Source: Actinocrinis puniceicyclus
Lineage (GTDB): Bacteria > Actinomycetota > Actinomycetes > Streptomycetales > Catenulisporaceae
DNA length: 64,000 bases
Reading direction: 5' to 3'
NCBI RefSeq assembly: GCF_018283645.1
Contig: NZ_JAGSXH010000017.1
Coordinates: forward strand, 1-64,000
A program made the translations under genes and the position numbers. Positions 1 through 64,000 of the stretch are shown in pieces (position 1 is the first letter of the stretch; every line of letters begins with the position of its first letter). Under the pieces are notes generated by a model. The model had not been told where the DNA came from and did not search any database. It saw only the letters and a program-made list of their open reading frames with translations.

Positions 1-107
1 GCCCTCCCCACCCGATCGGGCCGACCCACACCCTGCAGCCCTTCACCCAACGTTAGCGGCTCTCGGCCGCGGCCGCTTGGAATCGCGCACAATCACCTAC
101 ACACGGT

Positions 108-144
108 GATCGCGGCAGCACCCCCCCGCGGTGCTGCCGCGATC
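108..144. terminator. Strong hairpin, probable bidirectional terminator
   Basis: A perfect 15-bp inverted repeat (GATCGCGGCAGCACC at 108-122 and its complement at 130-144) encloses a 7-base loop. It lies 67 bp beyond the stop of the leftward reductase gene and could also end a gene entering from the left edge. There is no clear T-tract, as is common for high-GC actinobacterial terminators. The rest of bases 1-211 shows no gene. Confidence 0.7.
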
Positions 145-211
145 AAGGGAACTGATCCGAGCCCACAAGAGCTCTGATCAGGGCACGTCGGGGAGATGAT
201 CCGGGTCCTTA

Positions 212-784
212 CTACGCGTCCCGCGGGAACTCATAGGCGAGGTAGGCGAGGCCGTCGCCGACTGTGCGGGAATCGACCAGGCGCATGCGGCCCGAGGTGC
301 TGGTCTCGGCCAACAGCCGCCTGCCGCCGACGCCCACCACCACCGGGTAGACCATCAGCCGCAGCTCGTCGACGAGGTCTTGCTCAACCAGCGCCTTCAC
401 CAGCCGTCCGCTGCCGTACACGACGATTTCCCCGGTCACGTCCTGCTTCAGCTTCGCCACCTCCTTCGCCATGTCGCCCTTGAGCAACGTCGTGTTCTCC
501 CAGTCGAGGACTTCGAGGGTCGAGGACACGACGTACTTGGGCAGGCTTCTGAGCCGCTGCGCCCACTCGTCGCCCCGAGTCACCCACCGTTCGGCGAACC
601 ACGTGTAGCTGCGCCCGCCCATCAGCAGCGCCTCGCATCGCCGCGCCTCCTCGAACTGCACCTGCGCCCACGCCTGCCGGTCCTTCTCCCCGATCCGGCT
701 GAGCCAGCCGCCGAAGCGGGAGTCGGTGGGGTCCTCGAAGGCTCCGTCGAGCGAGACGTTCTCACTGACGACGATCTTGCCCAT
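212..784 (-). CDS. Dihydrofolate reductase family protein (RibD C-terminal fold)
   Basis: A 190-residue cytoplasmic protein of the RibD-C/DHFR-like superfamily. The N-terminal strand MGKIVVSENVSLDGAFEDP, the central LLMGGRSYTWFAERW segment and the GSGRLVKALVEQDLVDELRL motif are typical of this NADPH-binding fold, and the length is usual. Start ATG at 784 follows AGGAG with 6-base spacing. The gene is divergent from an ECF sigma factor across 145 bp, a pairing often seen in actinobacteria, so co-control by that sigma factor is plausible but not shown. Members are uncharacterised reductases; the true substrate cannot be assigned and it is not necessarily a folate enzyme. Confidence 0.88.
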   Translation of the reverse strand: MGKIVVSENVSLDGAFEDPTDSRFGGWLSRIGEKDRQAWAQVQFEEARRCEALLMGGRSYTWFAERWVTRGDEWAQRLRSLPKYVVSSTLEVLDWENTTLLKGDMAKEVAKLKQDVTGEIVVYGSGRLVKALVEQDLVDELRLMVYPVVVGVGGRRLLAETSTSGRMRLVDSRTVGDGLAYLAYEFPRDA

Positions 785-929
785 GTCTGTTCTCCTGGCA
801 TCGGTGTTCTGCGGTCACCGATATCGACACCGCGCCGGGACGAAAGTCGGCGCCGCGCGGCCGCCCAGTTCGGCACGCAGCCGGTGTCTGTACGACGATG
901 GGGACACGACGAGACGATGGAGAACCGGG

Positions 930-1964
930 ATGGTGACGGTGACGGCGGCGGTGACGGAGGCTTCGTCCGAACTGATCGCGAGGGCGCGCGCCGGGGACGA
1001 CGAGGCGTTCCAGGCGCTGACCGAGCCGTACCGCCGCGAGCTGCACGTGTACTGCTACCGCATGCTCGGGTCAGTCCAGGATGCCGAGGACGCGCTGCAG
1101 GAGACGATGCTCGCCGCGTGGCAGGGGCTGGCGGCCTTCGAGCAACGTGCCTCGCTGCGGACCTGGCTCTACCGGATCGCCACCAACCGCTGCCTCAACA
1201 CCCGCCGCACCGCGGCCCGGCGACCCGCCACGCAGTGGAGCGTGCCCGGGGTCGAGCCGCCCGAGCCGACGCGGCTGGGCGAGGTCGCGTGGCTTGAGCC
1301 GTATCCGGACAGCCTCCTCGACGAGGCCGCCGACGCGCCGCCGGGCCCGGAGGCGCGCTATGAGCAAAGCGAATCCGTCAGCCTGGCCTTCGTGACCGCG
1401 CTGCAACTGCTGCCGCCGCGCCAGGTCGCCGTCCTGGTCCTGCGCGACGTGCTCGGTTTCCCCGCCCGCGAGGTCGCCGCGATGCTGGACGCGACCGTCG
1501 AGTCCGTCAACAGTGCTCTGAAGCGGGCGCGCGCGGCGCTGCGCCGCCGGCCGCCGCGCGCGCAACACGAACCGGCGCCCCCTGCCGGCTCGGCTGCCGA
1601 GGACGCGATCGTGGCGAAGTTCGTCAACGCCTACGAGTCCGCCGACCTCGACGCCTTGGTGGCCCTGCTCACGGACGACGTGTTCATCTCGATGCCGCCG
1701 ATGCCGTTCGAGTACGAGGGGCTCTCGGCCGCGCGCGACTTCTGCGCCTTGTTCCTCGGCACGGGCCGCGAGTACGTCCTGGTACCCACGCGCGCGAACG
1801 GCCAGCCGGCGTTCGGGCTCTACCTGCGTGCCGACGGCGTCTGCCGGGCGACCAGCCTGCTTGCGATCACGCTCGCCGGGAATCGGGTCTGCGCGCTCTC
1901 CCGCTTCGACGGCAGCGTTCTGCCACGGTTCGGGCTGCCTCAATCGCTGCCGGACGGCCCTTGA
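930..1964 (+). CDS. ECF RNA polymerase sigma factor with C-terminal SnoaL-like domain
   Basis: A 344-residue sigma-70 family factor. Region 2 (about residues 15-85, with YCYRMLGSVQDAEDALQET) and region 4 (about 150-205, LPPRQVAVLVLRDVLGF plus a helix-turn-helix) are followed by a SnoaL/NTF2-like fold (about 225-340). The layout matches the sigma-factor class described as SigX5/TIGR02960 from family knowledge. The ATG at 930 is chosen over an upstream in-frame ATG at 726 because GGAG lies 7 bases before it and homology begins there; the upstream start would also run through the divergent reductase gene. The SnoaL tail is thought to act as an intramolecular regulator in place of a separate anti-sigma factor, and none is seen nearby. 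Confidence 0.9.
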   Translation: MVTVTAAVTEASSELIARARAGDDEAFQALTEPYRRELHVYCYRMLGSVQDAEDALQETMLAAWQGLAAFEQRASLRTWLYRIATNRCLNTRRTAARRPATQWSVPGVEPPEPTRLGEVAWLEPYPDSLLDEAADAPPGPEARYEQSESVSLAFVTALQLLPPRQVAVLVLRDVLGFPAREVAAMLDATVESVNSALKRARAALRRRPPRAQHEPAPPAGSAAEDAIVAKFVNAYESADLDALVALLTDDVFISMPPMPFEYEGLSAARDFCALFLGTGREYVLVPTRANGQPAFGLYLRADGVCRATSLLAITLAGNRVCALSRFDGSVLPRFGLPQSLPDGP

Positions 1965-1998
1965 AGCTGCCCGGACGGGCAGGAGGTGAACCGGCATC

Positions 1999-2018
1999 CC
2001 CGGCCCGGCCCGGCCCGG
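1999..2018. repeat. Short (CCCGG)4 tandem repeat
   Basis: Four exact 5-bp units lie in the convergent gap after the sigma factor gene. No function is apparent. Confidence 0.6.
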
Positions 2019-2124
2019 CACGGCCCGGACCGGAACCTCGCCGGAGCAACTACGAGACACCTGCGCGCGATGCTTGATTAAAGCCGACAACCTTCCGCCA
2101 CGATGTCTACATGAATTCGGCATC

Positions 2125-2211
2125 ATGTACTCGGCATCGCAACAGCCAGTGCTGTACACGACTCCGCCGCTGACCAGCGAGGATCAAGCCGTTCTCGTCG
2201 AGATCCACTAG
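2125..2211 (+). pseudogene. Possible N-terminal remnant of a Fic-family protein
   Basis: A 28-codon reading frame starts at ATG 2125 and stops at TAG 2209-2211. Its product, MYSASQQPVLYTTPPLTSED and a short VLVEIH end, resembles the extreme N-terminus of actinobacterial Fic (AMP-transferase) proteins, where an LYxTPxLTxED segment leads into a long helix. It stops where that helix would continue and overlaps the end of the convergent LacI gene, so if the recognition is right it is a stub left after deletion. It is very short, so the assignment is weak. Confidence 0.25.
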
Positions 2212-3230
2212 TGTCCCGCGGTGTGCGCCGGGGCCGGGCCGGTGGATCCGCGCACGACGAGTTCGGGTTCGAACAACAGCTCGTCCGCGGTGACGGCGGC
2301 GCCCTCGATCTGACCGACCAGCATCGCGACCGCCGCGCGGCCCATCGCCTCGATCGGCTGGCGCACCGTGCTCAGCGGCGGGTCGGTGCAGCTCATGAGC
2401 GAGGAGTCGTCGTACCCGACCACCGAGAGCTGATCCGGAACGCGCCGACCCGCGCGCCGGGCCGCGCGTACCGCACCGAGCGCGATCAGGTCGCTGCCGC
2501 AGACTATGCCGGTGATCCCCCGCGCTATCAGCCGGGAGGCCGCCGCTTGACCGCCCTCCAGCGAGAACATGGCCCGCTCGATCCACTCCGGCTGCCACGC
2601 CAGGCCGCTGGACGCCGCCGCCACCTCGAACGCGGCCTGCTTGCGCCGCGACGGCATGTGGTCCGCCGGGCCGAGGATCAAGCCGATCCGCTCGTGGCCG
2701 AGCGCGGACAGGTGCCCGAACGCCTGCTCGACCGCCACCGCGTCGTCCGTGGAGACACGCGGGAAGTCCAGGTGCTCGGCCGCCGCGTTGACGAGCACGA
2801 CCGGCAGTCGCAGCTCAAGCAGCTTGAGATAGTGCTGATGCGGCGCGTCCGCCTCGGCGTAATGTCCCCCGGCGAAGACGACCCCTGAGACCTGCTGCTC
2901 CAGCAGCATCTCGACGTAGTCGGACTCGGACAGTCCACCGGCGGTGCGCGTACACAGCACCGGGGTGAAACCGCGCTGCGCGAGCGCGCCGCCGACGACC
3001 TCGGCCAGCGCCGGGAAGATCGGGTTCTGCAACTCCGGCAGCACGAGCCCGATCAGCCGGGCCCGCTCGCCGCGCAACTGGGTCGGGCGCTCGTAGCCGA
3101 GCACGTCCAGCGCCGTGAGGATCGAGGCGCGGGTGCTCTCCGCCACCCCGGGCTTGCCGTTGAGCACCCGGCTGACCGTGGCCTCGCTGACCCCGGCCTT
3201 CTTCGCCACTTCCGCAAGCCTCCGCGACAT
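2208..3230 (-). CDS. LacI-family transcriptional regulator
   Basis: A 340-residue repressor. Residues 1-50 (MSRRLAEVAKKAGVSEATVS, then RVLNGKPGV) form the LacI helix-turn-helix and hinge; the remainder is the periplasmic-binding-protein-like effector domain, ending with the usual VGYDDSSLM and PLSTVRQP motifs. ATG 3230 is preferred over an upstream ATG at 3248 because a -10 hexamer TATTCT ends six bases before it, predicting a leaderless mRNA. Paired CTTGCAG repeats just upstream look like its own operator; such repeats are associated with MalR/AglR-like sugar regulators in streptomycetes (from memory). No sugar operon is adjacent, so its regulon must be elsewhere or be one of the scattered glycosidase genes. 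Confidence 0.93.
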   Translation of the reverse strand: MSRRLAEVAKKAGVSEATVSRVLNGKPGVAESTRASILTALDVLGYERPTQLRGERARLIGLVLPELQNPIFPALAEVVGGALAQRGFTPVLCTRTAGGLSESDYVEMLLEQQVSGVVFAGGHYAEADAPHQHYLKLLELRLPVVLVNAAAEHLDFPRVSTDDAVAVEQAFGHLSALGHERIGLILGPADHMPSRRKQAAFEVAAASSGLAWQPEWIERAMFSLEGGQAAASRLIARGITGIVCGSDLIALGAVRAARRAGRRVPDQLSVVGYDDSSLMSCTDPPLSTVRQPIEAMGRAAVAMLVGQIEGAAVTADELLFEPELVVRGSTGPAPAHTAGH

Positions 3231-3236
3231 ACCGCA

Positions 3237-3242
3237 AGAATA
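3237..3242 (-). promoter_or_regulatory. -10 element of leaderless LacI promoter
   Basis: TATTCT (minus strand) ends 6 bases before ATG 3230. There is no Shine-Dalgarno sequence between them. Confidence 0.55.
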
Positions 3243-3252
3243 GCGCACGCCA

Positions 3253-3269
3253 CTGCAAGCGCCTGCAAG
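3253..3269 (-). promoter_or_regulatory. Direct-repeat operator CTTGCAG x2
   Basis: Two exact CTTGCAG heptamers (3253-3259 and 3263-3269, minus strand) start 10 bp apart, one helical turn, in the -35 region of the LacI gene. The position suits autorepression. Confidence 0.6.
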
Positions 3270-3387
3270 AATTCCACGAAAACGTCAGGTTGATGAGCCG
3301 CAGTTGCGCCGGAGCGGGCCGCCGCACCCGCCGCTGATCACCCGCCTTGCCTCAACGCCATGGGTTCCATAAGCTGGGCGCAGCTAT

Positions 3388-3402
3388 TGAAAACGATGTT
3401 CA
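3388..3402 (+). promoter_or_regulatory. Candidate Zur box
   Basis: TGAAAACGATGTTCA is an imperfect 7-1-7 palindrome close to the actinobacterial Zur consensus TGAAAATGATTTTCA. It sits 20 bp upstream of the ZnuA-like start, where a zinc-loaded repressor would block transcription of the transporter operon. Confidence 0.65.
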
Positions 3403-3421
3403 TCTTCATTGAAGGGCTGTC

Positions 3422-4369
3422 ATGATCCGCACCGGCGCCGGATTCGCCGCGGCTCTCGCGGCGGGCGCCGCCGCGGTGCTCGCCTTGACCGCCGGCTGCG
3501 CGACCACCGCTCCGGCGGCCGACGTGGGCGCCGGTTCCGGCTCCGGCCGGACGCTCGAGGTCGCCGCCGCCGAGAACTTCTGGGGTTCGATCGCCGCGCA
3601 ACTCGGCGGATCGCACGTGGTCGAGACCTCGATCATCGACAGTCCGGCCGCCGACCCGCACGACTACGAGCCAACGCCCGCGGACGCGCGCGCGGTCGCC
3701 TTCGCCCGGGTCTTCATCCAGAACGGGATCGGCTACGACTCGGCCTGGGCGCCGAAACTGGTCGCCGCCAACCCGAACTCCGGGCGCACCGTGTTGACCG
3801 TCGGCGATCTGCTCGGGCTCAAGCCGGGCGACAATCCGCACCAGTGGTACGTGAAAGCCAGCGTGTACAAGGTGATCGACGCGATCACCGCGGCCTACCA
3901 GCAGGCCGATCCGGCGGACTCGGCCTATTTCGCCGCGCGCAGGAGCAGCTTCGAACTGACCGCGCTGGCTCCCTACAACCGGCTGATCAGCGACATCCGA
4001 GCGAGGTACGCGGGCACGCCGATCGGCGCCTCCGAGTCGATCGCCGCGGGGCTGGCCGGCACCCTCGGGCTGAACCTGATCACGCCGCAGACCTTCCTGC
4101 GCGCGGTCAGCCAGGGCAACGACCCCACCGCGGCCGACAAGAGCCTGATCGACCGCCAGATCACGCAAAAGGCGATCAAGGTGTACATCTACAACTCGCA
4201 GAATGCGACGCCGGACGTGGCGGCGCAGATCGCGCAGGCTAAGGCCGCGGGCATCCCGGTGACCGCGATCACCGAGACGCTCACGCCGGCCGGCGAGACC
4301 TTCCAGCAGTGGCAGGTGAGCCAACTCGAGGAACTCGCGAACGCGCTCGCGCGGGCCACGGGCCGGTGA
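3422..4369 (+). CDS. Metal (zinc/manganese) ABC transporter substrate-binding lipoprotein
   Basis: A 315-residue cluster A-I binding protein of the ZnuA/TroA family. It has a lipoprotein signal (residues 1-23 with lipobox LTAGC), then two Rossmann lobes joined by a long helix. Putative metal ligands sit in GGSHVVETS, DPHDYEPTPADAR, NPHQWY and near the C-terminal AITETLTP. ATG 3422 is preceded by GAAGGG at 5-base spacing. It is the first gene of a four-gene operon (binding protein, ATPase, two permeases) and follows a Zur-like box, which favours zinc over manganese. There is no histidine-rich loop of the classical ZnuA type. Confidence 0.92.
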   Translation: MIRTGAGFAAALAAGAAAVLALTAGCATTAPAADVGAGSGSGRTLEVAAAENFWGSIAAQLGGSHVVETSIIDSPAADPHDYEPTPADARAVAFARVFIQNGIGYDSAWAPKLVAANPNSGRTVLTVGDLLGLKPGDNPHQWYVKASVYKVIDAITAAYQQADPADSAYFAARRSSFELTALAPYNRLISDIRARYAGTPIGASESIAAGLAGTLGLNLITPQTFLRAVSQGNDPTAADKSLIDRQITQKAIKVYIYNSQNATPDVAAQIAQAKAAGIPVTAITETLTPAGETFQQWQVSQLEELANALARATGR

Positions 4370-4409
4370 GGCGGCCGTGACCAGAAATCAGGCCGGCAGG
4401 AGCACGACG

Positions 4410-5546
4410 ATGGACGTGACCGCGATGAACGTGACCGCGATGAGCGTGGACCCGGGCGAGATCGGCGGCGCAGACGACCTCGGTCGCGCGCGCGGCGGTC
4501 CGGGAGCGGAACCCGCGCCCGGTCCCATTCCCGCGCCCGGTCCCATTCCCGCGCCCGGTCCCGCGCCCACTCCCACTCCCGGGACCGGGACCGGATGCGG
4601 AACCGGACCGGGCGCGCAGCCGGTGGTGGCGCTTCGCGGCGCGGCGGTGTCGGCCGGAGGGCGCACACTGTGGAGCGAGGTGGACCTGTCGGTGCACAGC
4701 GGGGAGTTCGTCGCGGTGCTCGGGCCGAACGGAGTCGGCAAATCCACCCTCATCAAGGTATTGCTGGGCACCCTGCCCAGCGCGGCGGGAAGCGTGTCCG
4801 TGCTCGGCCGGAAGCCGGGCGGCGCCGGCGAACGGATCGGGTATCTGCCGCAGCGGCGCAGCTTCGACGCCTCGCTGCGCATCCGCGGGATCGACATCGT
4901 GCGTCTCGGCCTCGACGGCGACCGCTGGGGTCTGCCGCTGCCCGGCGCGGCCCGGTTCAGCGCCCGGCGGCGTGCGGCCGAGACGCGGGTGCGCGAGGTG
5001 ATCGACCTGGTCGGCGCGGGCGCGTACGCGTACCGGCCGATCGGCGCGCTGTCCGGCGGTGAGCAGCAGCGGCTGCTGATCGCTCAGGCCCTCGTCCGCC
5101 GCCCGGGGCTGCTCCTGCTCGACGAGCCGCTGGACTCGCTCGACCTGCCGAACCAGGCCGCCGTCGCGGCGCTGATCCACCGGATCTGCCGGCAGGCGAA
5201 CGTCGCGGTGATCATGGTAGCGCACGACGTGAACCCGATCCTGCCCTACCTCGACCGGGTCGTGTACATAGCCGGGGGCCGCGCGGCGTGCGGCACGCCG
5301 GAGCAGGTCATCACCACGGAGACGCTGACCCGGCTGTACAGCACTCCGGTCGAGGTGCTGCGTACGTCGGACGGCCGCCTTGTCGTCGTCGGCGGACCGG
5401 AGGCGCCCGCGTTGCACACGGACCGGCACGCTCATGCCCATACGTCCGAGCCCGGCCACCGACGCCACCACGGCCACGTATTGGGGCGAGGCCGGGCAGA
5501 GCATTCCGGCAGCGAGCGGTCTGGTGGCGAGCGTCATGCCCGGTAA
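4410..5546 (+). CDS. Metal ABC transporter ATP-binding protein with Pro-rich head and His-rich tail
   Basis: A 378-residue ATPase of the ZnuC type. It carries Walker A GPNGVGKST, signature LSGGEQQR, Walker B LLLLDEPLDSLDL and the switch His in VAHDVNP. The N-terminus (about residues 10-70) is an added low-complexity stretch with PAPGPI repeats, and the last 45 residues are rich in His (HAHAHTSEPGHRRHHGH), suggesting cytoplasmic metal buffering; neither belongs to the core family. ATG 4410 is chosen because AGGAG lies 7 bases upstream; GTG 4377 is possible but has a poor ribosome site. Its end overlaps the first permease by 11 bp. Confidence 0.9.
   Translation: MDVTAMNVTAMSVDPGEIGGADDLGRARGGPGAEPAPGPIPAPGPIPAPGPAPTPTPGTGTGCGTGPGAQPVVALRGAAVSAGGRTLWSEVDLSVHSGEFVAVLGPNGVGKSTLIKVLLGTLPSAAGSVSVLGRKPGGAGERIGYLPQRRSFDASLRIRGIDIVRLGLDGDRWGLPLPGAARFSARRRAAETRVREVIDLVGAGAYAYRPIGALSGGEQQRLLIAQALVRRPGLLLLDEPLDSLDLPNQAAVAALIHRICRQANVAVIMVAHDVNPILPYLDRVVYIAGGRAACGTPEQVITTETLTRLYSTPVEVLRTSDGRLVVVGGPEAPALHTDRHAHAHTSEPGHRRHHGHVLGRGRAEHSGSERSGGERHAR
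4512..4562. repeat. 18-bp tandem repeat coding for the PAPGPI repeat
   Basis: Two exact copies of an 18-bp unit beginning CCCGCGCCCGG (4512-4529 and 4530-4547) and a 15-bp partial third encode the proline-rich head of the ATPase. The unit length is divisible by three, so copy-number change would keep frame. Confidence 0.8.
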
Positions 5547-6465
5547 TCCCGCCTGGTCGCCGTCGTGGGACCTGGTGCGCGACATCCAGATCATGTGGTC
5601 GCTGCCGTCGATGGTCAACGCATACCGCGCCGGCACGATCATCGCGGTGACCGCCGGCGTGGTCGGCTGGTTCATGGTGCTGCGGCGGCAGAGCTTCGCA
5701 GGGCACACGATCTCGGTCGCCGGGTTCCCGGGCGCGGCCGCGGCGGTCCTGCTCGGGGTCGCGTCAGGGTACGGATACTTCGGGTTCTGCGTCGCGGCGG
5801 CGCTCGTCATCGCCTACGGCACCCGGCCCGGCGCCCGCGACGCGGCGCACGAATCCGCGCTCACCGGGGTCGTGCAGGCGTTCGCCCTCGCCTGCGGGAT
5901 GCTGTTCGTCTCGCTCTACGGCGGGTTCCTCAACCAGGTGGACACCCTCCTGTTCGGCACCATCCTCGGCATCACGAGCGGCGACGTGCTCGTGCTCGCC
6001 GCGGTGGCCGTGGCGGTCCTGGCGGTCCTGGCGGTGATCGGGCGAGCGCTGCTGTTCGCCTCGGTGGATCCCGGCGTCGCGCGGGCGCGCGGCGTGCCGG
6101 TGCGGTTGCTCGGCGCGGTGTTCCTGGTGCTGCTCGGCGCGGCGACCGCGGAGGTCTCCCAGATCACCGGCTCACTCCTGGTGTTCGCGCTGCTGGTGAT
6201 GCCGGCGGCGACAGCGCAGCTGATCACGGCGCGCCCGGCGACGAGCCTGCTGCTGACCGTGCTGATCGGGTTCGCGGTCACCTGGGCCGGTTTCGGATTC
6301 GCCTTCTTCACGGCGTACCCGATCGGGTTCTACATCACGACGTTCGCGTTCGGGACGTACGTGCTGGCGTACCTGGTGCGCCTCGCCGGTCCGACGGTCG
6401 CGGCCCGGTTCCCGCGGCCGTCCGGCGAATCACAGGGTACTGCGAAGATTGTGGGAGCGTCGTGA
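5536..6465 (+). CDS. Metal ABC transporter permease (ZnuB/MntB type), first subunit
   Basis: A 309-residue integral membrane protein of the ABC-3 permease family with about eight hydrophobic helices. Family motifs include GHTISVAGFPGAAAAV near the N-terminus, SVDPGVARARGVPVR, and a helix rich in small residues near LLVMPAATAQLI. The ATG at 5536 overlaps the ATPase stop by 11 bp, indicating coupling. The C-terminus overlaps the second permease by GTGA. Two consecutive permease genes imply a heterodimeric channel. Confidence 0.87.
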   Translation: MPGNPAWSPSWDLVRDIQIMWSLPSMVNAYRAGTIIAVTAGVVGWFMVLRRQSFAGHTISVAGFPGAAAAVLLGVASGYGYFGFCVAAALVIAYGTRPGARDAAHESALTGVVQAFALACGMLFVSLYGGFLNQVDTLLFGTILGITSGDVLVLAAVAVAVLAVLAVIGRALLFASVDPGVARARGVPVRLLGAVFLVLLGAATAEVSQITGSLLVFALLVMPAATAQLITARPATSLLLTVLIGFAVTWAGFGFAFFTAYPIGFYITTFAFGTYVLAYLVRLAGPTVAARFPRPSGESQGTAKIVGAS

Positions 6466-7310
6466 GCCTGTTCGACCACCCGTTCATGGTCGGCGCGCTT
6501 CTGGCCGGCACCGGTATCGCGCTCTCCTGCGGCCTGGTCGGGTATTTCCTGGTGATGCGGGCGCAGGTCTTCACCGGCGACGCGCTCTCCCACGTCGCCT
6601 TCACCGGCGCGCTCGGCGCCCTCGCCTTCGGCGCGAACCTGCGGCTGGGGCTGTTCACGGCGACCGTGCTGGTGGCGTTGCTGCTCGGCGCGCTCGGCCG
6701 GCGCGGGCGCGCGGACGACGTGGTGATCGGCAACGTCTTCGCGTGGATCCTCGGCCTCGGGGTGTTCTTCCTGACCGTGTACACGACGAACCGATCGGGC
6801 GCCGGCGCGGGCGACGCGACCAGGAGCGTGCTGTTCGGCTCGATCTTCGGGCTCTCCTCCGGGCAGGCGCGCGCGGCGTGGTGGATCGGGCTGGGCGTGT
6901 GCGCGGCGCTGGCCGCGATCGGCCGGCCGCTGCTGTTCGCGAGCCTCGACGAGACCGTGGCCGCGGCCCGCGGGGTACCGGTGCGGGTGCTCGGATTCGG
7001 TTTCCTGGCGCTGGTCGGGGTGACCACCGCGGAGGCGACACAGGCGGTCGGCGCCCTGCTGCTGCTGGGTCTGCTCGCCGGTCCGGCCGGCGCCGCGCTC
7101 GCGCTGACCGACCGGCCGTATCTGGGCATGGCCGTCTCGGCGGCGCTCGCGGTGGGTTCGGTGTGGGCCGGGCTGGCGCTGGCCTATTACGTTCCGACGC
7201 TGCCGCCGAGTTTTTCGATCACGGCCGTGGTCACCGCCGTGTATGCGGCGGCTGCCGCACGCGGCCGCCTGCTCGGGACGCGAAATCACGAGGCCGTGCC
7301 CGCCGCGTGA
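6462..7310 (+). CDS. Metal ABC transporter permease, second subunit
   Basis: A 282-residue ABC-3 family permease, similar in layout to the preceding one: DALSHVAFTGALGALAFG, SLDETVAAARGVPVRVLG and VGALLLLGLLAGPAG correspond to the same family motifs. GTG 6462 overlaps the previous stop (GTGA) and has GGGAG 4 bases upstream. It is the last gene of the operon. No fused ATPase or extra domain is seen. Metal preference cannot be read from the sequence and rests on the Zur-like box. Confidence 0.87.
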   Translation: MSLFDHPFMVGALLAGTGIALSCGLVGYFLVMRAQVFTGDALSHVAFTGALGALAFGANLRLGLFTATVLVALLLGALGRRGRADDVVIGNVFAWILGLGVFFLTVYTTNRSGAGAGDATRSVLFGSIFGLSSGQARAAWWIGLGVCAALAAIGRPLLFASLDETVAAARGVPVRVLGFGFLALVGVTTAEATQAVGALLLLGLLAGPAGAALALTDRPYLGMAVSAALAVGSVWAGLALAYYVPTLPPSFSITAVVTAVYAAAAARGRLLGTRNHEAVPAA

Positions 7311-7671
7311 GCCTGCCCGCACCGGCGGCTTGAGCGTTCCTCCGGCGAGGCGGGTCCCGTGCCGGGGACGAAGATCAGGCGGTGTGTGTGGACGCGGCGG
7401 CGGACACCGCCACCGGTAGTGGCACGGGCAGCGGCACGGAGGGAACCAGGCCGGGCCGCGTGGGCCGCCCCGCGTTTTCCGGACAGTCGATAATGAGCTG
7501 ATTTACGCTGCGGACTGCCGTTTCTGGAACTCTTGCCGGACCCAGGGCCGCTGCGTAGTCGCGCTCTGACCCGGTTTGCCTGATCTTCCCGCTCTGCGTG
7601 CCCCGGGTTGCGCGCAGGCACGGCCTCTGACGATCATTCAGGTTCCTACACCGCTGATCATCGGAGGGTCC
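7311..7671. other. Non-coding stretch after metal operon, leading into an IS remnant
   Basis: No convincing gene is seen on either strand. The last ~50 bases (around 7620-7670) look like the leader of the transposase remnant that follows, with GGAGGG at 7663-7668 just before its GTG. Confidence 0.4.
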
Positions 7672-7785
7672 GTGCCTGCCACGGCATTCTCGCCTATCGA
7701 CGCGCCTGCGGGTCAAACCCCGGCGGGCGTACGCCCCGACCTGCTTGAACGCTTCGCTTCCGTACCCGACCCGCGCTCAGCGCGC
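7672..7785 (+). pseudogene. 5' remnant of an ISAs1/H-repeat-type transposase gene
   Basis: From GTG 7672 the frame reads a short lead and then LLERFASVPDPRSAR, which matches the hallmark N-terminal LLExLxxVPDPRxxRG motif of the DDE_Tnp_1-associated domain in ISAs1-family transposases. After about 38 codons the homology stops and the sequence continues as the reverse complement of a PIN-like gene. Catalytic domains and the right end of the element are gone. This is a decayed insertion that fused to, and removed, the 3' end of the neighbouring gene. Confidence 0.65.
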
Positions 7786-8024
7786 ATGTATTCACCGAAA
7801 AGGTACAACTCTTGTAAATCGTCGCAACGCACTTCCTTCAGCCAACCGACATGAAGCGCACCTTCAGTTTCCGGATGTATGGACACACCGTTGCCGAGTT
7901 CGCCTCGCACCGCTCGGGTCGTGACGCATTCGAAATCCGCGACCAGAGCGCGCAGGGTCGCCAGCTCACCCGCCCTGGCGAAATGCGTCAGCGGACTCGC
8001 GTCGAACACCAGGACCGTTCCCAT
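7713..8024 (-). pseudogene. PIN-like nuclease gene truncated by an IS remnant
   Basis: The first ~78 residues (VLVFDASPLTHFARAGELAT, then a conserved LYLFGEYM segment) look like a PIN-domain toxin of the type paired with Xre-ImmA regulators: an Asp in the first strand, and a VRGEL motif. Downstream of about 7787 the frame runs into antisense transposase remnant and ends with an unrelated Ser/Arg-rich tail. The later acidic residues of a PIN active site are missing, so nuclease activity is unlikely. Its start lies 2 bp after the stop of the Xre-ImmA gene, showing an original two-gene operon. Confidence 0.65.
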
Positions 8025-8026
8025 GC

Positions 8027-9154
8027 TCAGGCGATGCTCTCGAAATCCGGCTTCAGTGCCTCGAGCGGAGTCTCGTTGGCGACGGGCAGGTCCTCCGCGG
8101 TCACCGTGTTGCGCAGCAGCTCGATGGTTCGGTCCGCGCTGATCACGCCCCTGCGATACGCTCGTACCGCCGCCTGGGCGTATCCGGGTGCCAGCGCCAC
8201 CGGCTTCAGCTCCTCCTCGAACCGGATCCCGATTTCGAAATAGTCGGCGGGGGTCGGGCGCCGTGCCTGGAGCAGGTCGAAATCCGCGCGGGTGATCAGT
8301 CCCAGCGTGAGCGCCTGCGAAACCGCCGCCGACCAGCTCACGCGATACTCCGCGGCAAGCACGATGAGCCGGGTGCGGAAATCCTCACACCCCGCCGAAA
8401 GCTGCGTCCACCGCGCGCGCAGCGACGGTCCAGGCATCAGCAGGTGGGCCGCGAAAGCGTTGATCAGCGACTCCCGGTCATCGCGCGCCGTTCCCACGCC
8501 GAAGTCGGCCGTGTACTCATCGGCGAGCAAGTGATGGCCAAGCTCGTGCGCCAGGTTGAAACGGCGTCGGCCGGGGTCGGCGGTGCCGTTCACCAGGGCC
8601 ACCCCTATGTCGCCGACCCTCACGTATCCGCCATCGATGACGCTCGGCCCCAGATCGAACGAGAAAGCGAGCAGTCCGACTTTCTCGACCGCACCTTGCA
8701 GGTCGAGCAGTGGGCCCGAGTCCACGCCGAGCAGGCCGCGAGCGGCTGCGGCACCAGCCGCCGCTTCGTCGAGATCCGAGACGCCTGAGGGGAGCAGCGA
8801 AACCGGCAGGCAGAGTGTGCGCACTTCGTGCAGAAGCTCGACATCCCGGCTCACCCGCTCGAGTTCGTCTTCGAGTCTCAGCACGTCGTGATCCCGCGAA
8901 AGCCCGTCCCGACGGCTCGCGATCACCGAGGCCGGCTGGGTCAGGAACCAGTCCACCGACCGGCCGAAGACCTCGGCGACGCGGGCCAGTTCCAGGGCGT
9001 CGAGTGGCCGCTGGCCCGCCTCGACGCGGCTGACCGCGCTACGGTGCAGGCCGAGTCGATCGCCCAACTGGAACTGGGTGAAGCCCGCACGCTCCCGAGC
9101 CAACGCGACTCTTGCGCCGATCTGTGCCCAGCTCGACAATCGCACACGTTCCAT
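8027..9154 (-). CDS. Xre-family regulator fused to ImmA/IrrE-type metallopeptidase domain
   Basis: A 375-residue two-domain protein. Residues ~9-75 are an Xre helix-turn-helix (ERAGFTQFQLGDRLGLHRSA, then VSRVEAGQRPLD); residues ~120-280 are a DUF955/COG2856 domain with the zinc-protease motif HELGH at 203-207. Such fusions act as DNA-binding antitoxins or as regulators cleaved or cleaving under stress, and are typically coupled with a toxin gene, here the truncated PIN gene 2 bp downstream. ATG 9154 is selected for AGGGAG 7 bases upstream; an earlier GTG at 9190 lacks this. The inverted repeat just upstream suggests autoregulation. Confidence 0.88.
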   Translation of the reverse strand: MERVRLSSWAQIGARVALARERAGFTQFQLGDRLGLHRSAVSRVEAGQRPLDALELARVAEVFGRSVDWFLTQPASVIASRRDGLSRDHDVLRLEDELERVSRDVELLHEVRTLCLPVSLLPSGVSDLDEAAAGAAAARGLLGVDSGPLLDLQGAVEKVGLLAFSFDLGPSVIDGGYVRVGDIGVALVNGTADPGRRRFNLAHELGHHLLADEYTADFGVGTARDDRESLINAFAAHLLMPGPSLRARWTQLSAGCEDFRTRLIVLAAEYRVSWSAAVSQALTLGLITRADFDLLQARRPTPADYFEIGIRFEEELKPVALAPGYAQAAVRAYRRGVISADRTIELLRNTVTAEDLPVANETPLEALKPDFESIA

Positions 9155-9170
9155 GATTGATCTCCCTGGT

Positions 9171-9189
9171 TGTGTGCTCACTTCACACA
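9171..9189. promoter_or_regulatory. Inverted-repeat operator of the Xre-ImmA gene
   Basis: TGTGTG (9171-9176) and CACACA (9184-9189) are separated by 7 bp, immediately downstream of a minus-strand -10 hexamer TACAAT (9195-9200). The repeat covers the expected transcription start, a suitable place for autorepression. Confidence 0.6.
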
Positions 9190-9254
9190 TAAGAATTGTA
9201 CTAGATGTCTGCTCGCGTGCAGCGAGCGGCGCGGATACGTCCGCTTCGCCGGCT

Positions 9255-9308
9255 ACTCACTGCGGCTTCACGACTCACTGCGGCTTCACGACTCGCTGCG
9301 GCGCACCG
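9255..9308. repeat. 18-bp tandem repeat, two exact and one degenerate copy
   Basis: ACTCACTGCGGCTTCACG occurs at 9255-9272 and 9273-9290, with a diverged copy at 9291-9308. It is in the non-coding gap between the Xre-ImmA and glutamine synthetase genes. It contains no recognised motif. Confidence 0.8.
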
Positions 9309-9410
9309 GCGCCGCACAGGCCGCGCTGGGCGGAGCGGCGATCGCCGACTCGATGTCGCCGCAGGCTCTCCACGGCGCCAGGCGGCGGACGGATCCTCTC
9401 CTCGCGCGCG

Positions 9411-10856
9411 TCAGTGCCGCCAGCGGGTACGCTCGACGACGTCCTGCGGGCTCGCGTCGGCGAACAGCGCGATCTCGGCGCGGCGCACCGTGGCGATGGT
9501 GTCGATGAACTCGATCCCGAAGGCTTCGGCGAGCACCTCGTCCGCCTCAAAGGCGGCGACCGCGCCCTCCAGCGATGACGGCAGCGCCCTGACGTCGCGC
9601 CGGGTGGCCTCGTCCGCTGGCAGGGTGGCCGGGTCGACATCCACCGGCTCCGGCAGCTTCGCCCCGGCGGCCAGGCCCGCGCGACCGGCCGCGAGCAGCC
9701 CGGCGATCAGCAGATACGGGTTCGCGGCCGCGTCGAAACACTTGAGTTCCAGATTCGCCGCACGCGCCCCGTCCCCGGTCGAGCCGGTGACGAAACGCAG
9801 CGCCGCCTCACGGTTCTCCAAGCCCCAGCAGGCGTACGCCCCGGCCCAATGCGACGGGATCAGGCGCAGGTAGCTGGCGACGGCCGGGGCCCCCAGGGCG
9901 AGCAGCGCGGGCAGGTGCGCCAGCAGGCCCCCGGCGAACGCCTCGCCCTGCCCGGTCAGCCCGAACCGGCCGGAACCGCCGGACATCAGGTTCCTGACCC
10001 CGTCGCCCCGCGCCGGCTGCGCGCCCTCGCCTTCGCCCTCGCCCGCACCCGCGCTCCACAGGCTCAGGTGCACGTGCCCGCCGTTGCCCACTCCCCCGGC
10101 CAGCACCTTCGGCGAGAAGGTCGCGCGCAGGCCGTTGCGGTGGCTGACCGCGCGGATCGTCTCGCGCACCAAGACCAGCGTGTCGGCCGCCCCCACCGGG
10201 TCCTGCGCGGCGACGGACACCTCGTACTGGCCGGCCGCGTACTCGGGGTGGATCTGGTCGACGGTCAGGCCCTGCGCGGCGAGCGCGTCCATCACGTCCC
10301 TGACATAGTCGGACTGTTCGATCAGCCGCGCCATGCCGTACGCAGGGCCCGCACATGCGGGTTCGAATTCATCGCCGTGGCCGAGCGAGACGCACCATTC
10401 GACCTCGAACGCGGCACGCACGGCGTAACCGTCGGCGGCCAGCCGCTCGACCTCCCGCCTGGCCAGGCTGCGCTGGTCGATCGGGTGCACCGAGCCGTCC
10501 TGGCGGAACCGGTCGGCCGGGGCCCAGGCCCAGCCGGGCTGCCCCGCCAACGGGGTCAGGCGGTCCAGATCCGGCATCAGCCGCAGGTCGCCGACCGGAC
10601 CGCCGGCATAACGGGCGACCGCCGCGGAATCGTCGAGCAGGAAGGTGTCGAAGCAGGGTGACACTCCGATGCCCCAGGCCGCCGCGCGCGCCAGCTTCTC
10701 CACCGGTACCGCCTTGACCCGGGTGATCCCGCTGTTGTCGACCCAGGTCACGGCCACCCCGTGCACGCCGCGTGCGGCCAGTTCGGCGGCGATCCCCTCG
10801 GCCCGCGCGGCGCTCTCCTCGCGCCACGACTGTTCCAAGGTCCCCCAACGGCTCAT
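9411..10856 (-). CDS. Glutamine synthetase family protein (FluG/GlnA-like, probable amine gamma-glutamylation)
   Basis: A 481-residue type I glutamine synthetase-fold protein. A beta-grasp N-domain is followed by the catalytic barrel with FEVEWCVS, HPEYAAGQYEVSVA, GNGGHVHLSL and WGLENREAALRF, which carry the metal and ATP/glutamate ligands. ATG 10856 has AGGGAT just upstream. It diverges from an APC permease followed by an amidohydrolase; in fungal FluG an amidohydrolase and a GS domain are fused, and in actinobacteria GlnA3/GlnA4-like enzymes glutamylate polyamines or ethanolamine. The context therefore favours amine or amide catabolism over primary ammonium assimilation. The adenylylation Tyr loop of housekeeping GlnA is not recognisable. 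Confidence 0.88.
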   Translation of the reverse strand: MSRWGTLEQSWREESAARAEGIAAELAARGVHGVAVTWVDNSGITRVKAVPVEKLARAAAWGIGVSPCFDTFLLDDSAAVARYAGGPVGDLRLMPDLDRLTPLAGQPGWAWAPADRFRQDGSVHPIDQRSLARREVERLAADGYAVRAAFEVEWCVSLGHGDEFEPACAGPAYGMARLIEQSDYVRDVMDALAAQGLTVDQIHPEYAAGQYEVSVAAQDPVGAADTLVLVRETIRAVSHRNGLRATFSPKVLAGGVGNGGHVHLSLWSAGAGEGEGEGAQPARGDGVRNLMSGGSGRFGLTGQGEAFAGGLLAHLPALLALGAPAVASYLRLIPSHWAGAYACWGLENREAALRFVTGSTGDGARAANLELKCFDAAANPYLLIAGLLAAGRAGLAAGAKLPEPVDVDPATLPADEATRRDVRALPSSLEGAVAAFEADEVLAEAFGIEFIDTIATVRRAEIALFADASPQDVVERTRWRH

Positions 10857-11045
10857 CGCTGATCCCTTCGCCGAACGCTCGCACGGAAGCCACGGCTGCG
10901 CGGGAACCGGTGTGCCTGCCCGACCGCGCGGGCGGCCGGGCGCCCGGAAGAATTGTTGGTTACCGATGGCCTGAACCATTTCCCAATCGATACAACACGC
11001 GTCACACTGACCGCAAGTGGACCCGAAGGGAATGAGGAGTCGCAT

Positions 11046-12572
11046 ATGCCGACGCAGATCCAACAGCCGGCACCCACAGCCGGCCTGCGGCGCAGCCTCA
11101 ACGTGTGGCAGGCAGTCGGCCTGTCCGTCGCGCTCATGGCACCGAGCATGGCCTCGAATATCAACCCACAGGCCAGTGTTCCCTCGGTCGGCCGAGCGGT
11201 GCCGCTGGCGTTCCTGCTGGCGGCGGTGGGCGTGCTGCTGGTCGCCTACGTGTTCGTACGCCTGTGCCAGTACTTCAACCACTCCGGCTCGGTGTACGCC
11301 TTCGTCGGGGCGACCCTCGGGCCGCGCACCGGGGTGGTGGCCGGCTGGGGCCTGCTGGGCACGTACATCTTCTACGGCGTGACCACCTCCTCGGTGGTCG
11401 GCATCTTCGGCACGAACTTCCTGCAGAATATCCACGTCTGGTCCAACCCGCCGACCCGCGCCCCTTACATACTCACCGCCGTCGCGCTCGTGCTCTGCTG
11501 GCTGCTGACCGCCGTCCCGGTGCGGCGCGGAACGAACGTCCTGCTGGTGGTCGAGGGCGCCACCGTCGCGCTGATCCTGCTCGTGTCCGCGGTGGTGGCC
11601 GTCAAGCTGCTCTCGCACAGCGCGCCGGGCGGGCACCAGTTCACCATGAGCGTGTTCACCGTTCCGCACGGCACCGGCGTCTCCGCGGTGTTCCTCGGGA
11701 TCGTGTTCGGCTTCCTGTCCTTCGCCGGCTTCGAGGCGGCCTCCACCCTCGGCGAGGAGGCGGCCGACCCGCACCGGGACATTCCGCGCGCGATCCTGGG
11801 CACCGCGATCTTCGGCGGCATCTTCTTCGTCGTGGTCACCGCGATCGAGTCGATGGGCTTCGGGACCGACGACAAGGGCGTGGCCGCCTTCGGGGCGTCG
11901 CAGTCGCTGATCGGCGACCTCGGCACCAGCTACGTCGGTTCCTGGGTCGGCAACGCGATCACCCTCGGCGCGATGATCAGCGCCTTCGGCTGCTGCCTCG
12001 CCTGCACCGTCGGCAGCGCGCGGCTGCTGTTCGCGCTGAACCGCGACGGCTTCGGCGAGCGCGGCCTCGGCAGGCTCTCGCGTATCGGCACACCCGCCCG
12101 CTCCGGCGGCGTCGTGGTGACGATCATGGCCGCGACGATCGCGATCAGCATCCTCGGGTTCTCGGCCGTCCCGGAGAACACCTTCGCCTGGGGAGGCACC
12201 ATCGGCACCCTGATCCTGCTGGTGGCGTACATCCTGACCACGGTCGGGGCGATCCGGCTGTTCTTCGTGCAGCGCCGGATGCAGGTGCCGGCCTGGCAGG
12301 TGGTGATCCCGCTCGCGGCGATCGTGCTGCTGGGCTACACGCTGTACCGCAACGTGATTCCTTACCCGGCCTGGGGTTCGTCCACGTTCTGGCTGCCGGT
12401 GGTCTCGGGTGGCTGGCTGCTGATCGGGATCCTCGCGGTCGTGGCCGCGCCGACGACGGCTCGGCGGATGGGTGAGAAGCTGACCGAGGTGGAAGGCATC
12501 GCGGCGGCGAAGGCGTCCGGGACCGCTCAGCCCCTGGTCGACAGCGTCGTGTTGGAGGGTGGAACGGGCTGA
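11046..12572 (+). CDS. APC-superfamily amino acid/amine permease
   Basis: A 508-residue, about 12-helix transporter. The first helix (LNVWQAVGLSVALMAPSMAS) and the FAGFEAASTLGEEAADPHRD motif are typical of APC amino acid permeases. ATG 11046 is preceded by AGGAG at 6 bases. It shares a 189-bp divergent promoter region with the glutamine synthetase-like gene and lies 79 bp upstream of the amidohydrolase, so it probably imports the amine or amide that the pair metabolises. Confidence 0.88.
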   Translation: MPTQIQQPAPTAGLRRSLNVWQAVGLSVALMAPSMASNINPQASVPSVGRAVPLAFLLAAVGVLLVAYVFVRLCQYFNHSGSVYAFVGATLGPRTGVVAGWGLLGTYIFYGVTTSSVVGIFGTNFLQNIHVWSNPPTRAPYILTAVALVLCWLLTAVPVRRGTNVLLVVEGATVALILLVSAVVAVKLLSHSAPGGHQFTMSVFTVPHGTGVSAVFLGIVFGFLSFAGFEAASTLGEEAADPHRDIPRAILGTAIFGGIFFVVVTAIESMGFGTDDKGVAAFGASQSLIGDLGTSYVGSWVGNAITLGAMISAFGCCLACTVGSARLLFALNRDGFGERGLGRLSRIGTPARSGGVVVTIMAATIAISILGFSAVPENTFAWGGTIGTLILLVAYILTTVGAIRLFFVQRRMQVPAWQVVIPLAAIVLLGYTLYRNVIPYPAWGSSTFWLPVVSGGWLLIGILAVVAAPTTARRMGEKLTEVEGIAAAKASGTAQPLVDSVVLEGGTG

Positions 12573-12616
12573 GCACCGGGAGCACCGGGAGCACCGGAGG
12601 CACCGGAGGCACCGGC
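12572..12616. repeat. 9-bp tandem repeat between permease and amidohydrolase
   Basis: Five units of AGCACCGGG and close variants begin at the permease stop codon. The 79-bp gap is otherwise featureless up to the GGAGGA ribosome site (12637-12642). Confidence 0.75.
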
Positions 12617-12651
12617 ACAGGCCACCACGGACGGACGGAGGAACCAGCGCC

Positions 12652-13830
12652 GTGCCAGTGCATCCTTCGGCGCAGTCACCCGAGGCCGGGCCGGCCGGTC
12701 TTGTCGATCACCACTGCCACGGTGTCGTGCGCCGCGACCTGGACCGGACCGGCTTCGAGCTGCTGCTGACCGAGGCCGGTCCGCTCGGGCCGGCCAGCGG
12801 CAGCGTGTTCGACTCGCAGATCGGCTTCGCGGTGCGCCGCTGGTGCGCTCCCCTGCTCGATCTGGAGCCGCACGCCGCGCCGGACGACTACCTGGCACGC
12901 CGGGCCGAACTCGGGCACGCCGCGGTCACCGCGCGGTTCCTGCGGGCCGCGGGACTGAGCGCCCTGTGCGTCGACACCGGGTTCGAGCCCGAACCGCTGC
13001 TCTCGCCACGGCGGCTGGGTGAGGAGGCGGGCGCGGCGGCTTACGAGATCGTCCGGCTGGAGCACGTCGCCGAGCAGACCGCGCCGGGCGCGACGGCCGC
13101 GGGCTTCGCCGACGCGGTGCGCGCGCGGCTCGCCGAGCACGCGCGCACCGCGGTCGGCTTCAAGTCGATCGCGGCCTACCGTCACGGCCTCGCTCTGGCG
13201 CCCGAGCGCCCGAGCGCGGCGCAGGTGTCGGCGGCCGCCGGACGGTGGCTCGCGCGCGAATCAGGGCGCGGTGACGTGGACGGCCGCGTGCCGCGCCTGA
13301 GCGACGAAACCCTGCACAGGTTCCTCGTGTGGTGCGCGGTGGATCTGGCGCTGCCGGTGCAGTTCCACGTCGGTTACGGCGACGCGGACGTCAACCTGGA
13401 CCGGTGCGATCCGCTTCTGCTCACCCCGCTGCTGCGCGCGATCGAGCCGACCGGGGTGCCGGTGCTGCTGCTGCACAACTATCCCTTCCACCGGCACGCG
13501 GGCTTCCTGGCCCAGGTGTTCTCCAACGTCTTCCTCGACGTCGGGCTGGCCACGCACAACCTGGGCCGCGCCTCGCGCACGCTGGTCGCGGAGGCGCTCG
13601 AACTCGCGCCGTTCGGCAAGTTCCTGTACTCGTCCGACGCGTTCGGCCTGCCGGAGCTGTACTACCTCGGCGCGGCCCTGTTCCGGCGCGCGCTCGCCGC
13701 GTTTCTCGACGCGGGTGTCGAGGACGACGCGTGGAGCGCCGCGGACGCCGCGCGGGTCGCCCGGCTGATCGCCTCGCAGAACGCCCACCGGGTCTACCGG
13801 CTGGAGCCGCAGCGGCTCGCGGCGCGCTGA
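12652..13830 (+). CDS. Amidohydrolase family protein (Amidohydro_2, FluG N-domain-like)
   Basis: A 392-residue TIM-barrel hydrolase. The N-terminal metal motif DHHCHG, a central QFHVGYGD strand, LLLHNYPFHR and a C-terminal LYSSDAFG aspartate strand follow the order of the Amidohydro_2 family. GTG 12652 is chosen because GGAGGA lies 9 bases upstream and the preceding in-frame stretch is low-complexity repeat. With the GS-like gene and permease it reconstitutes the two halves of FluG as separate genes. It likely hydrolyses a gamma-glutamyl or other amide intermediate; the substrate is unknown. Confidence 0.85.
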   Translation: MPVHPSAQSPEAGPAGLVDHHCHGVVRRDLDRTGFELLLTEAGPLGPASGSVFDSQIGFAVRRWCAPLLDLEPHAAPDDYLARRAELGHAAVTARFLRAAGLSALCVDTGFEPEPLLSPRRLGEEAGAAAYEIVRLEHVAEQTAPGATAAGFADAVRARLAEHARTAVGFKSIAAYRHGLALAPERPSAAQVSAAAGRWLARESGRGDVDGRVPRLSDETLHRFLVWCAVDLALPVQFHVGYGDADVNLDRCDPLLLTPLLRAIEPTGVPVLLLHNYPFHRHAGFLAQVFSNVFLDVGLATHNLGRASRTLVAEALELAPFGKFLYSSDAFGLPELYYLGAALFRRALAAFLDAGVEDDAWSAADAARVARLIASQNAHRVYRLEPQRLAAR

Positions 13831-13939
13831 TTAGGGCCCTGCGACATGTGTGGCAGTATGCGTACAGCGAGATCGACTCAGTAGGGACGGCACACTGATC
13901 GGATCTCGTGAAGCGCCGACCACGCGGCGGCCGGATCGC

Positions 13940-13945
13940 TACAGT
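13940..13945 (+). promoter_or_regulatory. -10 element of leaderless MazF-type gene
   Basis: TACAGT ends 6 bases before GTG 13952. No Shine-Dalgarno sequence is present. Confidence 0.55.
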
Positions 13946-13951
13946 GTGCGC

Positions 13952-14428
13952 GTGACAGATCTGGGAATCGTTTACGAGCACGATCCGGCCGACCCATACG
14001 CCGATTCGCCGGGACGTTTCGGTGCCACCGCGACCGCCGAGGTCGAGCCCGAGCGGATCGGCAAGGTCCACACCACGTACGCGCCGAACCACGACGGGGA
14101 TCCCGACCCGGGCGAGATCGTGTGGACCTGGGTGCCGTTCGAGGAGCACGACGGGCGCGGCAAGGACCGGCCCGTGCTCATCGTCGCGCGCGAACACACC
14201 GGCACCCTGCTCGCGGTGCAGCTGACCAGCAAGCGCCACGACGGCACGAGCGATTTCGTCGACGTCGGCGCGGGGCCGTGGGACCGCGAGGGCCGCGAGT
14301 CCTGGGTGAACCTCGACCGGGTCGTGCGGGTGCACGAGCAGGGCATGCGGCGCGAAGCCTGCGCGATGCAGCGCCGCCACTTCGACGCGGTGGTCGAGCG
14401 GCTGCGCACGCGCTACGGCTGGAGCTGA
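13952..14428 (+). CDS. PemK/MazF-family toxin-like protein
   Basis: A 158-residue protein. The core from about residue 45 (PDPGEIVWTWVPFEEHDGRG, then KDRPVLIVAR) matches the PemK/MazF barrel, with the GKDRPVLIV strand and a LTSK segment. The start GTG 13952 is inferred from a -10 hexamer six bases upstream and the beginning of homology. No antitoxin gene is adjacent on either side, as is usual for this long streptomycete-type subgroup, so it may be a chromosomal endoribonuclease not paired in cis, or a housekeeping relative. Confidence 0.78.
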   Translation: MTDLGIVYEHDPADPYADSPGRFGATATAEVEPERIGKVHTTYAPNHDGDPDPGEIVWTWVPFEEHDGRGKDRPVLIVAREHTGTLLAVQLTSKRHDGTSDFVDVGAGPWDREGRESWVNLDRVVRVHEQGMRREACAMQRRHFDAVVERLRTRYGWS

Positions 14429-14465
14429 GCGGCGCCGAGCCGAACCGGCCTTCGCTGGCGCGAGG

Positions 14466-16193
14466 TCAACGCGGATAGGCGCGCACGACCTGGCCCTTGA
14501 AGTCCGCGAGCAGGTACGCACTGCCGTAGTCGTCGCCGAGATACACCCCGATGCCAGGGCTCTGACCGATCCAGCCGCCCTGGATGACCAGATATTCGGA
14601 GGTCGGGTGCGCGATGCCGAGGCGCTTGCGGGCCTCGGCCAGCAGGGTCGGCAGCGCGTTCCAGTTCACGGCGGCCAGGTCGAGCGGCACCTGGTCGGTG
14701 ACGGTGCCACCCCCGGAGCGCTGGATCACGCCACCGCGGTAGTAGTAGTCGTCGTAGAGGGTCGGGTCGCCGGCGGTGAGGATCTCCGCATCGGCATAGC
14801 CCGGGTAGAGCACGAGCTCGATGACCCGGCCGCCGGCTGACTTCTGGTCGAGCAACCGCACCAGCGAGCGGGCCGCGGCCGGAGCCAGCAGGCCGGCGCC
14901 CTGGCCGCCGGCAGCGGAACCCCGCGCCACGGCAGCGTTCGACGTGGCGCCCGTGACCGGAACCCGGCCGGGCGCCGTCGCGGTCACGCTCGACCCGGCG
15001 CCCCGGCCGTTCCCCGTGGCGGCCGCCGCCGGCGCCCCGTGAAAGCTCCAGACCAGCGCGCCCGAGAGGCCGAGCACCGTGACCGCGGTCAGCGCGGCGA
15101 CGAACGCGCCGTTGCGGCGAGACCGAGGACCGGTCGGCGCGACATCGACCGGCCACGGCGGCCGGTGGTCCGCCACCGCCGAAGCGGGGCCACCATTCAC
15201 AGCGCCCTGATATGAAGGCACCGGCCCGTGCGCCGGCGAATCGGGCGAAGGCGGCCCGGACCGCCGGACCGCCGACTCGGCCGGCTGTACCGGCAGTCCC
15301 GGTCCCGGCCGTCCCGGCTGGAAGGGCGCGAGGTGCGCCGTGACGAGCGCGGCGCGTTCGGCGGCCCCCAGCAGCTGATCCAGACGGACCGCATCGGGCC
15401 GCGCCGCCGGGTCGCGCACCAGCAGCGCCGAAAGCACCGCGGCCAGCGGACCGCCGCCACGCGGCTCGGGCAGCGGCGCGTCGAGCACCGCCGCGATCGT
15501 GGCCAGCGTGGTATCGCGCCGCAACGGATTGTGCCCCTCGGCGGCGACATACATCAGCATGCCGAGCGACCACAGATCCGAAGCCGGGTCGCCCTCCACG
15601 CCGCGGATACGCTCGGGCGCGAGATACTCCGGCGAACCGATCAGCGTCCCGGTCGTCGTCAGCGCCGCGGACTCCCGCAGCGCGGCGATACCGAAGTCGG
15701 TGAGCACCGGCGTGCCGTCCGGGCGCAGCAACACGTTGGCCGGCTTCACGTCGCGATGCTGGATACCCGCCTCGTGAGCCGCGCGCAGCGCCGCCAACAC
15801 GCCGCGCCCGATGCGTGCCACCTCGCCCGGCGGCAGCGGCCCGCGCCCGAGCCGGTCCTCCAGCGAACCGCCGCGTATCAGCTCCATGACGAGCCACGGA
15901 CAGCGCTGCTGTGGCGAATCAACGATGTGATAGATCGTCACCACGTTGGGATGGTGCAGCCGGGCCAGTGCGCGCGCCTCACGCAGCACCCGCTCGCGTT
16001 GTACGTGCGCCGCGACAGGGTCCTCGTCGCCGAGCGCGTCCGCGTGGGCGGACCGCACCTCCTTGAGCGCCACCTCGCGTTGCAGCACCACGTCGCGGGC
16101 GCGCCACACCAACCCCATGCCCCCACCGCCGAGCCGTTCCAGCAGCTCAAAGCGGCCGTCCACGATGTCGCGACCCGGGCCCCCAGCAGTCAT
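14466..16193 (-). CDS. Transmembrane Ser/Thr protein kinase
   Basis: A 575-residue Hanks-type kinase. Kinase domain at about residues 10-270: GGGGMG loop, catalytic HRDVKPANVLL, DFGIA and APE motifs intact. A Pro/Gly-rich linker, one membrane helix (about 360-382, AALTAVTVLGLSGALVWSF) and an extracytoplasmic domain of ~190 residues with a YDDYYYRGG segment follow. No PASTA repeats. ATG 16193 is supported by TATAGT six bases upstream (leaderless). A lipoprotein gene lies 39 bp away on the same strand, upstream of the start. Ligand and targets are unknown. Confidence 0.92.
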   Translation of the reverse strand: MTAGGPGRDIVDGRFELLERLGGGGMGLVWRARDVVLQREVALKEVRSAHADALGDEDPVAAHVQRERVLREARALARLHHPNVVTIYHIVDSPQQRCPWLVMELIRGGSLEDRLGRGPLPPGEVARIGRGVLAALRAAHEAGIQHRDVKPANVLLRPDGTPVLTDFGIAALRESAALTTTGTLIGSPEYLAPERIRGVEGDPASDLWSLGMLMYVAAEGHNPLRRDTTLATIAAVLDAPLPEPRGGGPLAAVLSALLVRDPAARPDAVRLDQLLGAAERAALVTAHLAPFQPGRPGPGLPVQPAESAVRRSGPPSPDSPAHGPVPSYQGAVNGGPASAVADHRPPWPVDVAPTGPRSRRNGAFVAALTAVTVLGLSGALVWSFHGAPAAAATGNGRGAGSSVTATAPGRVPVTGATSNAAVARGSAAGGQGAGLLAPAAARSLVRLLDQKSAGGRVIELVLYPGYADAEILTAGDPTLYDDYYYRGGVIQRSGGGTVTDQVPLDLAAVNWNALPTLLAEARKRLGIAHPTSEYLVIQGGWIGQSPGIGVYLGDDYGSAYLLADFKGQVVRAYPR

Positions 16194-16199
16194 GCCGGA

Positions 16200-16205
16200 A
16201 CTATA
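16200..16205 (-). promoter_or_regulatory. -10 element of leaderless kinase promoter
   Basis: TATAGT (minus strand) ends six bases before ATG 16193. Confidence 0.6.
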
Positions 16206-16232
16206 CGGGAGCGGCACCTGCGCCGAAGGTGA

Positions 16233-17168
16233 TCAGGGCACGTTCACGGTGAAAGCGGCCTGGTGCAGCGTGCCACCGGTCTCGAACTGGACGAACAGCC
16301 GCCAGGTACCGCCCTCCGGGAACAGCGCCTCAGCCGTCAGCGGCCCGTTGCCGCCGGCCACGGCGGCTCGCCCGGTGGACAGCAGGTGCGCGAACGCGGT
16401 GTCGCCCAGCCGGAACGCGGTCAGGTGCGCGTATCCGTCCAAGTAGCGCTGGAAGTACTGGACCGGCTTGCCCTTCTGCGTCACGTCGAGCGTCAGCGGG
16501 ACCACCGCTCCCGCCTTCGGCGCCACCGAAAGCTTGAGCGTGTAGCCGTCGACCACGACGGAGCTCGACGCCGCGGGCAACGTCGCGTTCGCGGCCGCCC
16601 CCGGCACGGTCAGCGGCGCGGACAGGGTGTAGACCAGCGGGGTTCCCGCACTCGAGTCCGGCGCGGCGAAGGTCACGTACGTGCGGTACGAACCGGGTTG
16701 GAGAGCCGGCAGGGAAACGGTCCAGGTTCCGTCCTGCCGCATCGTCGGATCGAGTTGCCGAAAACCGGTCAGGTCCGTACGGACGAGGTAGAACAGCACC
16801 AGCTCGCTCTCATACGGCTGGTAGCGCTTGAGCGCGTGGTCGTCGGGGCCGGTGATGTGGAAGTCGAACGGCGCCGGCGTATGGGCGGGAACCGACGCGG
16901 CCGCCGGGAGATAAATGTATCCGTTGTCGCTCGCGGCCAGTCCGGTGCCTTTCGGGGCGGCCTCGGCGATGGGCGCGGCGGTCGGCATGCTCATGTCGCC
17001 CATGTCCATGTCCGCAGCGCCGTGCGACGGGCCCGACCCGACGTGGACGGTGCTCGCCGAGCTGGTCGAACCGCAGGCGGCGACGGACAGCACCGCCGCG
17101 GCCAGCAGCGCGGCGGCGGTCCCGCGGTAGGCGGCGGATCGCTGTCCGCGCAGGTGTCGCAAAGGCAC
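16233..17168 (-). CDS. Secreted lipoprotein with Met-rich segment, possible metal binding
   Basis: A 311-residue exported lipoprotein: basic N-terminus, hydrophobic core and a lipobox SVAAC near residue 32. A short ADMDMGDMSM segment at about 53-62 is typical of copper-exposed periplasmic proteins. The rest is predicted beta-rich, with a DDHALKRYQPYESELVLFYL motif seen in streptomycete secreted proteins of unknown function, and two similar halves. GTG 17168 has GGAG 8 bases upstream. Copper handling is an inference from the Met/His content only. Confidence 0.7.
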   Translation of the reverse strand: MPLRHLRGQRSAAYRGTAAALLAAAVLSVAACGSTSSASTVHVGSGPSHGAADMDMGDMSMPTAAPIAEAAPKGTGLAASDNGYIYLPAAASVPAHTPAPFDFHITGPDDHALKRYQPYESELVLFYLVRTDLTGFRQLDPTMRQDGTWTVSLPALQPGSYRTYVTFAAPDSSAGTPLVYTLSAPLTVPGAAANATLPAASSSVVVDGYTLKLSVAPKAGAVVPLTLDVTQKGKPVQYFQRYLDGYAHLTAFRLGDTAFAHLLSTGRAAVAGGNGPLTAEALFPEGGTWRLFVQFETGGTLHQAAFTVNVP

Positions 17169-17342
17169 TGTGTGCGCTCCTCAATCTCATCCTGCGTGTG
17201 TCCGCGCCGGCGTTCGCGCGGCTGTGGGCGGCCGCACGGCGCGATGCCGCACGGCCGCCCACGGCCCTTCTCATTGCCCTGGCCCTCCGGCCGATCCAGA
17301 ACCCTGTTAATCAGGCCCCTGAACCGGCTGGTGGGAACCCGG

Positions 17343-18377
17343 TCACGGGCTGCTGCACGAAACGGTCGGCACCGCGGGTGTCGAGCTGTAGTTCGCGGTG
17401 AAGCCGAACGAGGTGCTCGCCTTCGCCGCCAGTTGACCGTTCCAACTGGCGGATTTCATCGTGGCCAGCGTGCCGGCCTGGGACAGTGTCCCGTTCCAGG
17501 CGCTGCTGATGGTCTCGCCGTCCGGCAGGTCCCAGCTCGCCGTCCAGCTGTTGATGGCGGAGGTGTTCGGGTTGGTGATCGTGACCTGGGCCTGGAAACC
17601 ACCCGGCCAGGTGCTGGTCACCGCGTAGGTCGCGCTGCACGAGGCGGCCGGAGGCGGCGGGGCGCCGGCACCGATGCCGGTGACCTGACCGCTGCCGCCG
17701 TCGAACATCACGTCGGAGCACCCGTAGAACGTCTCGGTGCTGTCCGAGCGCGCCCAGATCGAGTAAATGATGTGATACCCGGTCTTACCCGCCGGCAGTG
17801 TCGCGTTCCAGTAGTAGTAGCTGGAGACGCTGCCCGCGCTGCCCACGGACGGCGGCAAGGTCGCCGACGAGAACGGCGTGGACTCCAGATCCGCCCACGT
17901 CAGCGGCTTGGTGGGATCCCAGCCGTCCTTGGTGACGTAGAGGGAGAAGGTGCCCGGGTGCGCGGCCCACTTGTTGTACTGGATCTGGACCGTCGACCCG
18001 GCCGTCAGGTGGGTCACCGGCCAGTCGCTGCGCGCCTGGTCGAAACCGGAGAAATCGTAGTAGTTGCTGTCGCCGCTGCACAGCTTGCCGTCCGGGATCA
18101 GCGCGCTGGTCTCGCCGCTGGTGGCGCCGCTGCGGTTGCCGACCGCGAACCAGTTGTACAGCGGGGTGATGCCGCTGCTGGCGACCGCGGCCTGGCAGGC
18201 AGGGTTCTGCGGGACGATCTGCCCGGTCGAGGTGATGCCGTCCTCATAGCACAGGTAAGTTCGGCTGCCGGGCATCATCATCGCACCGTGCGCGGATGCC
18301 GGGGTCGCGCTCACGACGGTGGCGCCCACCGCCGCGGCGATCGCGCCCCACAGTCCCCATCTCGTTCTTTTCCTCAC
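17343..18377 (-). CDS. AA10 lytic polysaccharide monooxygenase with CBM2 module
   Basis: A 344-residue secreted enzyme. A Sec signal ends at ASA, leaving mature His30 (HGAMMMPGSRTYLC) as the copper-brace first residue; the second brace His is in KWAAHPGTF. The AA10 domain spans about 30-225, then a short Pro-rich linker and a CBM2 domain (about 240-344, with WPGGFQAQVTITN). It oxidatively cleaves cellulose or chitin; CBM2 and sequence type favour cellulose. GTG 18377 is chosen because AAGGG lies 8 bases upstream. Two AACTTTC-like repeats lie about 190-220 bp upstream and recur near other glycan genes here. Confidence 0.93.
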   Translation of the reverse strand: MRKRTRWGLWGAIAAAVGATVVSATPASAHGAMMMPGSRTYLCYEDGITSTGQIVPQNPACQAAVASSGITPLYNWFAVGNRSGATSGETSALIPDGKLCSGDSNYYDFSGFDQARSDWPVTHLTAGSTVQIQYNKWAAHPGTFSLYVTKDGWDPTKPLTWADLESTPFSSATLPPSVGSAGSVSSYYYWNATLPAGKTGYHIIYSIWARSDSTETFYGCSDVMFDGGSGQVTGIGAGAPPPPAASCSATYAVTSTWPGGFQAQVTITNPNTSAINSWTASWDLPDGETISSAWNGTLSQAGTLATMKSASWNGQLAAKASTSFGFTANYSSTPAVPTVSCSSP

Positions 18378-18568
18378 ATGACCCACCCTTCATTGGGCTC
18401 GGCGAGGCTAGGTTGTGGCGGAGGCTACCTGCGGGGCGGGGAGCGGTGAACGCCGCGGTGATCAAGGCCGCGCGGCGCGGCGCACCGCGTTGGGGCGCCA
18501 CCCGGGCGTGCGCACGTCAGCAGGGTCAGGAGGCTGACACAGTTTGGCGCAATCCGGACTAAGCGGAT

Positions 18569-18599
18569 GTAACTTTCCGCCGCCGGAATGTAGCTTTCG
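18569..18599 (-). promoter_or_regulatory. Paired GAAAGTTAC-like motifs upstream of LPMO
   Basis: On the plus strand GTAACTTTCC (18569-18578) and GTAGCTTTCG (18590-18599) begin 21 bp apart, two helical turns. They resemble GAAASTTTC-type motifs reported upstream of actinobacterial glycan-degradation genes (from memory). Confidence 0.4.
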
Positions 18600-18641
18600 C
18601 ACGTCGCCGCGCGCAGCGGCTCCGCGCGGGGGCGGGCCGGG

Positions 18642-19346
18642 TCAGCTGCGCGCCTTCGCCACGGCCTTGCCGAAAGCGGCGTCGGCCATGTTCTTGGCCG
18701 GCTGCGCCAGTGCGACGATGTAGACCACGACGACCGAATTCCCGCTGCGCGCGGCCACGATGTAGCCCGAGGCGTCGACCCCGGTGGAGACCTTGATGTT
18801 CAGCGTGAACGAATAAGAGCCGTCGCCGTACGCGGGCAGCGAGGCGCGCGCGGTGGTGAACGTGCTCGAACCGCTCCCGCCGCCGTGGGTGTAAGTAGTG
18901 CACTGAGACAGACTGCCGACCAGCTTCTGCCAGGCCGAGGCGACCTGCGCCGAGGTCCCGGCGGCCAGTTCCTCCACCAGGAACGGCCCGGTCAGCCCGG
19001 CGCTCAGGTCCGCCTCGGCGCGTCCGGCCAGCGAGCCGTTCCAGACCGCGGGGTTCCACAGACCGCAACCGCTCTGCATGGGCGGGTTCGTGGCGGTCGC
19101 ATCGATGCCCCAGCCGGCGGGCAGGTCCGCGGGGGTGAGCAGCTTGGCGGCCAGGCCCGAGGGGCTCGCCCCGGACGGCGGCGCGGAGCCGAGCCCCGGG
19201 GACGCGGTCGCGCTCGAGCTCGGCGCCGGCTGCGCCCCGGCGGTGTCGGTCGAGGCATTGGACGACGAGCAGCCGCCCGCGCCGAGAGCGACCAGAGCGG
19301 CTGAGCTTACAGTGGCGATACACGTGTGGATGCTCAAGGCGCGCAT
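18642..19346 (-). CDS. Putative lipoprotein, PknH-sensor-like or unknown
   Basis: A 234-residue exported lipoprotein with lipobox ALGAGGC at about residue 26 and a Ser/Pro/Ala-rich linker to residue 65. The folded part begins LLTPADLPAGWGID, with two cysteines (CGLW and QCTTYTH) likely to form a disulfide, and a C-terminal beta strand VVVVYIVAL. This architecture resembles mycobacterial PknH-extracellular/LppA-type sensor domains, but no specific family is certain. ATG 19346 follows AGGGAC. Nothing nearby defines its role. Confidence 0.6.
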   Translation of the reverse strand: MRALSIHTCIATVSSAALVALGAGGCSSSNASTDTAGAQPAPSSSATASPGLGSAPPSGASPSGLAAKLLTPADLPAGWGIDATATNPPMQSGCGLWNPAVWNGSLAGRAEADLSAGLTGPFLVEELAAGTSAQVASAWQKLVGSLSQCTTYTHGGGSGSSTFTTARASLPAYGDGSYSFTLNIKVSTGVDASGYIVAARSGNSVVVVYIVALAQPAKNMADAAFGKAVAKARS

Positions 19347-19425
19347 GCAAGTCCCTCGCGATCAGGTGGCGGATGGCACAGACTAGCGGCCACCGAATCC
19401 TCACTACGAGCAAAAGTGCCGAAAC

Positions 19426-19452
19426 GTTACCGAGCGGCGCACGCTTGGTAAC
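19426..19452. promoter_or_regulatory. Inverted repeat GTTACC-N15-GGTAAC
   Basis: Perfect 6-bp arms with starts 21 bp apart lie 80 bp upstream of the lipoprotein gene. This is a candidate regulator site; the rest of 19347-19669 holds no recognisable gene. Confidence 0.4.
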
Positions 19453-19669
19453 CGCCACGGAACCGGCCCGTGCGCGCGACCGGCACCGGGAGCGAGAGCA
19501 CAAATCCGGCGCCGGGGAAGTCCCATGCTTCACTTTGGCGAATTGATGCCACACTGATCGGTCTGCACCATGGCCCCCGGGTCGTCAGGTGAGACACTGG
19601 CACACAGATCAGGCATCCCCCCAGTCTGATCTCGCGCCCGGGGAACGCGATTACGCGGCTCGGGCGCAC

Positions 19670-19704
19670 CCCCCGGCGTCGCCTTCCCCCAGAGACGCCG
19701 GGGG
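19670..19704 (-). terminator. Hairpin terminator after the P450 gene
   Basis: Perfect 11-bp arms (CCCCCGGCGTC at 19670-19680 and its complement at 19694-19704) with a 13-base loop lie 49 bp downstream of the leftward P450 stop. Confidence 0.6.
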
Positions 19705-19752
19705 CTCTCCTTCCCGGCAGGCCACTTGGCCGCTCGGCGGGCCGTGCGGCCG

Positions 19753-20967
19753 TCACCGATCCCAGCGCACGTACAAGCTCTCCGGTTTGCGGAACACCAG
19801 TCCGCGCACGACGGGAGCGGGCCGGTCCGGGTCCAGCCGCAGCCCGGGCAACTCCCGCAGCAGGGCGCCGAGCGCGGCGCGGGCCTCCAGCCGGGCCGCG
19901 TGCGCACCCAGGCAGAAGTGCGGGCCCTGCGCGAAGGCGAGGTGAGACCTGGCGTTCGGGCGGCTCGGATCGAACCGGTCGGGGTCCGCGAACAGCGCCG
20001 GATCGCGGTTCGCGCCCGCGAGGGACACGATCACCAGGTCCCCGGCGCGGATTGGCGCGCCGGCCAGTTCGACGTCCCGGGTCGCGTATCGGTCGACCAC
20101 CGCGGCCGCGGGCTCCAGGCGCAGCGATTCCTCAAGGGCGTCGTCCAGCCGGGCGGGCTCGGCGCGCGCGAGCGCCGGCTGTTCGGGATCGCCGAGCAGA
20201 TGCAGGGCGGCGTTGGTGATCATCGCCTCCGTGGTCTCGATCCCGCCGAACAGCATGACCGCCGCGTTCGAGACCACCTCGGGAAGTTCGAGCCCTGACC
20301 AGTCGTCGCCGCCGCGCGCGGCGGCCACCAGCATCGAGTCCGGCTCGCCGGCCCGGACCGTGGCCCGCACGCTCTCGCCCAGGCGCGCGAACGCCGCCGC
20401 GCCGCTCGAGCGCGGCTCGCGGCCCGCCGAGATGTCCGAGACCGCGCCGACGATCGCGTCGTACCAGCCGAGTACCGTCTCCGGCCGGGCGTCGCGCAGG
20501 CCGAGCGACTCGGCGACGACCGCGACCGCCAGCGGACCGGCCAGGCCGCGGCGCAACTCGGCGGCGCCGTGCGGGCGCAGCGCGGCCACCCGCCGGGCTG
20601 CCTCCCGCTCGATGAACGCGGCCAGCCGCGCATGCGTGTCACGCGGCCGGAACCCGTCGGCGAACGGCGCGCGGTGCCGGGCGTGCCGCGGGCCGTCGAG
20701 GGAGAGCATGCTCGGCCCGACCACCCGCGCGGTGGAGAAACGCGGGTCGTCGACCGTGAACGCCTCGGCGTCGCGCATCACGGCGAGCGCCAGGTCCCGG
20801 CGGGTCACCAGCCAGCCGCCGAGCGCCGGCAGGAAGGAGACCGGTTCGCTCCCGCGCAGCCGGGCGAGCAGCGGATGCGGATCGCGCTCCAGCTCGGCGA
20901 TCGTGGCCGCGGCGCCGAGCGGGAACCGCTCGGCGTAGCGGAACCGGTCGGCGGTTTGTGCGGTCAC
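19753..20967 (-). CDS. Cytochrome P450
   Basis: A 404-residue soluble bacterial P450. The I-helix motif FGGIETTE, the K-helix EESLR, and the heme loop FAQGPHFCLGAH with Cys352 are intact, and the length is normal. GTG 20967 is inferred because a TAGCGT -10 element ends six bases upstream; there is no ribosome site. No ferredoxin or biosynthetic cluster is adjacent, so the substrate is unknown. The promoter appears to lie at the end of a small inverted-repeat element, which may have altered its expression. Confidence 0.92.
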   Translation of the reverse strand: MTAQTADRFRYAERFPLGAAATIAELERDPHPLLARLRGSEPVSFLPALGGWLVTRRDLALAVMRDAEAFTVDDPRFSTARVVGPSMLSLDGPRHARHRAPFADGFRPRDTHARLAAFIEREAARRVAALRPHGAAELRRGLAGPLAVAVVAESLGLRDARPETVLGWYDAIVGAVSDISAGREPRSSGAAAFARLGESVRATVRAGEPDSMLVAAARGGDDWSGLELPEVVSNAAVMLFGGIETTEAMITNAALHLLGDPEQPALARAEPARLDDALEESLRLEPAAAVVDRYATRDVELAGAPIRAGDLVIVSLAGANRDPALFADPDRFDPSRPNARSHLAFAQGPHFCLGAHAARLEARAALGALLRELPGLRLDPDRPAPVVRGLVFRKPESLYVRWDR

Positions 20968-20973
20968 CCGGCC

Positions 20974-21002
20974 ACGCTAGGCGGTGTTGGGGAATGTATC
21001 AA
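20974..21002 (-). promoter_or_regulatory. P450 promoter formed at the edge of a MITE-like element
   Basis: On the minus strand TTGATA (20997-21002), a 17-bp spacer (20980-20996) and TAGCGT (20974-20979) form a good sigma-70-type promoter ending six bases before GTG 20967. The -35 and spacer are inside the element; the TA of the -10 is its flanking TA dinucleotide. Confidence 0.6.
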
Positions 21003-21064
21003 GGCAACGATTCGACCGCCGCTTTGTCGGATTCGCCCCTTGAGGCATTCCCCAACACCGCCTA
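20978..21064. mobile_element. MITE-like element with perfect terminal inverted repeats, TA-flanked
   Basis: The 20-mer CTAGGCGGTGTTGGGGAATG (20977-20996) is repeated as its exact reverse complement at 21046-21065, and pairing continues imperfectly inward (TCAAGG on both sides). The 83-bp body starting GGCGGTG is bounded by TA on each side within CTAG, as expected for IS630/Tc1-type insertion. No transposase is encoded. It is too long in the loop (49 bases) for an ordinary terminator, although it could fold in RNA. Confidence 0.6.
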
Positions 21065-21153
21065 GCAGCGGGCGGCGACAAGGCCGGGCCGGCCGGGTGC
21101 GACGCCGCCTGTGCGCCGCGTCCGGCCGGCCCGTCGCCGGACAGTCTGCCCGC

Positions 21154-22434
21154 TCAGCAGCCGATGCGCGAGGTGCTGAGCACCACGTCGTCGAACCACA
21201 GCGTGTCGTTGCCGTTGCTGTAGTTCTCCCAGCCGAGCTTGAGGTCGGTCAGGTTCGGCCGCCAGGTCGCCCCCGAGCCGCTGAGCCACTGCGCGTCGAT
21301 GTCCTGCGTCGGCACGCCGTCCTCCGTCATACCGGGCACGGGGCTGCCGTTGTACCAGGTGTAGATCTGACCGTTGGTCCGGCTGACCGAGAACTCGAGG
21401 CAGGCCCACACGCCGGTCGGCACCACGACGCTCTGCGCGACGCCCGCCGGGCTCTGCGCGGGAAGCGTGGCGTCGTCGGACTGCCGGTTCCACATCAGCG
21501 CGCCGTTCTGCGCGCCGAGCCGCAGGTCGGTGTTGCCGGCCGCGGAGTCGTTCATCGCCAGGAACGTGGTGTGGTTGGTCGGCAGCGGCGTGGTGTGCTT
21601 GAACCAGAACCGCACGTACCAGGTCGGCGCGGCGGCGGGCATGTCGGTCGTGTCGTCGGCGAACACGTGGTTGCAGTACGTGCCGACGCCGTCGATCTCC
21701 AGGGACTTCACGCCGGCGTGCGCCTGCGCGCCGGTGATCGAGGCGGTGCCGCTGCCCGAGCAGTTCTGCGCGCTGATGCTCCACCGCCCGGAGGGAACGG
21801 TGCCGGCCTGGTTCTCGAAGCCGTCGCAGAACACTGCCGCGCTCGGGCAGGGGCCGCCGCCCTGGGAGCCGCTGGGGCTGGCCGAGGGGCTGCTCGACGG
21901 GCTCGAACTCGGGCTTGAACTCGGGCTTGAACTCGGGCTGGCGCTGGCCGAGGCGCTGGGGCTGGAACTGGCGCTCGGGCTCGCGCTCGCGCTCGGCGAG
22001 GAGGAGGATCCGCCCGCGCAGGAAACGCCGTTGAGCGCGAAGTCGGTCGGCGTCGCGTCGCTGCCGGAGAAGGTCCCCTGGAAGCCGAAGGTCGCGGTTC
22101 CACCGGTCGCGATCGAGCCGTTGTAGGACTCGTTGACGGCCTTGACCGACTGCCCGCTCTGGGTGATCTGGGCGTTCCAGCCGGAGGTGATCTGCTGGCC
22201 GCCGGTGAAGGTCCAGCTCAGCGTCCAGCTGGTGACCGGGGCGCCGGTGTCGGTCAGGGTGACGTTCGCGGTGAACCCGCCGCTCCACTGGTTGACCTGG
22301 TACGCGACGCTGCACGGACCGGAGGCGGCGTTCACGCTCGGCGCCACGGCGACCACGCTGGCCGCGATGGCGGCGGTCGCCGCGGCCAGGGCGGCATCAC
22401 GCAGGCGGCGGGGCCGGCGCAGGAGGTAGGCCAT
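21154..22434 (-). CDS. Secreted CBM2 protein with Cip1-like polysaccharide-binding/lyase fold
   Basis: A 426-residue secreted protein. Signal peptide (1-37), CBM2 cellulose-binding domain (about 38-140), a long Ser/Pro linker (about 142-192) and a C-terminal jelly-roll domain (about 193-426) beginning FCDGFENQAGTVPSGRW. The C-domain resembles fungal and streptomycete Cip1-like proteins, thought to be glucuronan-lyase-related. ATG 22434 has GGAG 6 bases upstream. The Cip1 assignment is from motif recall; a plain carbohydrate-binding role is the alternative. A GAAAGTTAC motif lies about 150 bp upstream. Confidence 0.75.
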   Translation of the reverse strand: MAYLLRRPRRLRDAALAAATAAIAASVVAVAPSVNAASGPCSVAYQVNQWSGGFTANVTLTDTGAPVTSWTLSWTFTGGQQITSGWNAQITQSGQSVKAVNESYNGSIATGGTATFGFQGTFSGSDATPTDFALNGVSCAGGSSSSPSASASPSASSSPSASASASPSSSPSSSPSSSPSSSPSASPSGSQGGGPCPSAAVFCDGFENQAGTVPSGRWSISAQNCSGSGTASITGAQAHAGVKSLEIDGVGTYCNHVFADDTTDMPAAAPTWYVRFWFKHTTPLPTNHTTFLAMNDSAAGNTDLRLGAQNGALMWNRQSDDATLPAQSPAGVAQSVVVPTGVWACLEFSVSRTNGQIYTWYNGSPVPGMTEDGVPTQDIDAQWLSGSGATWRPNLTDLKLGWENYSNGNDTLWFDDVVLSTSRIGC

Positions 22435-22583
22435 TCGGACTCCAGAGGCTGGTTGCAGAAGCTGTCCCGCGGTTTGGGCGCAGTATTCGGGCGCGGGACG
22501 AAGCGGGGCAACCGGCCGCCGCGCGGCGCGCCACGAATGCGGCGATGTCCTGCGCCGGTAGCCGAAATCACCGTGATCGACAA

Positions 22584-22593
22584 GGAAAGTTAC
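22584..22593 (+). promoter_or_regulatory. GGAAAGTTAC motif upstream of the CBM2/Cip1-like gene
   Basis: This is the same core as the LPMO-upstream repeats, in opposite orientation relative to the gene it precedes. It overlaps the stop codon of the methyltransferase gene. Confidence 0.35.
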
Positions 22594-23342
22594 ATATCAG
22601 ACGGCTGAGGGAGCTCCGGCGGGCGGGCTGATTCGGCGGGCTGATTCGGCGGGGTCAGCCGGAACACGAAGTACTCCACCCGCACCCCGTCCCTGACCAG
22701 TTCGCGCCGCGCGACCACCTCGGTGCGCAGGCGCTGGCGCTCGACCAGGCCACGCAGATAGCCGAGGTCTCCCGAGGTGCCGAACGCGATCAGCATCCTG
22801 CCGCCCGGCGCCAGGCGCCCGGGCGCCTCGGCGAAGAACGCGGTCAGCGCCCGGTAGTCCTCGTCCGTGCTCGCCGCCTCCAGCGGGTCGTGCGGCGCGA
22901 ACCAGCGGTACGGCGGATCGAACACGATCAGATCGAACTCGCCCTCGACCGCGCTGAACACATCGCTCTCGCGCACCTCGACCCGGTCCGCGACCCCGTT
23001 CGCCTTCGTGTTCGCGCGGGCGGCGGCGACGGCCGCCGCGCTGACGTCCACCGCGAGCACCCGGCGCGAGGTGCCGGCCGCGAGGATCGCGTTCACCCCG
23101 CTGCCGGTGCCCATGTCCAGCACCCGGTCGCTCTCGCGCACCTCGGCCAGCACCGCCTCGCCGAGCAGGTCGTGCATCCGGGTGATCGGCATCACCCCGG
23201 GCGGCACCGTGATCGTGCGGCCGAGGTACGCGAAGCTCTGCGTCTCCCGGCCCTCGGCCTTCATGGCCTGATAAGCGGCCAGGTGCCAGCGCCGGATGCG
23301 CTCGGCCTCCTCGGCGGACACAGTCGGGGTGAAACCGTCCAC
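22590..23342 (-). CDS. HemK/PrmC-like class I methyltransferase
   Basis: A 250-residue SAM-dependent methyltransferase. Motif I VLDMGTGSGVNAILAA (about 75-90) is followed by motif IV FDPPYRW, where D/N-PPY marks N-methylation of Gln or a base amine. The N-terminal ~60 residues are not a standard PrmC bundle, and the start is GTG 23342 with TAAGCT ending six bases upstream (leaderless). The Pro-rich tail after residue 230 is probably disordered. It is not the housekeeping prmC, which normally follows prfA; the target is unknown. Confidence 0.82.
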   Translation of the reverse strand: MDGFTPTVSAEEAERIRRWHLAAYQAMKAEGRETQSFAYLGRTITVPPGVMPITRMHDLLGEAVLAEVRESDRVLDMGTGSGVNAILAAGTSRRVLAVDVSAAAVAAARANTKANGVADRVEVRESDVFSAVEGEFDLIVFDPPYRWFAPHDPLEAASTDEDYRALTAFFAEAPGRLAPGGRMLIAFGTSGDLGYLRGLVERQRLRTEVVARRELVRDGVRVEYFVFRLTPPNQPAESARPPELPQPSDM

Positions 23343-23348
23343 CGGCGC

Positions 23349-23354
23349 AGCTTA
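23349..23354 (-). promoter_or_regulatory. -10 element of leaderless methyltransferase gene
   Basis: TAAGCT (minus strand) ends six bases before GTG 23342. Confidence 0.45.
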
Positions 23355-23440
23355 GGGTGGTACCGGACGATGCGCGACGGATTTCCGCCGCGTCGCGCCC
23401 CGGACGCGAGCAGGCAAGTGCGGAAGGAACAAGGAACACC

Positions 23441-24052
23441 GTGTCACAGGCGCACGACGGCCGGCCGGATCGGGGCCGCGAGGACCGGCTGGCGGAGGCG
23501 GTCGACGAGCTCTCGCAGACCTGCGACGAACTGGTCGGGCTGTCCACCGCGCTCTCGGCGATCGACCGGCAGGACCGGCTGAGCGACGCGGGCCGTTCCG
23601 TGGGGCGGCACGTGCTCGACGTGCTGACCAAGACCCGCCGGGAGCTTTCGAAGCTGCGCTGCGTCGTGGAGGCCCGTGCGCTGGAGAACCTCGTGGTGCT
23701 CGCCCGCCTGGAAGTGCGCCGCCTGCACGAGATCACCCGGGGTGCGCGGCTGGAGTACAGCGACTTCAAGACCCTCAGCGCGCAGGGCGCCAGCCGCGAG
23801 GCGATCGAGGACCTGATCCACCGGCCGGAGGCGATCACGCATGCCCAGAGCTACGTGGATTACGGGCACCGGGTGATCGAGCCGATGCTGCAACGGCTGC
23901 TCGACGAGACCAGCGCCAAGTACGAGGACCTGGCGGTCGCGACGGCCGAGGGCGACGCGATGCCCGACCCATCGCTGCTGTTCGAGCTGCGCGAGTACAT
24001 CGTCGGACTGCGCGACGCCCAGGAGCCCGACCACCTGAACCAGCTGCTGTGA
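23441..24052 (+). CDS. Conserved hypothetical protein, alpha-helical
   Basis: A 203-residue cytoplasmic protein without signal or membrane segments. It is rich in charged heptad-like helices (residues ~10-110 with RLAEAVDELSQTCDELVGL and VLTKTRRELSKLR), suggesting coiled coil. The family is not recognised. GTG 23441 follows AAGGAAC with about 6-base spacing; the upstream in-frame extension overlaps the divergent methyltransferase promoter and was discarded. It is divergent from the methyltransferase and 94 bp upstream of the HesB-like gene. Confidence 0.7.
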   Translation: MSQAHDGRPDRGREDRLAEAVDELSQTCDELVGLSTALSAIDRQDRLSDAGRSVGRHVLDVLTKTRRELSKLRCVVEARALENLVVLARLEVRRLHEITRGARLEYSDFKTLSAQGASREAIEDLIHRPEAITHAQSYVDYGHRVIEPMLQRLLDETSAKYEDLAVATAEGDAMPDPSLLFELREYIVGLRDAQEPDHLNQLL

Positions 24053-24146
24053 CCGGCCGCGCCCGGTTTTGCGCCCCCGGCACGTTTGGCTCCTCCTGAG
24101 CGGGTAGAGCGGGGCGGACCTGGAGACCGACGTAAGGAGAGACCCA

Positions 24147-24467
24147 GTGCTCGCTCTGACCGATACGGCCGTGGGTGTCATCCACGACCTGACCACCCAG
24201 CCCGGGCTGCCCGACGGCACCGGCCTGCGCATCGCCCCGCAGGCCGGCGACAACGGCGTCGGCCCGGCGTTCGCGCTCTCGCTCTCGCAGGCCCCGCAGG
24301 CCGCCGACGAGGTCATCGAGACCGCGGACACCCGCGTCTACCTTGAACCCGGTGTCGCTCAGCAACTCGACGACAAGGTGCTCGACGCACACATCGACGA
24401 GCAGGGCGAGATCGCGTTCCTCATCTCGCAGCAGCAGCCGCCGCACACGCCGTGGCAGGGTGAGTAA
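24147..24467 (+). CDS. HesB/IscA-like small protein lacking the Fe-S cysteines
   Basis: A 106-residue protein with the overall HesB/IscA fold pattern (LTDTAVGVIHDLT at the N-terminus, GLRIAP, and ETADTRVYLEPGVAQQLDD) but no cysteine at all, so it cannot use the three-Cys site of A-type Fe-S carriers. GTG 24147 has AAGGAG 7 bases upstream. This Cys-less branch is common in high-GC actinobacteria and is of unknown role. It ends convergently with the SGNH hydrolase at a shared hairpin. Confidence 0.82.
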   Translation: MLALTDTAVGVIHDLTTQPGLPDGTGLRIAPQAGDNGVGPAFALSLSQAPQAADEVIETADTRVYLEPGVAQQLDDKVLDAHIDEQGEIAFLISQQQPPHTPWQGE

Positions 24468-24518
24468 CCGCAGAACCTTAGAACCACAGGCGACCGCACG
24501 CGGCATTCGCACAACCGT

Positions 24519-24585
24519 GGACGCGCTGTCGGTCTCCGCAGCCGGGCTCTACTTGGCGCCGGCCGCGGAGACCGACAGCGCGTCC
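24519..24585. terminator. 21-bp perfect-stem bidirectional terminator overlapping a coding end
   Basis: Arms at 24519-24539 and 24565-24585 are exact reverse complements, with a 25-bp spacer that itself contains GCCGG/CCGGC pairing. The hairpin lies between convergent HesB-like and SGNH genes. One arm encodes the last residues of the SGNH protein and the stop codon is in the loop. Confidence 0.75.
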
Positions 24586-26096
24586 GTGCTCAGCGCCTGC
24601 TGGTCCGCCAGTGCGATCGTCAGCTCCCCGGCGGCCGTGGGGTGGAACGGCGCGGCGGCCTTGAGGCCCTGAACGTAAGGCTGGCTGCTGCACAGCTCGT
24701 GGCCCGCGAAGCTCGGGCGCACCGTGGTGAACCCGAAGGTCTGCGCGCCGTCCGCGAGTACGGTGTTCAGCGTGGCGAGCCGCGCGGAGAGCACCTTGGT
24801 CTTCGCCGGCGTGAACCCGTCGCCGACCAGGCACTTCACATCCGGCCCGAACGGGTCGAAGTACGTGTTGATCAGCACTTTCGGATGCTGTGGCAAGCCG
24901 GCGAGATCGTGCAGCATGTCGTAGAAGCCGCGGGCGAAGTCGTTCAGGTTGCTCTGGAAGTACGCCGTGGACGCCTGATCGTCGCAGGCCGCGGCCATCA
25001 CGCACAGCGCGGCCGTCGCCACCCAGCGCAGATCGTTCGCACCGATGCTCACGACGACCACCGAGGCGTGCGGCGCCTGCTCCAGCACGCCGAACTGCGG
25101 CGGCACCGTCACCCCGCCGGTGTCCTGCGGTCCGAGGATGCCGGCCGTCACGGTCGCGCCGCTGCACGCCAGATTCAGCACCTTCCAGCCGTTGACCTGC
25201 GCCAGGTCCGCGGCGTATGAATCGGCGCTGCGGCCACAGGCCGTGTCCTGCGCGGAGGGGTGCGCGACCGGCGGGTTGCCGATCGCGGCCGCCGTCGAGT
25301 CCCCGATCACCACGGCCTGGACACCGGGCAGGCTCACGCCGACCGGCGCTGGCGCGGTCGGGCCCGCCGCGCTGTCCCCGACCAGGTCGCTGAGCGACTT
25401 GACCTGGCGCAGCGTGCCGGGCGTCCCGGCCGCGAAGAGCGCGACGGCGCCGATGTTCGCGGCCACCGCGACCAGCGTCCCGATCGCCACGACCTTGAAC
25501 ATCCTGCGGTGGGTGTAGTGGCGCAGACCCGAGAACGCGAGCAGCAGCAGCACCGCGAACCCGGCCGTGACCAGCGTCTGCCACAGGAAGTACCGCTCCC
25601 AGCCGCCGACGAGGCTCGCGGCCAGCCGGTTCTGTGCCCCGGCGCCGCCGTGGTCGGCGGAGGTCTGCACGAACTGGGTCAGCTGGCTGTCGATGGTGAT
25701 GTGCGTCAACACCAGCTTCGGCCGGATCAACCCGCTGAACTGGAGCGTCGTGGGCACCGACTGGCCGAACAGGTCCAGTTCGCCGGATCCGGCCAGGGAC
25801 AGGTGCGGCGAGGCCGCACCCACCTTGAGGGTCTGGCCCGCGGCCGAGACGGACTGCGCCGGTGTGACCAACAGGGCCAGCCACGCGGCGATCGCGCCGA
25901 TGAGGAGGAGGACGCAGAACAAGGCGGCGGCGCGGCGTGCACGCGGCCACAGGCCGACACGCGAGTCGGCGCCCGAGCCGGCGGCGGGCGCACGCCGACC
26001 CGATCGCGGCTGAAGGTCGCTCAGGTTCAAGTGGCTTCGTTCCCTGGAGTGCGGTTCGCGGCGGCGGGGTGTGGCGCGGTCCGACGGCATCGCCAC
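24549..26096 (-). CDS. Membrane-anchored SGNH/GDSL hydrolase
   Basis: A 515-residue protein. A long hydrophilic N-terminus, membrane helix at about 57-80, a ~75-residue extracytoplasmic stretch, two further helices (about 168-190 and 202-222), then an SGNH domain from about 255: block I VVIGDST, Ser nucleophile in GDSTA, block III SIGANDLRW, and a C-terminal PFHPTAAGE His. This suggests an outward-facing esterase acting on cell-wall or lipid esters. GTG 26096 or ATG 26090 are both possible starts; neither has a strong ribosome site, and a shorter N-terminus is possible. Confidence 0.8.
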   Translation of the reverse strand: MAMPSDRATPRRREPHSRERSHLNLSDLQPRSGRRAPAAGSGADSRVGLWPRARRAAALFCVLLLIGAIAAWLALLVTPAQSVSAAGQTLKVGAASPHLSLAGSGELDLFGQSVPTTLQFSGLIRPKLVLTHITIDSQLTQFVQTSADHGGAGAQNRLAASLVGGWERYFLWQTLVTAGFAVLLLLAFSGLRHYTHRRMFKVVAIGTLVAVAANIGAVALFAAGTPGTLRQVKSLSDLVGDSAAGPTAPAPVGVSLPGVQAVVIGDSTAAAIGNPPVAHPSAQDTACGRSADSYAADLAQVNGWKVLNLACSGATVTAGILGPQDTGGVTVPPQFGVLEQAPHASVVVVSIGANDLRWVATAALCVMAAACDDQASTAYFQSNLNDFARGFYDMLHDLAGLPQHPKVLINTYFDPFGPDVKCLVGDGFTPAKTKVLSARLATLNTVLADGAQTFGFTTVRPSFAGHELCSSQPYVQGLKAAAPFHPTAAGELTIALADQQALSTDALSVSAAGAK

Positions 26097-26300
26097 CCCG
26101 GTTCCACAGTCATCGTGCGCTGTCCGCGGCGCGGGCGGGTGATGCTGAACGATGCACAGTTCCGGTCCTACATCTCACGAAAACGGCACAGGACGCTCAT
26201 CATCTCATAGGTCCTCATAAATGCGGATGGTCCGATGAACGCCGTTATCGCCCGGACTGCCGAGCGCCGCGGCCGCCGCCCAAGAGGCCACAATGGACCA

Positions 26301-27347
26301 ATGCCGATCTCCTCCGAGGCGTCCGGAACCAACGGTGCGAACCCCGTGCGCTCGTCCTTCGCCCAGGCGGGCACCGTGCGCCGCGGCGAGGGCTCGCCTT
26401 ATGTCGATCTCGACCGGGCCGCTTGGAGCGCGCTGCGCGAACGCACGCCCCTTCCGCTCACGGCCGACGAGGTCGAGCGGCTGCGCGGACTCGGCGACAT
26501 GATTGACCTGAACGAGGTACGGGAGATGTACCTGCCGATCTCCCGGCTGCTGAACCTTTACGTCGCCGCGGTGCACGGCCTGCGCGGTGCGCTGGAGACG
26601 TTCCTCGGCGCCGGGTCGCAGGCGAAGAACGGGCCGGACGACGGCGGACGCACCCCGTTCGTGATCGGGGTCGCCGGCAGCGTCGCGGTCGGCAAGTCCA
26701 CCACGGCCCGGCTGCTGCGCGCGCTGCTGGCGCGCTGGCCGGAGCATCCGCGTGTCGAACTGGTGACCACGGACGGCTTCCTGATGCCCAACGCGGAACT
26801 GGAGCGGCGCGGCCTGATGGCGCGCAAGGGCTTCCCGGAATCGTACGACCGGCGGGCGCTGACCCGGTTCGTCGCGGACGTCAAGTCGGGGCGCCCGGAG
26901 GTGAGCGCACCGGTCTACTCGCACCTGGTGTACGACATCGTGCCCGGGGAGAAGCTGACGGTACGCCGCCCGGACATCCTCATCGTCGAGGGCCTGAACG
27001 TGCTTCAGCCCGCCGCGCCGGGCACGGACGGCCGGATCCGCATCGGGCTGTCCGACTACTTCGACTTCAGCATCTACGTCGATGCGCGCACGGACGACAT
27101 CGAACGCTGGTATCTGGACCGGTTCAAGCAGTTGCGCGCCACGGCGTTCGTGGATCCGGACTCGTACTTCCGGCGCTTCGCGGCTCTTTCCGAGCGCGCG
27201 GCGCTGGAGCAGGCCCGCTCCTTCTGGCAGCAGATCAACCTGCCGAACCTGCTGGAGAACGTGCTGCCGACGCGGCGGCGCGCGACGCTGGTGCTGCGCA
27301 AGGGCCCGGACCACAGCATCGAGCGGGTCTGGCTGCGCAAGCTGTGA
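26301..27347 (+). CDS. coaA: Type I pantothenate kinase
   Basis: A 348-residue cytoplasmic kinase catalysing the first step of coenzyme A synthesis. P-loop [12 protein letters not shown] at about 123-134, the [14 protein letters not shown] substrate strand, [18 protein letters not shown] and IVEGLNVL motifs are all intact; length is usual plus a ~30-residue N-terminal tail. ATG 26301 is chosen because a CACAAT -10-like hexamer ends six bases upstream, though ATG 26235 in frame cannot be excluded. Its stop overlaps a CBS-domain fragment by GTGA. Confidence 0.93.
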
Positions 27348-27517
27348 CGGCGGTCCGGCGCGCCGGGGCCGCGATGATGCGCGACGCGAACGTCGGCAAC
27401 GTGCTCGTGGTGGAGCGGGGCACGCCGGTCGGCGTCGTGTCCCTCGGGGATCTCGCGCTCGACCGTGACGAGACCTCCGCGCTCGCCGCGATCAGCGGGC
27501 AGCCGCCGACGACCTGA
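27344..27517 (+). pseudogene. CBS-domain fragment overlapping the end of coaA
   Basis: A 57-residue frame starts at GTG 27344 (GTGA overlap with coaA). The product contains MMRDANVGNVLVVERGTPVG and VVSLGDLALDRDETSALAAI, which match the second half of a CBS domain plus the C-terminal tail typical of actinobacterial CBS-pair proteins. The first CBS domain and the start of the second are missing, so it appears to be a 5'-truncated remnant that has become translationally coupled to coaA. It has no ribosome site of its own. Confidence 0.6.
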
Positions 27518-27556
27518 CGCCGCCGGCGCTACGTCACGATCCCCGCGGCGGCCTGG

Positions 27557-27895
27557 TCAGCCCGCGAGAGCGGCGGCCAGGTCGTCGCGCATGGCGAGGT
27601 GGCCGGCCGCGCCGGCCAGGTCGAGCACCCGCTGCACCGCCTGCTGCGGAGCCACCACGCGGAACAGGGCGCCGTCCGCCTGCGCGCGCTTGTGCGCCTG
27701 GAGCAGCACCCGCAGGCCACTGGAGTCGAGGAACGTCATCTCGGTACCGTCGAGCACGACCAGCGCGTCCGGGGCGAGCAGCGGTTCGATCGTCTCCCAC
27801 AGCTGGTCCGCGGCGGCCAGGTCCAGTTCGCCGCGCACGGTCACCACGCGTCCGTTCCCCTCGGCGGGCCCGACGCCGACCTCGAAACGCTCCAT
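27557..27895 (-). CDS. STAS-domain anti-anti-sigma factor
   Basis: A 112-residue single STAS domain. The VTVRGELDLAAADQLWETI strand-helix, phosphorylatable Ser in FLDSSGLRVLL (about residue 58) and a C-terminal helix match SpoIIAA/RsbV antagonists, which release sigma factors by binding anti-sigma kinases. GGAG lies 5 bases upstream of ATG 27895, and TATAGT (27905-27910, minus strand) is a likely -10. No anti-sigma kinase is adjacent. Confidence 0.88.
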   Translation of the reverse strand: MERFEVGVGPAEGNGRVVTVRGELDLAAADQLWETIEPLLAPDALVVLDGTEMTFLDSSGLRVLLQAHKRAQADGALFRVVAPQQAVQRVLDLAGAAGHLAMRDDLAAALAG

Positions 27896-28037
27896 GGAAG
27901 CTCCACTATATCGCTGTAAGAGTTCTGTCTACTCTTCCTTACACCCTATCGCCGATCGGCCCTCGTGCGAAGCGCGGGCGTGTGCGGGAGCCCGGGCGGC
28001 GACCCGGGCTCCCGCACACGCTGCCGCCTGCTCGGCC

Positions 28038-29567
28038 CTACTGGGCCGTCCCCGCCGACCGGACGCCGGGCGAACGCGGGGAGATCGCACTGGAGGCGGC
28101 CGCGGTGGCCTGCCGCACCACCGACAGCGGCCGGGCGATCGACTCCAGCGACCGGCGTTCCGCCGCGATGCCGAGCGCGATCTCGATCAGACCTCCGGCG
28201 ATCATCACCCCGGCGCCGATGAGATAGCCGACGAACAGCAGGTTCCGGTTCGTGCCGTCGCCGATCAGGTGGCCGTAGAGCACCGGGCCGAGCGCCCCGA
28301 AGCACTGCGCGATCGCGAAGAACACCGCGATGGCCTGCGCGCGCACCTCCAGCGGGAAGATCTCGCTGACCGTCAGATAGGCCGCGCTCGCTCCGCTTGA
28401 GGCGAAGAAGAAGATCACGCACCAGGCGATCGTCTGGGTCGCGGCGGTGAGCATCCCGGCCCGGAAAAGCTGCGCGGTGATGGCCAGCAGGACGCCGGAA
28501 AGCAGGTAGGTGCCCGCGATCATCTGCTTGCGCCCGATCGTGTCGAACAGCCGGCCGATGGTGAGCGGACCGGCCAGGTTGCCGACGGCGAAGGCGATCA
28601 GGAACCACGGCGCCGCGTTCGCCGCGACCCCGTAGAACTTGGTCAGCACGAGCGTGTAGGTGAAGAAGATCGCGTTGTACAGGAACGACTGGCTGATCAT
28701 CAGGCCGGCGCCCAGCACCGAGCGCTTCGGGTACTGGGAGAACAGCACCCGCACCAGCGCAAGGTACCCGGTCCGCTCCACGGGCCGGACGTCCATCGCA
28801 CGGTCCTGCGGGACCGGTTCCAGCCTCCCGCCGCCGACCTCGACCTGTTCCTCGATCTCCCGCAGCGTGGTCTCGGCCTCGGCCTGCCGGCCGTGCATGA
28901 TCAGCCAGCGCGGGCTCTCCGGCAGGTTGCGCCGCACGAACACCACCACGATCGCGAGCACCGGTCCGAGCAGGAAGCCGAGCCTCCAGCCGATGTTCTC
29001 CGGCAGCACGTTGAGCAGCAGCAGCGAGCCGAGCGTGCCGAGGATCGCTCCACCCCAGTACGTGCCGTTGACCGCGATGTCGACGCGGCCGCGGTGCCGC
29101 GCCGGGATCATCTCGTCGATCGCCGAGTTGATCGCGGCGTACTCGCCGCCGATGCCGGTACCCGCGACGAACCGGGTCAGATACAGGTAGGCGACCCACA
29201 CCCCGCCGGCACCCATCGTCACCGCGGTCAGTCCGCTGCCGACCAGGTAAACCCCGAGCGTGACCATGAACAGGTTGCGCCGGCCCAGTTTGTCCGACAG
29301 CCTCCCGAAGAACAGTGCGCCGACCACCTCGCCGGCCAGGTAGACCGACGCGATGGCGCCGACCGCGGTGGACGACATGCCGAGCGTCTGCTTCGTACCG
29401 AGAACCCCGGCGACCGCGCTGGCCACGGTGATTTCCAGGCCGTCCAGGACCCAGGCCACACCGAGCGCCATCACCAGCCGGGTGTGGAACCGGGACCAGG
29501 GCAGCCGGTCGACCCTCGCTGGGATCAGCGTGCGTATTGGCGCATCCGCGATATCAGCGACTGACAT
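28038..29567 (-). CDS. MFS transporter, sugar-porter/aromatic-acid type
   Basis: A 509-residue, 12-helix major facilitator. The loop 2-3 motif GRLSDKLGRRN, the loop 4-5 RFVAGTGIGGEYAAINS signature and PESPRWL after helix 6 place it in the sugar-porter/AAHS-like group. A ~60-residue cytoplasmic loop with many acidic residues separates the halves. ATG 29567 has GGAGG 5 bases upstream. It stands alone, so the substrate is not defined. Confidence 0.87.
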   Translation of the reverse strand: MSVADIADAPIRTLIPARVDRLPWSRFHTRLVMALGVAWVLDGLEITVASAVAGVLGTKQTLGMSSTAVGAIASVYLAGEVVGALFFGRLSDKLGRRNLFMVTLGVYLVGSGLTAVTMGAGGVWVAYLYLTRFVAGTGIGGEYAAINSAIDEMIPARHRGRVDIAVNGTYWGGAILGTLGSLLLLNVLPENIGWRLGFLLGPVLAIVVVFVRRNLPESPRWLIMHGRQAEAETTLREIEEQVEVGGGRLEPVPQDRAMDVRPVERTGYLALVRVLFSQYPKRSVLGAGLMISQSFLYNAIFFTYTLVLTKFYGVAANAAPWFLIAFAVGNLAGPLTIGRLFDTIGRKQMIAGTYLLSGVLLAITAQLFRAGMLTAATQTIAWCVIFFFASSGASAAYLTVSEIFPLEVRAQAIAVFFAIAQCFGALGPVLYGHLIGDGTNRNLLFVGYLIGAGVMIAGGLIEIALGIAAERRSLESIARPLSVVRQATAAASSAISPRSPGVRSAGTAQ

Positions 29568-29744
29568 TGGAACCTCCAGCCGATCAGTCCCCTCAGGCGC
29601 ACTGGTAACCGGGACGGCCGCGGACAAACGACTACTCGCGAGCGCTCGTCACCACTGGCCCGCGTGAGAAGCCGCACGGCGGGTATCCGCTGTCACCGGC
29701 CGCTTGAGCGACCGGCCGAAGCGCGCAGAACCTGAGAGGGAGCC

Positions 29745-29978
29745 ATGTCGATCGGAGCGAACCTCACCGTGATCGCGACCGGCGCGATCCTTTCCTTCGC
29801 CACCCACATCCACAGCTCCGGTTTCAGCGTGGTCGCGATGGGCGCCGTACTGATCGCGGTCGGCGTCGTCGGGCTGTGCCTCCAGATCGCCGCGCTGCGC
29901 CGGCGGCAGGAGATGACCGCGACCGAGATCGTCAGCCCGGAACGCGCGGTACTGGTACGGCCGCCATCCGAGCACTGA
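29745..29978 (+). CDS. Small membrane protein, DUF6458-like
   Basis: A 77-residue protein with two membrane helices (NLTVIATGAILSFATHI and VVAMGAVLIAVGVVGLCLQI) and a short charged tail. The MSIGANLTVIATGAILSFA start is typical of the DUF6458 family of actinobacteria, function unknown. GAGAGGGAG precedes ATG 29745. The 117-bp gap to the divergent MFS gene holds both promoters. Confidence 0.78.
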   Translation: MSIGANLTVIATGAILSFATHIHSSGFSVVAMGAVLIAVGVVGLCLQIAALRRRQEMTATEIVSPERAVLVRPPSEH

Positions 29979-30056
29979 GCCGAACGCATTTTCCGGCGCA
30001 GCGAGGGTACAAGGCGGCAACGGAAGCGCACGATGCGGTCAGTGCGGAGGCGGAGT

Positions 30057-30416
30057 ATGGACGCAAGAGGGCTCTCGCTGCGGGAACAGCGCATTCTCGC
30101 GGAGATCGAGTCGGCGCTGCGGCTCGATCGCAGGCTGGACGAGAGGTTGCGCGATCTGCGCGCACCCGCCGGAGCAAGGCTGCTCTCACTCCAGCGCAGA
30201 CTGCGCGCGGCCGAACTGAGCCTACTGATCCCCACGACGCTGCTGCTCTCGCTCGCCGCGGGACGTACCGGCTCGCTTCCCATCGCGATCGCAGCCTGCT
30301 GCGTCGGCGTGCTGAGCATCGCGCTGTTGTGCACGGTCCTGATCGGCCGAGCCGAGCGGCGCCGCGGCCGGCAGTGGCGCGACGCGCCCTCGCGCCTCTC
30401 CTTTCCGGAGACCTGA
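30057..30416 (+). CDS. DUF3040-like small membrane protein
   Basis: A 119-residue protein. The N-terminal LSLREQRILAEIESALRLDR helix is the hallmark of DUF3040, followed by two membrane helices (about 65-83 and 88-108) and a basic tail. ATG 30057 is chosen for GGAGGCGGAG immediately upstream; an earlier in-frame start at 30033 lacks this. It follows another small membrane protein by 78 bp and may be cotranscribed. Function unknown. Confidence 0.8.
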   Translation: MDARGLSLREQRILAEIESALRLDRRLDERLRDLRAPAGARLLSLQRRLRAAELSLLIPTTLLLSLAAGRTGSLPIAIAACCVGVLSIALLCTVLIGRAERRRGRQWRDAPSRLSFPET

Positions 30417-30532
30417 CCCAGCCCGCCTGGAAACCGGCCCAGCCCGCCTGGAGGCTCGAGGCGATCCGCCCGCAGAGCTGACGCCGCGGCACGATGCGTC
30501 TTCTTATATGAGCCTGCGTATTCGTCGCCTCC

Positions 30533-30601
30533 GGCAACTTTCAGTCCATTTCACAACCACCACGCACGGTCGTCGCCCGCGGCCTGCGGCGACTTTGAGT
30601 C
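30533..30601 (+). promoter_or_regulatory. Two RACTTT-core repeats upstream of GH12
   Basis: GGCAACTTTCAGTC (30533-30546) and GGCGACTTTGAGTC (30588-30601) are near-identical 14-mers 55 bp apart, about 90-160 bp before the endoglucanase start. The core resembles the motifs near the LPMO and Cip1-like genes. Confidence 0.4.
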
Positions 30602-30689
30602 ACCACGCGACTACGCAAACCGACCGGTGGCGGCGGGTACCTTCCTGACTCGATCGAACAGGCTTCGAATCGACGAAAGGATCCGGCTG

Positions 30690-31874
30690 ATGTTCTCCGG
30701 CAGACGGGCTCGACTGCTCGCACCGGCGCTCGCCGTCTCGACGGCGCTGGCCGCGGCCGCGAGTCTGACCCTCCTGTCCACCGACGCCGCCCAGGCGGCC
30801 ACCACGACGCTGTGCGGGGCCACCCAGACCGCGTCCGTCGCCGGCGGTCAGTACATGGTCCAGAACAACGAATGGGGCTCCTCCGCCTCGGAATGCATCA
30901 CCACCGACGGAAACGCGGACTTCACCGTCGCGAACTCCGCCATCTCCACCGGCACCAGCGGCGCCCCCGGCGGCTATCCCTCGATCTACAAGGGCTGCCA
31001 CTGGGGTCTTTGCACCTCGGGCAGCGGCCTGCCGATCCAGGTCTCGACCATGTCCCCGGGCAAGGTGACCACGAGCTGGAGCACCACACAGCCCGGCAAC
31101 GGCATCTACGACGTCGCGTACGACATCTGGTACAACCAGTCGTCGTCGACCAGCGGCCAGCCCAACGCCGAAGAGATGATGATCTGGCTCAACCACACCG
31201 GCAGCGTGCAGCCTTCCGGATCGGTCGTGGCCAGCAACGTCAGCATCGGCGGCCACACCTACAACGTCTGGCTCGGCCGCGAGAGCACCTGGAACGACGT
31301 CTCCTACGTCATGACCAGCCCGACGACGTCGGTCAGCAACCTCGACATCGACCTGCTGGCGGCGGACTCGGTCAGCCGCGGCTACATGACGAACTCGGAC
31401 TACCTGATCGACCTGGAAGCCGGATTCGAGCTCTGGCAGGGCGGCGCCGGACTGGCGACGAACAGCTACTCGGTGAACATCGGCGGCGGCGGGTACACCC
31501 CTGCGCCGACCACCGCGCCGCCCACGACTCAGCCTCCGACGACTCAGCCGCCCTCGACGCCTGCGGGCGGCCGGGGCTGTCGCGCCGCCTACTCGGTGAC
31601 CGGCACCTGGCCGGGCGGTTTCCAGGGCCAGGTGGTGGTGACCAACACCGGCGGCTCCACCAGCGGCTGGACTCTGAACTGGACCTATCCGGGCGACCAG
31701 AAGATAAGCAGCCTCTGGAACGGCACGTACAGCCAGTCCGGCGAGCAGATCACGGTGCGCAACGCCGCCTACAACGGCACGCTCGCCCCCGGCGGCACGA
31801 CGAGCGTGGGCTTCACCGGGACGTATTCGAGCAGCGACGCGGCTCCGTCCTCGGTGACCTGCACGGCCAGCTGA
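30690..31874 (+). CDS. GH12 endoglucanase with CBM2 module
   Basis: A 394-residue secreted cellulase. Signal peptide (about 1-37, ending AQAA), GH12 catalytic jelly roll (about 38-265) with nucleophile E162 in EEMMIWL and acid/base E247 in GFELWQGG, a Thr/Pro linker (PTTAPPTTQPP), and a CBM2 (about 295-394) with the TWPGGFQGQVVVTN motif. ATG 30690 has AAAGG 9 bases upstream. It would make internal cuts in amorphous cellulose or mixed glucans and work with the LPMO and GH3 enzyme in this window. Confidence 0.94.
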   Translation: MFSGRRARLLAPALAVSTALAAAASLTLLSTDAAQAATTTLCGATQTASVAGGQYMVQNNEWGSSASECITTDGNADFTVANSAISTGTSGAPGGYPSIYKGCHWGLCTSGSGLPIQVSTMSPGKVTTSWSTTQPGNGIYDVAYDIWYNQSSSTSGQPNAEEMMIWLNHTGSVQPSGSVVASNVSIGGHTYNVWLGRESTWNDVSYVMTSPTTSVSNLDIDLLAADSVSRGYMTNSDYLIDLEAGFELWQGGAGLATNSYSVNIGGGGYTPAPTTAPPTTQPPTTQPPSTPAGGRGCRAAYSVTGTWPGGFQGQVVVTNTGGSTSGWTLNWTYPGDQKISSLWNGTYSQSGEQITVRNAAYNGTLAPGGTTSVGFTGTYSSSDAAPSSVTCTAS

Positions 31875-31913
31875 CAGCGGGCCGGACGCGCGGAAACACC
31901 GCGAGAGCACGAC

Positions 31914-31944
31914 GGTTCGCCGGCCCGGCGCGGGCCGGCGAACC
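31914..31944 (+). terminator. Terminator after GH12
   Basis: A 14-bp perfect stem (GGTTCGCCGGCCCG and its complement) with a 3-base loop lies 39 bp after the GH12 stop and between convergent genes. Confidence 0.75.
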
Positions 31945-32025
31945 ACTGCACGGGGGTCCTGGACGCGGGTGCGGCCGACGGGTCGGCGGGACGGCCGCAC
32001 CCGCCCGCGAATCCGCCGGGGTCGC

Positions 32026-33774
32026 TCAGTCGGTGACGCTTCCGGAGAGCCGCTGGACCTCCGCGGTCAGCTGGCTGGCGGCGGGGCGGGAGATGCGCTC
32101 CTTGCCGACCAGCTGGTCCAGCCGCCCGTCGAAGCGGGCGATCTTGTCGCGGATCTCCTGAAGGTGAGCCGGACCGCCGTTGCGCTGCGCCGAGACCACC
32201 GAGTTCTCGATGTCGACGATCGAGTTCTGCAGATCGCCGCCGGTGGTCGGGTCGAGCGTGGCCGGGCCGTCCGCGACGAAGACGCGGATCTGGGCCCGCA
32301 CCGCCTCCAGGTAGCGGATCGGATCCGCGGCCGCGGCCGCCGAGATCGGCGGCGCGCTGCCCCCGGACATCCGCGGCGCGACGGCACCGTTCGAGGGTGC
32401 CGGACCGGCCGGCGGCGAGCCGGGAGGCGCGGCCAACCGTGGCGGCTGCGCGGCGGTGGCGCCCGGATGGCCGCTCGGGAGCAGCAACACCAGCGCCGCG
32501 GCACCCGAAAGGCCGACGACGGCCCCGACGAGCAGCGGCCGCGCGCTGCGCCGCCGCCTTCCCCTGCCGCCGGCTTCGCCCGGGCCGGGTACGTCCGCGC
32601 CGGGTACGTCCGGCTTGGGCGCGGGGGCTGCCCGGGTCCTTCCGTCGAACGCGGCTCCCGCCCGCGCCCGCCGGCTCGGCGCGGCGCCGGCCGACTCGGC
32701 CGCCGAGCCGTCCGCCCGCCCCGGGTACGCCGCCTCGGGTGCGACCGGGTCCTGCCCAGGGCGTTGTGCGGGGCGCTGCTCGATGTACTGCTCAGGGTGT
32801 TGTGCAGGGTGTTGTGCAGGGTGCTGCGGCTCGTCGAACGCCTCCGCCAGCATCGTGCTCTCGCCCGGGTAGTGCTCGGCCACGGGACGGAACTGCGCGA
32901 GCGACCTGCGCGGGGTATGGCCGAGGGGCTCGCCCACCGGGAAACCCGCCGCGGAGGCGATGCCCGACAGCGTCGTGAGCGCCTGCGTCGCATCGGGCCG
33001 GAACGCAGGATTCTTCGAAAGACAGGCATGACAGAACTCGACCACGCGCGCGGGCAGGCCGGGCACCTCGATCGGCGGAGGCGGGTCGTACAGCTGCGCC
33101 TCGAAGATCTCAGTGATGTCGTTGCTCTGATACGGGGGGCGACCGGTCAGGCACCAGTACAGCACGCAGCCGAGGGCGTAGATGTCCGAAGCCGGTTTCG
33201 CCCGCTGCCCGCGCACCTGTTCCGGGGCCATGCACAGCGGTGTGCCGACGGTCAGGTTGCCGGTCAGGTCGCCGTCGCCGGCCGCGCGGGCGATGCCGAA
33301 GTCGAGCAGCTTCGCGCCGTCCGGGACCAACATGACGTTGGCTGGTTTCACGTCTCTGTGCACGACTCCCGCGCGATGCGCGGCGCGCAGCGCGTCGGCG
33401 ACCTGCGCGGCGACGGCGACCGCCTCGGCCCAGGGTAGCGCCGCTTCCTTCAGCCGCCGGGCCAGACTGGTCCCGGCGAGCATCTCGGTCACCAGAACGG
33501 GCTGGGTGCTGCCGTCGGCGTTGGGGATCTCCAGGTAGTCCCGGATGGCGCAGATGCGCGGATGCTCAAGCCGGGCCAGCACCCGCGCTTCGCGCCGCAG
33601 CCGCTCCCGCTCCGTCGGGTCGTCCACCGCGGCGCCGCGCAACAGCTTGACGGCGACCGGGCGGTCGCGGGCCACGTCGAGCGCCTCCCACACGGTCGCG
33701 CTCCCGCCCGCGCCGAGCGGCTGGACCAACTGGTAGCGCTCGGCGAGCAGCGTGCCGGGTATCGCGGGCTCCAT
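32026..33774 (-). CDS. Transmembrane Ser/Thr protein kinase
   Basis: A 582-residue Hanks-type kinase. Kinase domain about 10-275 with GAGGSATV loop, catalytic HRDVKPANVML, DFGIA and APEQVRG. A juxtamembrane stretch contains QHPAQHPAQHP-type repeats, then a Pro/Arg-rich linker, one membrane helix (about 435-456) and a ~120-residue outer domain predicted helical (QNSIVDIENSVVSAQRN, DKIARFDGRLDQLVG). ATG 33774 is chosen at the start of homology; the extended upstream frame is implausible. The sensed signal is unknown. Confidence 0.92.
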   Translation of the reverse strand: MEPAIPGTLLAERYQLVQPLGAGGSATVWEALDVARDRPVAVKLLRGAAVDDPTERERLRREARVLARLEHPRICAIRDYLEIPNADGSTQPVLVTEMLAGTSLARRLKEAALPWAEAVAVAAQVADALRAAHRAGVVHRDVKPANVMLVPDGAKLLDFGIARAAGDGDLTGNLTVGTPLCMAPEQVRGQRAKPASDIYALGCVLYWCLTGRPPYQSNDITEIFEAQLYDPPPPIEVPGLPARVVEFCHACLSKNPAFRPDATQALTTLSGIASAAGFPVGEPLGHTPRRSLAQFRPVAEHYPGESTMLAEAFDEPQHPAQHPAQHPEQYIEQRPAQRPGQDPVAPEAAYPGRADGSAAESAGAAPSRRARAGAAFDGRTRAAPAPKPDVPGADVPGPGEAGGRGRRRRSARPLLVGAVVGLSGAAALVLLLPSGHPGATAAQPPRLAAPPGSPPAGPAPSNGAVAPRMSGGSAPPISAAAAADPIRYLEAVRAQIRVFVADGPATLDPTTGGDLQNSIVDIENSVVSAQRNGGPAHLQEIRDKIARFDGRLDQLVGKERISRPAASQLTAEVQRLSGSVTD

Positions 33775-33993
33775 GACGCGGATTATTCCGCCGTACCCGG
33801 CCGCACGGGTGAAACCAGGAAAGAACTGACGGCACGTTAAGCAGATCGTAAGATCCCGATCCCGTCGCCGCATGGGCACGAGCCTGCGTCGCGCCGGCTC
33901 CGGGCCGCGCCGTTCGCCCGCCGGATCCCGCGTTGAGACCAATGCCGCTCGTCCCGGCCATTGAGCCGCCCGGACCTAGAGCTTACCATCGAG

Positions 33994-34012
33994 TAAGGTG
34001 AGGCTTACCTAT
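33994..34012 (+). promoter_or_regulatory. Iron box (DmdR1/IdeR-type)
   Basis: TAAGGTGAGGCTTACCTAT matches 15 of 19 positions of the actinobacterial iron-box consensus TTAGGTTAGGCTAACCTAA. It lies 18 bp before the flavin reductase start; a further CTTACC half-site occurs 11 bp upstream of it. Confidence 0.75.
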
Positions 34013-34030
34013 TGAGGTTCGGGAGGTTCG

Positions 34031-34663
34031 ATGGACGGGCGGCGGCGCGCGACATCGGGGTTCGAGCGCGCGGACACCCCGAGTACCGCTCTGCCCTTCC
34101 GGCCGCACCACCTCGCCGCCACCGCCCGCGGCGCTCACGACACCGAACCGGCCGCGGCGCCCGCCCCGGCACGGTTCCGCGAGGTGCTCGGCAATTTCGC
34201 CACCGGTGTGACGGTCATCACAGCGCTGGACGGCCCGGCACCCGTCGGGTTCACCTGCCAGGCGTTCACCTCGCTCTCGCTCGATCCGCCGATGGTCTCC
34301 TTCTCGGTCTCGCGCGATTCGAGCACCCGGCCCCGGATCCTGGCAGCCGGCCGATTCTGCGTGAACGTGCTGGCCTTCGACCAGCACGGCCTCTGCGCGC
34401 GCTTCGCCGCTCGCGGCGCGGACCGCTTCGCCGGCGTCGACTGGTGGCGCTCCCCCGGCGGCTGCCCGGTGCTCGACGGGTCGCTGGCCTGGATCGACTG
34501 CACCGTCGAGGCCGGGTACCCGGCGGGCGACCACATGATCGTGGTCGGCAACGTGCGCGCGCTGTCGGTTCAGCGCGAGGCCGCGCCGCTGGTGTATCAC
34601 CGCGGTGCGTTCGCGAACTGCTTCCCACTCGCCAACACCGGAGCGCTTCCGCGCGTGTGCTGA
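34031..34663 (+). CDS. Flavin reductase family protein under iron control
   Basis: A 210-residue protein. Residues ~50-200 are the flavin reductase (FMN-binding split barrel) domain with FREVLGNFATGVTVITA, GFTCQAFTSLSLDPPMVSFS and RFCVNVLA motifs; the first 45 residues are an unstructured extension. GGGAGG precedes ATG 34031. The iron box immediately upstream predicts derepression under iron limitation, which suggests a role in reducing ferric siderophore or supplying reduced flavin, although no siderophore gene is adjacent. Confidence 0.87.
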   Translation: MDGRRRATSGFERADTPSTALPFRPHHLAATARGAHDTEPAAAPAPARFREVLGNFATGVTVITALDGPAPVGFTCQAFTSLSLDPPMVSFSVSRDSSTRPRILAAGRFCVNVLAFDQHGLCARFAARGADRFAGVDWWRSPGGCPVLDGSLAWIDCTVEAGYPAGDHMIVVGNVRALSVQREAAPLVYHRGAFANCFPLANTGALPRVC

Positions 34664-34775
34664 CGGAGTCGCTGGCCAACGCCACTGCATCCGGTCAAGC
34701 CGCGCACGCGTCTCTAACGCCGGATGGTTGTGGCCGGGGTTGCGCCCGGCCACCGAGGCAACAAAGAACGACGGC

Positions 34776-34813
34776 CCGTCCGTGCCGCGGATGGTCATCC
34801 GCGGCACGGACGG
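34776..34813. terminator. 38-bp near-perfect palindrome, probable terminator
   Basis: CCGTCCGTGCCGCGGATG (34776-34793) is repeated in reverse complement at 34796-34813 with only GT between. It sits 112 bp after the flavin reductase stop. The stem could end transcription or be a protein-binding palindrome. Confidence 0.55.
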
Positions 34814-34950
34814 CGTCCTTCGACTTCGACCGCCCGGTCCCCGAGCACGGCCCCGGCCGCGGCGCCGCCTTGACGACGAACCCGCCCGGTCTTCGAACCC
34901 CGCCCGATCACTGAACCCCCACGCACCCGGTCACGTGTTGCGAAGGGACT

Positions 34951-35436
34951 GTGACGGGCGGTGCGATCGTGATCAAGTTCGGACAGCCGGCTGCTCATCC
35001 CGGCGCGGGAACGCAGGGGCCGGCGCGGGTGGTGACCGCGGCAGGTCTGGCGGTCGACGCCTACGTGCACGCCGATCTCGCCTCGGTCTACGACCCGGTG
35101 CGCGCGGGCATCAGCCAGGGCGACCTCTTCCGCGTCGAGGCGGCCGCCTCCGCGCTCGCCGCCCTGCTGGTGTTGCTGAGCGCGCGACCGCTTGTCTGGG
35201 CCTTCGCGTTCCTCGTCGCGGCGAGCGGTCTCGGCGCGCTGCTGCTGTACCGGTACGTCGACGTCGGCGCGCTGGGCCCGCTGCCGAACATGTACGAGCC
35301 GCTGTGGTTCACGAAGAAGACCGCCACGGCCGTCGCCGAAGCCCTCGCGGCGGTCACCGCGCTCGCCGGCCTCGTCGGCAGCTTCGCACGCGCCCGCGCG
35401 CCGGCCGGCGCGAGCGCGGGTCAGTACTCCCCGTGA
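34951..35436 (+). CDS. Conserved integral membrane protein of unknown function
   Basis: A 161-residue protein with about four hydrophobic segments. The RVVTAAGLAVDAYVHADLA and ISQGDLFRVEAAASALAALL segments and the YRYVDVGALGPLPNMYEPLW loop recur in a conserved actinobacterial membrane family without assigned function. GTG 34951 follows GAAGGG closely. It is convergent with, and overlaps by 16 bp, the large caspase-like gene. Confidence 0.72.
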   Translation: MTGGAIVIKFGQPAAHPGAGTQGPARVVTAAGLAVDAYVHADLASVYDPVRAGISQGDLFRVEAAASALAALLVLLSARPLVWAFAFLVAASGLGALLLYRYVDVGALGPLPNMYEPLWFTKKTATAVAEALAAVTALAGLVGSFARARAPAGASAGQYSP

Positions 35437-38168
35437 CGCTCGGTCAGATGGTAGGCCTGGGCGTGGCGTCCGGCCTCGTGGAAGGCCGCGCGAAGCTGCG
35501 TGAAGTCGTCGCGGCGCGCGGCCCGGGTCAGGATCAGATCCGCCTCCGCGTCGCAGCCGCGCGTCGCCAGGTTCGAGGCGAGCACCACCAGGTCGGCCGG
35601 CGGCATGCTGGCGCCGAGGTGCTCCAGGTACCGGTCGGTCTGGTCGGATGCGCGCACCCGCCGCAGCGTGCCGAGGATCATGCTCGGGTCCGGCCGGGTG
35701 GCCAGCGCGGAGATCAGCAGCTCCCCGGCAGCCTGGGCGCCCTGCCTGCTCTCCGCGAGCAGCGCCATCGCCTCCACCGCCTCGATCGGCGGGGCCTGCG
35801 CGGCGAAGCTGTCGAGCAGGCTGGCGGCGTCCTGGTGCCGGCCCGCCTGGGTCAGCGCGAGCACCGCGGCACACACCTGCTGCGGCGCGCCGCGGCCCAG
35901 GGCGGCGAACAGCAGGTCGGCTTCCTCGTCCCGCCTTGCCGTGCGCAGCACGCTGACCGCGTCGATGTACTCCTGCGGGGAACGGGCACGCAACTGCGCG
36001 TCCAGCAGCGCCGCGGTCGAGCCGGAAACCGCCAGCGCCACCAGCGCCGAGGCCAGCTCCACGAGCGGCCGGCCGGCCAAGACGTCGAGCACGCGCGCGG
36101 CGTCCTGCTCGGCCCCGGACTCCCACAGCTCGCGAGCCACCGCCGCGGCGACGCCCACGGGCGCCTGGGTCGCCAGGCGCACCACGCGCTCCGCGTCCTC
36201 GACGCGTTCCGCCGAGCGCAGGGCTTGCAGCAGCCCGACGATATGGCCGGGCCTGCCGTTGAGCACCCCGAGGACGAGCTTGTCCGCGTGCGCGGCCTCA
36301 CGGTGCCGCCGCAACACGTCGATGTAGCCGACGGTCGCCGACGGGGGCCGGCTGAGCGCGGCCGTGGCGTAGGCGTGCACGGCCAGATCCCGCTGCCGCC
36401 CGGCTTCCAGGTACGAGGACAGCGCCACGAGTTCGACGTCCGAATAGGCCGGGACGGCATGGCTGAGCAGCCGGTAGGCCAGGGCTGACAGGTCGGCCGA
36501 CGCGAGATCGGTGGCCAGATAAGCGGTCAGCGACGGGAACGGGCCGACCGCCTTCTCGGCGGCGCCGAGCAGCGTGTCGATCTCGTCCTGCGCGCCGTGC
36601 GCGGACATGCGGCGCAGCAGCGCGGCGAAGCGGTCCGGCGGCCAGTTGCCGGCGGCGAGCTGCGCGGCTCGGGCGTAGAGAGCGTACGAGCAGCGTTCCA
36701 CTCCCCCGGCCTCGAGCTGCTCGGCAAGCGTCAGCACCCTGCCTTCCTGCCAGTGCGTCGTGGCCTCGGCCAGGATCGGGCCCACCTCGTGCGCGGCGCC
36801 CAGATCCGGCAGCAGTTCCAGGAGCGGTTCGAGCGCGGCCGCGTCCGGGGCGTGCCCGGTGGCCTCGGCGAACAGCAGGGCGGCCTGCGGTTTGCCGCCG
36901 CGGGCGGTCAGCGCCCGCGCCAGCCGCCTGATCTGGTCGACCGGTCGGCGGGCGGCCTGGGCCAGCAGCCGGGCGCACTCCTCCCGGTAGCCGGACTGGA
37001 CGAGGGAAAGGGCGATCTCGGCGAAATGGTCCGGCGCGCGCATGAGGACGATGGCCTCGGCCTGGTCCGCCTCGGCGGTACGCCCGGCCATGCGCAGGAC
37101 GACCAGCAGCAGCGCGACGTTCGGGGGCACGCCGCGCGCGGCCACGCCGGCGAGCACTTCATCGGCCACCTGCGGCCAGCCGGAGGTGCGCAGTTGCGCG
37201 GTCCAGTCGGCCAGCGCGGCGGGGGCCATCGTCAGCGCCGCGTCCTGGCCTTCGGGAACCTTGGGCAGGTTGTCGTTGTAGGTGCGGTCGGACGCATCGG
37301 ACTCGGCGGCGGCGCGCTCGCGCTCCGGTCCTTGGCCCGCTCGCTCGGCGGATGCGGCGCCGGGCGCCGTGCCGGTCTGGGCGCCCGCCTGGCCGTCGGC
37401 CCGGCCGCCATCGCCGCGCGCGGCGGCGGGCCGCGCGGCCCGCGTGTTGCGCAGCAGCACGATCCGCCGCTCCCCCTGGCCCGGCCACAAGCGCGGCGCG
37501 GGAAGCTGGCGGGAGGCCAGGTCACGACCGAGGTGGTGGTGCAGCGCGGCCAGGTCGAGGTCGTCGCCGGAGTCCGGCACACCGCTGCGGGCGGTGCGCA
37601 CGAGCGCGCCGGTGAGCGCGGTCATGCGCTGGCCCGACGGCCCCCAGGACTTCGCGTCCTTCGCGCTCGCGGCCAGCACGCTCGCGCCCGCCACGGCCTC
37701 CAGCGCGGCCGGTCCGGTGGAGTGCGGCGCGGGCACCTCCCCGTCGTAGCAGTAGTCCAGGATGATGATCCGGTCGGCGGCGCGGCCGGTGTCGCGGACC
37801 AGCGCCGCCACGTCCGGGTAGCGCAGCGCGCGGTAGAGGCGGGACTCGGACGAACCGGGCAGCGCGAAGTAGAGGTCGGGGTGGCGCGGCGCGGCGAGGG
37901 TGTAGCCGACGATGTAGAGGATGAACGCACCGGTCGCGGCCGCGGCCGCCTCGTAGACGGTGTCGAGCACCGCGGCCGCGTCGGGCGGGTTGCGCAGCAC
38001 GGTGCAGTGTTCGGGCGTCAGCCCCAGCAGAGCGGGATCGGTCAGCAGGGCGGACATCTCTTCGACGTCGCCGGCCACGCCGGGGGTCGGTCCAGGCGCC
38101 TCGGCAGGCACGTAGTCGTCCACGGCGATGAGGACCGCACGCGACGTGGCCGGATCGTGCACTGGCAA
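35421..38168 (-). CDS. EACC1-type caspase-like protein with degenerate active site and helical repeat array
   Basis: A 915-residue protein. Residues ~8-235 are a caspase/metacaspase-like (C14) domain of the EACC1-associated type: SRAVLIAVDDYV start, GDVEEMSALLTDP, and ILDYCYDGE with candidate Cys140. The catalytic His motif, normally Y-x-G-H-G, reads YIVGYT, so His is replaced by Tyr89. After a low-complexity linker (235-305) the remaining ~600 residues are repeated ~35-residue helical hairpins of TPR/PPR-like character. The start is TTG 38168 with a GGGAGGGGG site; GTG 38162 is possible. Intact relatives are proposed conflict or signalling proteases; this one is probably non-catalytic, a scaffold or sensor. 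Confidence 0.78.
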   Translation of the reverse strand: MPVHDPATSRAVLIAVDDYVPAEAPGPTPGVAGDVEEMSALLTDPALLGLTPEHCTVLRNPPDAAAVLDTVYEAAAAATGAFILYIVGYTLAAPRHPDLYFALPGSSESRLYRALRYPDVAALVRDTGRAADRIIILDYCYDGEVPAPHSTGPAALEAVAGASVLAASAKDAKSWGPSGQRMTALTGALVRTARSGVPDSGDDLDLAALHHHLGRDLASRQLPAPRLWPGQGERRIVLLRNTRAARPAAARGDGGRADGQAGAQTGTAPGAASAERAGQGPERERAAAESDASDRTYNDNLPKVPEGQDAALTMAPAALADWTAQLRTSGWPQVADEVLAGVAARGVPPNVALLLVVLRMAGRTAEADQAEAIVLMRAPDHFAEIALSLVQSGYREECARLLAQAARRPVDQIRRLARALTARGGKPQAALLFAEATGHAPDAAALEPLLELLPDLGAAHEVGPILAEATTHWQEGRVLTLAEQLEAGGVERCSYALYARAAQLAAGNWPPDRFAALLRRMSAHGAQDEIDTLLGAAEKAVGPFPSLTAYLATDLASADLSALAYRLLSHAVPAYSDVELVALSSYLEAGRQRDLAVHAYATAALSRPPSATVGYIDVLRRHREAAHADKLVLGVLNGRPGHIVGLLQALRSAERVEDAERVVRLATQAPVGVAAAVARELWESGAEQDAARVLDVLAGRPLVELASALVALAVSGSTAALLDAQLRARSPQEYIDAVSVLRTARRDEEADLLFAALGRGAPQQVCAAVLALTQAGRHQDAASLLDSFAAQAPPIEAVEAMALLAESRQGAQAAGELLISALATRPDPSMILGTLRRVRASDQTDRYLEHLGASMPPADLVVLASNLATRGCDAEADLILTRAARRDDFTQLRAAFHEAGRHAQAYHLTERHGEY

Positions 38169-38512
38169 AGCCGCCCCCTCCCACTGAGCCTTGCGGGGTT
38201 CCTCCAGAGATCCTGCAACGCGACAGTAAAATCCGATGTGTATTCGAGCCGCTGTAACCGACCCGTTACCGCGGACGCGGCCGGGATCGATGCCACAGTG
38301 TATTCACAGTTGAGACCGGGAATGTAGTGCGCTGGAGAATAAGCCTTGGCGTGCTGAAAGCCGAGAATGGCCCGAGTACGGAACGATTTTCACCGCACCG
38401 CGCCCTATTAGGTGAATTGCGCGTTATGTCGCTTTACCTACCGCCGGATCCGATCACGCGGCCGTTGGACCCTTGCCCGCGCGCCCGCCGGCCGGCCGCT
38501 CGCGGCGCCGGC

Positions 38513-38560
38513 CGACGGGCCGACGGGCCGACGGGCCGACGGGCCGACGGGCCGACGGGC
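38513..38560. repeat. 8-bp microsatellite (CGACGGGC)6
   Basis: Six exact head-to-tail copies are present. The unit is not a multiple of three and lies outside recognised coding sequence. Copy-number variation would change the spacing between the caspase-like and GH16 promoters. Confidence 0.9.
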
Positions 38561-38841
38561 CGAAAACGGTCGGTGCGGGTGTCGACCAGGTCGAGCGCCG
38601 AAGCCCGCCGAAGGGCGGGCCCGGGCCCGGTCGGCCCGATCCAGCGAACCCGCATGAGCACACTGCGACGGGTCACCGCGGCCCCGCCGCCCCGATGAAG
38701 GACTCTGCGACAAAATCCCACCCGATCAAGGTCCTGCAAGGACCTGACAGCCCATCGAGACCCTTGACGTTGGTTGTCCGCGACCACATACTCCCAACCA
38801 CTACCCCCGATGCCGCGAGCTTGAACGGTCCGCAACGGCTC

Positions 38842-38853
38842 GGAAACGTTTCC
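38842..38853. promoter_or_regulatory. Perfect LacI-type palindrome GGAAACGTTTCC
   Basis: A 12-bp perfect palindrome with central CG, as in LacI-family sugar operators, lies 142 bp upstream of the GH16 start. It is distinct from the CTTGCAG repeats of the LacI gene at 2.2-3.2 kb. Confidence 0.5.
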
Positions 38854-38994
38854 ACGCCAGCGGGCCGGCACGCGGCGCACGCACCGCAGTACCCACGAGA
38901 CAGCACCCGCGAATACCCACGTCACCCAAACCGCTCCTCCCGTTCCGGCTCGGCGCGGCCGCGACGGGCGCAGGCGTCCAACGCGAGAGGTCGC

Positions 38995-39984
38995 ATGCCC
39001 ATGATCGAAAACACGCGAGGTCGCGCCGCTCCCAGCGAGCCCGCCGCACCCGCTCGCCCGCCCCGCAACCGCCGGTTCCGGCTCTTCGCCGCCGCCGCGG
39101 CGACGGCTCTGGCCGGGCTGTTCACCGTCGCGGTCAGCCCGGCGAACGCCGCGCTGCCCGGCCCGCCGTCCGGCTGGACGCAGGTCTTCGCCGACGACTT
39201 CAACGGCTCGTCCGGCAGCGGCATCGACGGGCAGTGGATGTACGACACCGGCCCGGGCTCGAACTTCGGCACCGGTGAGATCGAGACCATGACCAACTCC
39301 ACCTCCAACGTGCACCTGGACGGCGGCGGCAACCTCGACATCACCGCGCTCGGCTCCGGAGGCAACTGGACCTCCGGGCGGGTGCAGACCACCAGCGCGA
39401 ACGTCGGCGCGCCGGCCGGCGGCAAGCTGGAGGTCACCGCGTCGATCCAGCAGCCCACCGGCGGGCTGGGCTACTGGCCGGCGTTCTGGATGCTCGGGCC
39501 GGGTCAGTGGCCTGAGAACGGCGAGATCGACATCATGGAGGACGTCAACGCCCTGTCGCAGGTCGCCGGCACCATCCACTGCGGCACCTACCCGGGCGGC
39601 CCGTGCAACGAGGGCAACGGCATCGGCAGCGGGCTGCGCTCGTGCAGCGGCTGCCAGTCCGGCTTCCACACCTACACCATGATCCTCGACCGCACGAACA
39701 CCTCGGCCGAGTCGATCACGTTCTACCTCGACGGCGCCTCGTACTTCACCGTCACCGAGTCCCAGGTCGGCACCACGACCTGGCAGGCGGCCTTCGACCA
39801 CAACCTGTCGATCATCCTCGACCTGGCGATGGGCGGCGGCTTCCCGAACGGGGTGTGCGGATGCACCACGCCGACCGGTTCGACCGCGTCCGGCGGCACG
39901 ATGCGGGTCGACTACGTGGCCGCGTACACCACGTCCGGCAGCGGTGGCCCGCCCCCGCCCCGCCGCCCGGGTCCGGTCCGGTGA
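38995..39984 (+). CDS. GH16 endo-beta-glucanase/laminarinase, C-terminus cut by frameshift
   Basis: A 329-residue secreted enzyme. Signal peptide to about residue 56 (AVSPANAA), then a GH16 jelly roll with the catalytic ExDxxE motif GEIDIMEDV (E177, D179, E182), suited to beta-1,3- or mixed-linkage glucan. It ends 19 residues after the domain in a GGPPPPRRPG tail. The next frame continues with a Pro-rich linker and a CBM13 domain, so the ancestral enzyme was GH16-CBM13. ATG 38995 follows GAGAGG at 4 bases; ATG 39001 is an alternative. Confidence 0.9.
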   Translation: MPMIENTRGRAAPSEPAAPARPPRNRRFRLFAAAAATALAGLFTVAVSPANAALPGPPSGWTQVFADDFNGSSGSGIDGQWMYDTGPGSNFGTGEIETMTNSTSNVHLDGGGNLDITALGSGGNWTSGRVQTTSANVGAPAGGKLEVTASIQQPTGGLGYWPAFWMLGPGQWPENGEIDIMEDVNALSQVAGTIHCGTYPGGPCNEGNGIGSGLRSCSGCQSGFHTYTMILDRTNTSAESITFYLDGASYFTVTESQVGTTTWQAAFDHNLSIILDLAMGGGFPNGVCGCTTPTGSTASGGTMRVDYVAAYTTSGSGGPPPPRRPGPVR

Positions 39985-40352
39985 CCCTCGCCTACAACGG
40001 CCTGTGCCTCGACGTACGCGGCGCCAACAGCGCGAACTTCACCCCGGTCCAGGTCTACACCTGCAACGGCACCAGCGCGCAGCAGTGGAGCTTCGTGCAG
40101 GCGGGAACCACGCTGCACGCCCTGGGTAAGTGCCTGGACATCAACGGAGGCGGCACCGCCGACGGCACGACCGTGGACCTCTACGACTGCAACAACACGG
40201 CCGCGCAGGTGTTCATCCCGGAAGCCAACGGGGCTCTGTACAACCCGCAGTCCAACAAGTGTCTTGACGACACGGGCTGGGGCGGCTCCGGCACCCAGGC
40301 GGAGATCTGGGACTGCACCGGCAACTCCAACCAGAATTGGACCATTCCCTGA
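39981..40352 (+). pseudogene. CBM13 (ricin-type lectin) module separated from GH16 by a frameshift
   Basis: The -1 frame relative to GH16 encodes a ~123-residue beta-trefoil-like module with GLCLDVRG, NGTSAQQWSF, KCLDINGGG, KCLDDTGWG and NSNQNWTI repeats, typical of CBM13. The linker (APAPPPGSGP) overlaps the GH16 tail in a C-rich run, so a single-base deletion there explains the split. A GTG at 39981 overlaps the GH16 stop (GTGA), which could let a separate, signal-less module be translated by coupling. Its stop overlaps the GH3 start (TGATG). A sequencing error is also possible. Confidence 0.75.
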
Positions 40353-43300
40353 TGTTCTCCCGCGTCGCTGATCGCAGCCGCTCCCGCGCGCGGCGGGCAC
40401 CCGTCCTGACCGTGGTGCTCGCCCTGCTCGCGGGCCTGCTCGGGCCCGGCTTCCAGCGGGCCGCGCTGGCCGGCACGGCGCCGGACGCGAACATCGCGCT
40501 CGGCGCCGAGGCCACCGCCTCCTCGGCGCAGGGAGCCGACACCCCGGCTTCCGCCGCCGTCGACGGCGATCCCGCCACGCGGTGGTCTTCCGCGTGGAGC
40601 GACCCGCAGTGGCTGCAAGTGGATCTCGGTGCGAACGCGGCGATCAGCGGCTTCTCCACACAGTGGGAAGCCGCGTTCGCCACCGCGTACCACATCGAGG
40701 TCTCCAGCGACGCGACGACGTGGTCGCAGGTCTATGCGACCACGTCGGGCGCCGGCGGCACCGAGTCAGTCTCGGTGCCGTCCGGCACCACCGGCCGCTA
40801 CGTGCGGCTGACCGGAACCGCGCGCACGAGCATCAACGGCGCGCAGTACGGATATTCGATCTATGAATTCCAGGTGCTCGGGCACTTCACGCAGCAGGCC
40901 GTGAGCACCGGCGCCGACACGGCCAGCCTTCAGCAGGGCACGTCGATCGACCTGCCGGTCAGGCTGAACATGACCTCCACCGCACCGGTCACCGTCGACT
41001 ACGCGACCTCGGACGGCAGCGCGGTGTCAGGCACCGATTACATCGCGGCCGCCGGGACGCTGACCTTCGCGCCCGGCCAGAGCGCCGCCGCCATCCACCT
41101 GACCGCGCTGCCGAACGCGCTGCACGCGCCGACCAGGACGTTCAGCGTCACGCTGGCGAACGCGGGCCCGCCCGGGACCGCGATCGGCCCCCGCGCGAGC
41201 ACGACCGTCAGCATCCTGAACAACAACCCGGTGCCGACCGACGGCGCCGTGTCCGCCATCGATGACTTCGAGGGCTCCGTCCCGTTCGGCACCGGCGGCA
41301 CCGGCATCTTCACCTTCTCCTCCGACGCCGCCTCGACGCCGACGCTCACCCAGGTCGCCGCCGCGGACCGGCCCGGCGCCGCGGCCGGGAACCACGCGTT
41401 GCAGGTCTCTTACAACATCGGCGGCTGGGGCGGGTTCTCGCACGACCTGGCCGCCGCGCAGGACTGGAGCGGGTACGACGGCTTCGGTTTCTGGGTCAAG
41501 GGCACCGGCTCGGGGCAGAAGGTCGAGTTCGAAGTGAAGATGGGCGGCGCGGACGGCGAGCACGCCGAACTGTGGCAGTCCTTCTTCACCGACGACGTCA
41601 ACGGCTGGAAGCAGGTGCGGGTCGGCTTCGCAAACCTGAAGAAGCGGGCCGACTACCAGCCCTCCGGCGCGCCGAACGCCGCGCAGATCACGCTGACCAG
41701 CATGTGGGGCTACGCGGTCAACCTGCCCGGCGACTCCACCAACACGCTGCTGTTCGACGATTTCCAGGTCTACCAGTCGCTCCACGTCATCCAGGACTTC
41801 GAGGGCGCGAACCCGATCACGGACATCAGCGGCGCGCTCGCGAACACCGGCGCGTTCCCCTGGGGCGGCGACGCGAACAGCACCCCGGCGCTGAGCGTCG
41901 CGCAACTCGACCGGCCGGGCGTGACCGGCAACCACGCGCTGCGCGGCACCTGGGTCTCCGACACCAGCTACGGCGGCTTCAGCTATGACCTGGCCACGGC
42001 CGCGCCGCAGGACTGGAGCCCGTACGCCGGCATCGAGTTCTGGTTCTACGGCCACAACCCGAGCAACGACGCGGTGCCGGGCTCCGGCGCCGAGTACGAG
42101 TTCGAAGTGAAGATGGGCGGCGCCGACGGCGAGCACGCCGAACTGTGGCAGAGCTTCTTCACCGACGACTGGCAGGGCTGGCACCTGATCCAGATCCCGT
42201 TCTCCTCGCTCAAGCGGCGCACCGACTACCAGCCCTCCGGCGCGCCCGGCGACAGCACCATCGACCTGACCACGATGCGCGGCTTCGCGCTGACCGAGCC
42301 GCCGGGCTCGGCGAACGGCGAGTTCGACGTCGACCGGTTCGCGGTCTACGGAATCAATACCGGAACGCTCGGCGCGCATGTGAGCACCGCGCAGGCGGTC
42401 TACGCCGTCAATCCGGGCGGCACGGCCACGGTCGGCATCACGCTGACGACCGACGGCGGCAAGGCGCTGGACCACGACGTGACCGTGGCGTACTCGCTCG
42501 GCGGTGGCAGCGCCGTCGCAGGGACCGACTATACCGACGCCAGCGGCGCGCTCACCTTCGCGGCCGGTTCGGCCTCGGGCAGCACGCAGTCGTTCACGGT
42601 GCAGACGCTGGCGAACACGACCGCCTCGACGGCGAGGACGATCCCGATCCAGTTGACGCCCACAGGCGCGGACGTGACCGCGGACCGTCCCGTCGTGGTG
42701 ATCAACGCACACGGACTGCCGTATCTGGACTCTTCGTTGCCGGTCGCGACCCGGGTGCGGGACCTGCTCTCCCGGATGACGCTGGAGGAGAAGATCGGCC
42801 AGATGACCCAGGCGGAGCGGGGCGATCTGGCACACCAGTCGGACATCACGAGCGCCGCGCTCGGCTCGCTGCTCAGCGGCGGCGGCTCGACCCCGACCCC
42901 GAACACCCCGCAGGGCTGGGCCGACATGATCGACGCGTTCCAGGCCCGGGCACAGGCCACCGCGCTGCAGATCCCGCTGATCTACGGCGAGGACTCGGTG
43001 CACGGCGACAACAACCTGGTCGGCGCCACGCTCTTCCCGCAGAACATCGGCATGGGCGCGACCCGGGATCCGGCGCTGGTGAAGCAGGACGGGCAGATCA
43101 CCGCGACGGAGACCCGCGCCACCGGCGTCACCTGGGCGTTCTCCCCGTGCCTGTGCGTGGCGCGCGACGAACGCTGGGGCCGCACATACGAGTCCTTCGG
43201 CGAGGACCCTGCGCTGGTGAGCCAGATGGAGACCATCATCGACGGGCTTCAGGGCAGCGCGGACGCCAGCACCCTGAACAAGAACACCAGCGTGCTGGCG

Positions 43301-44935
43301 ACCGCGAAGCACTTCGCCGGCGACGGCGGCACGACCTACGGTTCCTCGACCACGGGCTCTTACAAGATCGACCAGGGTGTCACCACCGTGACACGGTCCC
43401 AGCTGCAGGCGCTCTACCTTCAGCCGTTCCAGACGGCCGTGGCACAGCACTCGGTCGGCGCGGTGATGCCCTCGTATTCGAGCCTTCAGATCGTCGGTGC
43501 GGACGCCGCGCCGATCAAGATGCACGCCCGCGCGGACATGATCACCGGTGTGCTCAAGCAGCAGTACGGCTTCTCCGGCTTCGTGATCAGCGACTGGCAG
43601 GGTATCAACCAGATCGGGCCGGACTACGAGAGCGACATCGAGACGGCCGTGAACGCCGGCATCGACATGGTGATGGTGCCGGACCAGTACACGAACTTCG
43701 AGAGCGATCTCAAGGACCTGGTGGGCAAGGGCCTGGTGTCCGGCGCGCGCATCGACGACGCGGTCGGCAGGATCCTGACGCAGAAGTTCAGGCTCGGCCT
43801 GTTCGAGCGGCCGTTCGCGGACCGGGCCAACGCCGCCACGATCGGCGCCGCGGCGCACCGGGCCGTCGCGCGGCGGGCCGCGGCCGAGTCGCAGGTGCTG
43901 CTGAAGAACGCGGTCGACGCGAGCGGGTCCGCCGTGCTCCCGCTGTCCCCGACCGCGAACGTCTACGTGGCCGGCGGCAACGCCGACGACCTCGGCGACC
44001 AGCTCGGCGGCTGGAGCGTGACCTGGCAGGGCGCCTCGGGCCAGACCGACACGGGCACCACGATCTACCAGGGCATGCGGGCCGACGCGCCGAACGCGCA
44101 CTTCACCTACTCGAAGGACGCCTCGGCGCCGATGACGGGCTCTGACGTCGGTGTGGTCGTGGTCGGCGAGACCCCGTACGCCGAGGGCGTCGGCGACGTC
44201 GGCAACGGCCACACGCTCGATCTCACGGCGGCGGACCGGGCGGCCGTGGACAAGGTGTGCGCGGCGATGAAATGCGTCGTGCTGGTCGTCTCCGGCCGGC
44301 CGATGAACATCGCCCCGATCCAGGCCGAGGCCGGCGCGATCGTGGCCTCGTGGCTGCCGGGTTCGCAGGGCGAGGGCGTGGCGGACACGCTGTTCGGCAA
44401 GGCCCCGTTCACCGGCCGCCTTCCCGACACCTGGGCCAAGCACGTGGACGCCACGACCACGCCGGTGGACGTCGGCATTCCGAGCACCACCGGCGCCTAC
44501 GACCCGCTGTATCCGTATGGTTGGGGTCTGCGGACGGACTCGGAGAAGGCCCGCATCGCCGCGGTGCGGGACGCGCTGGCCGGGCAACCGGGCATCGTCG
44601 CGCAGTTCGGGGCGCTCATGCTCAGCGCGCTGCTGGCCGGCAAGGGCAACTGGAACGCGGACGGCTCGGTACGCAACCAGACCCTCGCGCTGGTGTTGAT
44701 CGGATTGGCCGCCCCGGCGGTCTCGGGCACCACGAGCGCCGCGGAACAGAACGCGAACCTGCTGGTGTCGGTCGTGCGCGACTTCGCCCAGCAGGCGATC
44801 GCGGCGGGCGGCGCGGCGGCGATGACCAAGAGCGCCGCGGCGACCGCGGACGCGGAGCACCGTCTGATGAGCGGCGACCCCGCGGCGGCCATCGCCGGGC
44901 TCGCGAAAGCGTGGTTCGCGGTGCGCGCCGGATAG
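40352..44935 (+). CDS. Multimodular secreted GH3 glycoside hydrolase (CBM32-like, Calx-beta, CBM11-like x2)
   Basis: A 1527-residue exported enzyme. Signal peptide 1-41; F5/8-type-C (CBM32-like) domain about 46-178; Calx-beta 183-293; two CBM11-like domains about 303-474 and 480-664 (both with VKMGGADGEHAELWQSFFTD); second Calx-beta 673-783; GH3 catalytic barrel about 791-1153 with nucleophile D1081 in GFVISDWQGI; GH3 C-domain about 1180-1383; helical tail to 1527. It resembles beta-glucosidase/exo-glucanases that degrade oligo- and polysaccharides outside the cell. ATG 40352 overlaps the CBM13 stop as TGATG, indicating translational coupling with the GH16 unit. Confidence 0.93.
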   Translation: MFSRVADRSRSRARRAPVLTVVLALLAGLLGPGFQRAALAGTAPDANIALGAEATASSAQGADTPASAAVDGDPATRWSSAWSDPQWLQVDLGANAAISGFSTQWEAAFATAYHIEVSSDATTWSQVYATTSGAGGTESVSVPSGTTGRYVRLTGTARTSINGAQYGYSIYEFQVLGHFTQQAVSTGADTASLQQGTSIDLPVRLNMTSTAPVTVDYATSDGSAVSGTDYIAAAGTLTFAPGQSAAAIHLTALPNALHAPTRTFSVTLANAGPPGTAIGPRASTTVSILNNNPVPTDGAVSAIDDFEGSVPFGTGGTGIFTFSSDAASTPTLTQVAAADRPGAAAGNHALQVSYNIGGWGGFSHDLAAAQDWSGYDGFGFWVKGTGSGQKVEFEVKMGGADGEHAELWQSFFTDDVNGWKQVRVGFANLKKRADYQPSGAPNAAQITLTSMWGYAVNLPGDSTNTLLFDDFQVYQSLHVIQDFEGANPITDISGALANTGAFPWGGDANSTPALSVAQLDRPGVTGNHALRGTWVSDTSYGGFSYDLATAAPQDWSPYAGIEFWFYGHNPSNDAVPGSGAEYEFEVKMGGADGEHAELWQSFFTDDWQGWHLIQIPFSSLKRRTDYQPSGAPGDSTIDLTTMRGFALTEPPGSANGEFDVDRFAVYGINTGTLGAHVSTAQAVYAVNPGGTATVGITLTTDGGKALDHDVTVAYSLGGGSAVAGTDYTDASGALTFAAGSASGSTQSFTVQTLANTTASTARTIPIQLTPTGADVTADRPVVVINAHGLPYLDSSLPVATRVRDLLSRMTLEEKIGQMTQAERGDLAHQSDITSAALGSLLSGGGSTPTPNTPQGWADMIDAFQARAQATALQIPLIYGEDSVHGDNNLVGATLFPQNIGMGATRDPALVKQDGQITATETRATGVTWAFSPCLCVARDERWGRTYESFGEDPALVSQMETIIDGLQGSADASTLNKNTSVLATAKHFAGDGGTTYGSSTTGSYKIDQGVTTVTRSQLQALYLQPFQTAVAQHSVGAVMPSYSSLQIVGADAAPIKMHARADMITGVLKQQYGFSGFVISDWQGINQIGPDYESDIETAVNAGIDMVMVPDQYTNFESDLKDLVGKGLVSGARIDDAVGRILTQKFRLGLFERPFADRANAATIGAAAHRAVARRAAAESQVLLKNAVDASGSAVLPLSPTANVYVAGGNADDLGDQLGGWSVTWQGASGQTDTGTTIYQGMRADAPNAHFTYSKDASAPMTGSDVGVVVVGETPYAEGVGDVGNGHTLDLTAADRAAVDKVCAAMKCVVLVVSGRPMNIAPIQAEAGAIVASWLPGSQGEGVADTLFGKAPFTGRLPDTWAKHVDATTTPVDVGIPSTTGAYDPLYPYGWGLRTDSEKARIAAVRDALAGQPGIVAQFGALMLSALLAGKGNWNADGSVRNQTLALVLIGLAAPAVSGTTSAAEQNANLLVSVVRDFAQQAIAAGGAAAMTKSAAATADAEHRLMSGDPAAAIAGLAKAWFAVRAG

Positions 44936-44967
44936 CGGGCGGGTCGGGCAGTACCGGAGACGGTGTG

Positions 44968-44993
44968 CGGGCGGTGTCCTCGGGCACCGCCCG
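44968..44993 (+). terminator. Hairpin after GH3, overlapping the next promoter
   Basis: CGGGCGGTG (44968-44976) and CACCGCCCG (44985-44993) form a 9-bp perfect stem 32 bp after the GH3 stop. The -10 of the next gene begins at the following base. Confidence 0.55.
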
Positions 44994-44999
44994 TACTAT
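44994..44999 (+). promoter_or_regulatory. -10 element of leaderless THUMP methyltransferase gene
   Basis: TACTAT ends seven bases before GTG 45007. No ribosome site is seen. Confidence 0.5.
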
Positions 45000-45006
45000 T
45001 TGATCT

Positions 45007-46212
45007 GTGACCTTCCGCCTCACCGCCCGCTGCGTGCGCGGCCTGGAATGGCTGCTCGCGGCGCAGGTGGCCGAACTCGCGGCGGCGGTCGGATCGAGCG
45101 TGCACGTACAGGCTCTCGCCGAGCGGCAGGTGACTTTCACGGCGGCGGAAGCGGACGCGCGGTGGCTCTCCCTGAGCACGGCCGACGACGTGCTGCTCGA
45201 CCTGGGGACGCTGTACGGGATCGATCACACGCGCGCCGCCGTGCCCGAGCTGGCGCGGCAACTGGCGCGCGTCGACTTCGGTCCGGGGCTGCGCACGGTC
45301 CGGCGGGTGCAGCAGCGACCGCAGGTGCCGCCCGGGGCGCGCTTCGATGTGGTGGCCGCGTTGCTGGGCCGGCGCAACTACAACCGGTTCGCGGTCGAAG
45401 ACGCCGCCGGGGAAGTCATCGCGCGGGCCGTCGGCGCGCGGTATGTGTCGCGCAATCCGGCGGCCGGGCGCGGGGAGCGTGCCGAGACGGCGGAGAGCGA
45501 GTTCACCGTGCGGCTCGCCCTGAGCGGCGAGACGGTCGAGGTCGCGTTGCGGGTGCCGCGCAGGCCGCTGCATCGGCGGCCGTGGAAGCTGGACACCGGT
45601 CCCGGGACGCTGCATCCGCCGCTGGCCGCCGCGCTCGCGCTGATCGGCGGGGGCGCGGCGAGCCCGCCCGCCGCCATCCTCGACCCGTTCTGCGGGGACG
45701 GAACGGTCGCGATCGAGGCGGCGCTCGCGTATCCCGGCGCGGCGGTCACGGCCGCGGACCTCGACGCGCGGCGCGTGGCTAACGCGCGCGCCAACGCCGA
45801 GCGCGCCGGAGTCGCGGCGCGGACGCGTCTGATCCGGGCGGACGCCGGGCGGCCGGTGTGGCGGGAGCGCGGTTTCGAGCTGCTGGTCACCAATCCGCCG
45901 TGGAACCGGGCCGTGGGAGCGGCCGGGGCGCTCGCGGACGGCCTCGACGCGTTCTGGCGGACCACGCCGGACGCGCTGGCGGCGTGCGGCCGGATCTGCA
46001 CGGTGGCGGACGCGGATCTCGACGTGCCGGCCCGGCTTCGGCGCCGCGGTTATTCGGTGGCGCTCGCGCAGAGCATCCGCCTGGCCGGCCGGGTGTCGCA
46101 CCTCATCCTGGCGGCGCCGCCGCACGCCGCAGAGGTCGCGCTGCCCGCAGCGCTCGGGCAGTGGCGCGAGCGCGCCGCGAAAGCCGCGATCGTGACGGAA
46201 AGCGGTTTCTGA
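45007..46212 (+). CDS. THUMP-domain RNA methyltransferase (RlmL/Trm14-like)
   Basis: A 401-residue enzyme. The N-terminal half (about 1-190) is an NFLD/THUMP-like RNA-binding region starting with the typical RCVRGLEWLLAAQV; the C-half (about 195-390) is a Rossmann methyltransferase with motif I ILDPFCGDGTVAIEAAL and catalytic NPPW. N2-guanine methylation of rRNA or tRNA is the usual activity of this group. The R-R-P-L-H-R-R segment before motif I is also family-typical. The start GTG 45007 fits a leaderless promoter. Confidence 0.85.
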   Translation: MTFRLTARCVRGLEWLLAAQVAELAAAVGSSVHVQALAERQVTFTAAEADARWLSLSTADDVLLDLGTLYGIDHTRAAVPELARQLARVDFGPGLRTVRRVQQRPQVPPGARFDVVAALLGRRNYNRFAVEDAAGEVIARAVGARYVSRNPAAGRGERAETAESEFTVRLALSGETVEVALRVPRRPLHRRPWKLDTGPGTLHPPLAAALALIGGGAASPPAAILDPFCGDGTVAIEAALAYPGAAVTAADLDARRVANARANAERAGVAARTRLIRADAGRPVWRERGFELLVTNPPWNRAVGAAGALADGLDAFWRTTPDALAACGRICTVADADLDVPARLRRRGYSVALAQSIRLAGRVSHLILAAPPHAAEVALPAALGQWRERAAKAAIVTESGF

Positions 46213-46320
46213 ACGGAGCATCAGGTCTCTGTTCCAGACGCCCCTGGCGCGCGCCCTGCCTGCGCGCACGGTTGCTGATCGTGCCGGGCGGTACCGGCGG
46301 TACCGGGCGGCGCGCGCGCA

Positions 46321-47520
46321 GTGGACACTGTAGGCGTGGGAATCTCCGAGGTTGAGTTCCTCGGCTCGGACGACGACGCCGAGCCAGACGAGCCGGGTGC
46401 GACCGGGACCGTGCCGGACCGCCGCGACGCGGGCACGGCGCCGGCCGGGACGACGGATACCCCAACGGCGCACGCCGAAGCCGCCGGCAGCCCGCGGACG
46501 CGAGTGGAGACGCTCGGCTCCGAGCCGCCGCGCCGCCGGTTGCGCTTCCTGGACCCGGTGTCGCAGCAACGCATCGCGGCAAGCCGGTGGGTCACGCCGG
46601 TCACCGCGCTGCTCGCGGCGCTGATCCTCGCGGTCGGGGGCGGTGTATTCGCGGTGATGCGGCATCAGAGCCAGAGCACCGACGAGTTCTCCATCACGAT
46701 GGTCTCCGCGCAGTACACGCTGCGTCAGGACGCCTCGGGCATCGATCTGATGATGGCGGTGCAGAACACCGGCGCGACGATGGTCGAGCTGACCGGCGTC
46801 TCGATCTACCAGCCGGGCCTGATCCGGTTCGCGCAGAGCGGGCAGGCGCCGGGCACGGCCGAGTACGAGGCCGGTGCGCCGGGCGTCTCACCGCTGGGTG
46901 TCGGCACCGGGATCACGCCGGTGGCGCTCGCGCCCAAGGACGTCGAGGTGGTCGCGGTCCCGTTCCGGTACGACTGTTCCCGCTCCGGTGAGCCGCCGGT
47001 GACCCGCACGGTCAGCCTCGGGGGATTCAGCTCGCGCGGCGCCTTCCACGCGCTCAAGGTGGCGCTGCCGTTGACCGACGCGACGCCGTGGCAGGGCAGC
47101 GACGTGCTGCGCACCGCGCTGTGCGACAGGCCCTCGCCTCAGGCCGATCTCAAGATCACCTACAACGGTATCGGCGACGTTCTGGCGGAGCTGACCCCGG
47201 TTCGTTTCAACTACAGCGTCACGCTCACCGCGCCGGCGGACACTTCCGTCACCGTCAGCAGCCTCTCGCAGGACAACCCGGGTATCAGCGCCTCGACCGA
47301 CCCGGGGCTGCCGGTCACCGTGCTCGACGGCCAGAGCGTGCGGCTGACGATCTCCTGGCGGGTGATGAGCTGCGTCATCGCCACGTCGGTGCACTCCGTG
47401 AACGGGGTGCAGATCACCGCCACCGCGAATCAGAGCGTGCAGACCTGGGACGCGAGACTCGGCCCGCAGTTCACCAAGGACCTCGACGCCGAGATCAGCA
47501 CGGTCTGCTCGGGTGGATAG
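46321..47520 (+). CDS. Single-pass membrane protein with large extracytoplasmic domain, unknown
   Basis: A 399-residue protein. Acidic and Pro/Thr-rich cytoplasmic N-terminus (about 1-90), one membrane helix (about 95-115, VTALLAALILAVGGGVFAVM) and a beta-rich outer domain with four cysteines, two close together in a DCSRSGEPP segment and the C-terminal STVCSGG. Similar proteins occur singly in streptomycetes without assigned function. GTG 46321 or GTG 46336 may be the start; neither has a ribosome site. A GTACCG direct repeat lies just upstream. Confidence 0.65.
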   Translation: MDTVGVGISEVEFLGSDDDAEPDEPGATGTVPDRRDAGTAPAGTTDTPTAHAEAAGSPRTRVETLGSEPPRRRLRFLDPVSQQRIAASRWVTPVTALLAALILAVGGGVFAVMRHQSQSTDEFSITMVSAQYTLRQDASGIDLMMAVQNTGATMVELTGVSIYQPGLIRFAQSGQAPGTAEYEAGAPGVSPLGVGTGITPVALAPKDVEVVAVPFRYDCSRSGEPPVTRTVSLGGFSSRGAFHALKVALPLTDATPWQGSDVLRTALCDRPSPQADLKITYNGIGDVLAELTPVRFNYSVTLTAPADTSVTVSSLSQDNPGISASTDPGLPVTVLDGQSVRLTISWRVMSCVIATSVHSVNGVQITATANQSVQTWDARLGPQFTKDLDAEISTVCSGG

Positions 47521-47667
47521 CGCTCGGGCCGTTGGCCGCCGGCGGATCCGTGCGACCCCCCGGGGTGAACCGCCGCGGTCCGCCCGACGTGCCGCCGTGC
47601 GCATGCCTCGGCCGAACGCGGGCATGTTCGAACCCGCCCACGCACCACAGGACGGAGAGTCACGATC

Positions 47668-48444
47668 GTGACCAGGACGATGTACGACGGTGTAGATGCG
47701 AGTCTGCTGCCGACGAGCGCGGAACTCGTCGGCGGCTATGTGGACGGCCTGTACCGGTGGTCCGCCGCGAACTGGACCCGGTTCCCGGACGCGGTCAAGG
47801 TGCGCATCGCGGTGTTTCCGACCACGAACGACGGCCATGTGCTCGACGTGGAACCGGGCAACGCCACCCCGGCCGAATCGGTGGACTGGGTTCTGATGCG
47901 CCGGCACGCCGGGGTCGACCCGACCGTCTACATGAGCTACTCCACCTGGCCGCAGCTGCGCTCCGCGTTCCAGGCGCGGGGTGTGGCCGAGCCGCACTAC
48001 TGGGTGGCGCTGTACGACGGGGTGGCCACGATCCCGGCCGGCGCCGTCGCCAAGCAGTACTACAACAACAATCAACTGGGCTACGACCTGTCAGTGGTCG
48101 CCGACCACTGGCCTGGCGTCGACCCGTCGCCGATCGCGGTTCCCACCGCCAGGGTCCGGAGGAACGACATGCACGTCGATCTGAAGCTGAACACGCCGGT
48201 GGTCTTCACCAACCCGGCAGCCGCGCTCGGCGGGCAGGCGATCATGCTGCTGGCCAGCGACTTCGGCACGGCGAACGTGCGGGTGGCGACCTACAGCTTC
48301 AAGACCGAAGGCTGGTCGGTCAGCGAGCACGAGATCACCTCGACCGGCGCCGCACTGAGCCTGCCGCTGCCGGCCGACACGAACAAGGTCTCGGTCGTCG
48401 TGACGGCGGGCGACTTCCCGGTCGGCCTCGACGTGCTCGCCTGA
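47668..48444 (+). CDS. Glycoside hydrolase-like (GH25/DUF1906-type barrel) hypothetical protein
   Basis: A 258-residue protein without signal peptide. Residues ~5-150 look like the barrel of lysozyme-like GH25/DUF1906 proteins: MYDGVDASLLP, VFPTTNDGHVLDVEPGNATP with the D-x-E pair, YMSYSTWPQL and YWVALYDG. The C-terminal ~100 residues are a beta-sandwich of unknown type. The context (no phage or wall genes) does not define the role; a secreted-by-other-means cell-wall lysin relative or a catalytically inactive fold are both possible. Confidence 0.6.
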   Translation: MTRTMYDGVDASLLPTSAELVGGYVDGLYRWSAANWTRFPDAVKVRIAVFPTTNDGHVLDVEPGNATPAESVDWVLMRRHAGVDPTVYMSYSTWPQLRSAFQARGVAEPHYWVALYDGVATIPAGAVAKQYYNNNQLGYDLSVVADHWPGVDPSPIAVPTARVRRNDMHVDLKLNTPVVFTNPAAALGGQAIMLLASDFGTANVRVATYSFKTEGWSVSEHEITSTGAALSLPLPADTNKVSVVVTAGDFPVGLDVLA

Positions 48445-48519
48445 GCCGCGGTCGCGGGCGGCCGGCCGGCAACCGGCGGATCCGGCCGACCCGACCCGAC
48501 CCGGACCGGGCGCCGCGCC

Positions 48520-49929
48520 TCAGTCCGGCGAGCGGGTCATGCCGAGCACGTCGAGCAGTTCGTCCAACTGCCGCTCGCTGATCGCGCCGGACTCCACGTG
48601 TCCACGGTCGGTCACCGCCTGCCGGATCGTCGTGCCCTGAACCAGGGACTGCTTGGCGATCTTCGCCGCCTCCTCGTAGCCGACGACCCGGTTCAGCGGC
48701 GTGACGATCGCCGGCGAGGACTGGGCGTACTCGCGCAGCCGGTCCACGTTCGCTTCGAGCCCTGATACGCAGCGGTCGGCCAGCAGCCGGGCCGCGGCCG
48801 CCGGCAGCCTGATCGACTCCAGCAGGTTGCGCGCGAGCACCGGCAGCGTGACGTTGAGCTCGAATTCGCCCGAGGCGCAGCCGAAGGCGACCGCCGCGTC
48901 GTTGCCGACGACCTGAATGCACACCATGCGCACCGCCTCGGGAATCACCGGGTTGACCTTCCCCGGCATGATCGAGGAACCGGGCTGCAGGTCAGGCAGC
49001 GCGAGCTCGCCGAGCCCGGCGCGCGGCCCGGAACCCATCCAGCGCAGGTCGCCGCAGATCTTGAACAGGGCCAGCGCGAGGGCGCGCAACTGCCCGGAGG
49101 TCTCGGCCAGCGCGTCGCGGGCGCCCTGGGCCTCGAAGTGGTTGCGCGCCGCGGTGAACGGCAGGCCGGTGTCCTCGGCCAGTCGCGCGACGACGGCCGC
49201 GGCGAAGCCGGGCGGGGCGTTCAGGCCCGTGCCGACCGCGGTGCCGCCGAGCGGCAGTTCGGCCAGCCGGGGCAGCGCGGACTCCAGCCGCTGCACGGCC
49301 CGGCGCACCTGCGCGGCGTAGCCGCCGAACTCCTGGCCGAGGGTGACCGGCGTGGCGTCCATCAGGTGCGTGCGCCCGGCCTTGACCACCTCGGCCCACA
49401 GCCCCGCCTTGGTCGCCAGCGCCTGCTCCAGCAGGTCCAGGGCCGGCAGCAGGTCGCGCACCAGCAGTTCGGTCGCGGCGACGTGGATCGACGCCGGGAA
49501 GACGTCGTTAGAACTCTGCGACGCGTTCACCTGGTCGTTCGGGTGCACCGGCCGGCCCAGCCGCTCGGCCGCGAGGGTTGCGATCACCTCGTTGGCGTTC
49601 ATGTTCGACGAGGTCCCGGAGCCGGTCTGGAAGACGTCGACCGGGAACTGCGCGTCCCAGCGGCCCTCGGCCACCTCGGTGGCGGCCGCGCGGATCGCCG
49701 CGGCCAGATCGGGTTCGAGCACCCCGAGCGCCGCGTTCGCACCGGCCGCCGCCGCCTTGATCCGGCCGAGCGCGGCGATGTGCGCGCGTTCGAGGCGCAG
49801 CCCGGAGATCGGAAAGTTCTCCACCGCGCGCTGGGTCTGGGCCCGCCACTTGGCGTGCGCGGGGACCAGGACCTCCCCCATCGAGTCGTGTTCCACCCGC
49901 GTGCCCTCGTGCGGCGTGGCGCTGTCCAT
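48520..49929 (-). CDS. fumC: Class II fumarate hydratase
   Basis: A 469-residue homotetrameric-type fumarase interconverting fumarate and malate in the TCA cycle. [41 protein letters not shown] and the superfamily signature [11 protein letters not shown] are all intact; length is normal. ATG 49929 is chosen because AGGAGG lies 8 bases upstream; GTG 49938 is too close to it. The divergent lactate-oxidising flavoenzyme starts only 30 bp away. Confidence 0.95.
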
Positions 49930-49959
49930 GGCGCTCACCTCCTCCTACCATCCTCGCTT

Positions 49960-51183
49960 ATGACCGCTTCCGATACCCCCGCATCGGCCCGCGTACCTCA
50001 GCCGGCACCCAAGGACTGGTCCGCGTTCCAGTACGAGATCTACCTCAACGGCGTGGCGGGCACGGTTCCGCGGCTGCCGACGGACCTTTCCCGGCTGGAG
50101 CAGGTCGCCGAGCAGCGCCTCGGCCCGGGACCGGTGGGTTATGTGGCCGGGGCGGCAGGCGACGGCAAGAGCGCGCGGGCGAACCGCGCGGCGCTGGATC
50201 GGTGGCGGATCGTGCCGCGGATGCTGCGGGACGTGCAGCGGCGCGACCTCTCGGTGGAACTGCTCGGCACGCGGCTGCCGGCTCCGGTGGCGCTCGCGCC
50301 GGTGGGCGTCCTGTCGATCATGCACCCCGACGCGGAGCCCGCGGCGGCCCGCGCCGCCGCCGCGCAGGACCTGCCGTTCACCCTGTCCACCGCGTCGAGC
50401 ACGACGCTGGAGCAGGTGGCCGAGGCGATGGACGCGGTGCGCCCGGGATCCGAGCGCTGGTTCCAGCTGTACTGGCCCAGGGACCGCGAGGTGACGATCA
50501 GCCTGCTGACACGGGCGGCGCGGGCGGGCTACCGGGTGCTGGTGGTGACGCTGGACACCTGGCTGCTGGCGTGGCGGCCGCGCGACCTGGACCAGGCGTA
50601 TCTTCCGTTCCTGCGCGGCGTCGGCACGGCGAACTACTTCAGCGACCCGGCGTTCCTGGCGGGGCTGGCCAAGCCGGTGCACGAGGACCTGAACGCCGCG
50701 GTGCTGCACTTCGCCCAGATGTTCGCGGACCCGTCGAAGACCTGGGCCGACCTGGAGTTCCTGCGCGAGCACTGGGACGGCCCGATCGTGCTTAAGGGTG
50801 TGCTGCATCCCGATGACGCGCGTCGCGCGGCGGACGCTGGGATGGACGGCGTCGTGGTGTCCAACCACGGCGGGCGGCAGGTGAACGGAGCGATCGGCGC
50901 GGCGGACGCGCTGCCGGGTGTCGTGCGGGCCGTCGGCGAGCGCATGACCGTGCTCTTCGACAGCGGGGTGCGCGGCGGTGACGACGTGTTCAAGGCCCTG
51001 GCGCTCGGCGCGCGAGCCGTGCTGCTCGGCCGCCCGTACGCGTACGGGCTCGGGCTCGATGGACAGGCGGGGGTCGAGCACGTGCTGCGGTGCCTGCTGG
51101 CCGAGTTCGAACTCACTCTCGCCCTGTCCGGGTATACCGAACCCGGCCAGCTGACACCTGGGGCGCTCACCCGCGAACCCTGA
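49960..51183 (+). CDS. FMN-dependent alpha-hydroxyacid oxidase/lactate 2-monooxygenase-like
   Basis: A 407-residue TIM-barrel flavoenzyme. The N-terminal WSAFQYEIYLNGVAGTVPRL is lactate 2-monooxygenase-like; the FMN/substrate motifs LAPVGVLSIMHPD, VTLDTWLLAWRPRDLD, VLKGVLHPDDA, VSNHGGRQ (catalytic His) and FDSGVRGGDDV are present. The enzyme would oxidise L-lactate or a related 2-hydroxyacid. A TACCAT hexamer ends 8 bases before ATG 49960 and there is no good ribosome site. Its promoter must overlap that of fumC in 30 bp. Confidence 0.88.
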   Translation: MTASDTPASARVPQPAPKDWSAFQYEIYLNGVAGTVPRLPTDLSRLEQVAEQRLGPGPVGYVAGAAGDGKSARANRAALDRWRIVPRMLRDVQRRDLSVELLGTRLPAPVALAPVGVLSIMHPDAEPAAARAAAAQDLPFTLSTASSTTLEQVAEAMDAVRPGSERWFQLYWPRDREVTISLLTRAARAGYRVLVVTLDTWLLAWRPRDLDQAYLPFLRGVGTANYFSDPAFLAGLAKPVHEDLNAAVLHFAQMFADPSKTWADLEFLREHWDGPIVLKGVLHPDDARRAADAGMDGVVVSNHGGRQVNGAIGAADALPGVVRAVGERMTVLFDSGVRGGDDVFKALALGARAVLLGRPYAYGLGLDGQAGVEHVLRCLLAEFELTLALSGYTEPGQLTPGALTREP

Positions 51184-51206
51184 TCCCAAGTAGGGGCCTG
51201 CGATGC

Positions 51207-52004
51207 TCAGTGCGTAGCCGAGGACCCGGTGCGATTCTGCTTGCGGCCGCCCTTCTTCGCCGCCGTGGCGTTCTGCCGCTTGCCGCGCGCGGCTCCGGCG
51301 CCGTCGTGCGGTACGGACCCGTTCCCGTTGCCATTGCCGTTGTTCGCAACACCATTATTTGCGGCACCGTTGTTCGCGGCACCGTTGTTCGGCTTGGTGA
51401 AGCCCGCGGCGTAGCCCTTGCCCGAACCGTTCATCGCGCGGTCCCCGGCCACGACCGGCAGCGGACCGAAGATCCGGGTGCCCGGCAGCTGCTGGTCGTC
51501 GCCGGTGTAGAAATCGCGGACCGCCTTGTGCACCTGGTGCAGGTCCAGCAGGCCGTCGCCGTTGCGGTCGCAGGCCTCGAAGGCGTGCTCGGCGTCGTCG
51601 GCGCACACGCCGTAGGCGTTGAACCAGGTGGTCAACTGCTCGATGCCGAGCTCACCGCGCGCGTCGGTGTCGGAGAGGTCGAAGACCGCCGTCACGATCG
51701 GCGCGATGAGCCGCTCGTAGCCCTCCTCGGCCCCGACGATCAGCCGCTCGCACGCCGAGAGGAACTGATCCCGCGAGATCCGCTCGCCGTGCTGGCGGCC
51801 CGCGACGCCGCACAGCGCCGCCCAGAGCCGCTGATACATCGCGTGCACCTGTTCGTACTGCGGCGAGCCGGGGCCGAACCCGATGGCCTGGCACACGTTC
51901 ACCGCGGCCATGTCGTAGTCCTCCGCCGTGATGTGGCCGTCGCCGTCCGCGTCGAGCAGTTCGAAGCGGCGGTCGAGCTTGGCCCGCTGGAAGTCGCTGA
52001 GCAT
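51207..52004 (-). CDS. EF-hand calcium-binding protein with Asn/Gly-rich tail
   Basis: A 265-residue cytoplasmic protein of the calerythrin-like type. EF-hand loops are clear at about 19-30 (DADGDGHITAED) and about 143-154 (DRNGDGLLDLHQ), with a weaker one between (DTDARGELGIEQ). The last ~65 residues are a low-complexity NNGAANNG/NGNG repeat followed by a basic end. The repeat is built from 12-bp tandem units at about 51330-51395. ATG 52004 follows AAGGAG at 6 bases. A calcium buffer or sensor role is inferred from family. Confidence 0.87.
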   Translation of the reverse strand: MLSDFQRAKLDRRFELLDADGDGHITAEDYDMAAVNVCQAIGFGPGSPQYEQVHAMYQRLWAALCGVAGRQHGERISRDQFLSACERLIVGAEEGYERLIAPIVTAVFDLSDTDARGELGIEQLTTWFNAYGVCADDAEHAFEACDRNGDGLLDLHQVHKAVRDFYTGDDQQLPGTRIFGPLPVVAGDRAMNGSGKGYAAGFTKPNNGAANNGAANNGVANNGNGNGNGSVPHDGAGAARGKRQNATAAKKGGRKQNRTGSSATH

Positions 52005-52222
52005 CACGAACTCCTTGCCTGGTTGGCTGAGTGCGGAGCAGGCGCACGGCCCGGTCCGCACCTGTCGCCCTCCAGTCATCCGGGCGCCCGGGCGGGCCGC
52101 ATCCCCGCGCGGCCACACAGGTGACCGCGAAGTCAGCCGCGTGGCGGACCGGTCACCCACCCGGCGCTGCCGGATTGCCAGGGGCGTCGCTCGGCGGGCC
52201 TGAGCCGGGCCTGAGCCGGGCC

Positions 52223-53857
52223 TCAGCCGAGCCGAGGCTGCGCGCGGTCCAGAATCGTCTTGGTGTCCGTACCGCCCGGCAGCGTGCCGAAGGTGTGCCC
52301 GCCCTCGCCGGCCAGCCGGGTCGCGCAGTAGGCGTCGGCGACCGCGTGCGGTGCGTGGCGGATCAGCAGCGCGGCCTGGAAGACGGTGGCGAGGCGTTCG
52401 ACCAGGCGGCGCGCGTGGAACTCGGCCTCTTCCGGCGCCGCCAGGTCGGCGCGCAACGCGGACAGCGCCGCGTCGAACCGGGAATCGCCGCCGGACGCCG
52501 CGCCGACCTCGCCGAGAAACGCCTCGGCGCTGTGTGGTTCGCGGGTCAGCGCCCGCAGCACGTCGAGGGCGTTGACGTTCCCCGAGCCCTCCCAGATCGA
52601 GTTGACCGGGGCCTCGCGCAGCAGCCTCGGCATGACTGACTCCTCGACATAACCGTTGCCGCCGAGGCATTCGAGGGCCTCTGCGGCCACACCGATGGCG
52701 CGCTTGGTGACCCAGTACTTGCCGACGGCGACGCCGAGCCGGCGCAGCGCCCGCTCGGCCGGGTCGTCGCTGTCGAAGGCCGCCGCGAGCCGGATGCCGA
52801 GCGCGGTGGCGGCCTGGGACTCGACCGCGAGGTCGCAGAGCACGTTGCGCATCAGGGGTTTGTCGAGCAGTGCGGAGCCGAAGGCGTGCCGGTGTGCGGC
52901 GTGATGGGTGGCTTCGGTGACCGCGCGGCGCATGATGGCGGCGGAGCCGAGCACGCAGTCCAGCCGGGTCAGCGAGACCATCTCGATGATGGTGGGAACC
53001 CCGCGGCCCTCCGCGCCGAGCCGGCGCGCCCATGCCCCGGCGAACTCGATCTCGGCGGAGGCGTTGGAGCGGTTGCCCAGCTTGTCCTTGAGCCGTTGCA
53101 GCAGGATCCGGTTGCGGGCGCCGTCCGCCAGGACCCGCGGCACCAGGAAACAGGTCAGGCCGCCGGGTGCCTGCGCGAGCACGAGGAAGAGGTCGCTCAT
53201 CGGCGCCGAGCAGAACCACTTGTGCCCGGTGAGCAGGTATTCGCCTTCCGCGTCGAGCGGCGCGGCGGCCGTGGTGTTCGCGCGCACGTCCGAGCCGCCC
53301 TGTTTCTCGGTCATCGCCATGCCGCACAGCAGTCCGGCCTTGCCGGCCGGCGCGCGCAGCCCGTAGTCGTAGATCAGCGACTTGAGTCCGGGTTCCCAGG
53401 CCGCGGCCACCTGGGGGTCGGCGCGCAACGCGGCGACGCTCGCGTAGGTCATGGACACCGGGCAGCCGTGCCCCGATTCCGCGGTGCTCCACACCATGAA
53501 CCCGGCCGCGCGCGTCGTGTGCGCCGCCGGGCCGCCCGACCAGGCCGCGCCGGCCAGACCGTGCGAGACCGCGACCTCCATGAGGTGGTGCCAGGCCGGA
53601 TGGAATTCGACCTCGTCGATACGGTTGCCGTAACGGTCATGTGTGCGCAGTACCGGCGTATAAACGTTCGCCTGCTGTGCCCATTCCAGCGTCCGATGCG
53701 AGCCGGCGAGCCTGCCGAGGGCGGACAGCCCGTCGAGCGGGGCGCGGCCCGCGTGCCGTACCACGGCTTCGACCAGCGCGTCGTCGATGCTGAATACGTC
53801 GTAGTCCTGGAGCGGGGGCGCCTGGTTCGGGGCGATGCGGGCGTCATTGACCGTCAT
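52223..53857 (-). CDS. AidB-like acyl-CoA dehydrogenase family protein
   Basis: A 544-residue flavoprotein. The N-terminal NQAPPLQDYDVFSIDDALVE block and W/H-rich AWHHLMEVAVSHGL are AidB-type; central MTEKQGGSDVRANTT and C-terminal CLGGNGYVEESVMPRLLREA are acyl-CoA dehydrogenase motifs. AidB in E. coli is linked to alkylation damage; acyl-CoA turnover in this relative is unproven. CAGACT ends six bases before ATG 53857, so a leaderless mRNA is likely. A ~95-bp piece of a close copy of this gene lies at 56483-56577. Confidence 0.88.
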   Translation of the reverse strand: MTVNDARIAPNQAPPLQDYDVFSIDDALVEAVVRHAGRAPLDGLSALGRLAGSHRTLEWAQQANVYTPVLRTHDRYGNRIDEVEFHPAWHHLMEVAVSHGLAGAAWSGGPAAHTTRAAGFMVWSTAESGHGCPVSMTYASVAALRADPQVAAAWEPGLKSLIYDYGLRAPAGKAGLLCGMAMTEKQGGSDVRANTTAAAPLDAEGEYLLTGHKWFCSAPMSDLFLVLAQAPGGLTCFLVPRVLADGARNRILLQRLKDKLGNRSNASAEIEFAGAWARRLGAEGRGVPTIIEMVSLTRLDCVLGSAAIMRRAVTEATHHAAHRHAFGSALLDKPLMRNVLCDLAVESQAATALGIRLAAAFDSDDPAERALRRLGVAVGKYWVTKRAIGVAAEALECLGGNGYVEESVMPRLLREAPVNSIWEGSGNVNALDVLRALTREPHSAEAFLGEVGAASGGDSRFDAALSALRADLAAPEEAEFHARRLVERLATVFQAALLIRHAPHAVADAYCATRLAGEGGHTFGTLPGGTDTKTILDRAQPRLG

Positions 53858-53863
53858 GGCGCC

Positions 53864-53869
53864 AGTCTG
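53864..53869 (-). promoter_or_regulatory. -10-like element of leaderless AidB-like gene
   Basis: CAGACT (minus strand) matches the key A2 and T6 positions and ends six bases before ATG 53857. Confidence 0.4.
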
Positions 53870-53920
53870 TCACGACGTGGCCGCACATTCGATCGACGGC
53901 GTTGTCGCGGGCGTACATAG

Positions 53921-54034
53921 GCCGATAATCCGATCCCGACGATTCGGTTCCGCGCTGTCGGAGCGAGGGTCTATGGTCTATCTGGATTGCTCGGGCGAGC
54001 AGGGGATCCGCAGCCGAACCGGGGAGGCAGCACG
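53921..54034 (+). repeat. Promoter/leader of WXG100 cassette, copy A
   Basis: From GCCGATAATCCGAT to the ribosome site GGGGAGG, this stretch is largely repeated at 56612-56722 (copy B). The most conserved part, GGAGCGAGGGTCTATGGTCT, probably contains the -10 (TATGGT). Conservation of this leader shows that promoter and cassette were duplicated together. Confidence 0.75.
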
Positions 54035-54391
54035 GTGGGAAGTTTTTTCCAGGTCGATCTCGAGGTGTTACAGCGCATGACCAAGACGCTGTCCGACGCG
54101 GGCGACCAGATGGACAGCGCGCTCAAGGCGATGAGTTCCGCGCAGGCCGGGCAGATCGGCACGGACGCGCTGGACAAGGCGGCCGACGAGTTCCAGAGCA
54201 CCTGGCATTACGGCCTCGGCAAGCTCAAGGACGCGATCAAGGAGACCTCCGAGGGCGTGAAGAAGGCGCACGACGCATATAAGCAGTGCGACGACGCCAT
54301 TGAGCAGGCCATGTCGAAGATCAACGGCGAGGCCATGGGGACGATCGAGTCGATGGTGCAGGCGGCGACGGTGCACGGGGGTGCCAAGTGA
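54035..54391 (+). CDS. WXG100/ESX-type small protein (cassette A gene 1)
   Basis: A 118-residue helical protein. Two long helices flank a central QSTWHYGLGKLKDA segment, where W-x-x-G takes the place of the WXG turn of EsxA/B-type secretion substrates. GTG 54035 has GGGGAGG 7 bases upstream. It overlaps gene 2 by GTGA. A copy with the central 84 codons deleted in frame lies at 56723-56827. No type VII secretion core gene is in the window, so export would use a distant apparatus. Confidence 0.78.
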   Translation: MGSFFQVDLEVLQRMTKTLSDAGDQMDSALKAMSSAQAGQIGTDALDKAADEFQSTWHYGLGKLKDAIKETSEGVKKAHDAYKQCDDAIEQAMSKINGEAMGTIESMVQAATVHGGAK

Positions 54392-55719
54392 GCATGGTTC
54401 AGGATGAGACGGCGACCTACCCGAACCTCGGTTTCAACCCGGTGCCGGGCGTACCGGCCGACGTCGAGTCGATGAGCGCGGGCCTGGCGCAGGCGGTGGC
54501 CTCGATGCAGGAGTCCGGTTCGCTGCTGGACCAGATGCGCGACGCGGACAGCGGGGTGTGGCAAGGCGACGCGGGCGACGCGTTCCGCGAGCACTTCAAC
54601 AGCAAACTGGTCACCGACCTGCAGCACGCGCACACCTCGCTGAGCAACGCGGTGGGCGTGCTCAAGAGCTGGGGCGGCGACCTGCTGGGCTTCAAGGACA
54701 CCGCGGCCAAACTCGACCAGGAGGCGGCCGAGGCCAAGGCGGCCGCGCAGAAGGCCGAGGCCGCGGTCAAGCAGGCCGAGGCGAACCCGGACCTTCAGTT
54801 GGTCGGGCAGTACTTCGACTCCCCGCAGGCCCTCCAGGCCGCGCAGACGCGAATAGACCAGGCCGAGTCGGCACTGCGGGAAGCGGGTTCGGCGGCGCAG
54901 AACGCGGGCGAGCAACTGGACTCGATCATGAAGCGCGCCCACGAACTCGCCGCGCAACACGAGGCCGCCGCACGCAAGCACGCGCAGGAACTGGAGCACG
55001 CCACCAAGGGCCTGGCCCCGCACAAGCCGGGCTTCTTCAGCAGCATGTGGAACGACTTCACCAAGGGCCTGAGCGCGATCGGCAACTGGGTCGAGCAGCA
55101 CATCAACGTCATCCACTCGGTGCTTTCCACGATTTCCGCGGTCGCCGGGCTGGTCGCGCTGTGCACCCCGCCGCCGATCGACGCGATCGCCGGCGCGGTG
55201 GCCCTCGGCGCCGGAGTCGGCGCACTGGCCTGCGACCTGGCCAACCCCAAGGTGCGCGACGCGGTCGGCGGGCTGCTCACCGGCCACTTCACCATGGCGA
55301 ACCTGAAGAACGCCTCGACGATGGGCCTGGACGCGCTCAGCCTGATCCCGGGCGGCAAGCTGGCGAAGGCGGCATTCAAGCCGAGCGACGCCGTCATCCA
55401 CGGAGCGGAATCCATACCGACTCTGGCCTCGAAGATACCCGGGCTGGCGCGGTTCGGCGCGGACACGGACACAGCATTCGCCAACGTGCTCAAAGACGGC
55501 GGCAGTGTCTATCGCGAGGGCGTGAGCATCGCCCATTCAGTCAGCAGGCCGGTCGAGATCGGCGTGGGCGCGGCGAACAAGATATTCAAGTTCGCCGACA
55601 CGACCACCGTCGAAGGGGCCAAGTCGCTCGCCCAGCTCTCGCGGAACCTTGAGCTCGGCTGGCGGGCCAAGTCCGTGGCCAGCAGCCTGTACAAAGACGT
55701 CAAGCAGGCGGTCGCATGA
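54388..55719 (+). CDS. Putative type VII-secreted WXG-domain protein (cassette A gene 2)
   Basis: A 443-residue protein. N-terminal WXG-like region (about 25-110, with SGVWQGDAGDAFREHF), a coiled-coil stretch rich in Ala/Glu (about 110-210), then a hydrophobic PPPIDAIAGAVALGAGVGAL pretoxin-like segment and a C-terminal ~130 residues of unknown fold. This is the layout of polymorphic toxins exported by type VII systems, but no known toxin domain is recognisable at the C-terminus. Start GTG overlaps gene 1; end overlaps gene 3. In copy B only the first 22 and last 5 codons remain. Confidence 0.75.
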   Translation: MSMVQDETATYPNLGFNPVPGVPADVESMSAGLAQAVASMQESGSLLDQMRDADSGVWQGDAGDAFREHFNSKLVTDLQHAHTSLSNAVGVLKSWGGDLLGFKDTAAKLDQEAAEAKAAAQKAEAAVKQAEANPDLQLVGQYFDSPQALQAAQTRIDQAESALREAGSAAQNAGEQLDSIMKRAHELAAQHEAAARKHAQELEHATKGLAPHKPGFFSSMWNDFTKGLSAIGNWVEQHINVIHSVLSTISAVAGLVALCTPPPIDAIAGAVALGAGVGALACDLANPKVRDAVGGLLTGHFTMANLKNASTMGLDALSLIPGGKLAKAAFKPSDAVIHGAESIPTLASKIPGLARFGADTDTAFANVLKDGGSVYREGVSIAHSVSRPVEIGVGAANKIFKFADTTTVEGAKSLAQLSRNLELGWRAKSVASSLYKDVKQAVA

Positions 55720-55838
55720 ACGCCGTCGCCGACAGCCACGACTTCTCAGCCGCGGACCCAGACGAAGCCGACATCCCGCATGGCCCGCAATTCCGGGCCG
55801 TGATGGTGCGCATGATCCTCGGAGGGCCCACCCCGTGA
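55716..55838 (+). pseudogene. Internally deleted copy of cassette gene 3 (copy A)
   Basis: A 40-codon frame starts at ATG 55716 (ATGA overlap) and ends with TGA 55836-55838. Its start MNAVADSHDFSAADPDEAD matches the N-terminus, and PHGPQFRA...ILGGPTP the two C-terminal blocks, of the intact 240-residue gene 3 at 56904-57626. Two in-frame internal deletions total 200 codons. The overlap to gene 4 (GTGA) is preserved, so the mini-ORF can still pass ribosomes to gene 4. Confidence 0.8.
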
Positions 55839-56458
55839 CCGGCACGCTCCCGCCGTGGTCGCCGCTCAACGACCCGCGACTATCCGCGCAGGTCGACAAA
55901 GACCTGCACAACAAGCGAAGCGCGATCCGGAACAGAGCCGAACTTTATGCTTATCTCCTGCAGCGCTACGCCTGGCAGGAATACCCGGTCAAGTGCGGCC
56001 GCTGGCGCATCACCGACGACCCCATGGCGCTCACCGGCGGCGCTATCTACTCGGGGCCGTGGACGAAAAAGGCGTGGACACCGGACGTCACCCGGATGCT
56101 GTTGCTCGACCCTGCGACTCGGCAACCCATCGCGGCGCACGTCGTGCCGTGGAATTTCGCTCTCGACGTACGTAAGGGCTGGCCGGTCGACACAAAGACC
56201 ACGAGCATCTGGTTCGCCGGTGATCCGAGAGTCTGCGGCATGTTCACCCCGGTCGGCGATGGACACCGGGTCGCGCTGGGGTGCCGGTCCGGCCGTGAGG
56301 GAATCGAAGTCTGGGAGGGCCCCGAGCACTTCGAGCGGCTTGCCGCCCGCATCGCGGCTGAGCCCTACGTCGACGCAACCCCGCCGGGTTATGGTCCGTG
56401 GATCGCCGACACCCCGAAGCCGCCGCCGCGTCCCAAGCGTTTCGCCAAGTACACCTGA
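55835..56458 (+). CDS. Cassette A gene 4, hypothetical protein
   Basis: A 207-residue cytoplasmic protein with no signal or membrane segment, rich in Trp and Pro. The sequence (SPLNDPRLSAQVDKDLHNKR, LLLDPATRQPIAAHVVPW, WFAGDPRVCGMFTPVGDGHR) matches no family I recognise. GTG 55835 overlaps the stop of gene 3. Position at the end of a WXG100 cassette suggests an immunity, chaperone or effector role. A decayed homologue lies at 57623-57874. Confidence 0.7.
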   Translation: MTGTLPPWSPLNDPRLSAQVDKDLHNKRSAIRNRAELYAYLLQRYAWQEYPVKCGRWRITDDPMALTGGAIYSGPWTKKAWTPDVTRMLLLDPATRQPIAAHVVPWNFALDVRKGWPVDTKTTSIWFAGDPRVCGMFTPVGDGHRVALGCRSGREGIEVWEGPEHFERLAARIAAEPYVDATPPGYGPWIADTPKPPPRPKRFAKYT

Positions 56459-56482
56459 GCTCGGCGCCGACGCGCCGCCATC

Positions 56483-56577
56483 GGCGCCCGGATCAGCGAG
56501 TTGAGTCCCGGCTCCCACGCCACGGCCGCCAGCGGATCTGTGCGCAACGCGGCGATGTTCGCGTAGGCCATGAGACC
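56483..56577 (-). pseudogene. Fragment of a second AidB-like gene
   Basis: On the minus strand the frame reads LMAYANIAALRTDPLAAVAW followed by EPGLNSLI, matching MTYASVAALRADPQVAAAWE and PGLKSLI of the AidB-like protein upstream. Nothing else of that gene remains. The fragment lies just before the duplicated promoter, in the same relative order and orientation as in copy A, showing that the duplication extended into aidB. Confidence 0.75.
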
Positions 56578-56611
56578 AGGCCCAGGCAAGCGTGGGCGAA
56601 CAGGGGCTCAG

Positions 56612-56722
56612 GCCGATAATCCGATGCTTCCGATTCGGCTTCGTGCCATCGGAGCGAGGGTCTATGGTCTACGTGGACTGCCACACAATCAGGGTCCGCA
56701 GTCGAATCGGGGAGGCAGCACA
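56612..56722 (+). repeat. Promoter/leader of WXG100 cassette, copy B
   Basis: This is a duplicate of 53921-54034: it shares GCCGATAATCCGAT, GGAGCGAGGGTCTATGGTCT and GGGGAGGCAGCAC with a few substitutions. It retains -10 and ribosome-binding sequences and so is probably active. Confidence 0.75.
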
Positions 56723-56827
56723 ATGCGAAGTTTTTTCCAGGTCGATCTCGACGTGATCAACGGCGAGGCCATGGGGACGATCGAGTCGATGGTGCAGGCG
56801 GCGACCGGGCACGGGGGTGCCAAGTGA
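56723..56827 (+). pseudogene. Internally deleted WXG100 gene (copy B gene 1)
   Basis: A 34-codon frame. The start MRSFFQVDLDV and end INGEAMGTIESMVQAATGHG equal the two ends of the 118-residue copy A protein; 84 central codons, including the WXG turn, are deleted in frame. The ribosome site and GTGA overlap with the next frame are intact. Confidence 0.85.
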
Positions 56828-56907
56828 ACGTGGTGCTGGACGAGACGGCGACCTACCCGAACCTCGGTTTCAACCCGGTGCCGGGAGTCAAGCAGGCGGT
56901 CGCGTGA
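56824..56907 (+). pseudogene. Internally deleted WXG-domain gene (copy B gene 2)
   Basis: A 27-codon frame reads MNVVLDETATYPNLGFNPVP then GVKQAVA: the first 22 and last 5 codons of the 443-residue copy A protein. The 416-codon deletion is in frame, and a GT shared by both deletion ends is a possible microhomology. GTGA overlaps remain on both sides. Confidence 0.85.
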
Positions 56908-57626
56908 ACGCCGTCGCCGACATCCTCGACTTCTCAGGCGCGGACCCAGACGAAGCCGACCGACTGCGGTTGTGGGTCGAACTGCCACCAGGGTACTTCC
57001 CGCTGCCGCTGGACGACATCGACAACGCGTTGGCGACCGCCGAAGCAAACCTGCGCGAACTGGCGCCCGCGGAGCAGCAGCCGCTGCTCGCGGCGGTCGT
57101 GGGCACGTTCATGGTGCTGCTTGAGCAGTTGCAGGCGCGCAATGCCGCGTATTGCGGCCTCGGCTGGCACACGACCGAGGAAGGCGCGATCGTCCCGTCC
57201 AGCCTCGTGGTCTCCATCCAGCCGTTCCCGAAGAAGCGCAATCCGTGCCTGGTCATCAAGGATCTGATCGAGAAGCGCGCGGAGGCGGGCGAGCACGGCC
57301 AGGTGGACGTGGTCGACCTGACGCGCGGTCCGGCGGCGTTCGTCGAGAGCGTGCTGACCCTGCCTCGTCCGCATCTGCCCGGAACGCCGCCCAACGAGCA
57401 GCCGGACGCCGAGGTCTATCAACTCCAGGCCCTGATTCCGAGCGAGGACGGCACCATACTCGCCGCGATCGACTTCTCCACCCCCGACCTCCCGCATGGC
57501 CCGCAATTCCGGGCCATGATGGTGCTCATGGCCGACTCCGTCTCCTTCACGCCGCCGCCGGGAAGAGAGGAGGCCGGGGAGACGGCCAGATCGATCAACC
57601 AGATCCTCGGAGGGCTCACCCCGTGA
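56904..57626 (+). CDS. Cassette gene 3, intact copy B, hypothetical protein
   Basis: A 240-residue cytoplasmic protein. RLRLWVELPPGYFPLPLDDI and LATAEANLRELAPAEQQPLL open a helical N-part; a beta-rich centre (AAYCGLGWHTTEEGAIVPSS) and a C-terminal LPHGPQFRAMMVLMADSVSF, GETARSINQILGGLTP follow. It resembles proteins found beside WXG100 genes in streptomycetes, perhaps secretion chaperones, but the function is unknown. GTG 56904 overlaps the preceding mini-frame. It is the only full-length copy; the copy A version is deleted. Confidence 0.75.
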   Translation: MNAVADILDFSGADPDEADRLRLWVELPPGYFPLPLDDIDNALATAEANLRELAPAEQQPLLAAVVGTFMVLLEQLQARNAAYCGLGWHTTEEGAIVPSSLVVSIQPFPKKRNPCLVIKDLIEKRAEAGEHGQVDVVDLTRGPAAFVESVLTLPRPHLPGTPPNEQPDAEVYQLQALIPSEDGTILAAIDFSTPDLPHGPQFRAMMVLMADSVSFTPPPGREEAGETARSINQILGGLTP

Positions 57627-57874
57627 CCGCCACCCTCCCGCCGTAGTCGCCGCTCAACGATCCGCGGCCTTCCGATGTGTTGTTGCTCGATCCAGCGAGC
57701 AGGCAGCCCATCGCCGCGCACATCATCGACAAGTGGTGGGTCGAGGATCCGAGCAAGTCGTCGGTACTGCCGATCAGCGACGGCATGACGAGCTTCTGGC
57801 TTGCCGGAGATCCACGGGTCGGCGGTATGACCACTCCCACCGGCGCGGTAGCGGCGTTATGCTGGCTGCGGTAG
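57623..57874 (+). pseudogene. Decayed copy of cassette gene 4 (copy B)
   Basis: GTG 57623 overlaps gene 3, but codon 8 is TAG where copy A has TGG. After it the frame still reads SPLNDPRPSD, LLLDPASRQPIAAH, FWLAGDPRVGGMTTPTG, matching gene 4 with an in-frame deletion of about 60 codons near the start and a shortened end. Only suppression or internal initiation could express it. Confidence 0.8.
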
Positions 57875-57926
57875 CGGCTGCGGGCACGCTTGGAGCGGCC
57901 GGGCGGTGAACGCGCGACCATCGGCG

Positions 57927-58373
57927 CTACTCGGGCGGTAGCCTGCGCAGCCGCTTGACCTGCGAGCGGCGGGTCTTGTCCTCCAGCCGGCGGGCGACCG
58001 CGCCCTTCGACGGCTTGGTCGCGCGCCGCTGCCGCGGCGGCGGCGCGATCGCCTCCGCCAGCAGCGCGGCGAGGCGTTCCCTGGCCGCCTGCCGGTTGCG
58101 CAGCTGCGAGCGGAACTGCGCGGCGTCGATCGTCAGCCGGCCCTGCGCGAGCCGCGGCGCGAGCCTGGCCAGCGCGCGGGCTTTCAGCTCGGGCGGCAGC
58201 GCCGCCGAGGCGGCCAGGTCGAAGCTCAGCTGCGCCCGGCTGTCGGCGGTGTTGACCCCCTGTCCGCCGGGGCCGGAGGCGCGGGAGAAACGCCATTCCA
58301 GCTCGTGCGCCGGAATCACCAGCGCGCGCGTGACGCGCAGGGGACCGGAGGCCGCTTCTTCGTCCGACGGCAT
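57927..58373 (-). CDS. arfB: Peptidyl-tRNA hydrolase ArfB (ribosome rescue)
   Basis: A 148-residue class I release-factor-like protein. The catalytic GGQ motif at 36-38 (RASGPGGQGVN) and the basic C-terminal tail (RRLEDKTRRSQVKRLRR) that enters the mRNA channel of stalled ribosomes are both present. It releases peptides from non-stop complexes independently of tmRNA. The start is ATG 58373. Confidence 0.93.
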   Translation of the reverse strand: MPSDEEAASGPLRVTRALVIPAHELEWRFSRASGPGGQGVNTADSRAQLSFDLAASAALPPELKARALARLAPRLAQGRLTIDAAQFRSQLRNRQAARERLAALLAEAIAPPPRQRRATKPSKGAVARRLEDKTRRSQVKRLRRLPPE

Positions 58374-58504
58374 GACGACTCCCCCACGGCCACGGTGTTG
58401 CGGCGGCGCGCGGCGTATACGGCGCGCTTCGGTCGATCTTCAGCCTACAGGCGGCGCTGTCGACGCGGGGCGGCGCTCACGGCGGCGTGCGGCCTGCGGC
58501 GCGC

Positions 58505-58534
58505 AGCCGGTAAGCCGGTAAGCCGGTAGCCGGT
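58505..58534. repeat. AGCCGGTA tandem repeat
   Basis: Two 8-bp AGCCGGTA units are followed by two 7-bp AGCCGGT units, between arfB and the small secreted protein gene. Function unknown. Confidence 0.7.
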
Positions 58535-58617
58535 AGCGAGCGAATCAGGAGCCGGAGCCGCGCCGACCAGCTGGTTTCGTCACCCGGTCGGCGCGGGAGA
58601 GCCGAGAATCGGTAGGT

Positions 58618-58971
58618 TCAGGACGCGAGCTGGTCGCCCGACATCGGCGCGGCGGCTTCGGGGTTGTCGTTCGGGTTGGCGTTGGTGACAGTGGCCACAT
58701 CCGGGCAACCCATGGTCTGAGCCGTGTCGCGCGCCTGCTGCGCCTGCGAGAGCTGGTCCTGCGCCCCGGCCACGTCCGGCGGGGTGGCCGCCAGATCCTT
58801 CTGAGCCTGGGTCACCGCGGCGTTGAACTCGTCCGTGAGCGCCGCACAGCTCACCGAAACCATCTGCCCCTGCTGGTCGGTCATCGCGGCGCGCGCGGCC
58901 GCCGTGCCGCACACCGCGGTCGTCCCGGCGACGGCGAGCGCCGCGATCCAGCGAACTTGTCGCTTCTGCAT
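58618..58971 (-). CDS. Small secreted protein of unknown function
   Basis: A 117-residue exported protein. The signal peptide spans about residues 1-28 (MQKRQVRWIAALAVAGTTAV, cleavage after ARA). The mature part has two cysteines (SCAALTDEF and GCPDVAT), probably a disulfide, flanking a helical Gln/Ala-rich stretch. No family is recognised. Upstream on the same strand is a group II intron fragment, which may separate it from its original promoter. Confidence 0.7.
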   Translation of the reverse strand: MQKRQVRWIAALAVAGTTAVCGTAAARAAMTDQQGQMVSVSCAALTDEFNAAVTQAQKDLAATPPDVAGAQDQLSQAQQARDTAQTMGCPDVATVTNANPNDNPEAAAPMSGDQLAS

Positions 58972-59109
58972 TGTCGTCCTCTTTCAGATGCTGCCCCCCT
59001 CGGTCGCCGGGGCACCTACCCCGGCGCGTCGGCGGATCAGACTCCGGCGGCCGATGATCAGCCGCTTGCAGCCATGGCCGGTCACCTGAAGGGACGGAAG
59101 CCCGGCGCG

Positions 59110-59520
59110 CGCGGGCGAACCTGGCCGCGCCGCGATCGGTCGGACGAGGCCGCACTATCGGTACGTTCCGCGCCCCATACGCCGGGGAGTTCGTCACGGC
59201 TGCGCTTCCAGGCTCTTCGCCCCTTCCATGGCCTTCGCCCCGATTCCGAAGGGCTCGGCTCTCCCCTGTCCCACCCGAGCGCGGGCTGAGTAACGACGCC
59301 GCAGGCTTCGCTTCACGCTACGGACCGCACCGTCGCTTCCCCAAAAGGCCCTTTGACGCTGGGCTTCGCCCCCGCCCGTTTCCAGACGAAACCGCCAGCC
59401 TGCCACCGGGCCTCCTGGCACCTACCCGGACCGGACTTGCACCGGCAAGCGACGACGAGCTTACGAACCCTCAGACGATCCGCTACGTCACGGACCTACC
59501 TCCAGTTCTGCTGGGCGCAC
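59110..59520 (-). mobile_element. 5' fragment of a group II intron
   Basis: Read leftward from 59520 the sequence begins GTGCGCCC, fitting the GUGYG 5' splice consensus, then carries GGTGCAAGTCCGGTCCGGGT and GCGAAGCCTGCGGCGTCG, blocks familiar from the RNA of bacterial group II introns. Just before truncation a frame starting GTG 59197 reads MTNSPAYGARNVPIVRPRPT, like the start of an intron-encoded reverse transcriptase. The maturase body and domains V/VI are absent, so it cannot splice. The exact left end is uncertain. Confidence 0.6.
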
Positions 59521-59700
59521 GAAAATGGCTCAGGGGATGGTTCTGGTGACCAGTTGGCTCGACGTTGAGGTGCAGACCGTGCGGGCAGCCGCGCCGTGGC
59601 GCACTTTTCGTTCTGTCGGGGGCAACGTCACTATTCCTGCAGCCGCATTCGGGGACGGCGGACTCGTTGATTCAGTCGGGACCAACCGCGAGGCTGCTGA
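59521..59700. other. Non-coding stretch flanking the intron fragment
   Basis: This would be the 5' exon side of the group II intron. No gene is recognised on either strand; short frames show no family motif. Confidence 0.4.
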
Positions 59701-60627
59701 TCAGGTCCACTCGCGGCGCTCCGTCACCAGGGTGGCCGCGGCTTCGCGCATCGCGCGAACGAGCGAAGCGACCACGGTCGGGTCGAGATCGCGGGCGTGC
59801 GCGAGCGACACCCTCCGGATCTCGGCCGGCACCCCGTCGATCCGGGTGATGGTCACGCCGGGCGGAACAGCCGGCAGAAAGTCCGCCGGCACCGTCGTGA
59901 TTCCCGCGCCTTGGGCGACAAGCCCGAGCTTCGTGGCCCAGTCGCGAGTCCAGTGCTGCACCGTGGGCCGACCAGGCAGTCCCGGCCAGACACCGAGCTG
60001 AGGCTCGTCCTCGCTCGACCGGCTCGCGATCCACGACTCGCCCTCAAGCGACTCCAGGGTCACCGGCTCCGGCCCGGCGTGCCGACTGGCCGACGGCACC
60101 GCGAGCGCGAGCGCGGTGTCGATGACCGTGTGCTGTTGCAGCGGCGGATGCTCCTGGTCGGGCGAGCGGAACGGTGGCCGGCCGGTGATCAGCGCGACGT
60201 CCAGCGTCCCGGCGCGCACCCCGCGGACAAGCGCGGGCGTGGTGCCCTCGCGAGTGGAGATCTCAAGGTCGGGTTCCATCTGTCGCAGTGCGGCGATCGA
60301 TCGTGGGAGCAGTGCGGTCCCGGCCACGGAGACGGCGCCCACCCGAACTCGTCGCACGTGCCGGGGCTTGTCGGCGAGCATCCGCTCGGCCCGGTCGAGC
60401 GCGTCGAGAGCGATGACGATCTGGCGCAGGACGAGACCACCGGCGCGGGTGAGTTGCACTCCCCGTGGCGCGCGCTCGAACAGCGCCACGCCGAGGTCGC
60501 GCTCCGCGGCTGCGATCTGACGGGACACCGCGGACTGCGTGTAGCCCAGCACGGCGGCGGCGGCCGTGAAGCTGCGGCGCTCGGCCACGGTGCGGATGGT
60601 CTGTAGCGTGGACAACGGCAAATCCAT
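59701..60627 (-). CDS. LysR-family transcriptional regulator
   Basis: A 308-residue regulator. Winged helix-turn-helix at residues 1-60 (LQTIRTVAERRSFTAAAAVL, YTQSAVSRQIAAAERDLGV) and a two-lobe effector domain. ATG 60627 is taken as the start of homology; ATG 60648 is in frame upstream. It is divergent from, and 70 bp away from, the carboxymuconolactone decarboxylase-like gene, the usual arrangement for LysR control of the neighbouring operon. Confidence 0.93.
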   Translation of the reverse strand: MDLPLSTLQTIRTVAERRSFTAAAAVLGYTQSAVSRQIAAAERDLGVALFERAPRGVQLTRAGGLVLRQIVIALDALDRAERMLADKPRHVRRVRVGAVSVAGTALLPRSIAALRQMEPDLEISTREGTTPALVRGVRAGTLDVALITGRPPFRSPDQEHPPLQQHTVIDTALALAVPSASRHAGPEPVTLESLEGESWIASRSSEDEPQLGVWPGLPGRPTVQHWTRDWATKLGLVAQGAGITTVPADFLPAVPPGVTITRIDGVPAEIRRVSLAHARDLDPTVVASLVRAMREAAATLVTERREWT

Positions 60628-60685
60628 GCTTGAGCAGCATACCGGCAATGCGAACCTTGCGCTGGTGACATGTCATGAGCGGACC

Positions 60686-60691
60686 TAGCCT
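60686..60691 (+). promoter_or_regulatory. -10 element of leaderless CMD-family gene
   Basis: TAGCCT ends six bases before ATG 60698; there is no ribosome site. This lies in the LysR-divergent promoter region. Confidence 0.5.
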
Positions 60692-60697
60692 GAGTTC

Positions 60698-61306
60698 ATG
60701 ACAGGCAACGCGCCGACGGGCGACGAGCACCCCGCAGGCGGCCGCCTCCGGCTGCTGCACCGGGCCGAACTCGATGCCGAACAGGTGAAGCTCAGCGACC
60801 GGTTGACGGCCACCCGCGTCGCTCGCGGACGGCGAGCCGGCTACCGCGCTGCTCTCGACGACGGTCGGCTCGTCGGGCCGTTCAACGCGCTGCTGCGGAC
60901 ACCGGCAATCGCCGAACGTCAACTCGATTGGGCCGAGGCGATCTCGGCGGCTGACCTGAACCCGGCAGCGCGTGAGGTCGCGATCCTCACCGTGGCCGCG
61001 CAGTGGCGGGCGCAATACGTTCTCTACGCGCACAGCGCCGCCGCGCGTGGCGCTGGCCTGAGTGAAGTCGCGGTCGCTGATCTCGTCGCCGCACGCACAC
61101 CAGCAGGCCTTAGCCGGACTGCCCGGCTGGCCCACGACGTGGCGCTGGCACTCGTCCGGGATCACGACGTGCCCGACGATTTGTACAGCGACTTGCTGTC
61201 GGAGTACGGCGAGAGGCGGGTCGTCGTCCTGATCGCCCTGATCGGCCAGTACCTCGCCACGTGCGCCGTGATCACGTGCTTCCGCGTCCCGATGCCCGGC
61301 GCCTGA
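60698..61306 (+). CDS. Carboxymuconolactone decarboxylase family protein
   Basis: A 202-residue all-helical protein of the AhpD/CMD superfamily. The LNPAAREVAILTVAAQWRAQ and YVLYAHSAAARGAGLSEVAV segments are typical, but the CxxC redox pair of AhpD is replaced (QYVLYAH), so it is more like the gamma-CMD-type decarboxylase or an uncharacterised subgroup. It heads a small operon with a tautomerase 50 bp downstream under a divergent LysR regulator. Confidence 0.85.
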   Translation: MTGNAPTGDEHPAGGRLRLLHRAELDAEQVKLSDRLTATRVARGRRAGYRAALDDGRLVGPFNALLRTPAIAERQLDWAEAISAADLNPAAREVAILTVAAQWRAQYVLYAHSAAARGAGLSEVAVADLVAARTPAGLSRTARLAHDVALALVRDHDVPDDLYSDLLSEYGERRVVVLIALIGQYLATCAVITCFRVPMPGA

Positions 61307-61356
61307 CTCGGCCCGGATCCCACCGACACACCGCTTCCACCACCAGGAGGAACTCC

Positions 61357-61773
61357 ATGCCGCTGATCGACATCTACCTGCACCAGGGCGTGACCACTCG
61401 CGAACAGCGCAAGGCCATCTCCGACGCGATCCACGCGGCGATGGTCGAGACACTCGCCGTTCCCGACGACGATCGGTTCCACTTCTTCCACGAGTTCCCC
61501 GAGGGTTCGCTGTTCCACGAGGACGTCGTGTTCGGCCTGCCTCGTTCGGAGCGGCTGATGTGCGTCACGCTGTCGTTCAACATCCGCACGGCCGAGACAA
61601 AGAGCGCGCTGTTCGAGTCGCTGGTGAAACACCTCCAGGAGATCGCCCGGGTACCCCGCGAGGACGTCGCCTTCCGCATCCTGGAGACCGCTCGCGAGAA
61701 CTGGTGGGCGGCCGGCCGCACAGTCGACCCCAACACCGGATACGACAAGCGGATGACGTCAATCGTCGATTGA
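61357..61773 (+). CDS. Tautomerase family protein
   Basis: A 138-residue 4-oxalocrotonate tautomerase superfamily protein with the N-terminal catalytic Pro (MPLIDIYLHQGVTTREQRK) and the longer C-terminus (REDVAFRILETARENWWAAG) seen in MSAD/Pput-like members. AGGAGG precedes ATG 61357 by 6 bases. Together with the CMD-like protein it suggests turnover of a ring-cleavage or enol intermediate controlled by LysR. Confidence 0.9.
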   Translation: MPLIDIYLHQGVTTREQRKAISDAIHAAMVETLAVPDDDRFHFFHEFPEGSLFHEDVVFGLPRSERLMCVTLSFNIRTAETKSALFESLVKHLQEIARVPREDVAFRILETARENWWAAGRTVDPNTGYDKRMTSIVD

Positions 61774-61803
61774 ACCTGGACCGGCAACCCCTCCTCGCGC
61801 TGA

Positions 61804-62058
61804 CTGCCTCGCCGCATCCCCTCGTACCGGACAGTGCTGGACCGCGAAGGCGTCGCCCACGCCGCTGACCTCGCCGTCGTCGGCACCGAGGCGACAGTCA
61901 TCGCGACACTACAGAGGTATGTCGAGGCTGGAGTCACCGAGATCATCGCGGCGCGGACCGCGCTGCACACCGATATCGACCGGCGACGCACGTGGGCGAT
62001 GCCGGCGCAGTTCCATCGCGAACATGCACAAGCTCGTGGAGAACTCCTGGCACAGTGA
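61804..62058 (+). pseudogene. C-terminal remnant of an F420-dependent luciferase-like oxidoreductase
   Basis: The open frame after a stop at 61801 reads RIPSYRTVLDREGVAHAADL, AVVGTEATVIATLQRYVEAG and VTEIIAA, the end of the TIGR03564-type LLM class barrel (normally ~280-300 residues). The first ~210 residues are missing, and the frame then continues into unrelated sequence. An internal GTG at 61834 exists but a functional product is unlikely. Confidence 0.7.
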
Positions 62059-62302
62059 CAGGCCGATCAGGCGGCGCGAACAGGTGATGCCGCAGGCCGG
62101 GCGGAGAAATCGCCTTCGGATGTCGTCTCGGGGATCTTCCAGCGGATGCGCAGGCTGCTGACCGGTGCAGCAGGGCCATGCGTTCGGATGGCGCTTGCGC
62201 TCGGTCAGCACCCCTGCCATACCGGGTCGTCTGTGGGCGCTCCGGCAACGCAGCGAGCACCGCCGATCGGCCGATTCGCCCCAAGACCAGACCAAACGTC
62301 TC
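62059..62302. other. Intergenic stretch with no recognised gene
   Basis: Frames exist on both strands but show no family motif or coding bias. It lies between convergent remnant and permease genes. Confidence 0.4.
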
Positions 62303-63853
62303 TCAGATCAACTCGTTCTCCAGCGCGGCCAGCTCCTCCGGGGTGCCGTAGCTGATCGGGCCGTTGAACGTGCGCCGCGCGGTGACGAACCACCAGAGCG
62401 TGGAGATCAGCAGCACCACGCCCAGCGCGATCGGCGCGTAGTTGAGGCTGTGCCAGGTGATCGGCCCAGACTGGGGCAGCAGGAACAGGATGCTGCTGAA
62501 GAAGACCCACAGCACCGCGACCACGGACACCGGTCCGCTCCAGCGCCCCAGGTTCCACGGACCGGCCTCGAAGTCGGCGCCGCGGCGCACCCGCAGGAAG
62601 ATCGGCACCGCGTACGAGCCGAACAGCCCGATGACGTTGACCGAGACCACCGCCTGGAACGCCACCGAGGACCACAGCGACGGCAGCACCAGGATGAACG
62701 CGCCCACCGCGGCGAACCACACGCTCTTGACCGGGGTGCCGGTGCGCGGGTTGACCGAGTGCCACAGCCGCGAGCCGGGGATGGCCCCGTCCCGGGAGAA
62801 GGCGAAGATCTGCCGCGAGTTACTGGTCAGGTTCGCCAGGCCGCAGAACAGCAGCGCCCCGGTGACCACCACCAGCAGCAGCTTGGCCAGGCCGCCGCCG
62901 ACCGCGTCGAGCACGATCTGCGCGGACGGGAACCCGGTGCCGCTGCCCAGCTCGGCGCCGTAGTTCTGCACCGACCAGATCAGCGAGAGCATCAGCACGA
63001 AGCCGCCGACGGCCGAGTAGGCGATCGAGCGCACGATGCCGCGCGGCGCGGAAATCGCGGCCCGGCTGGTCTCCTCGGTCATGTGCGCGCTGGCGTCGAA
63101 GCCGGTGAACACCCACGCGGTGGACAACAGTCCGATCATCGCGGCGTACAGGCCGTTGGAGAACCCTGTCTCGTTCTTGAACTGGGTGAACACGAAACCG
63201 GCCGACTCGTGGTGGCTCGGCTTGAGCACCAGCGCGCCGACGATGAGCAGCGCGCCGACCAGCAGCCACCACACCGAGATCCGGTTGAGCAGGCCGACCA
63301 GCCTGACCGTGTAGGTGTTCGCCAGAGCGTGCACGAACAGGATCGCGGCGAAGATGCCCAGCGTCGTGTACTTGGTGGGGTTGTAGCTGCTCCACTCCAT
63401 CGCGAGCAGGATGTTGATGAAGCTGGCAGCGGCGAAGTCGGTGGCCGCGGTGCCCGCGATCTGCCCGGCGAAGTTCAGCCAGCCGGTGAACCAGGACCAG
63501 GCCGCGTTGTGCCGCTTGGCCAGCTTCGCCGCCCAGTAGTAGAGCGCCCCGGAGGTCGGGTAAGCCGAGCAGACCTCCGCCATCGCCGCGCCCACGAACA
63601 GCACCAGGGTGGAGACGACGATCCAGCCCCACACCAGGGTGCGCGGTCCGCCGGCGCCGAAGCCGACGCCGAAGCCGGTGAAGACCCCGGCGATGATGTT
63701 GATGATGGTGAAGGAGACCGCGAAGTTGTCGAACCAGGTCAGCCGGCGCGACAGCTTGCGCGGATAGCCCAGTTCGTGCAGCCGTTGGTCGTCGTCCAGC
63801 AGCACGGCCCCGGCGGACCGTTGGTCCCGTGACGCCCGTGTCGTCGAGGACAT
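62303..63853 (-). CDS. APC-family amino acid/GABA-type permease
   Basis: A 516-residue, 12-helix amino-acid permease. The start region ELGYPRKLSRRLTWFDNFAV is typical of the GABA/choline-type APC group; VFTGFDASAHMTEETSRAAI and SRDGAIPGSRLWHSVNPRTG are conserved signatures. ATG 63853 is chosen; GTG 63865 in frame is an alternative and neither has a strong ribosome site. No catabolic partner is visible before the window ends. Confidence 0.88.
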   Translation of the reverse strand: MSSTTRASRDQRSAGAVLLDDDQRLHELGYPRKLSRRLTWFDNFAVSFTIINIIAGVFTGFGVGFGAGGPRTLVWGWIVVSTLVLFVGAAMAEVCSAYPTSGALYYWAAKLAKRHNAAWSWFTGWLNFAGQIAGTAATDFAAASFINILLAMEWSSYNPTKYTTLGIFAAILFVHALANTYTVRLVGLLNRISVWWLLVGALLIVGALVLKPSHHESAGFVFTQFKNETGFSNGLYAAMIGLLSTAWVFTGFDASAHMTEETSRAAISAPRGIVRSIAYSAVGGFVLMLSLIWSVQNYGAELGSGTGFPSAQIVLDAVGGGLAKLLLVVVTGALLFCGLANLTSNSRQIFAFSRDGAIPGSRLWHSVNPRTGTPVKSVWFAAVGAFILVLPSLWSSVAFQAVVSVNVIGLFGSYAVPIFLRVRRGADFEAGPWNLGRWSGPVSVVAVLWVFFSSILFLLPQSGPITWHSLNYAPIALGVVLLISTLWWFVTARRTFNGPISYGTPEELAALENELI

Positions 63854-63890
63854 CTCAGCGCTCACTTTCTCTTTGTCGGCTCTTGCGATG

Positions 63891-63910
63891 GGTGGGTGGT
63901 GGGTGGTGGG
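63891..63910. repeat. GGTGGGT tandem repeat upstream of permease
   Basis: Nearly three 7-bp GGTGGGT units occur in the leader of the leftward permease gene. The remaining bases to 64000 show GAAAGTGC-like short repeats and no gene. Confidence 0.6.
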
Positions 63911-64000
63911 AGGTGCACAGCCGCGAAAGTGCAAAGGTGCGAAAGTGCGCAGGAGCAGGTGCGCAGGCACGGGTGGAGCGTGCTATGGCATGCGGACCCG

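Follow-up and report, generated by a model that had tools for sequence, protein, structure and literature searches.

A recently inserted IS5-type MITE probably modified, rather than created, the putative leaderless promoter of a P450 gene in Actinocrinis puniceicyclus

A cytochrome P450 gene of Actinocrinis puniceicyclus is preceded by a short mobile element, and we consider it probable that a recent insertion of this IS5-type MITE into a pre-existing -10 box left the gene with a promoter fused from a host -10 and an element -35. The window, i.e. the whole stretch of DNA that was analyzed, comprises 64,000 nucleotides (contig NZ_JAGSXH010000017.1, positions 1 to 64,000). The insertion would have hit the TA of a -10 box (CTAGCGT) that served, or was able to serve, as leaderless P450 promoter. 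Duplication of the TA would have left both the -10 and the 6 nt between it and the GTG intact, and the DNA upstream of the -10 would have been replaced by the terminal repeat, which now provides a putative 17-bp spacer behind a TTGATA -35-like hexamer. Thus, the promoter was probably modified by the insertion and not created by it. The case is built on the MITE family, its TA target, its IS5-type relatives, the geometry upstream of orthologues and the arrangement of the sequence. From these we infer that the -10 already functioned prior to the insertion, and that the fusion promoter, most likely the present promoter of the gene, is active now. The features are listed in Table 1.

Table 1. Features of the P450 upstream region (window coordinates)
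Feature	Position	Strand	Basis
83-bp MITE, both terminal inverted repeats included	20980..21062	.	repeat search, genome copies
Left terminal inverted repeat GGCGGTGTTGGGGAATG, doubling as 17-bp spacer of the P450-facing promoter-like site	20980..20996	+	
Right terminal inverted repeat GGCGGTGTTGGGGAATG	21046..21062	-	
TA target copy on the P450 side (host CTAG), first 2 bases of the -10-like TAGCGT	20978..20979	.	
Second TA target copy (target site duplication)	21063..21064	.	
TTGAGG at the non-P450 end, outward; followed by N17 and TAGCAG (21063-21068; not TANNNT)	21040..21045	+	
Cytochrome P450 gene, GTG start at 20967, 404 aa	19753..20967	-	
TTGATA, -35-like, element origin, facing the P450 gene	20997..21002	-	
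TAGCGT, -10-like (TANNNT), host origin, 6 nt before the P450 GTG, probably older than the insertion	20974..20979	-	
Upstream neighbor, CBM2 and Cip1-like polysaccharide-lyase-like protein; stop 91 bp from the element	21154..22434	-	

A preliminary description of this DNA had proposed a small TA-flanked inverted-repeat element with perfect 20-bp repeats around an 83-bp body. The element and its repeats were found exactly there, and the element proved to be non-autonomous, multi-copy and recently mobile. The 83 bp, which were taken for the sequence between the repeats, are the entire element including both ends. Its inverted-repeat arms (20976-21004 and 21038-21066) span 29 nt each and are 93% complementary. 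The perfect part covers 20 bp (CTAGGCGGTGTTGGGGAATG), of which CTA belongs to the flank and 17 bp (GGCGGTGTTGGGGAATG) form the perfect element end; TA borders the element on both sides, and it is the CTAG flanks that extend the perfect repeat to 20 bp. Allowing up to 3 mismatches, the 17-mer occurs at two places in the window, both of them element ends, versus 0.21 expected in shuffled sequences. The element folds at -67 kcal/mol, much more stably than shuffled sequences (z = -8.7). A search of Rfam gave no family match for the element. Elsewhere in the window, at 59313-59448 on the minus strand, Rfam detected a group II catalytic intron D1-D4-4 (RF02003, 85.6 bits).

The 17-bp repeat was then sought in the 6.77-Mb draft genome, as the preliminary description had suggested. 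With up to 3 mismatches it had 72 matches, compared to 11 for a reversed control pattern, and a BLAST search with the element returned 12 copies of full length that are 95-100% identical, together with longer and older relatives. At least 21 copies are well preserved; they measure 83/84, 97, 195/196 or 212/213 bp, and the 83-bp form appears to have arisen from the 213-bp form by an internal deletion. A TA was present on one side in all 21 copies and on the other side in 20 of 21, the exception (C244b) having TG. In two copies (C133 and C177) one flank is CTAG and the opposite flank is CTAA, which means that the duplication is TA and that the G is part of the element. For nearly all copies the empty site is CTAG or CTAA; one is TTAT. 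Two further copies (C369:7451-7533 and C395:20365-20447) are 100% identical to the window element, indicating recent movement. Being short and multi-copy, lacking a transposase gene and possessing terminal inverted repeats and a target site duplication, the element is a MITE. A unique repeat conserved together with P450 orthologues would have refuted the preliminary description; the repeat is instead multi-copy and missing from the orthologues. The MITE was absent from 59 other related genomes in a DNA search, and among 294 genomes of the order exact CTAG-flanked ends were present in only three Catenulispora-type genomes. Exact-pattern loci in unrelated genomes (L065, L067-L069) had no convincing second end and are probably due to chance. 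The ends at C399 and C69 were considered as halves of a parent IS and rejected, since these copies are truncated or rearranged and lack a transposase.

An exact search of the genome collection for the element ends led to Catenulispora rubra. In genomes of one genus-level group, Catenulispora, three loci (L091, L092 and L100) hold elements of ~1,121 bp with CTAG on both sides. Their ends read GGCCGTGTTGGGGAATGTGTCAGG (slightly diverged in L100), compared to GGCGGTGTTGGGGAATGTATCAAGG in the MITE, and match the MITE ends at 16 of 17 positions. In these elements, two frames encode a transposase that has DUF4096 and DDE_Tnp_1 domains (Pfam PF13340, PF01609/PF13586), and the NCBIfam match (NF033580) is to the IS5 family. 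Since elements with the same ends encode an IS5-family transposase, the parent family of the MITE is IS5 and not IS630/Tc1, as had been proposed initially. IS5 elements prefer YTAR targets, mostly CTAG (PMC5493358), and the MITE copies sit at such CTAG/YTAR targets; IS5/IS427 elements that have two frames and CTAG repeats have been described in actinomycetes (PMC9241763). Judged by its ends, the MITE is IS5-family (IS427-like), and its mobilization by an IS5 transposase is predicted. It is an ordinary kind of mobile element, but a new family of MITE, here reassigned to IS5. Five IS630-type (DDE_3) loci were detected in the Actinocrinis genome, none with MITE-like ends, and an IS630 parent was rejected on this ground and on that of the Catenulispora elements. 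A separate IS630-type element (L042, C120) has ends reading GTGTCYTGCGTCTTAAAT, which are unrelated to the MITE. The search for a parent transposase succeeded in the Catenulispora relatives only: an autonomous partner with matching ends was not found in the draft genome, where IS5 transposases are located at C85, C392, C222, C76 and C115. Among these five, only C76, a truncated transposase at a contig end, has remotely similar ends. The MITE ends are thus shared with an autonomous-type element of sister genera and not with one inside the Actinocrinis genome.

On the minus strand, TTGATA (21002-20997) is followed by a spacer of 17 nt (20996-20980), TAGCGT (20979-20974), 6 nt and the GTG at 20967. 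The hexamer and the spacer are element sequence, the TA is duplicated target, and GCGT and everything downstream belong to the host. In these points the arrangement is as the preliminary description had it, including the -10 that ends six bases before the GTG; TTGAGG-N17-TAGCAG at the other end likewise has the sequence and spacing claimed. Upstream, the P450 frame is closed by an in-frame TAG at the target site, which makes GTG 20967 the first available start. By sequence the gene has a leaderless arrangement (TANNNT 5-8 nt before the start, here TAGCGT-N6-GTG). TAGCGT fits TANNNT and agrees with TATAAT at 3 of 6 positions, and a generic sigma-70 scan found no promoter at the P450 upstream site. 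In a genome sample of ~850 kb the pattern TTGA[C/T]A-N17-TANNNT occurs only twice, both times at ends of the MITE family. A diverged copy (C55) reads TTGACA-N17-TAGACA, and the parent-type Catenulispora IS reads CTGACA-N17-TA, with its hexamer in the same place as TTGATA. Joining the flanks into an empty site would give TGCTAGCGT, an extended -10. The P450 gene itself lies in a cellulose-degradation neighborhood (window 16233-22434), flanked by genes for LPMO10+CBM2 and Cip1-like+CBM2 proteins.

In order to obtain MITE-free counterparts, P450 orthologues were sought in 13-14 genomes of the family, 396 of the phylum and 395 of the class. Within the family (13-14 genomes) no orthologue above ~45% identity was found. 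Ten orthologues with 55-67% identity (tblastn), all from other actinobacterial families, were used, with start codons set by eye from frame and alignment. This distribution suggests that the P450 gene was acquired horizontally or underwent loss. Since the closest orthologues are just 55-67% identical and come from other families, the true empty allele is not among the sequences. In six of the ten orthologues a TANNNT box precedes the start codon by 5-7 nt: TATGGT-N7-ATG (L119), TATCGT-N7-GTG (L120), TACGCT-N7-ATG (L121), TAGCCT-N5-GTG (L139) and, in both L140 and L141, CTAGGCT-N6-ATG. The last two correspond to an empty CTAG in the geometry of the P450 gene, a site that the preliminary description had proposed to look for. 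The remaining four (L118, L137, L138 and L142) are without leaderless geometry. The signature of leaderless genes, found for 18.9% of S. coelicolor genes (PMC3160421), is a TANNNT box that lies ~12 bp ahead of the start. Against a rate of ~19%, six of ten gives a binomial p = 0.005, with the ten orthologues not being independent of each other. As six MITE-free orthologues share the geometry and two of them have an empty CTAG, the -10 and the leaderless geometry are probably older than the insertion.

This result bears directly on the initial proposal that an IS630/Tc1-type MITE created a new leaderless promoter in one step. The TA target, the TTGATA-N17-TAGCGT-N6-GTG arrangement and the occurrence of the motif elsewhere in ~850 kb only at another copy of the element are all in line with it. 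We nevertheless regard it as very unlikely, given that the -10 and its distance to the GTG are host sequence common to MITE-free orthologues; the family assignment is largely refuted by the IS5-family transposase of same-ended elements and by IS630-type loci of the genome that lack these ends. Somewhat less improbable, but still unlikely in our view, is a neutral or mildly damaging insertion, in which the promoter used the -10 (extended TGCTAGCGT) together with other upstream DNA that was then displaced, TTGATA being there by accident as transposase-binding sequence of the ends. The hexamer belongs to the extended terminal repeat (TCAAGG at both ends), as expected for transposase binding, the three identical copies imply an insertion so recent that there was too little time for selection, and other copies show no TANNNT bias. 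Because the empty site already reads as an extended -10, the insertion might even weaken the promoter rather than help it. What this account leaves to chance is the 17-bp spacing to the TA, which is ideal and is kept in the parent-type IS and in an old diverged copy. A contribution of TTGATA, which would be putative, is in line with the hexamers at this place in the parent-type IS and the C55 copy and with known IS5 fusion promoters (PMC11894529). The fusion of host -10 and element -35 remains the reading that we prefer.

The genomic positions of the family copies are relevant to a third possibility. In 13 of 21 copies a gene ends in a TAG stop codon composed of the target TA and the G with which the element begins, and 12 of 21 are situated between convergent genes. 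Genes around the copies were called by a home-made codon-usage caller, and many flanking genes have Pfam support (GH25, CHAD, amidase, COX1, MarR, M50B peptidase and two NUDIX). The background was an 848-kb genome sample with 16 copies excised, consisting mostly of copy-bearing contigs, so that the following figures are approximate: of 117 other CTAG sites, 27 are at stops, 17 inside genes, 39 divergent, 29 tandem, 3 convergent and 2 at edges. Of the 15 copies that occupy CTAR sites outside gene interiors, 10 coincide with stops and 11 are convergent (p = 0.004 and 1.1e-6, respectively, versus non-coding CTAG; p = 7e-5 and 2e-7 versus non-coding YTAR). Either targeting or selection could produce this bias. 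One copy (L002, C8; 32-1583) sits at TTAT, where the first G of the element makes a TAG stop that is not present in the empty site; a CHAD-domain gene was therefore probably shortened. The P450 copy is atypical for the family, being one of few on the 5' side of a gene (the others are C333 and C373). The C333 copy (L021, 1500-1760) is 213 bp long and is located 19 bp upstream of a BrkB-family gene, which reads TAACCT-N6-GTG, another apparent leaderless start. TANNNT is present at 5 of 42 element flanks, compared to 21% of CTAG sites, i.e. without enrichment, and a general targeting of -10 boxes was rejected. Most copies are at stop codons, and promoter supply is not the habit of this MITE family.

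Such a distribution would suit a REP-like hairpin that ends or stabilizes the upstream CBM2 transcript and insulates the P450 gene, as sister copies between convergent genes may do. In addition to the very stable fold, this account is consistent with the CBM2 gene ending 91 bp upstream on the same strand and with the 16 mapped copies, of which 11 are convergent and 10 at stops, compared to 11 and 27, respectively, of 98 non-coding CTAG sites. We judge it highly improbable as the main role of the P450 copy, which lies in tandem 5' of a gene and not at a stop. The element also has no U-tract and no terminator-like match, and a separate inverted repeat (21085-21133) already follows the CBM2 stop.

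Taken together, an IS5-type MITE family with recent activity was identified in a Catenulispora-related genome. It follows a simple insertion rule, by which target TA and first G restore stop codons, and is enriched between convergent genes. We tentatively propose, as a possibility short of likely, that the family is signal-preserving: a CTAG/TA target combined with ends starting with G would regenerate the TA-based signal that is hit, mostly a TAG stop and, at the P450 gene, a TANNNT -10 together with a correctly spaced -35. If true, this would allow low-cost spread and occasional promoter rewiring in a 71% GC genome in which CTAG is largely found at stops or in intergenic DNA. The P450 copy would be a natural example in which a mobile element swapped the upstream half of a putative leaderless promoter while -10 and start codon stayed untouched. 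The analysis also corrects the tempting over-reading that the element created the P450 promoter.

Several known systems resemble the one described here. IS5-family elements of the IS427 group share the CTAG/TA target and the terminal repeats of ~17 bp, and relatives have the two-frame DUF4096 and DDE transposase; the MITE differs in having no coding capacity and in an inner sequence that, beyond ~25 bp, is unlike the Catenulispora IS. REP-like or SPRITE terminator-like repeats likewise form stable palindromes and occur between convergent genes as well as at 3' ends, whereas the MITE is clearly transposon-derived, with TA duplication and IS5-type ends, and is without a U-tract. Bacterial MITEs with promoter motifs, such as Correia elements, MITEAba12 and BrickBuilt (PMC10969869), are also short and multi-copy, with terminal repeats and a sigma-70-like motif near the ends. 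Here, in contrast, the element holds only the -35 half, and most copies are at gene 3' ends and not upstream. In E. coli, promoters that combine an IS5 end with neighboring host DNA have been demonstrated experimentally (PMC11894529). The fucAO promoter of that study likewise arose by insertion at CTAG, which joined an IS5-family end to the host sequence next to it. In that case IS5 contains the core promoter and the host supplies a Crp site, whereas at the P450 gene the host would contribute the -10 and the element the -35.
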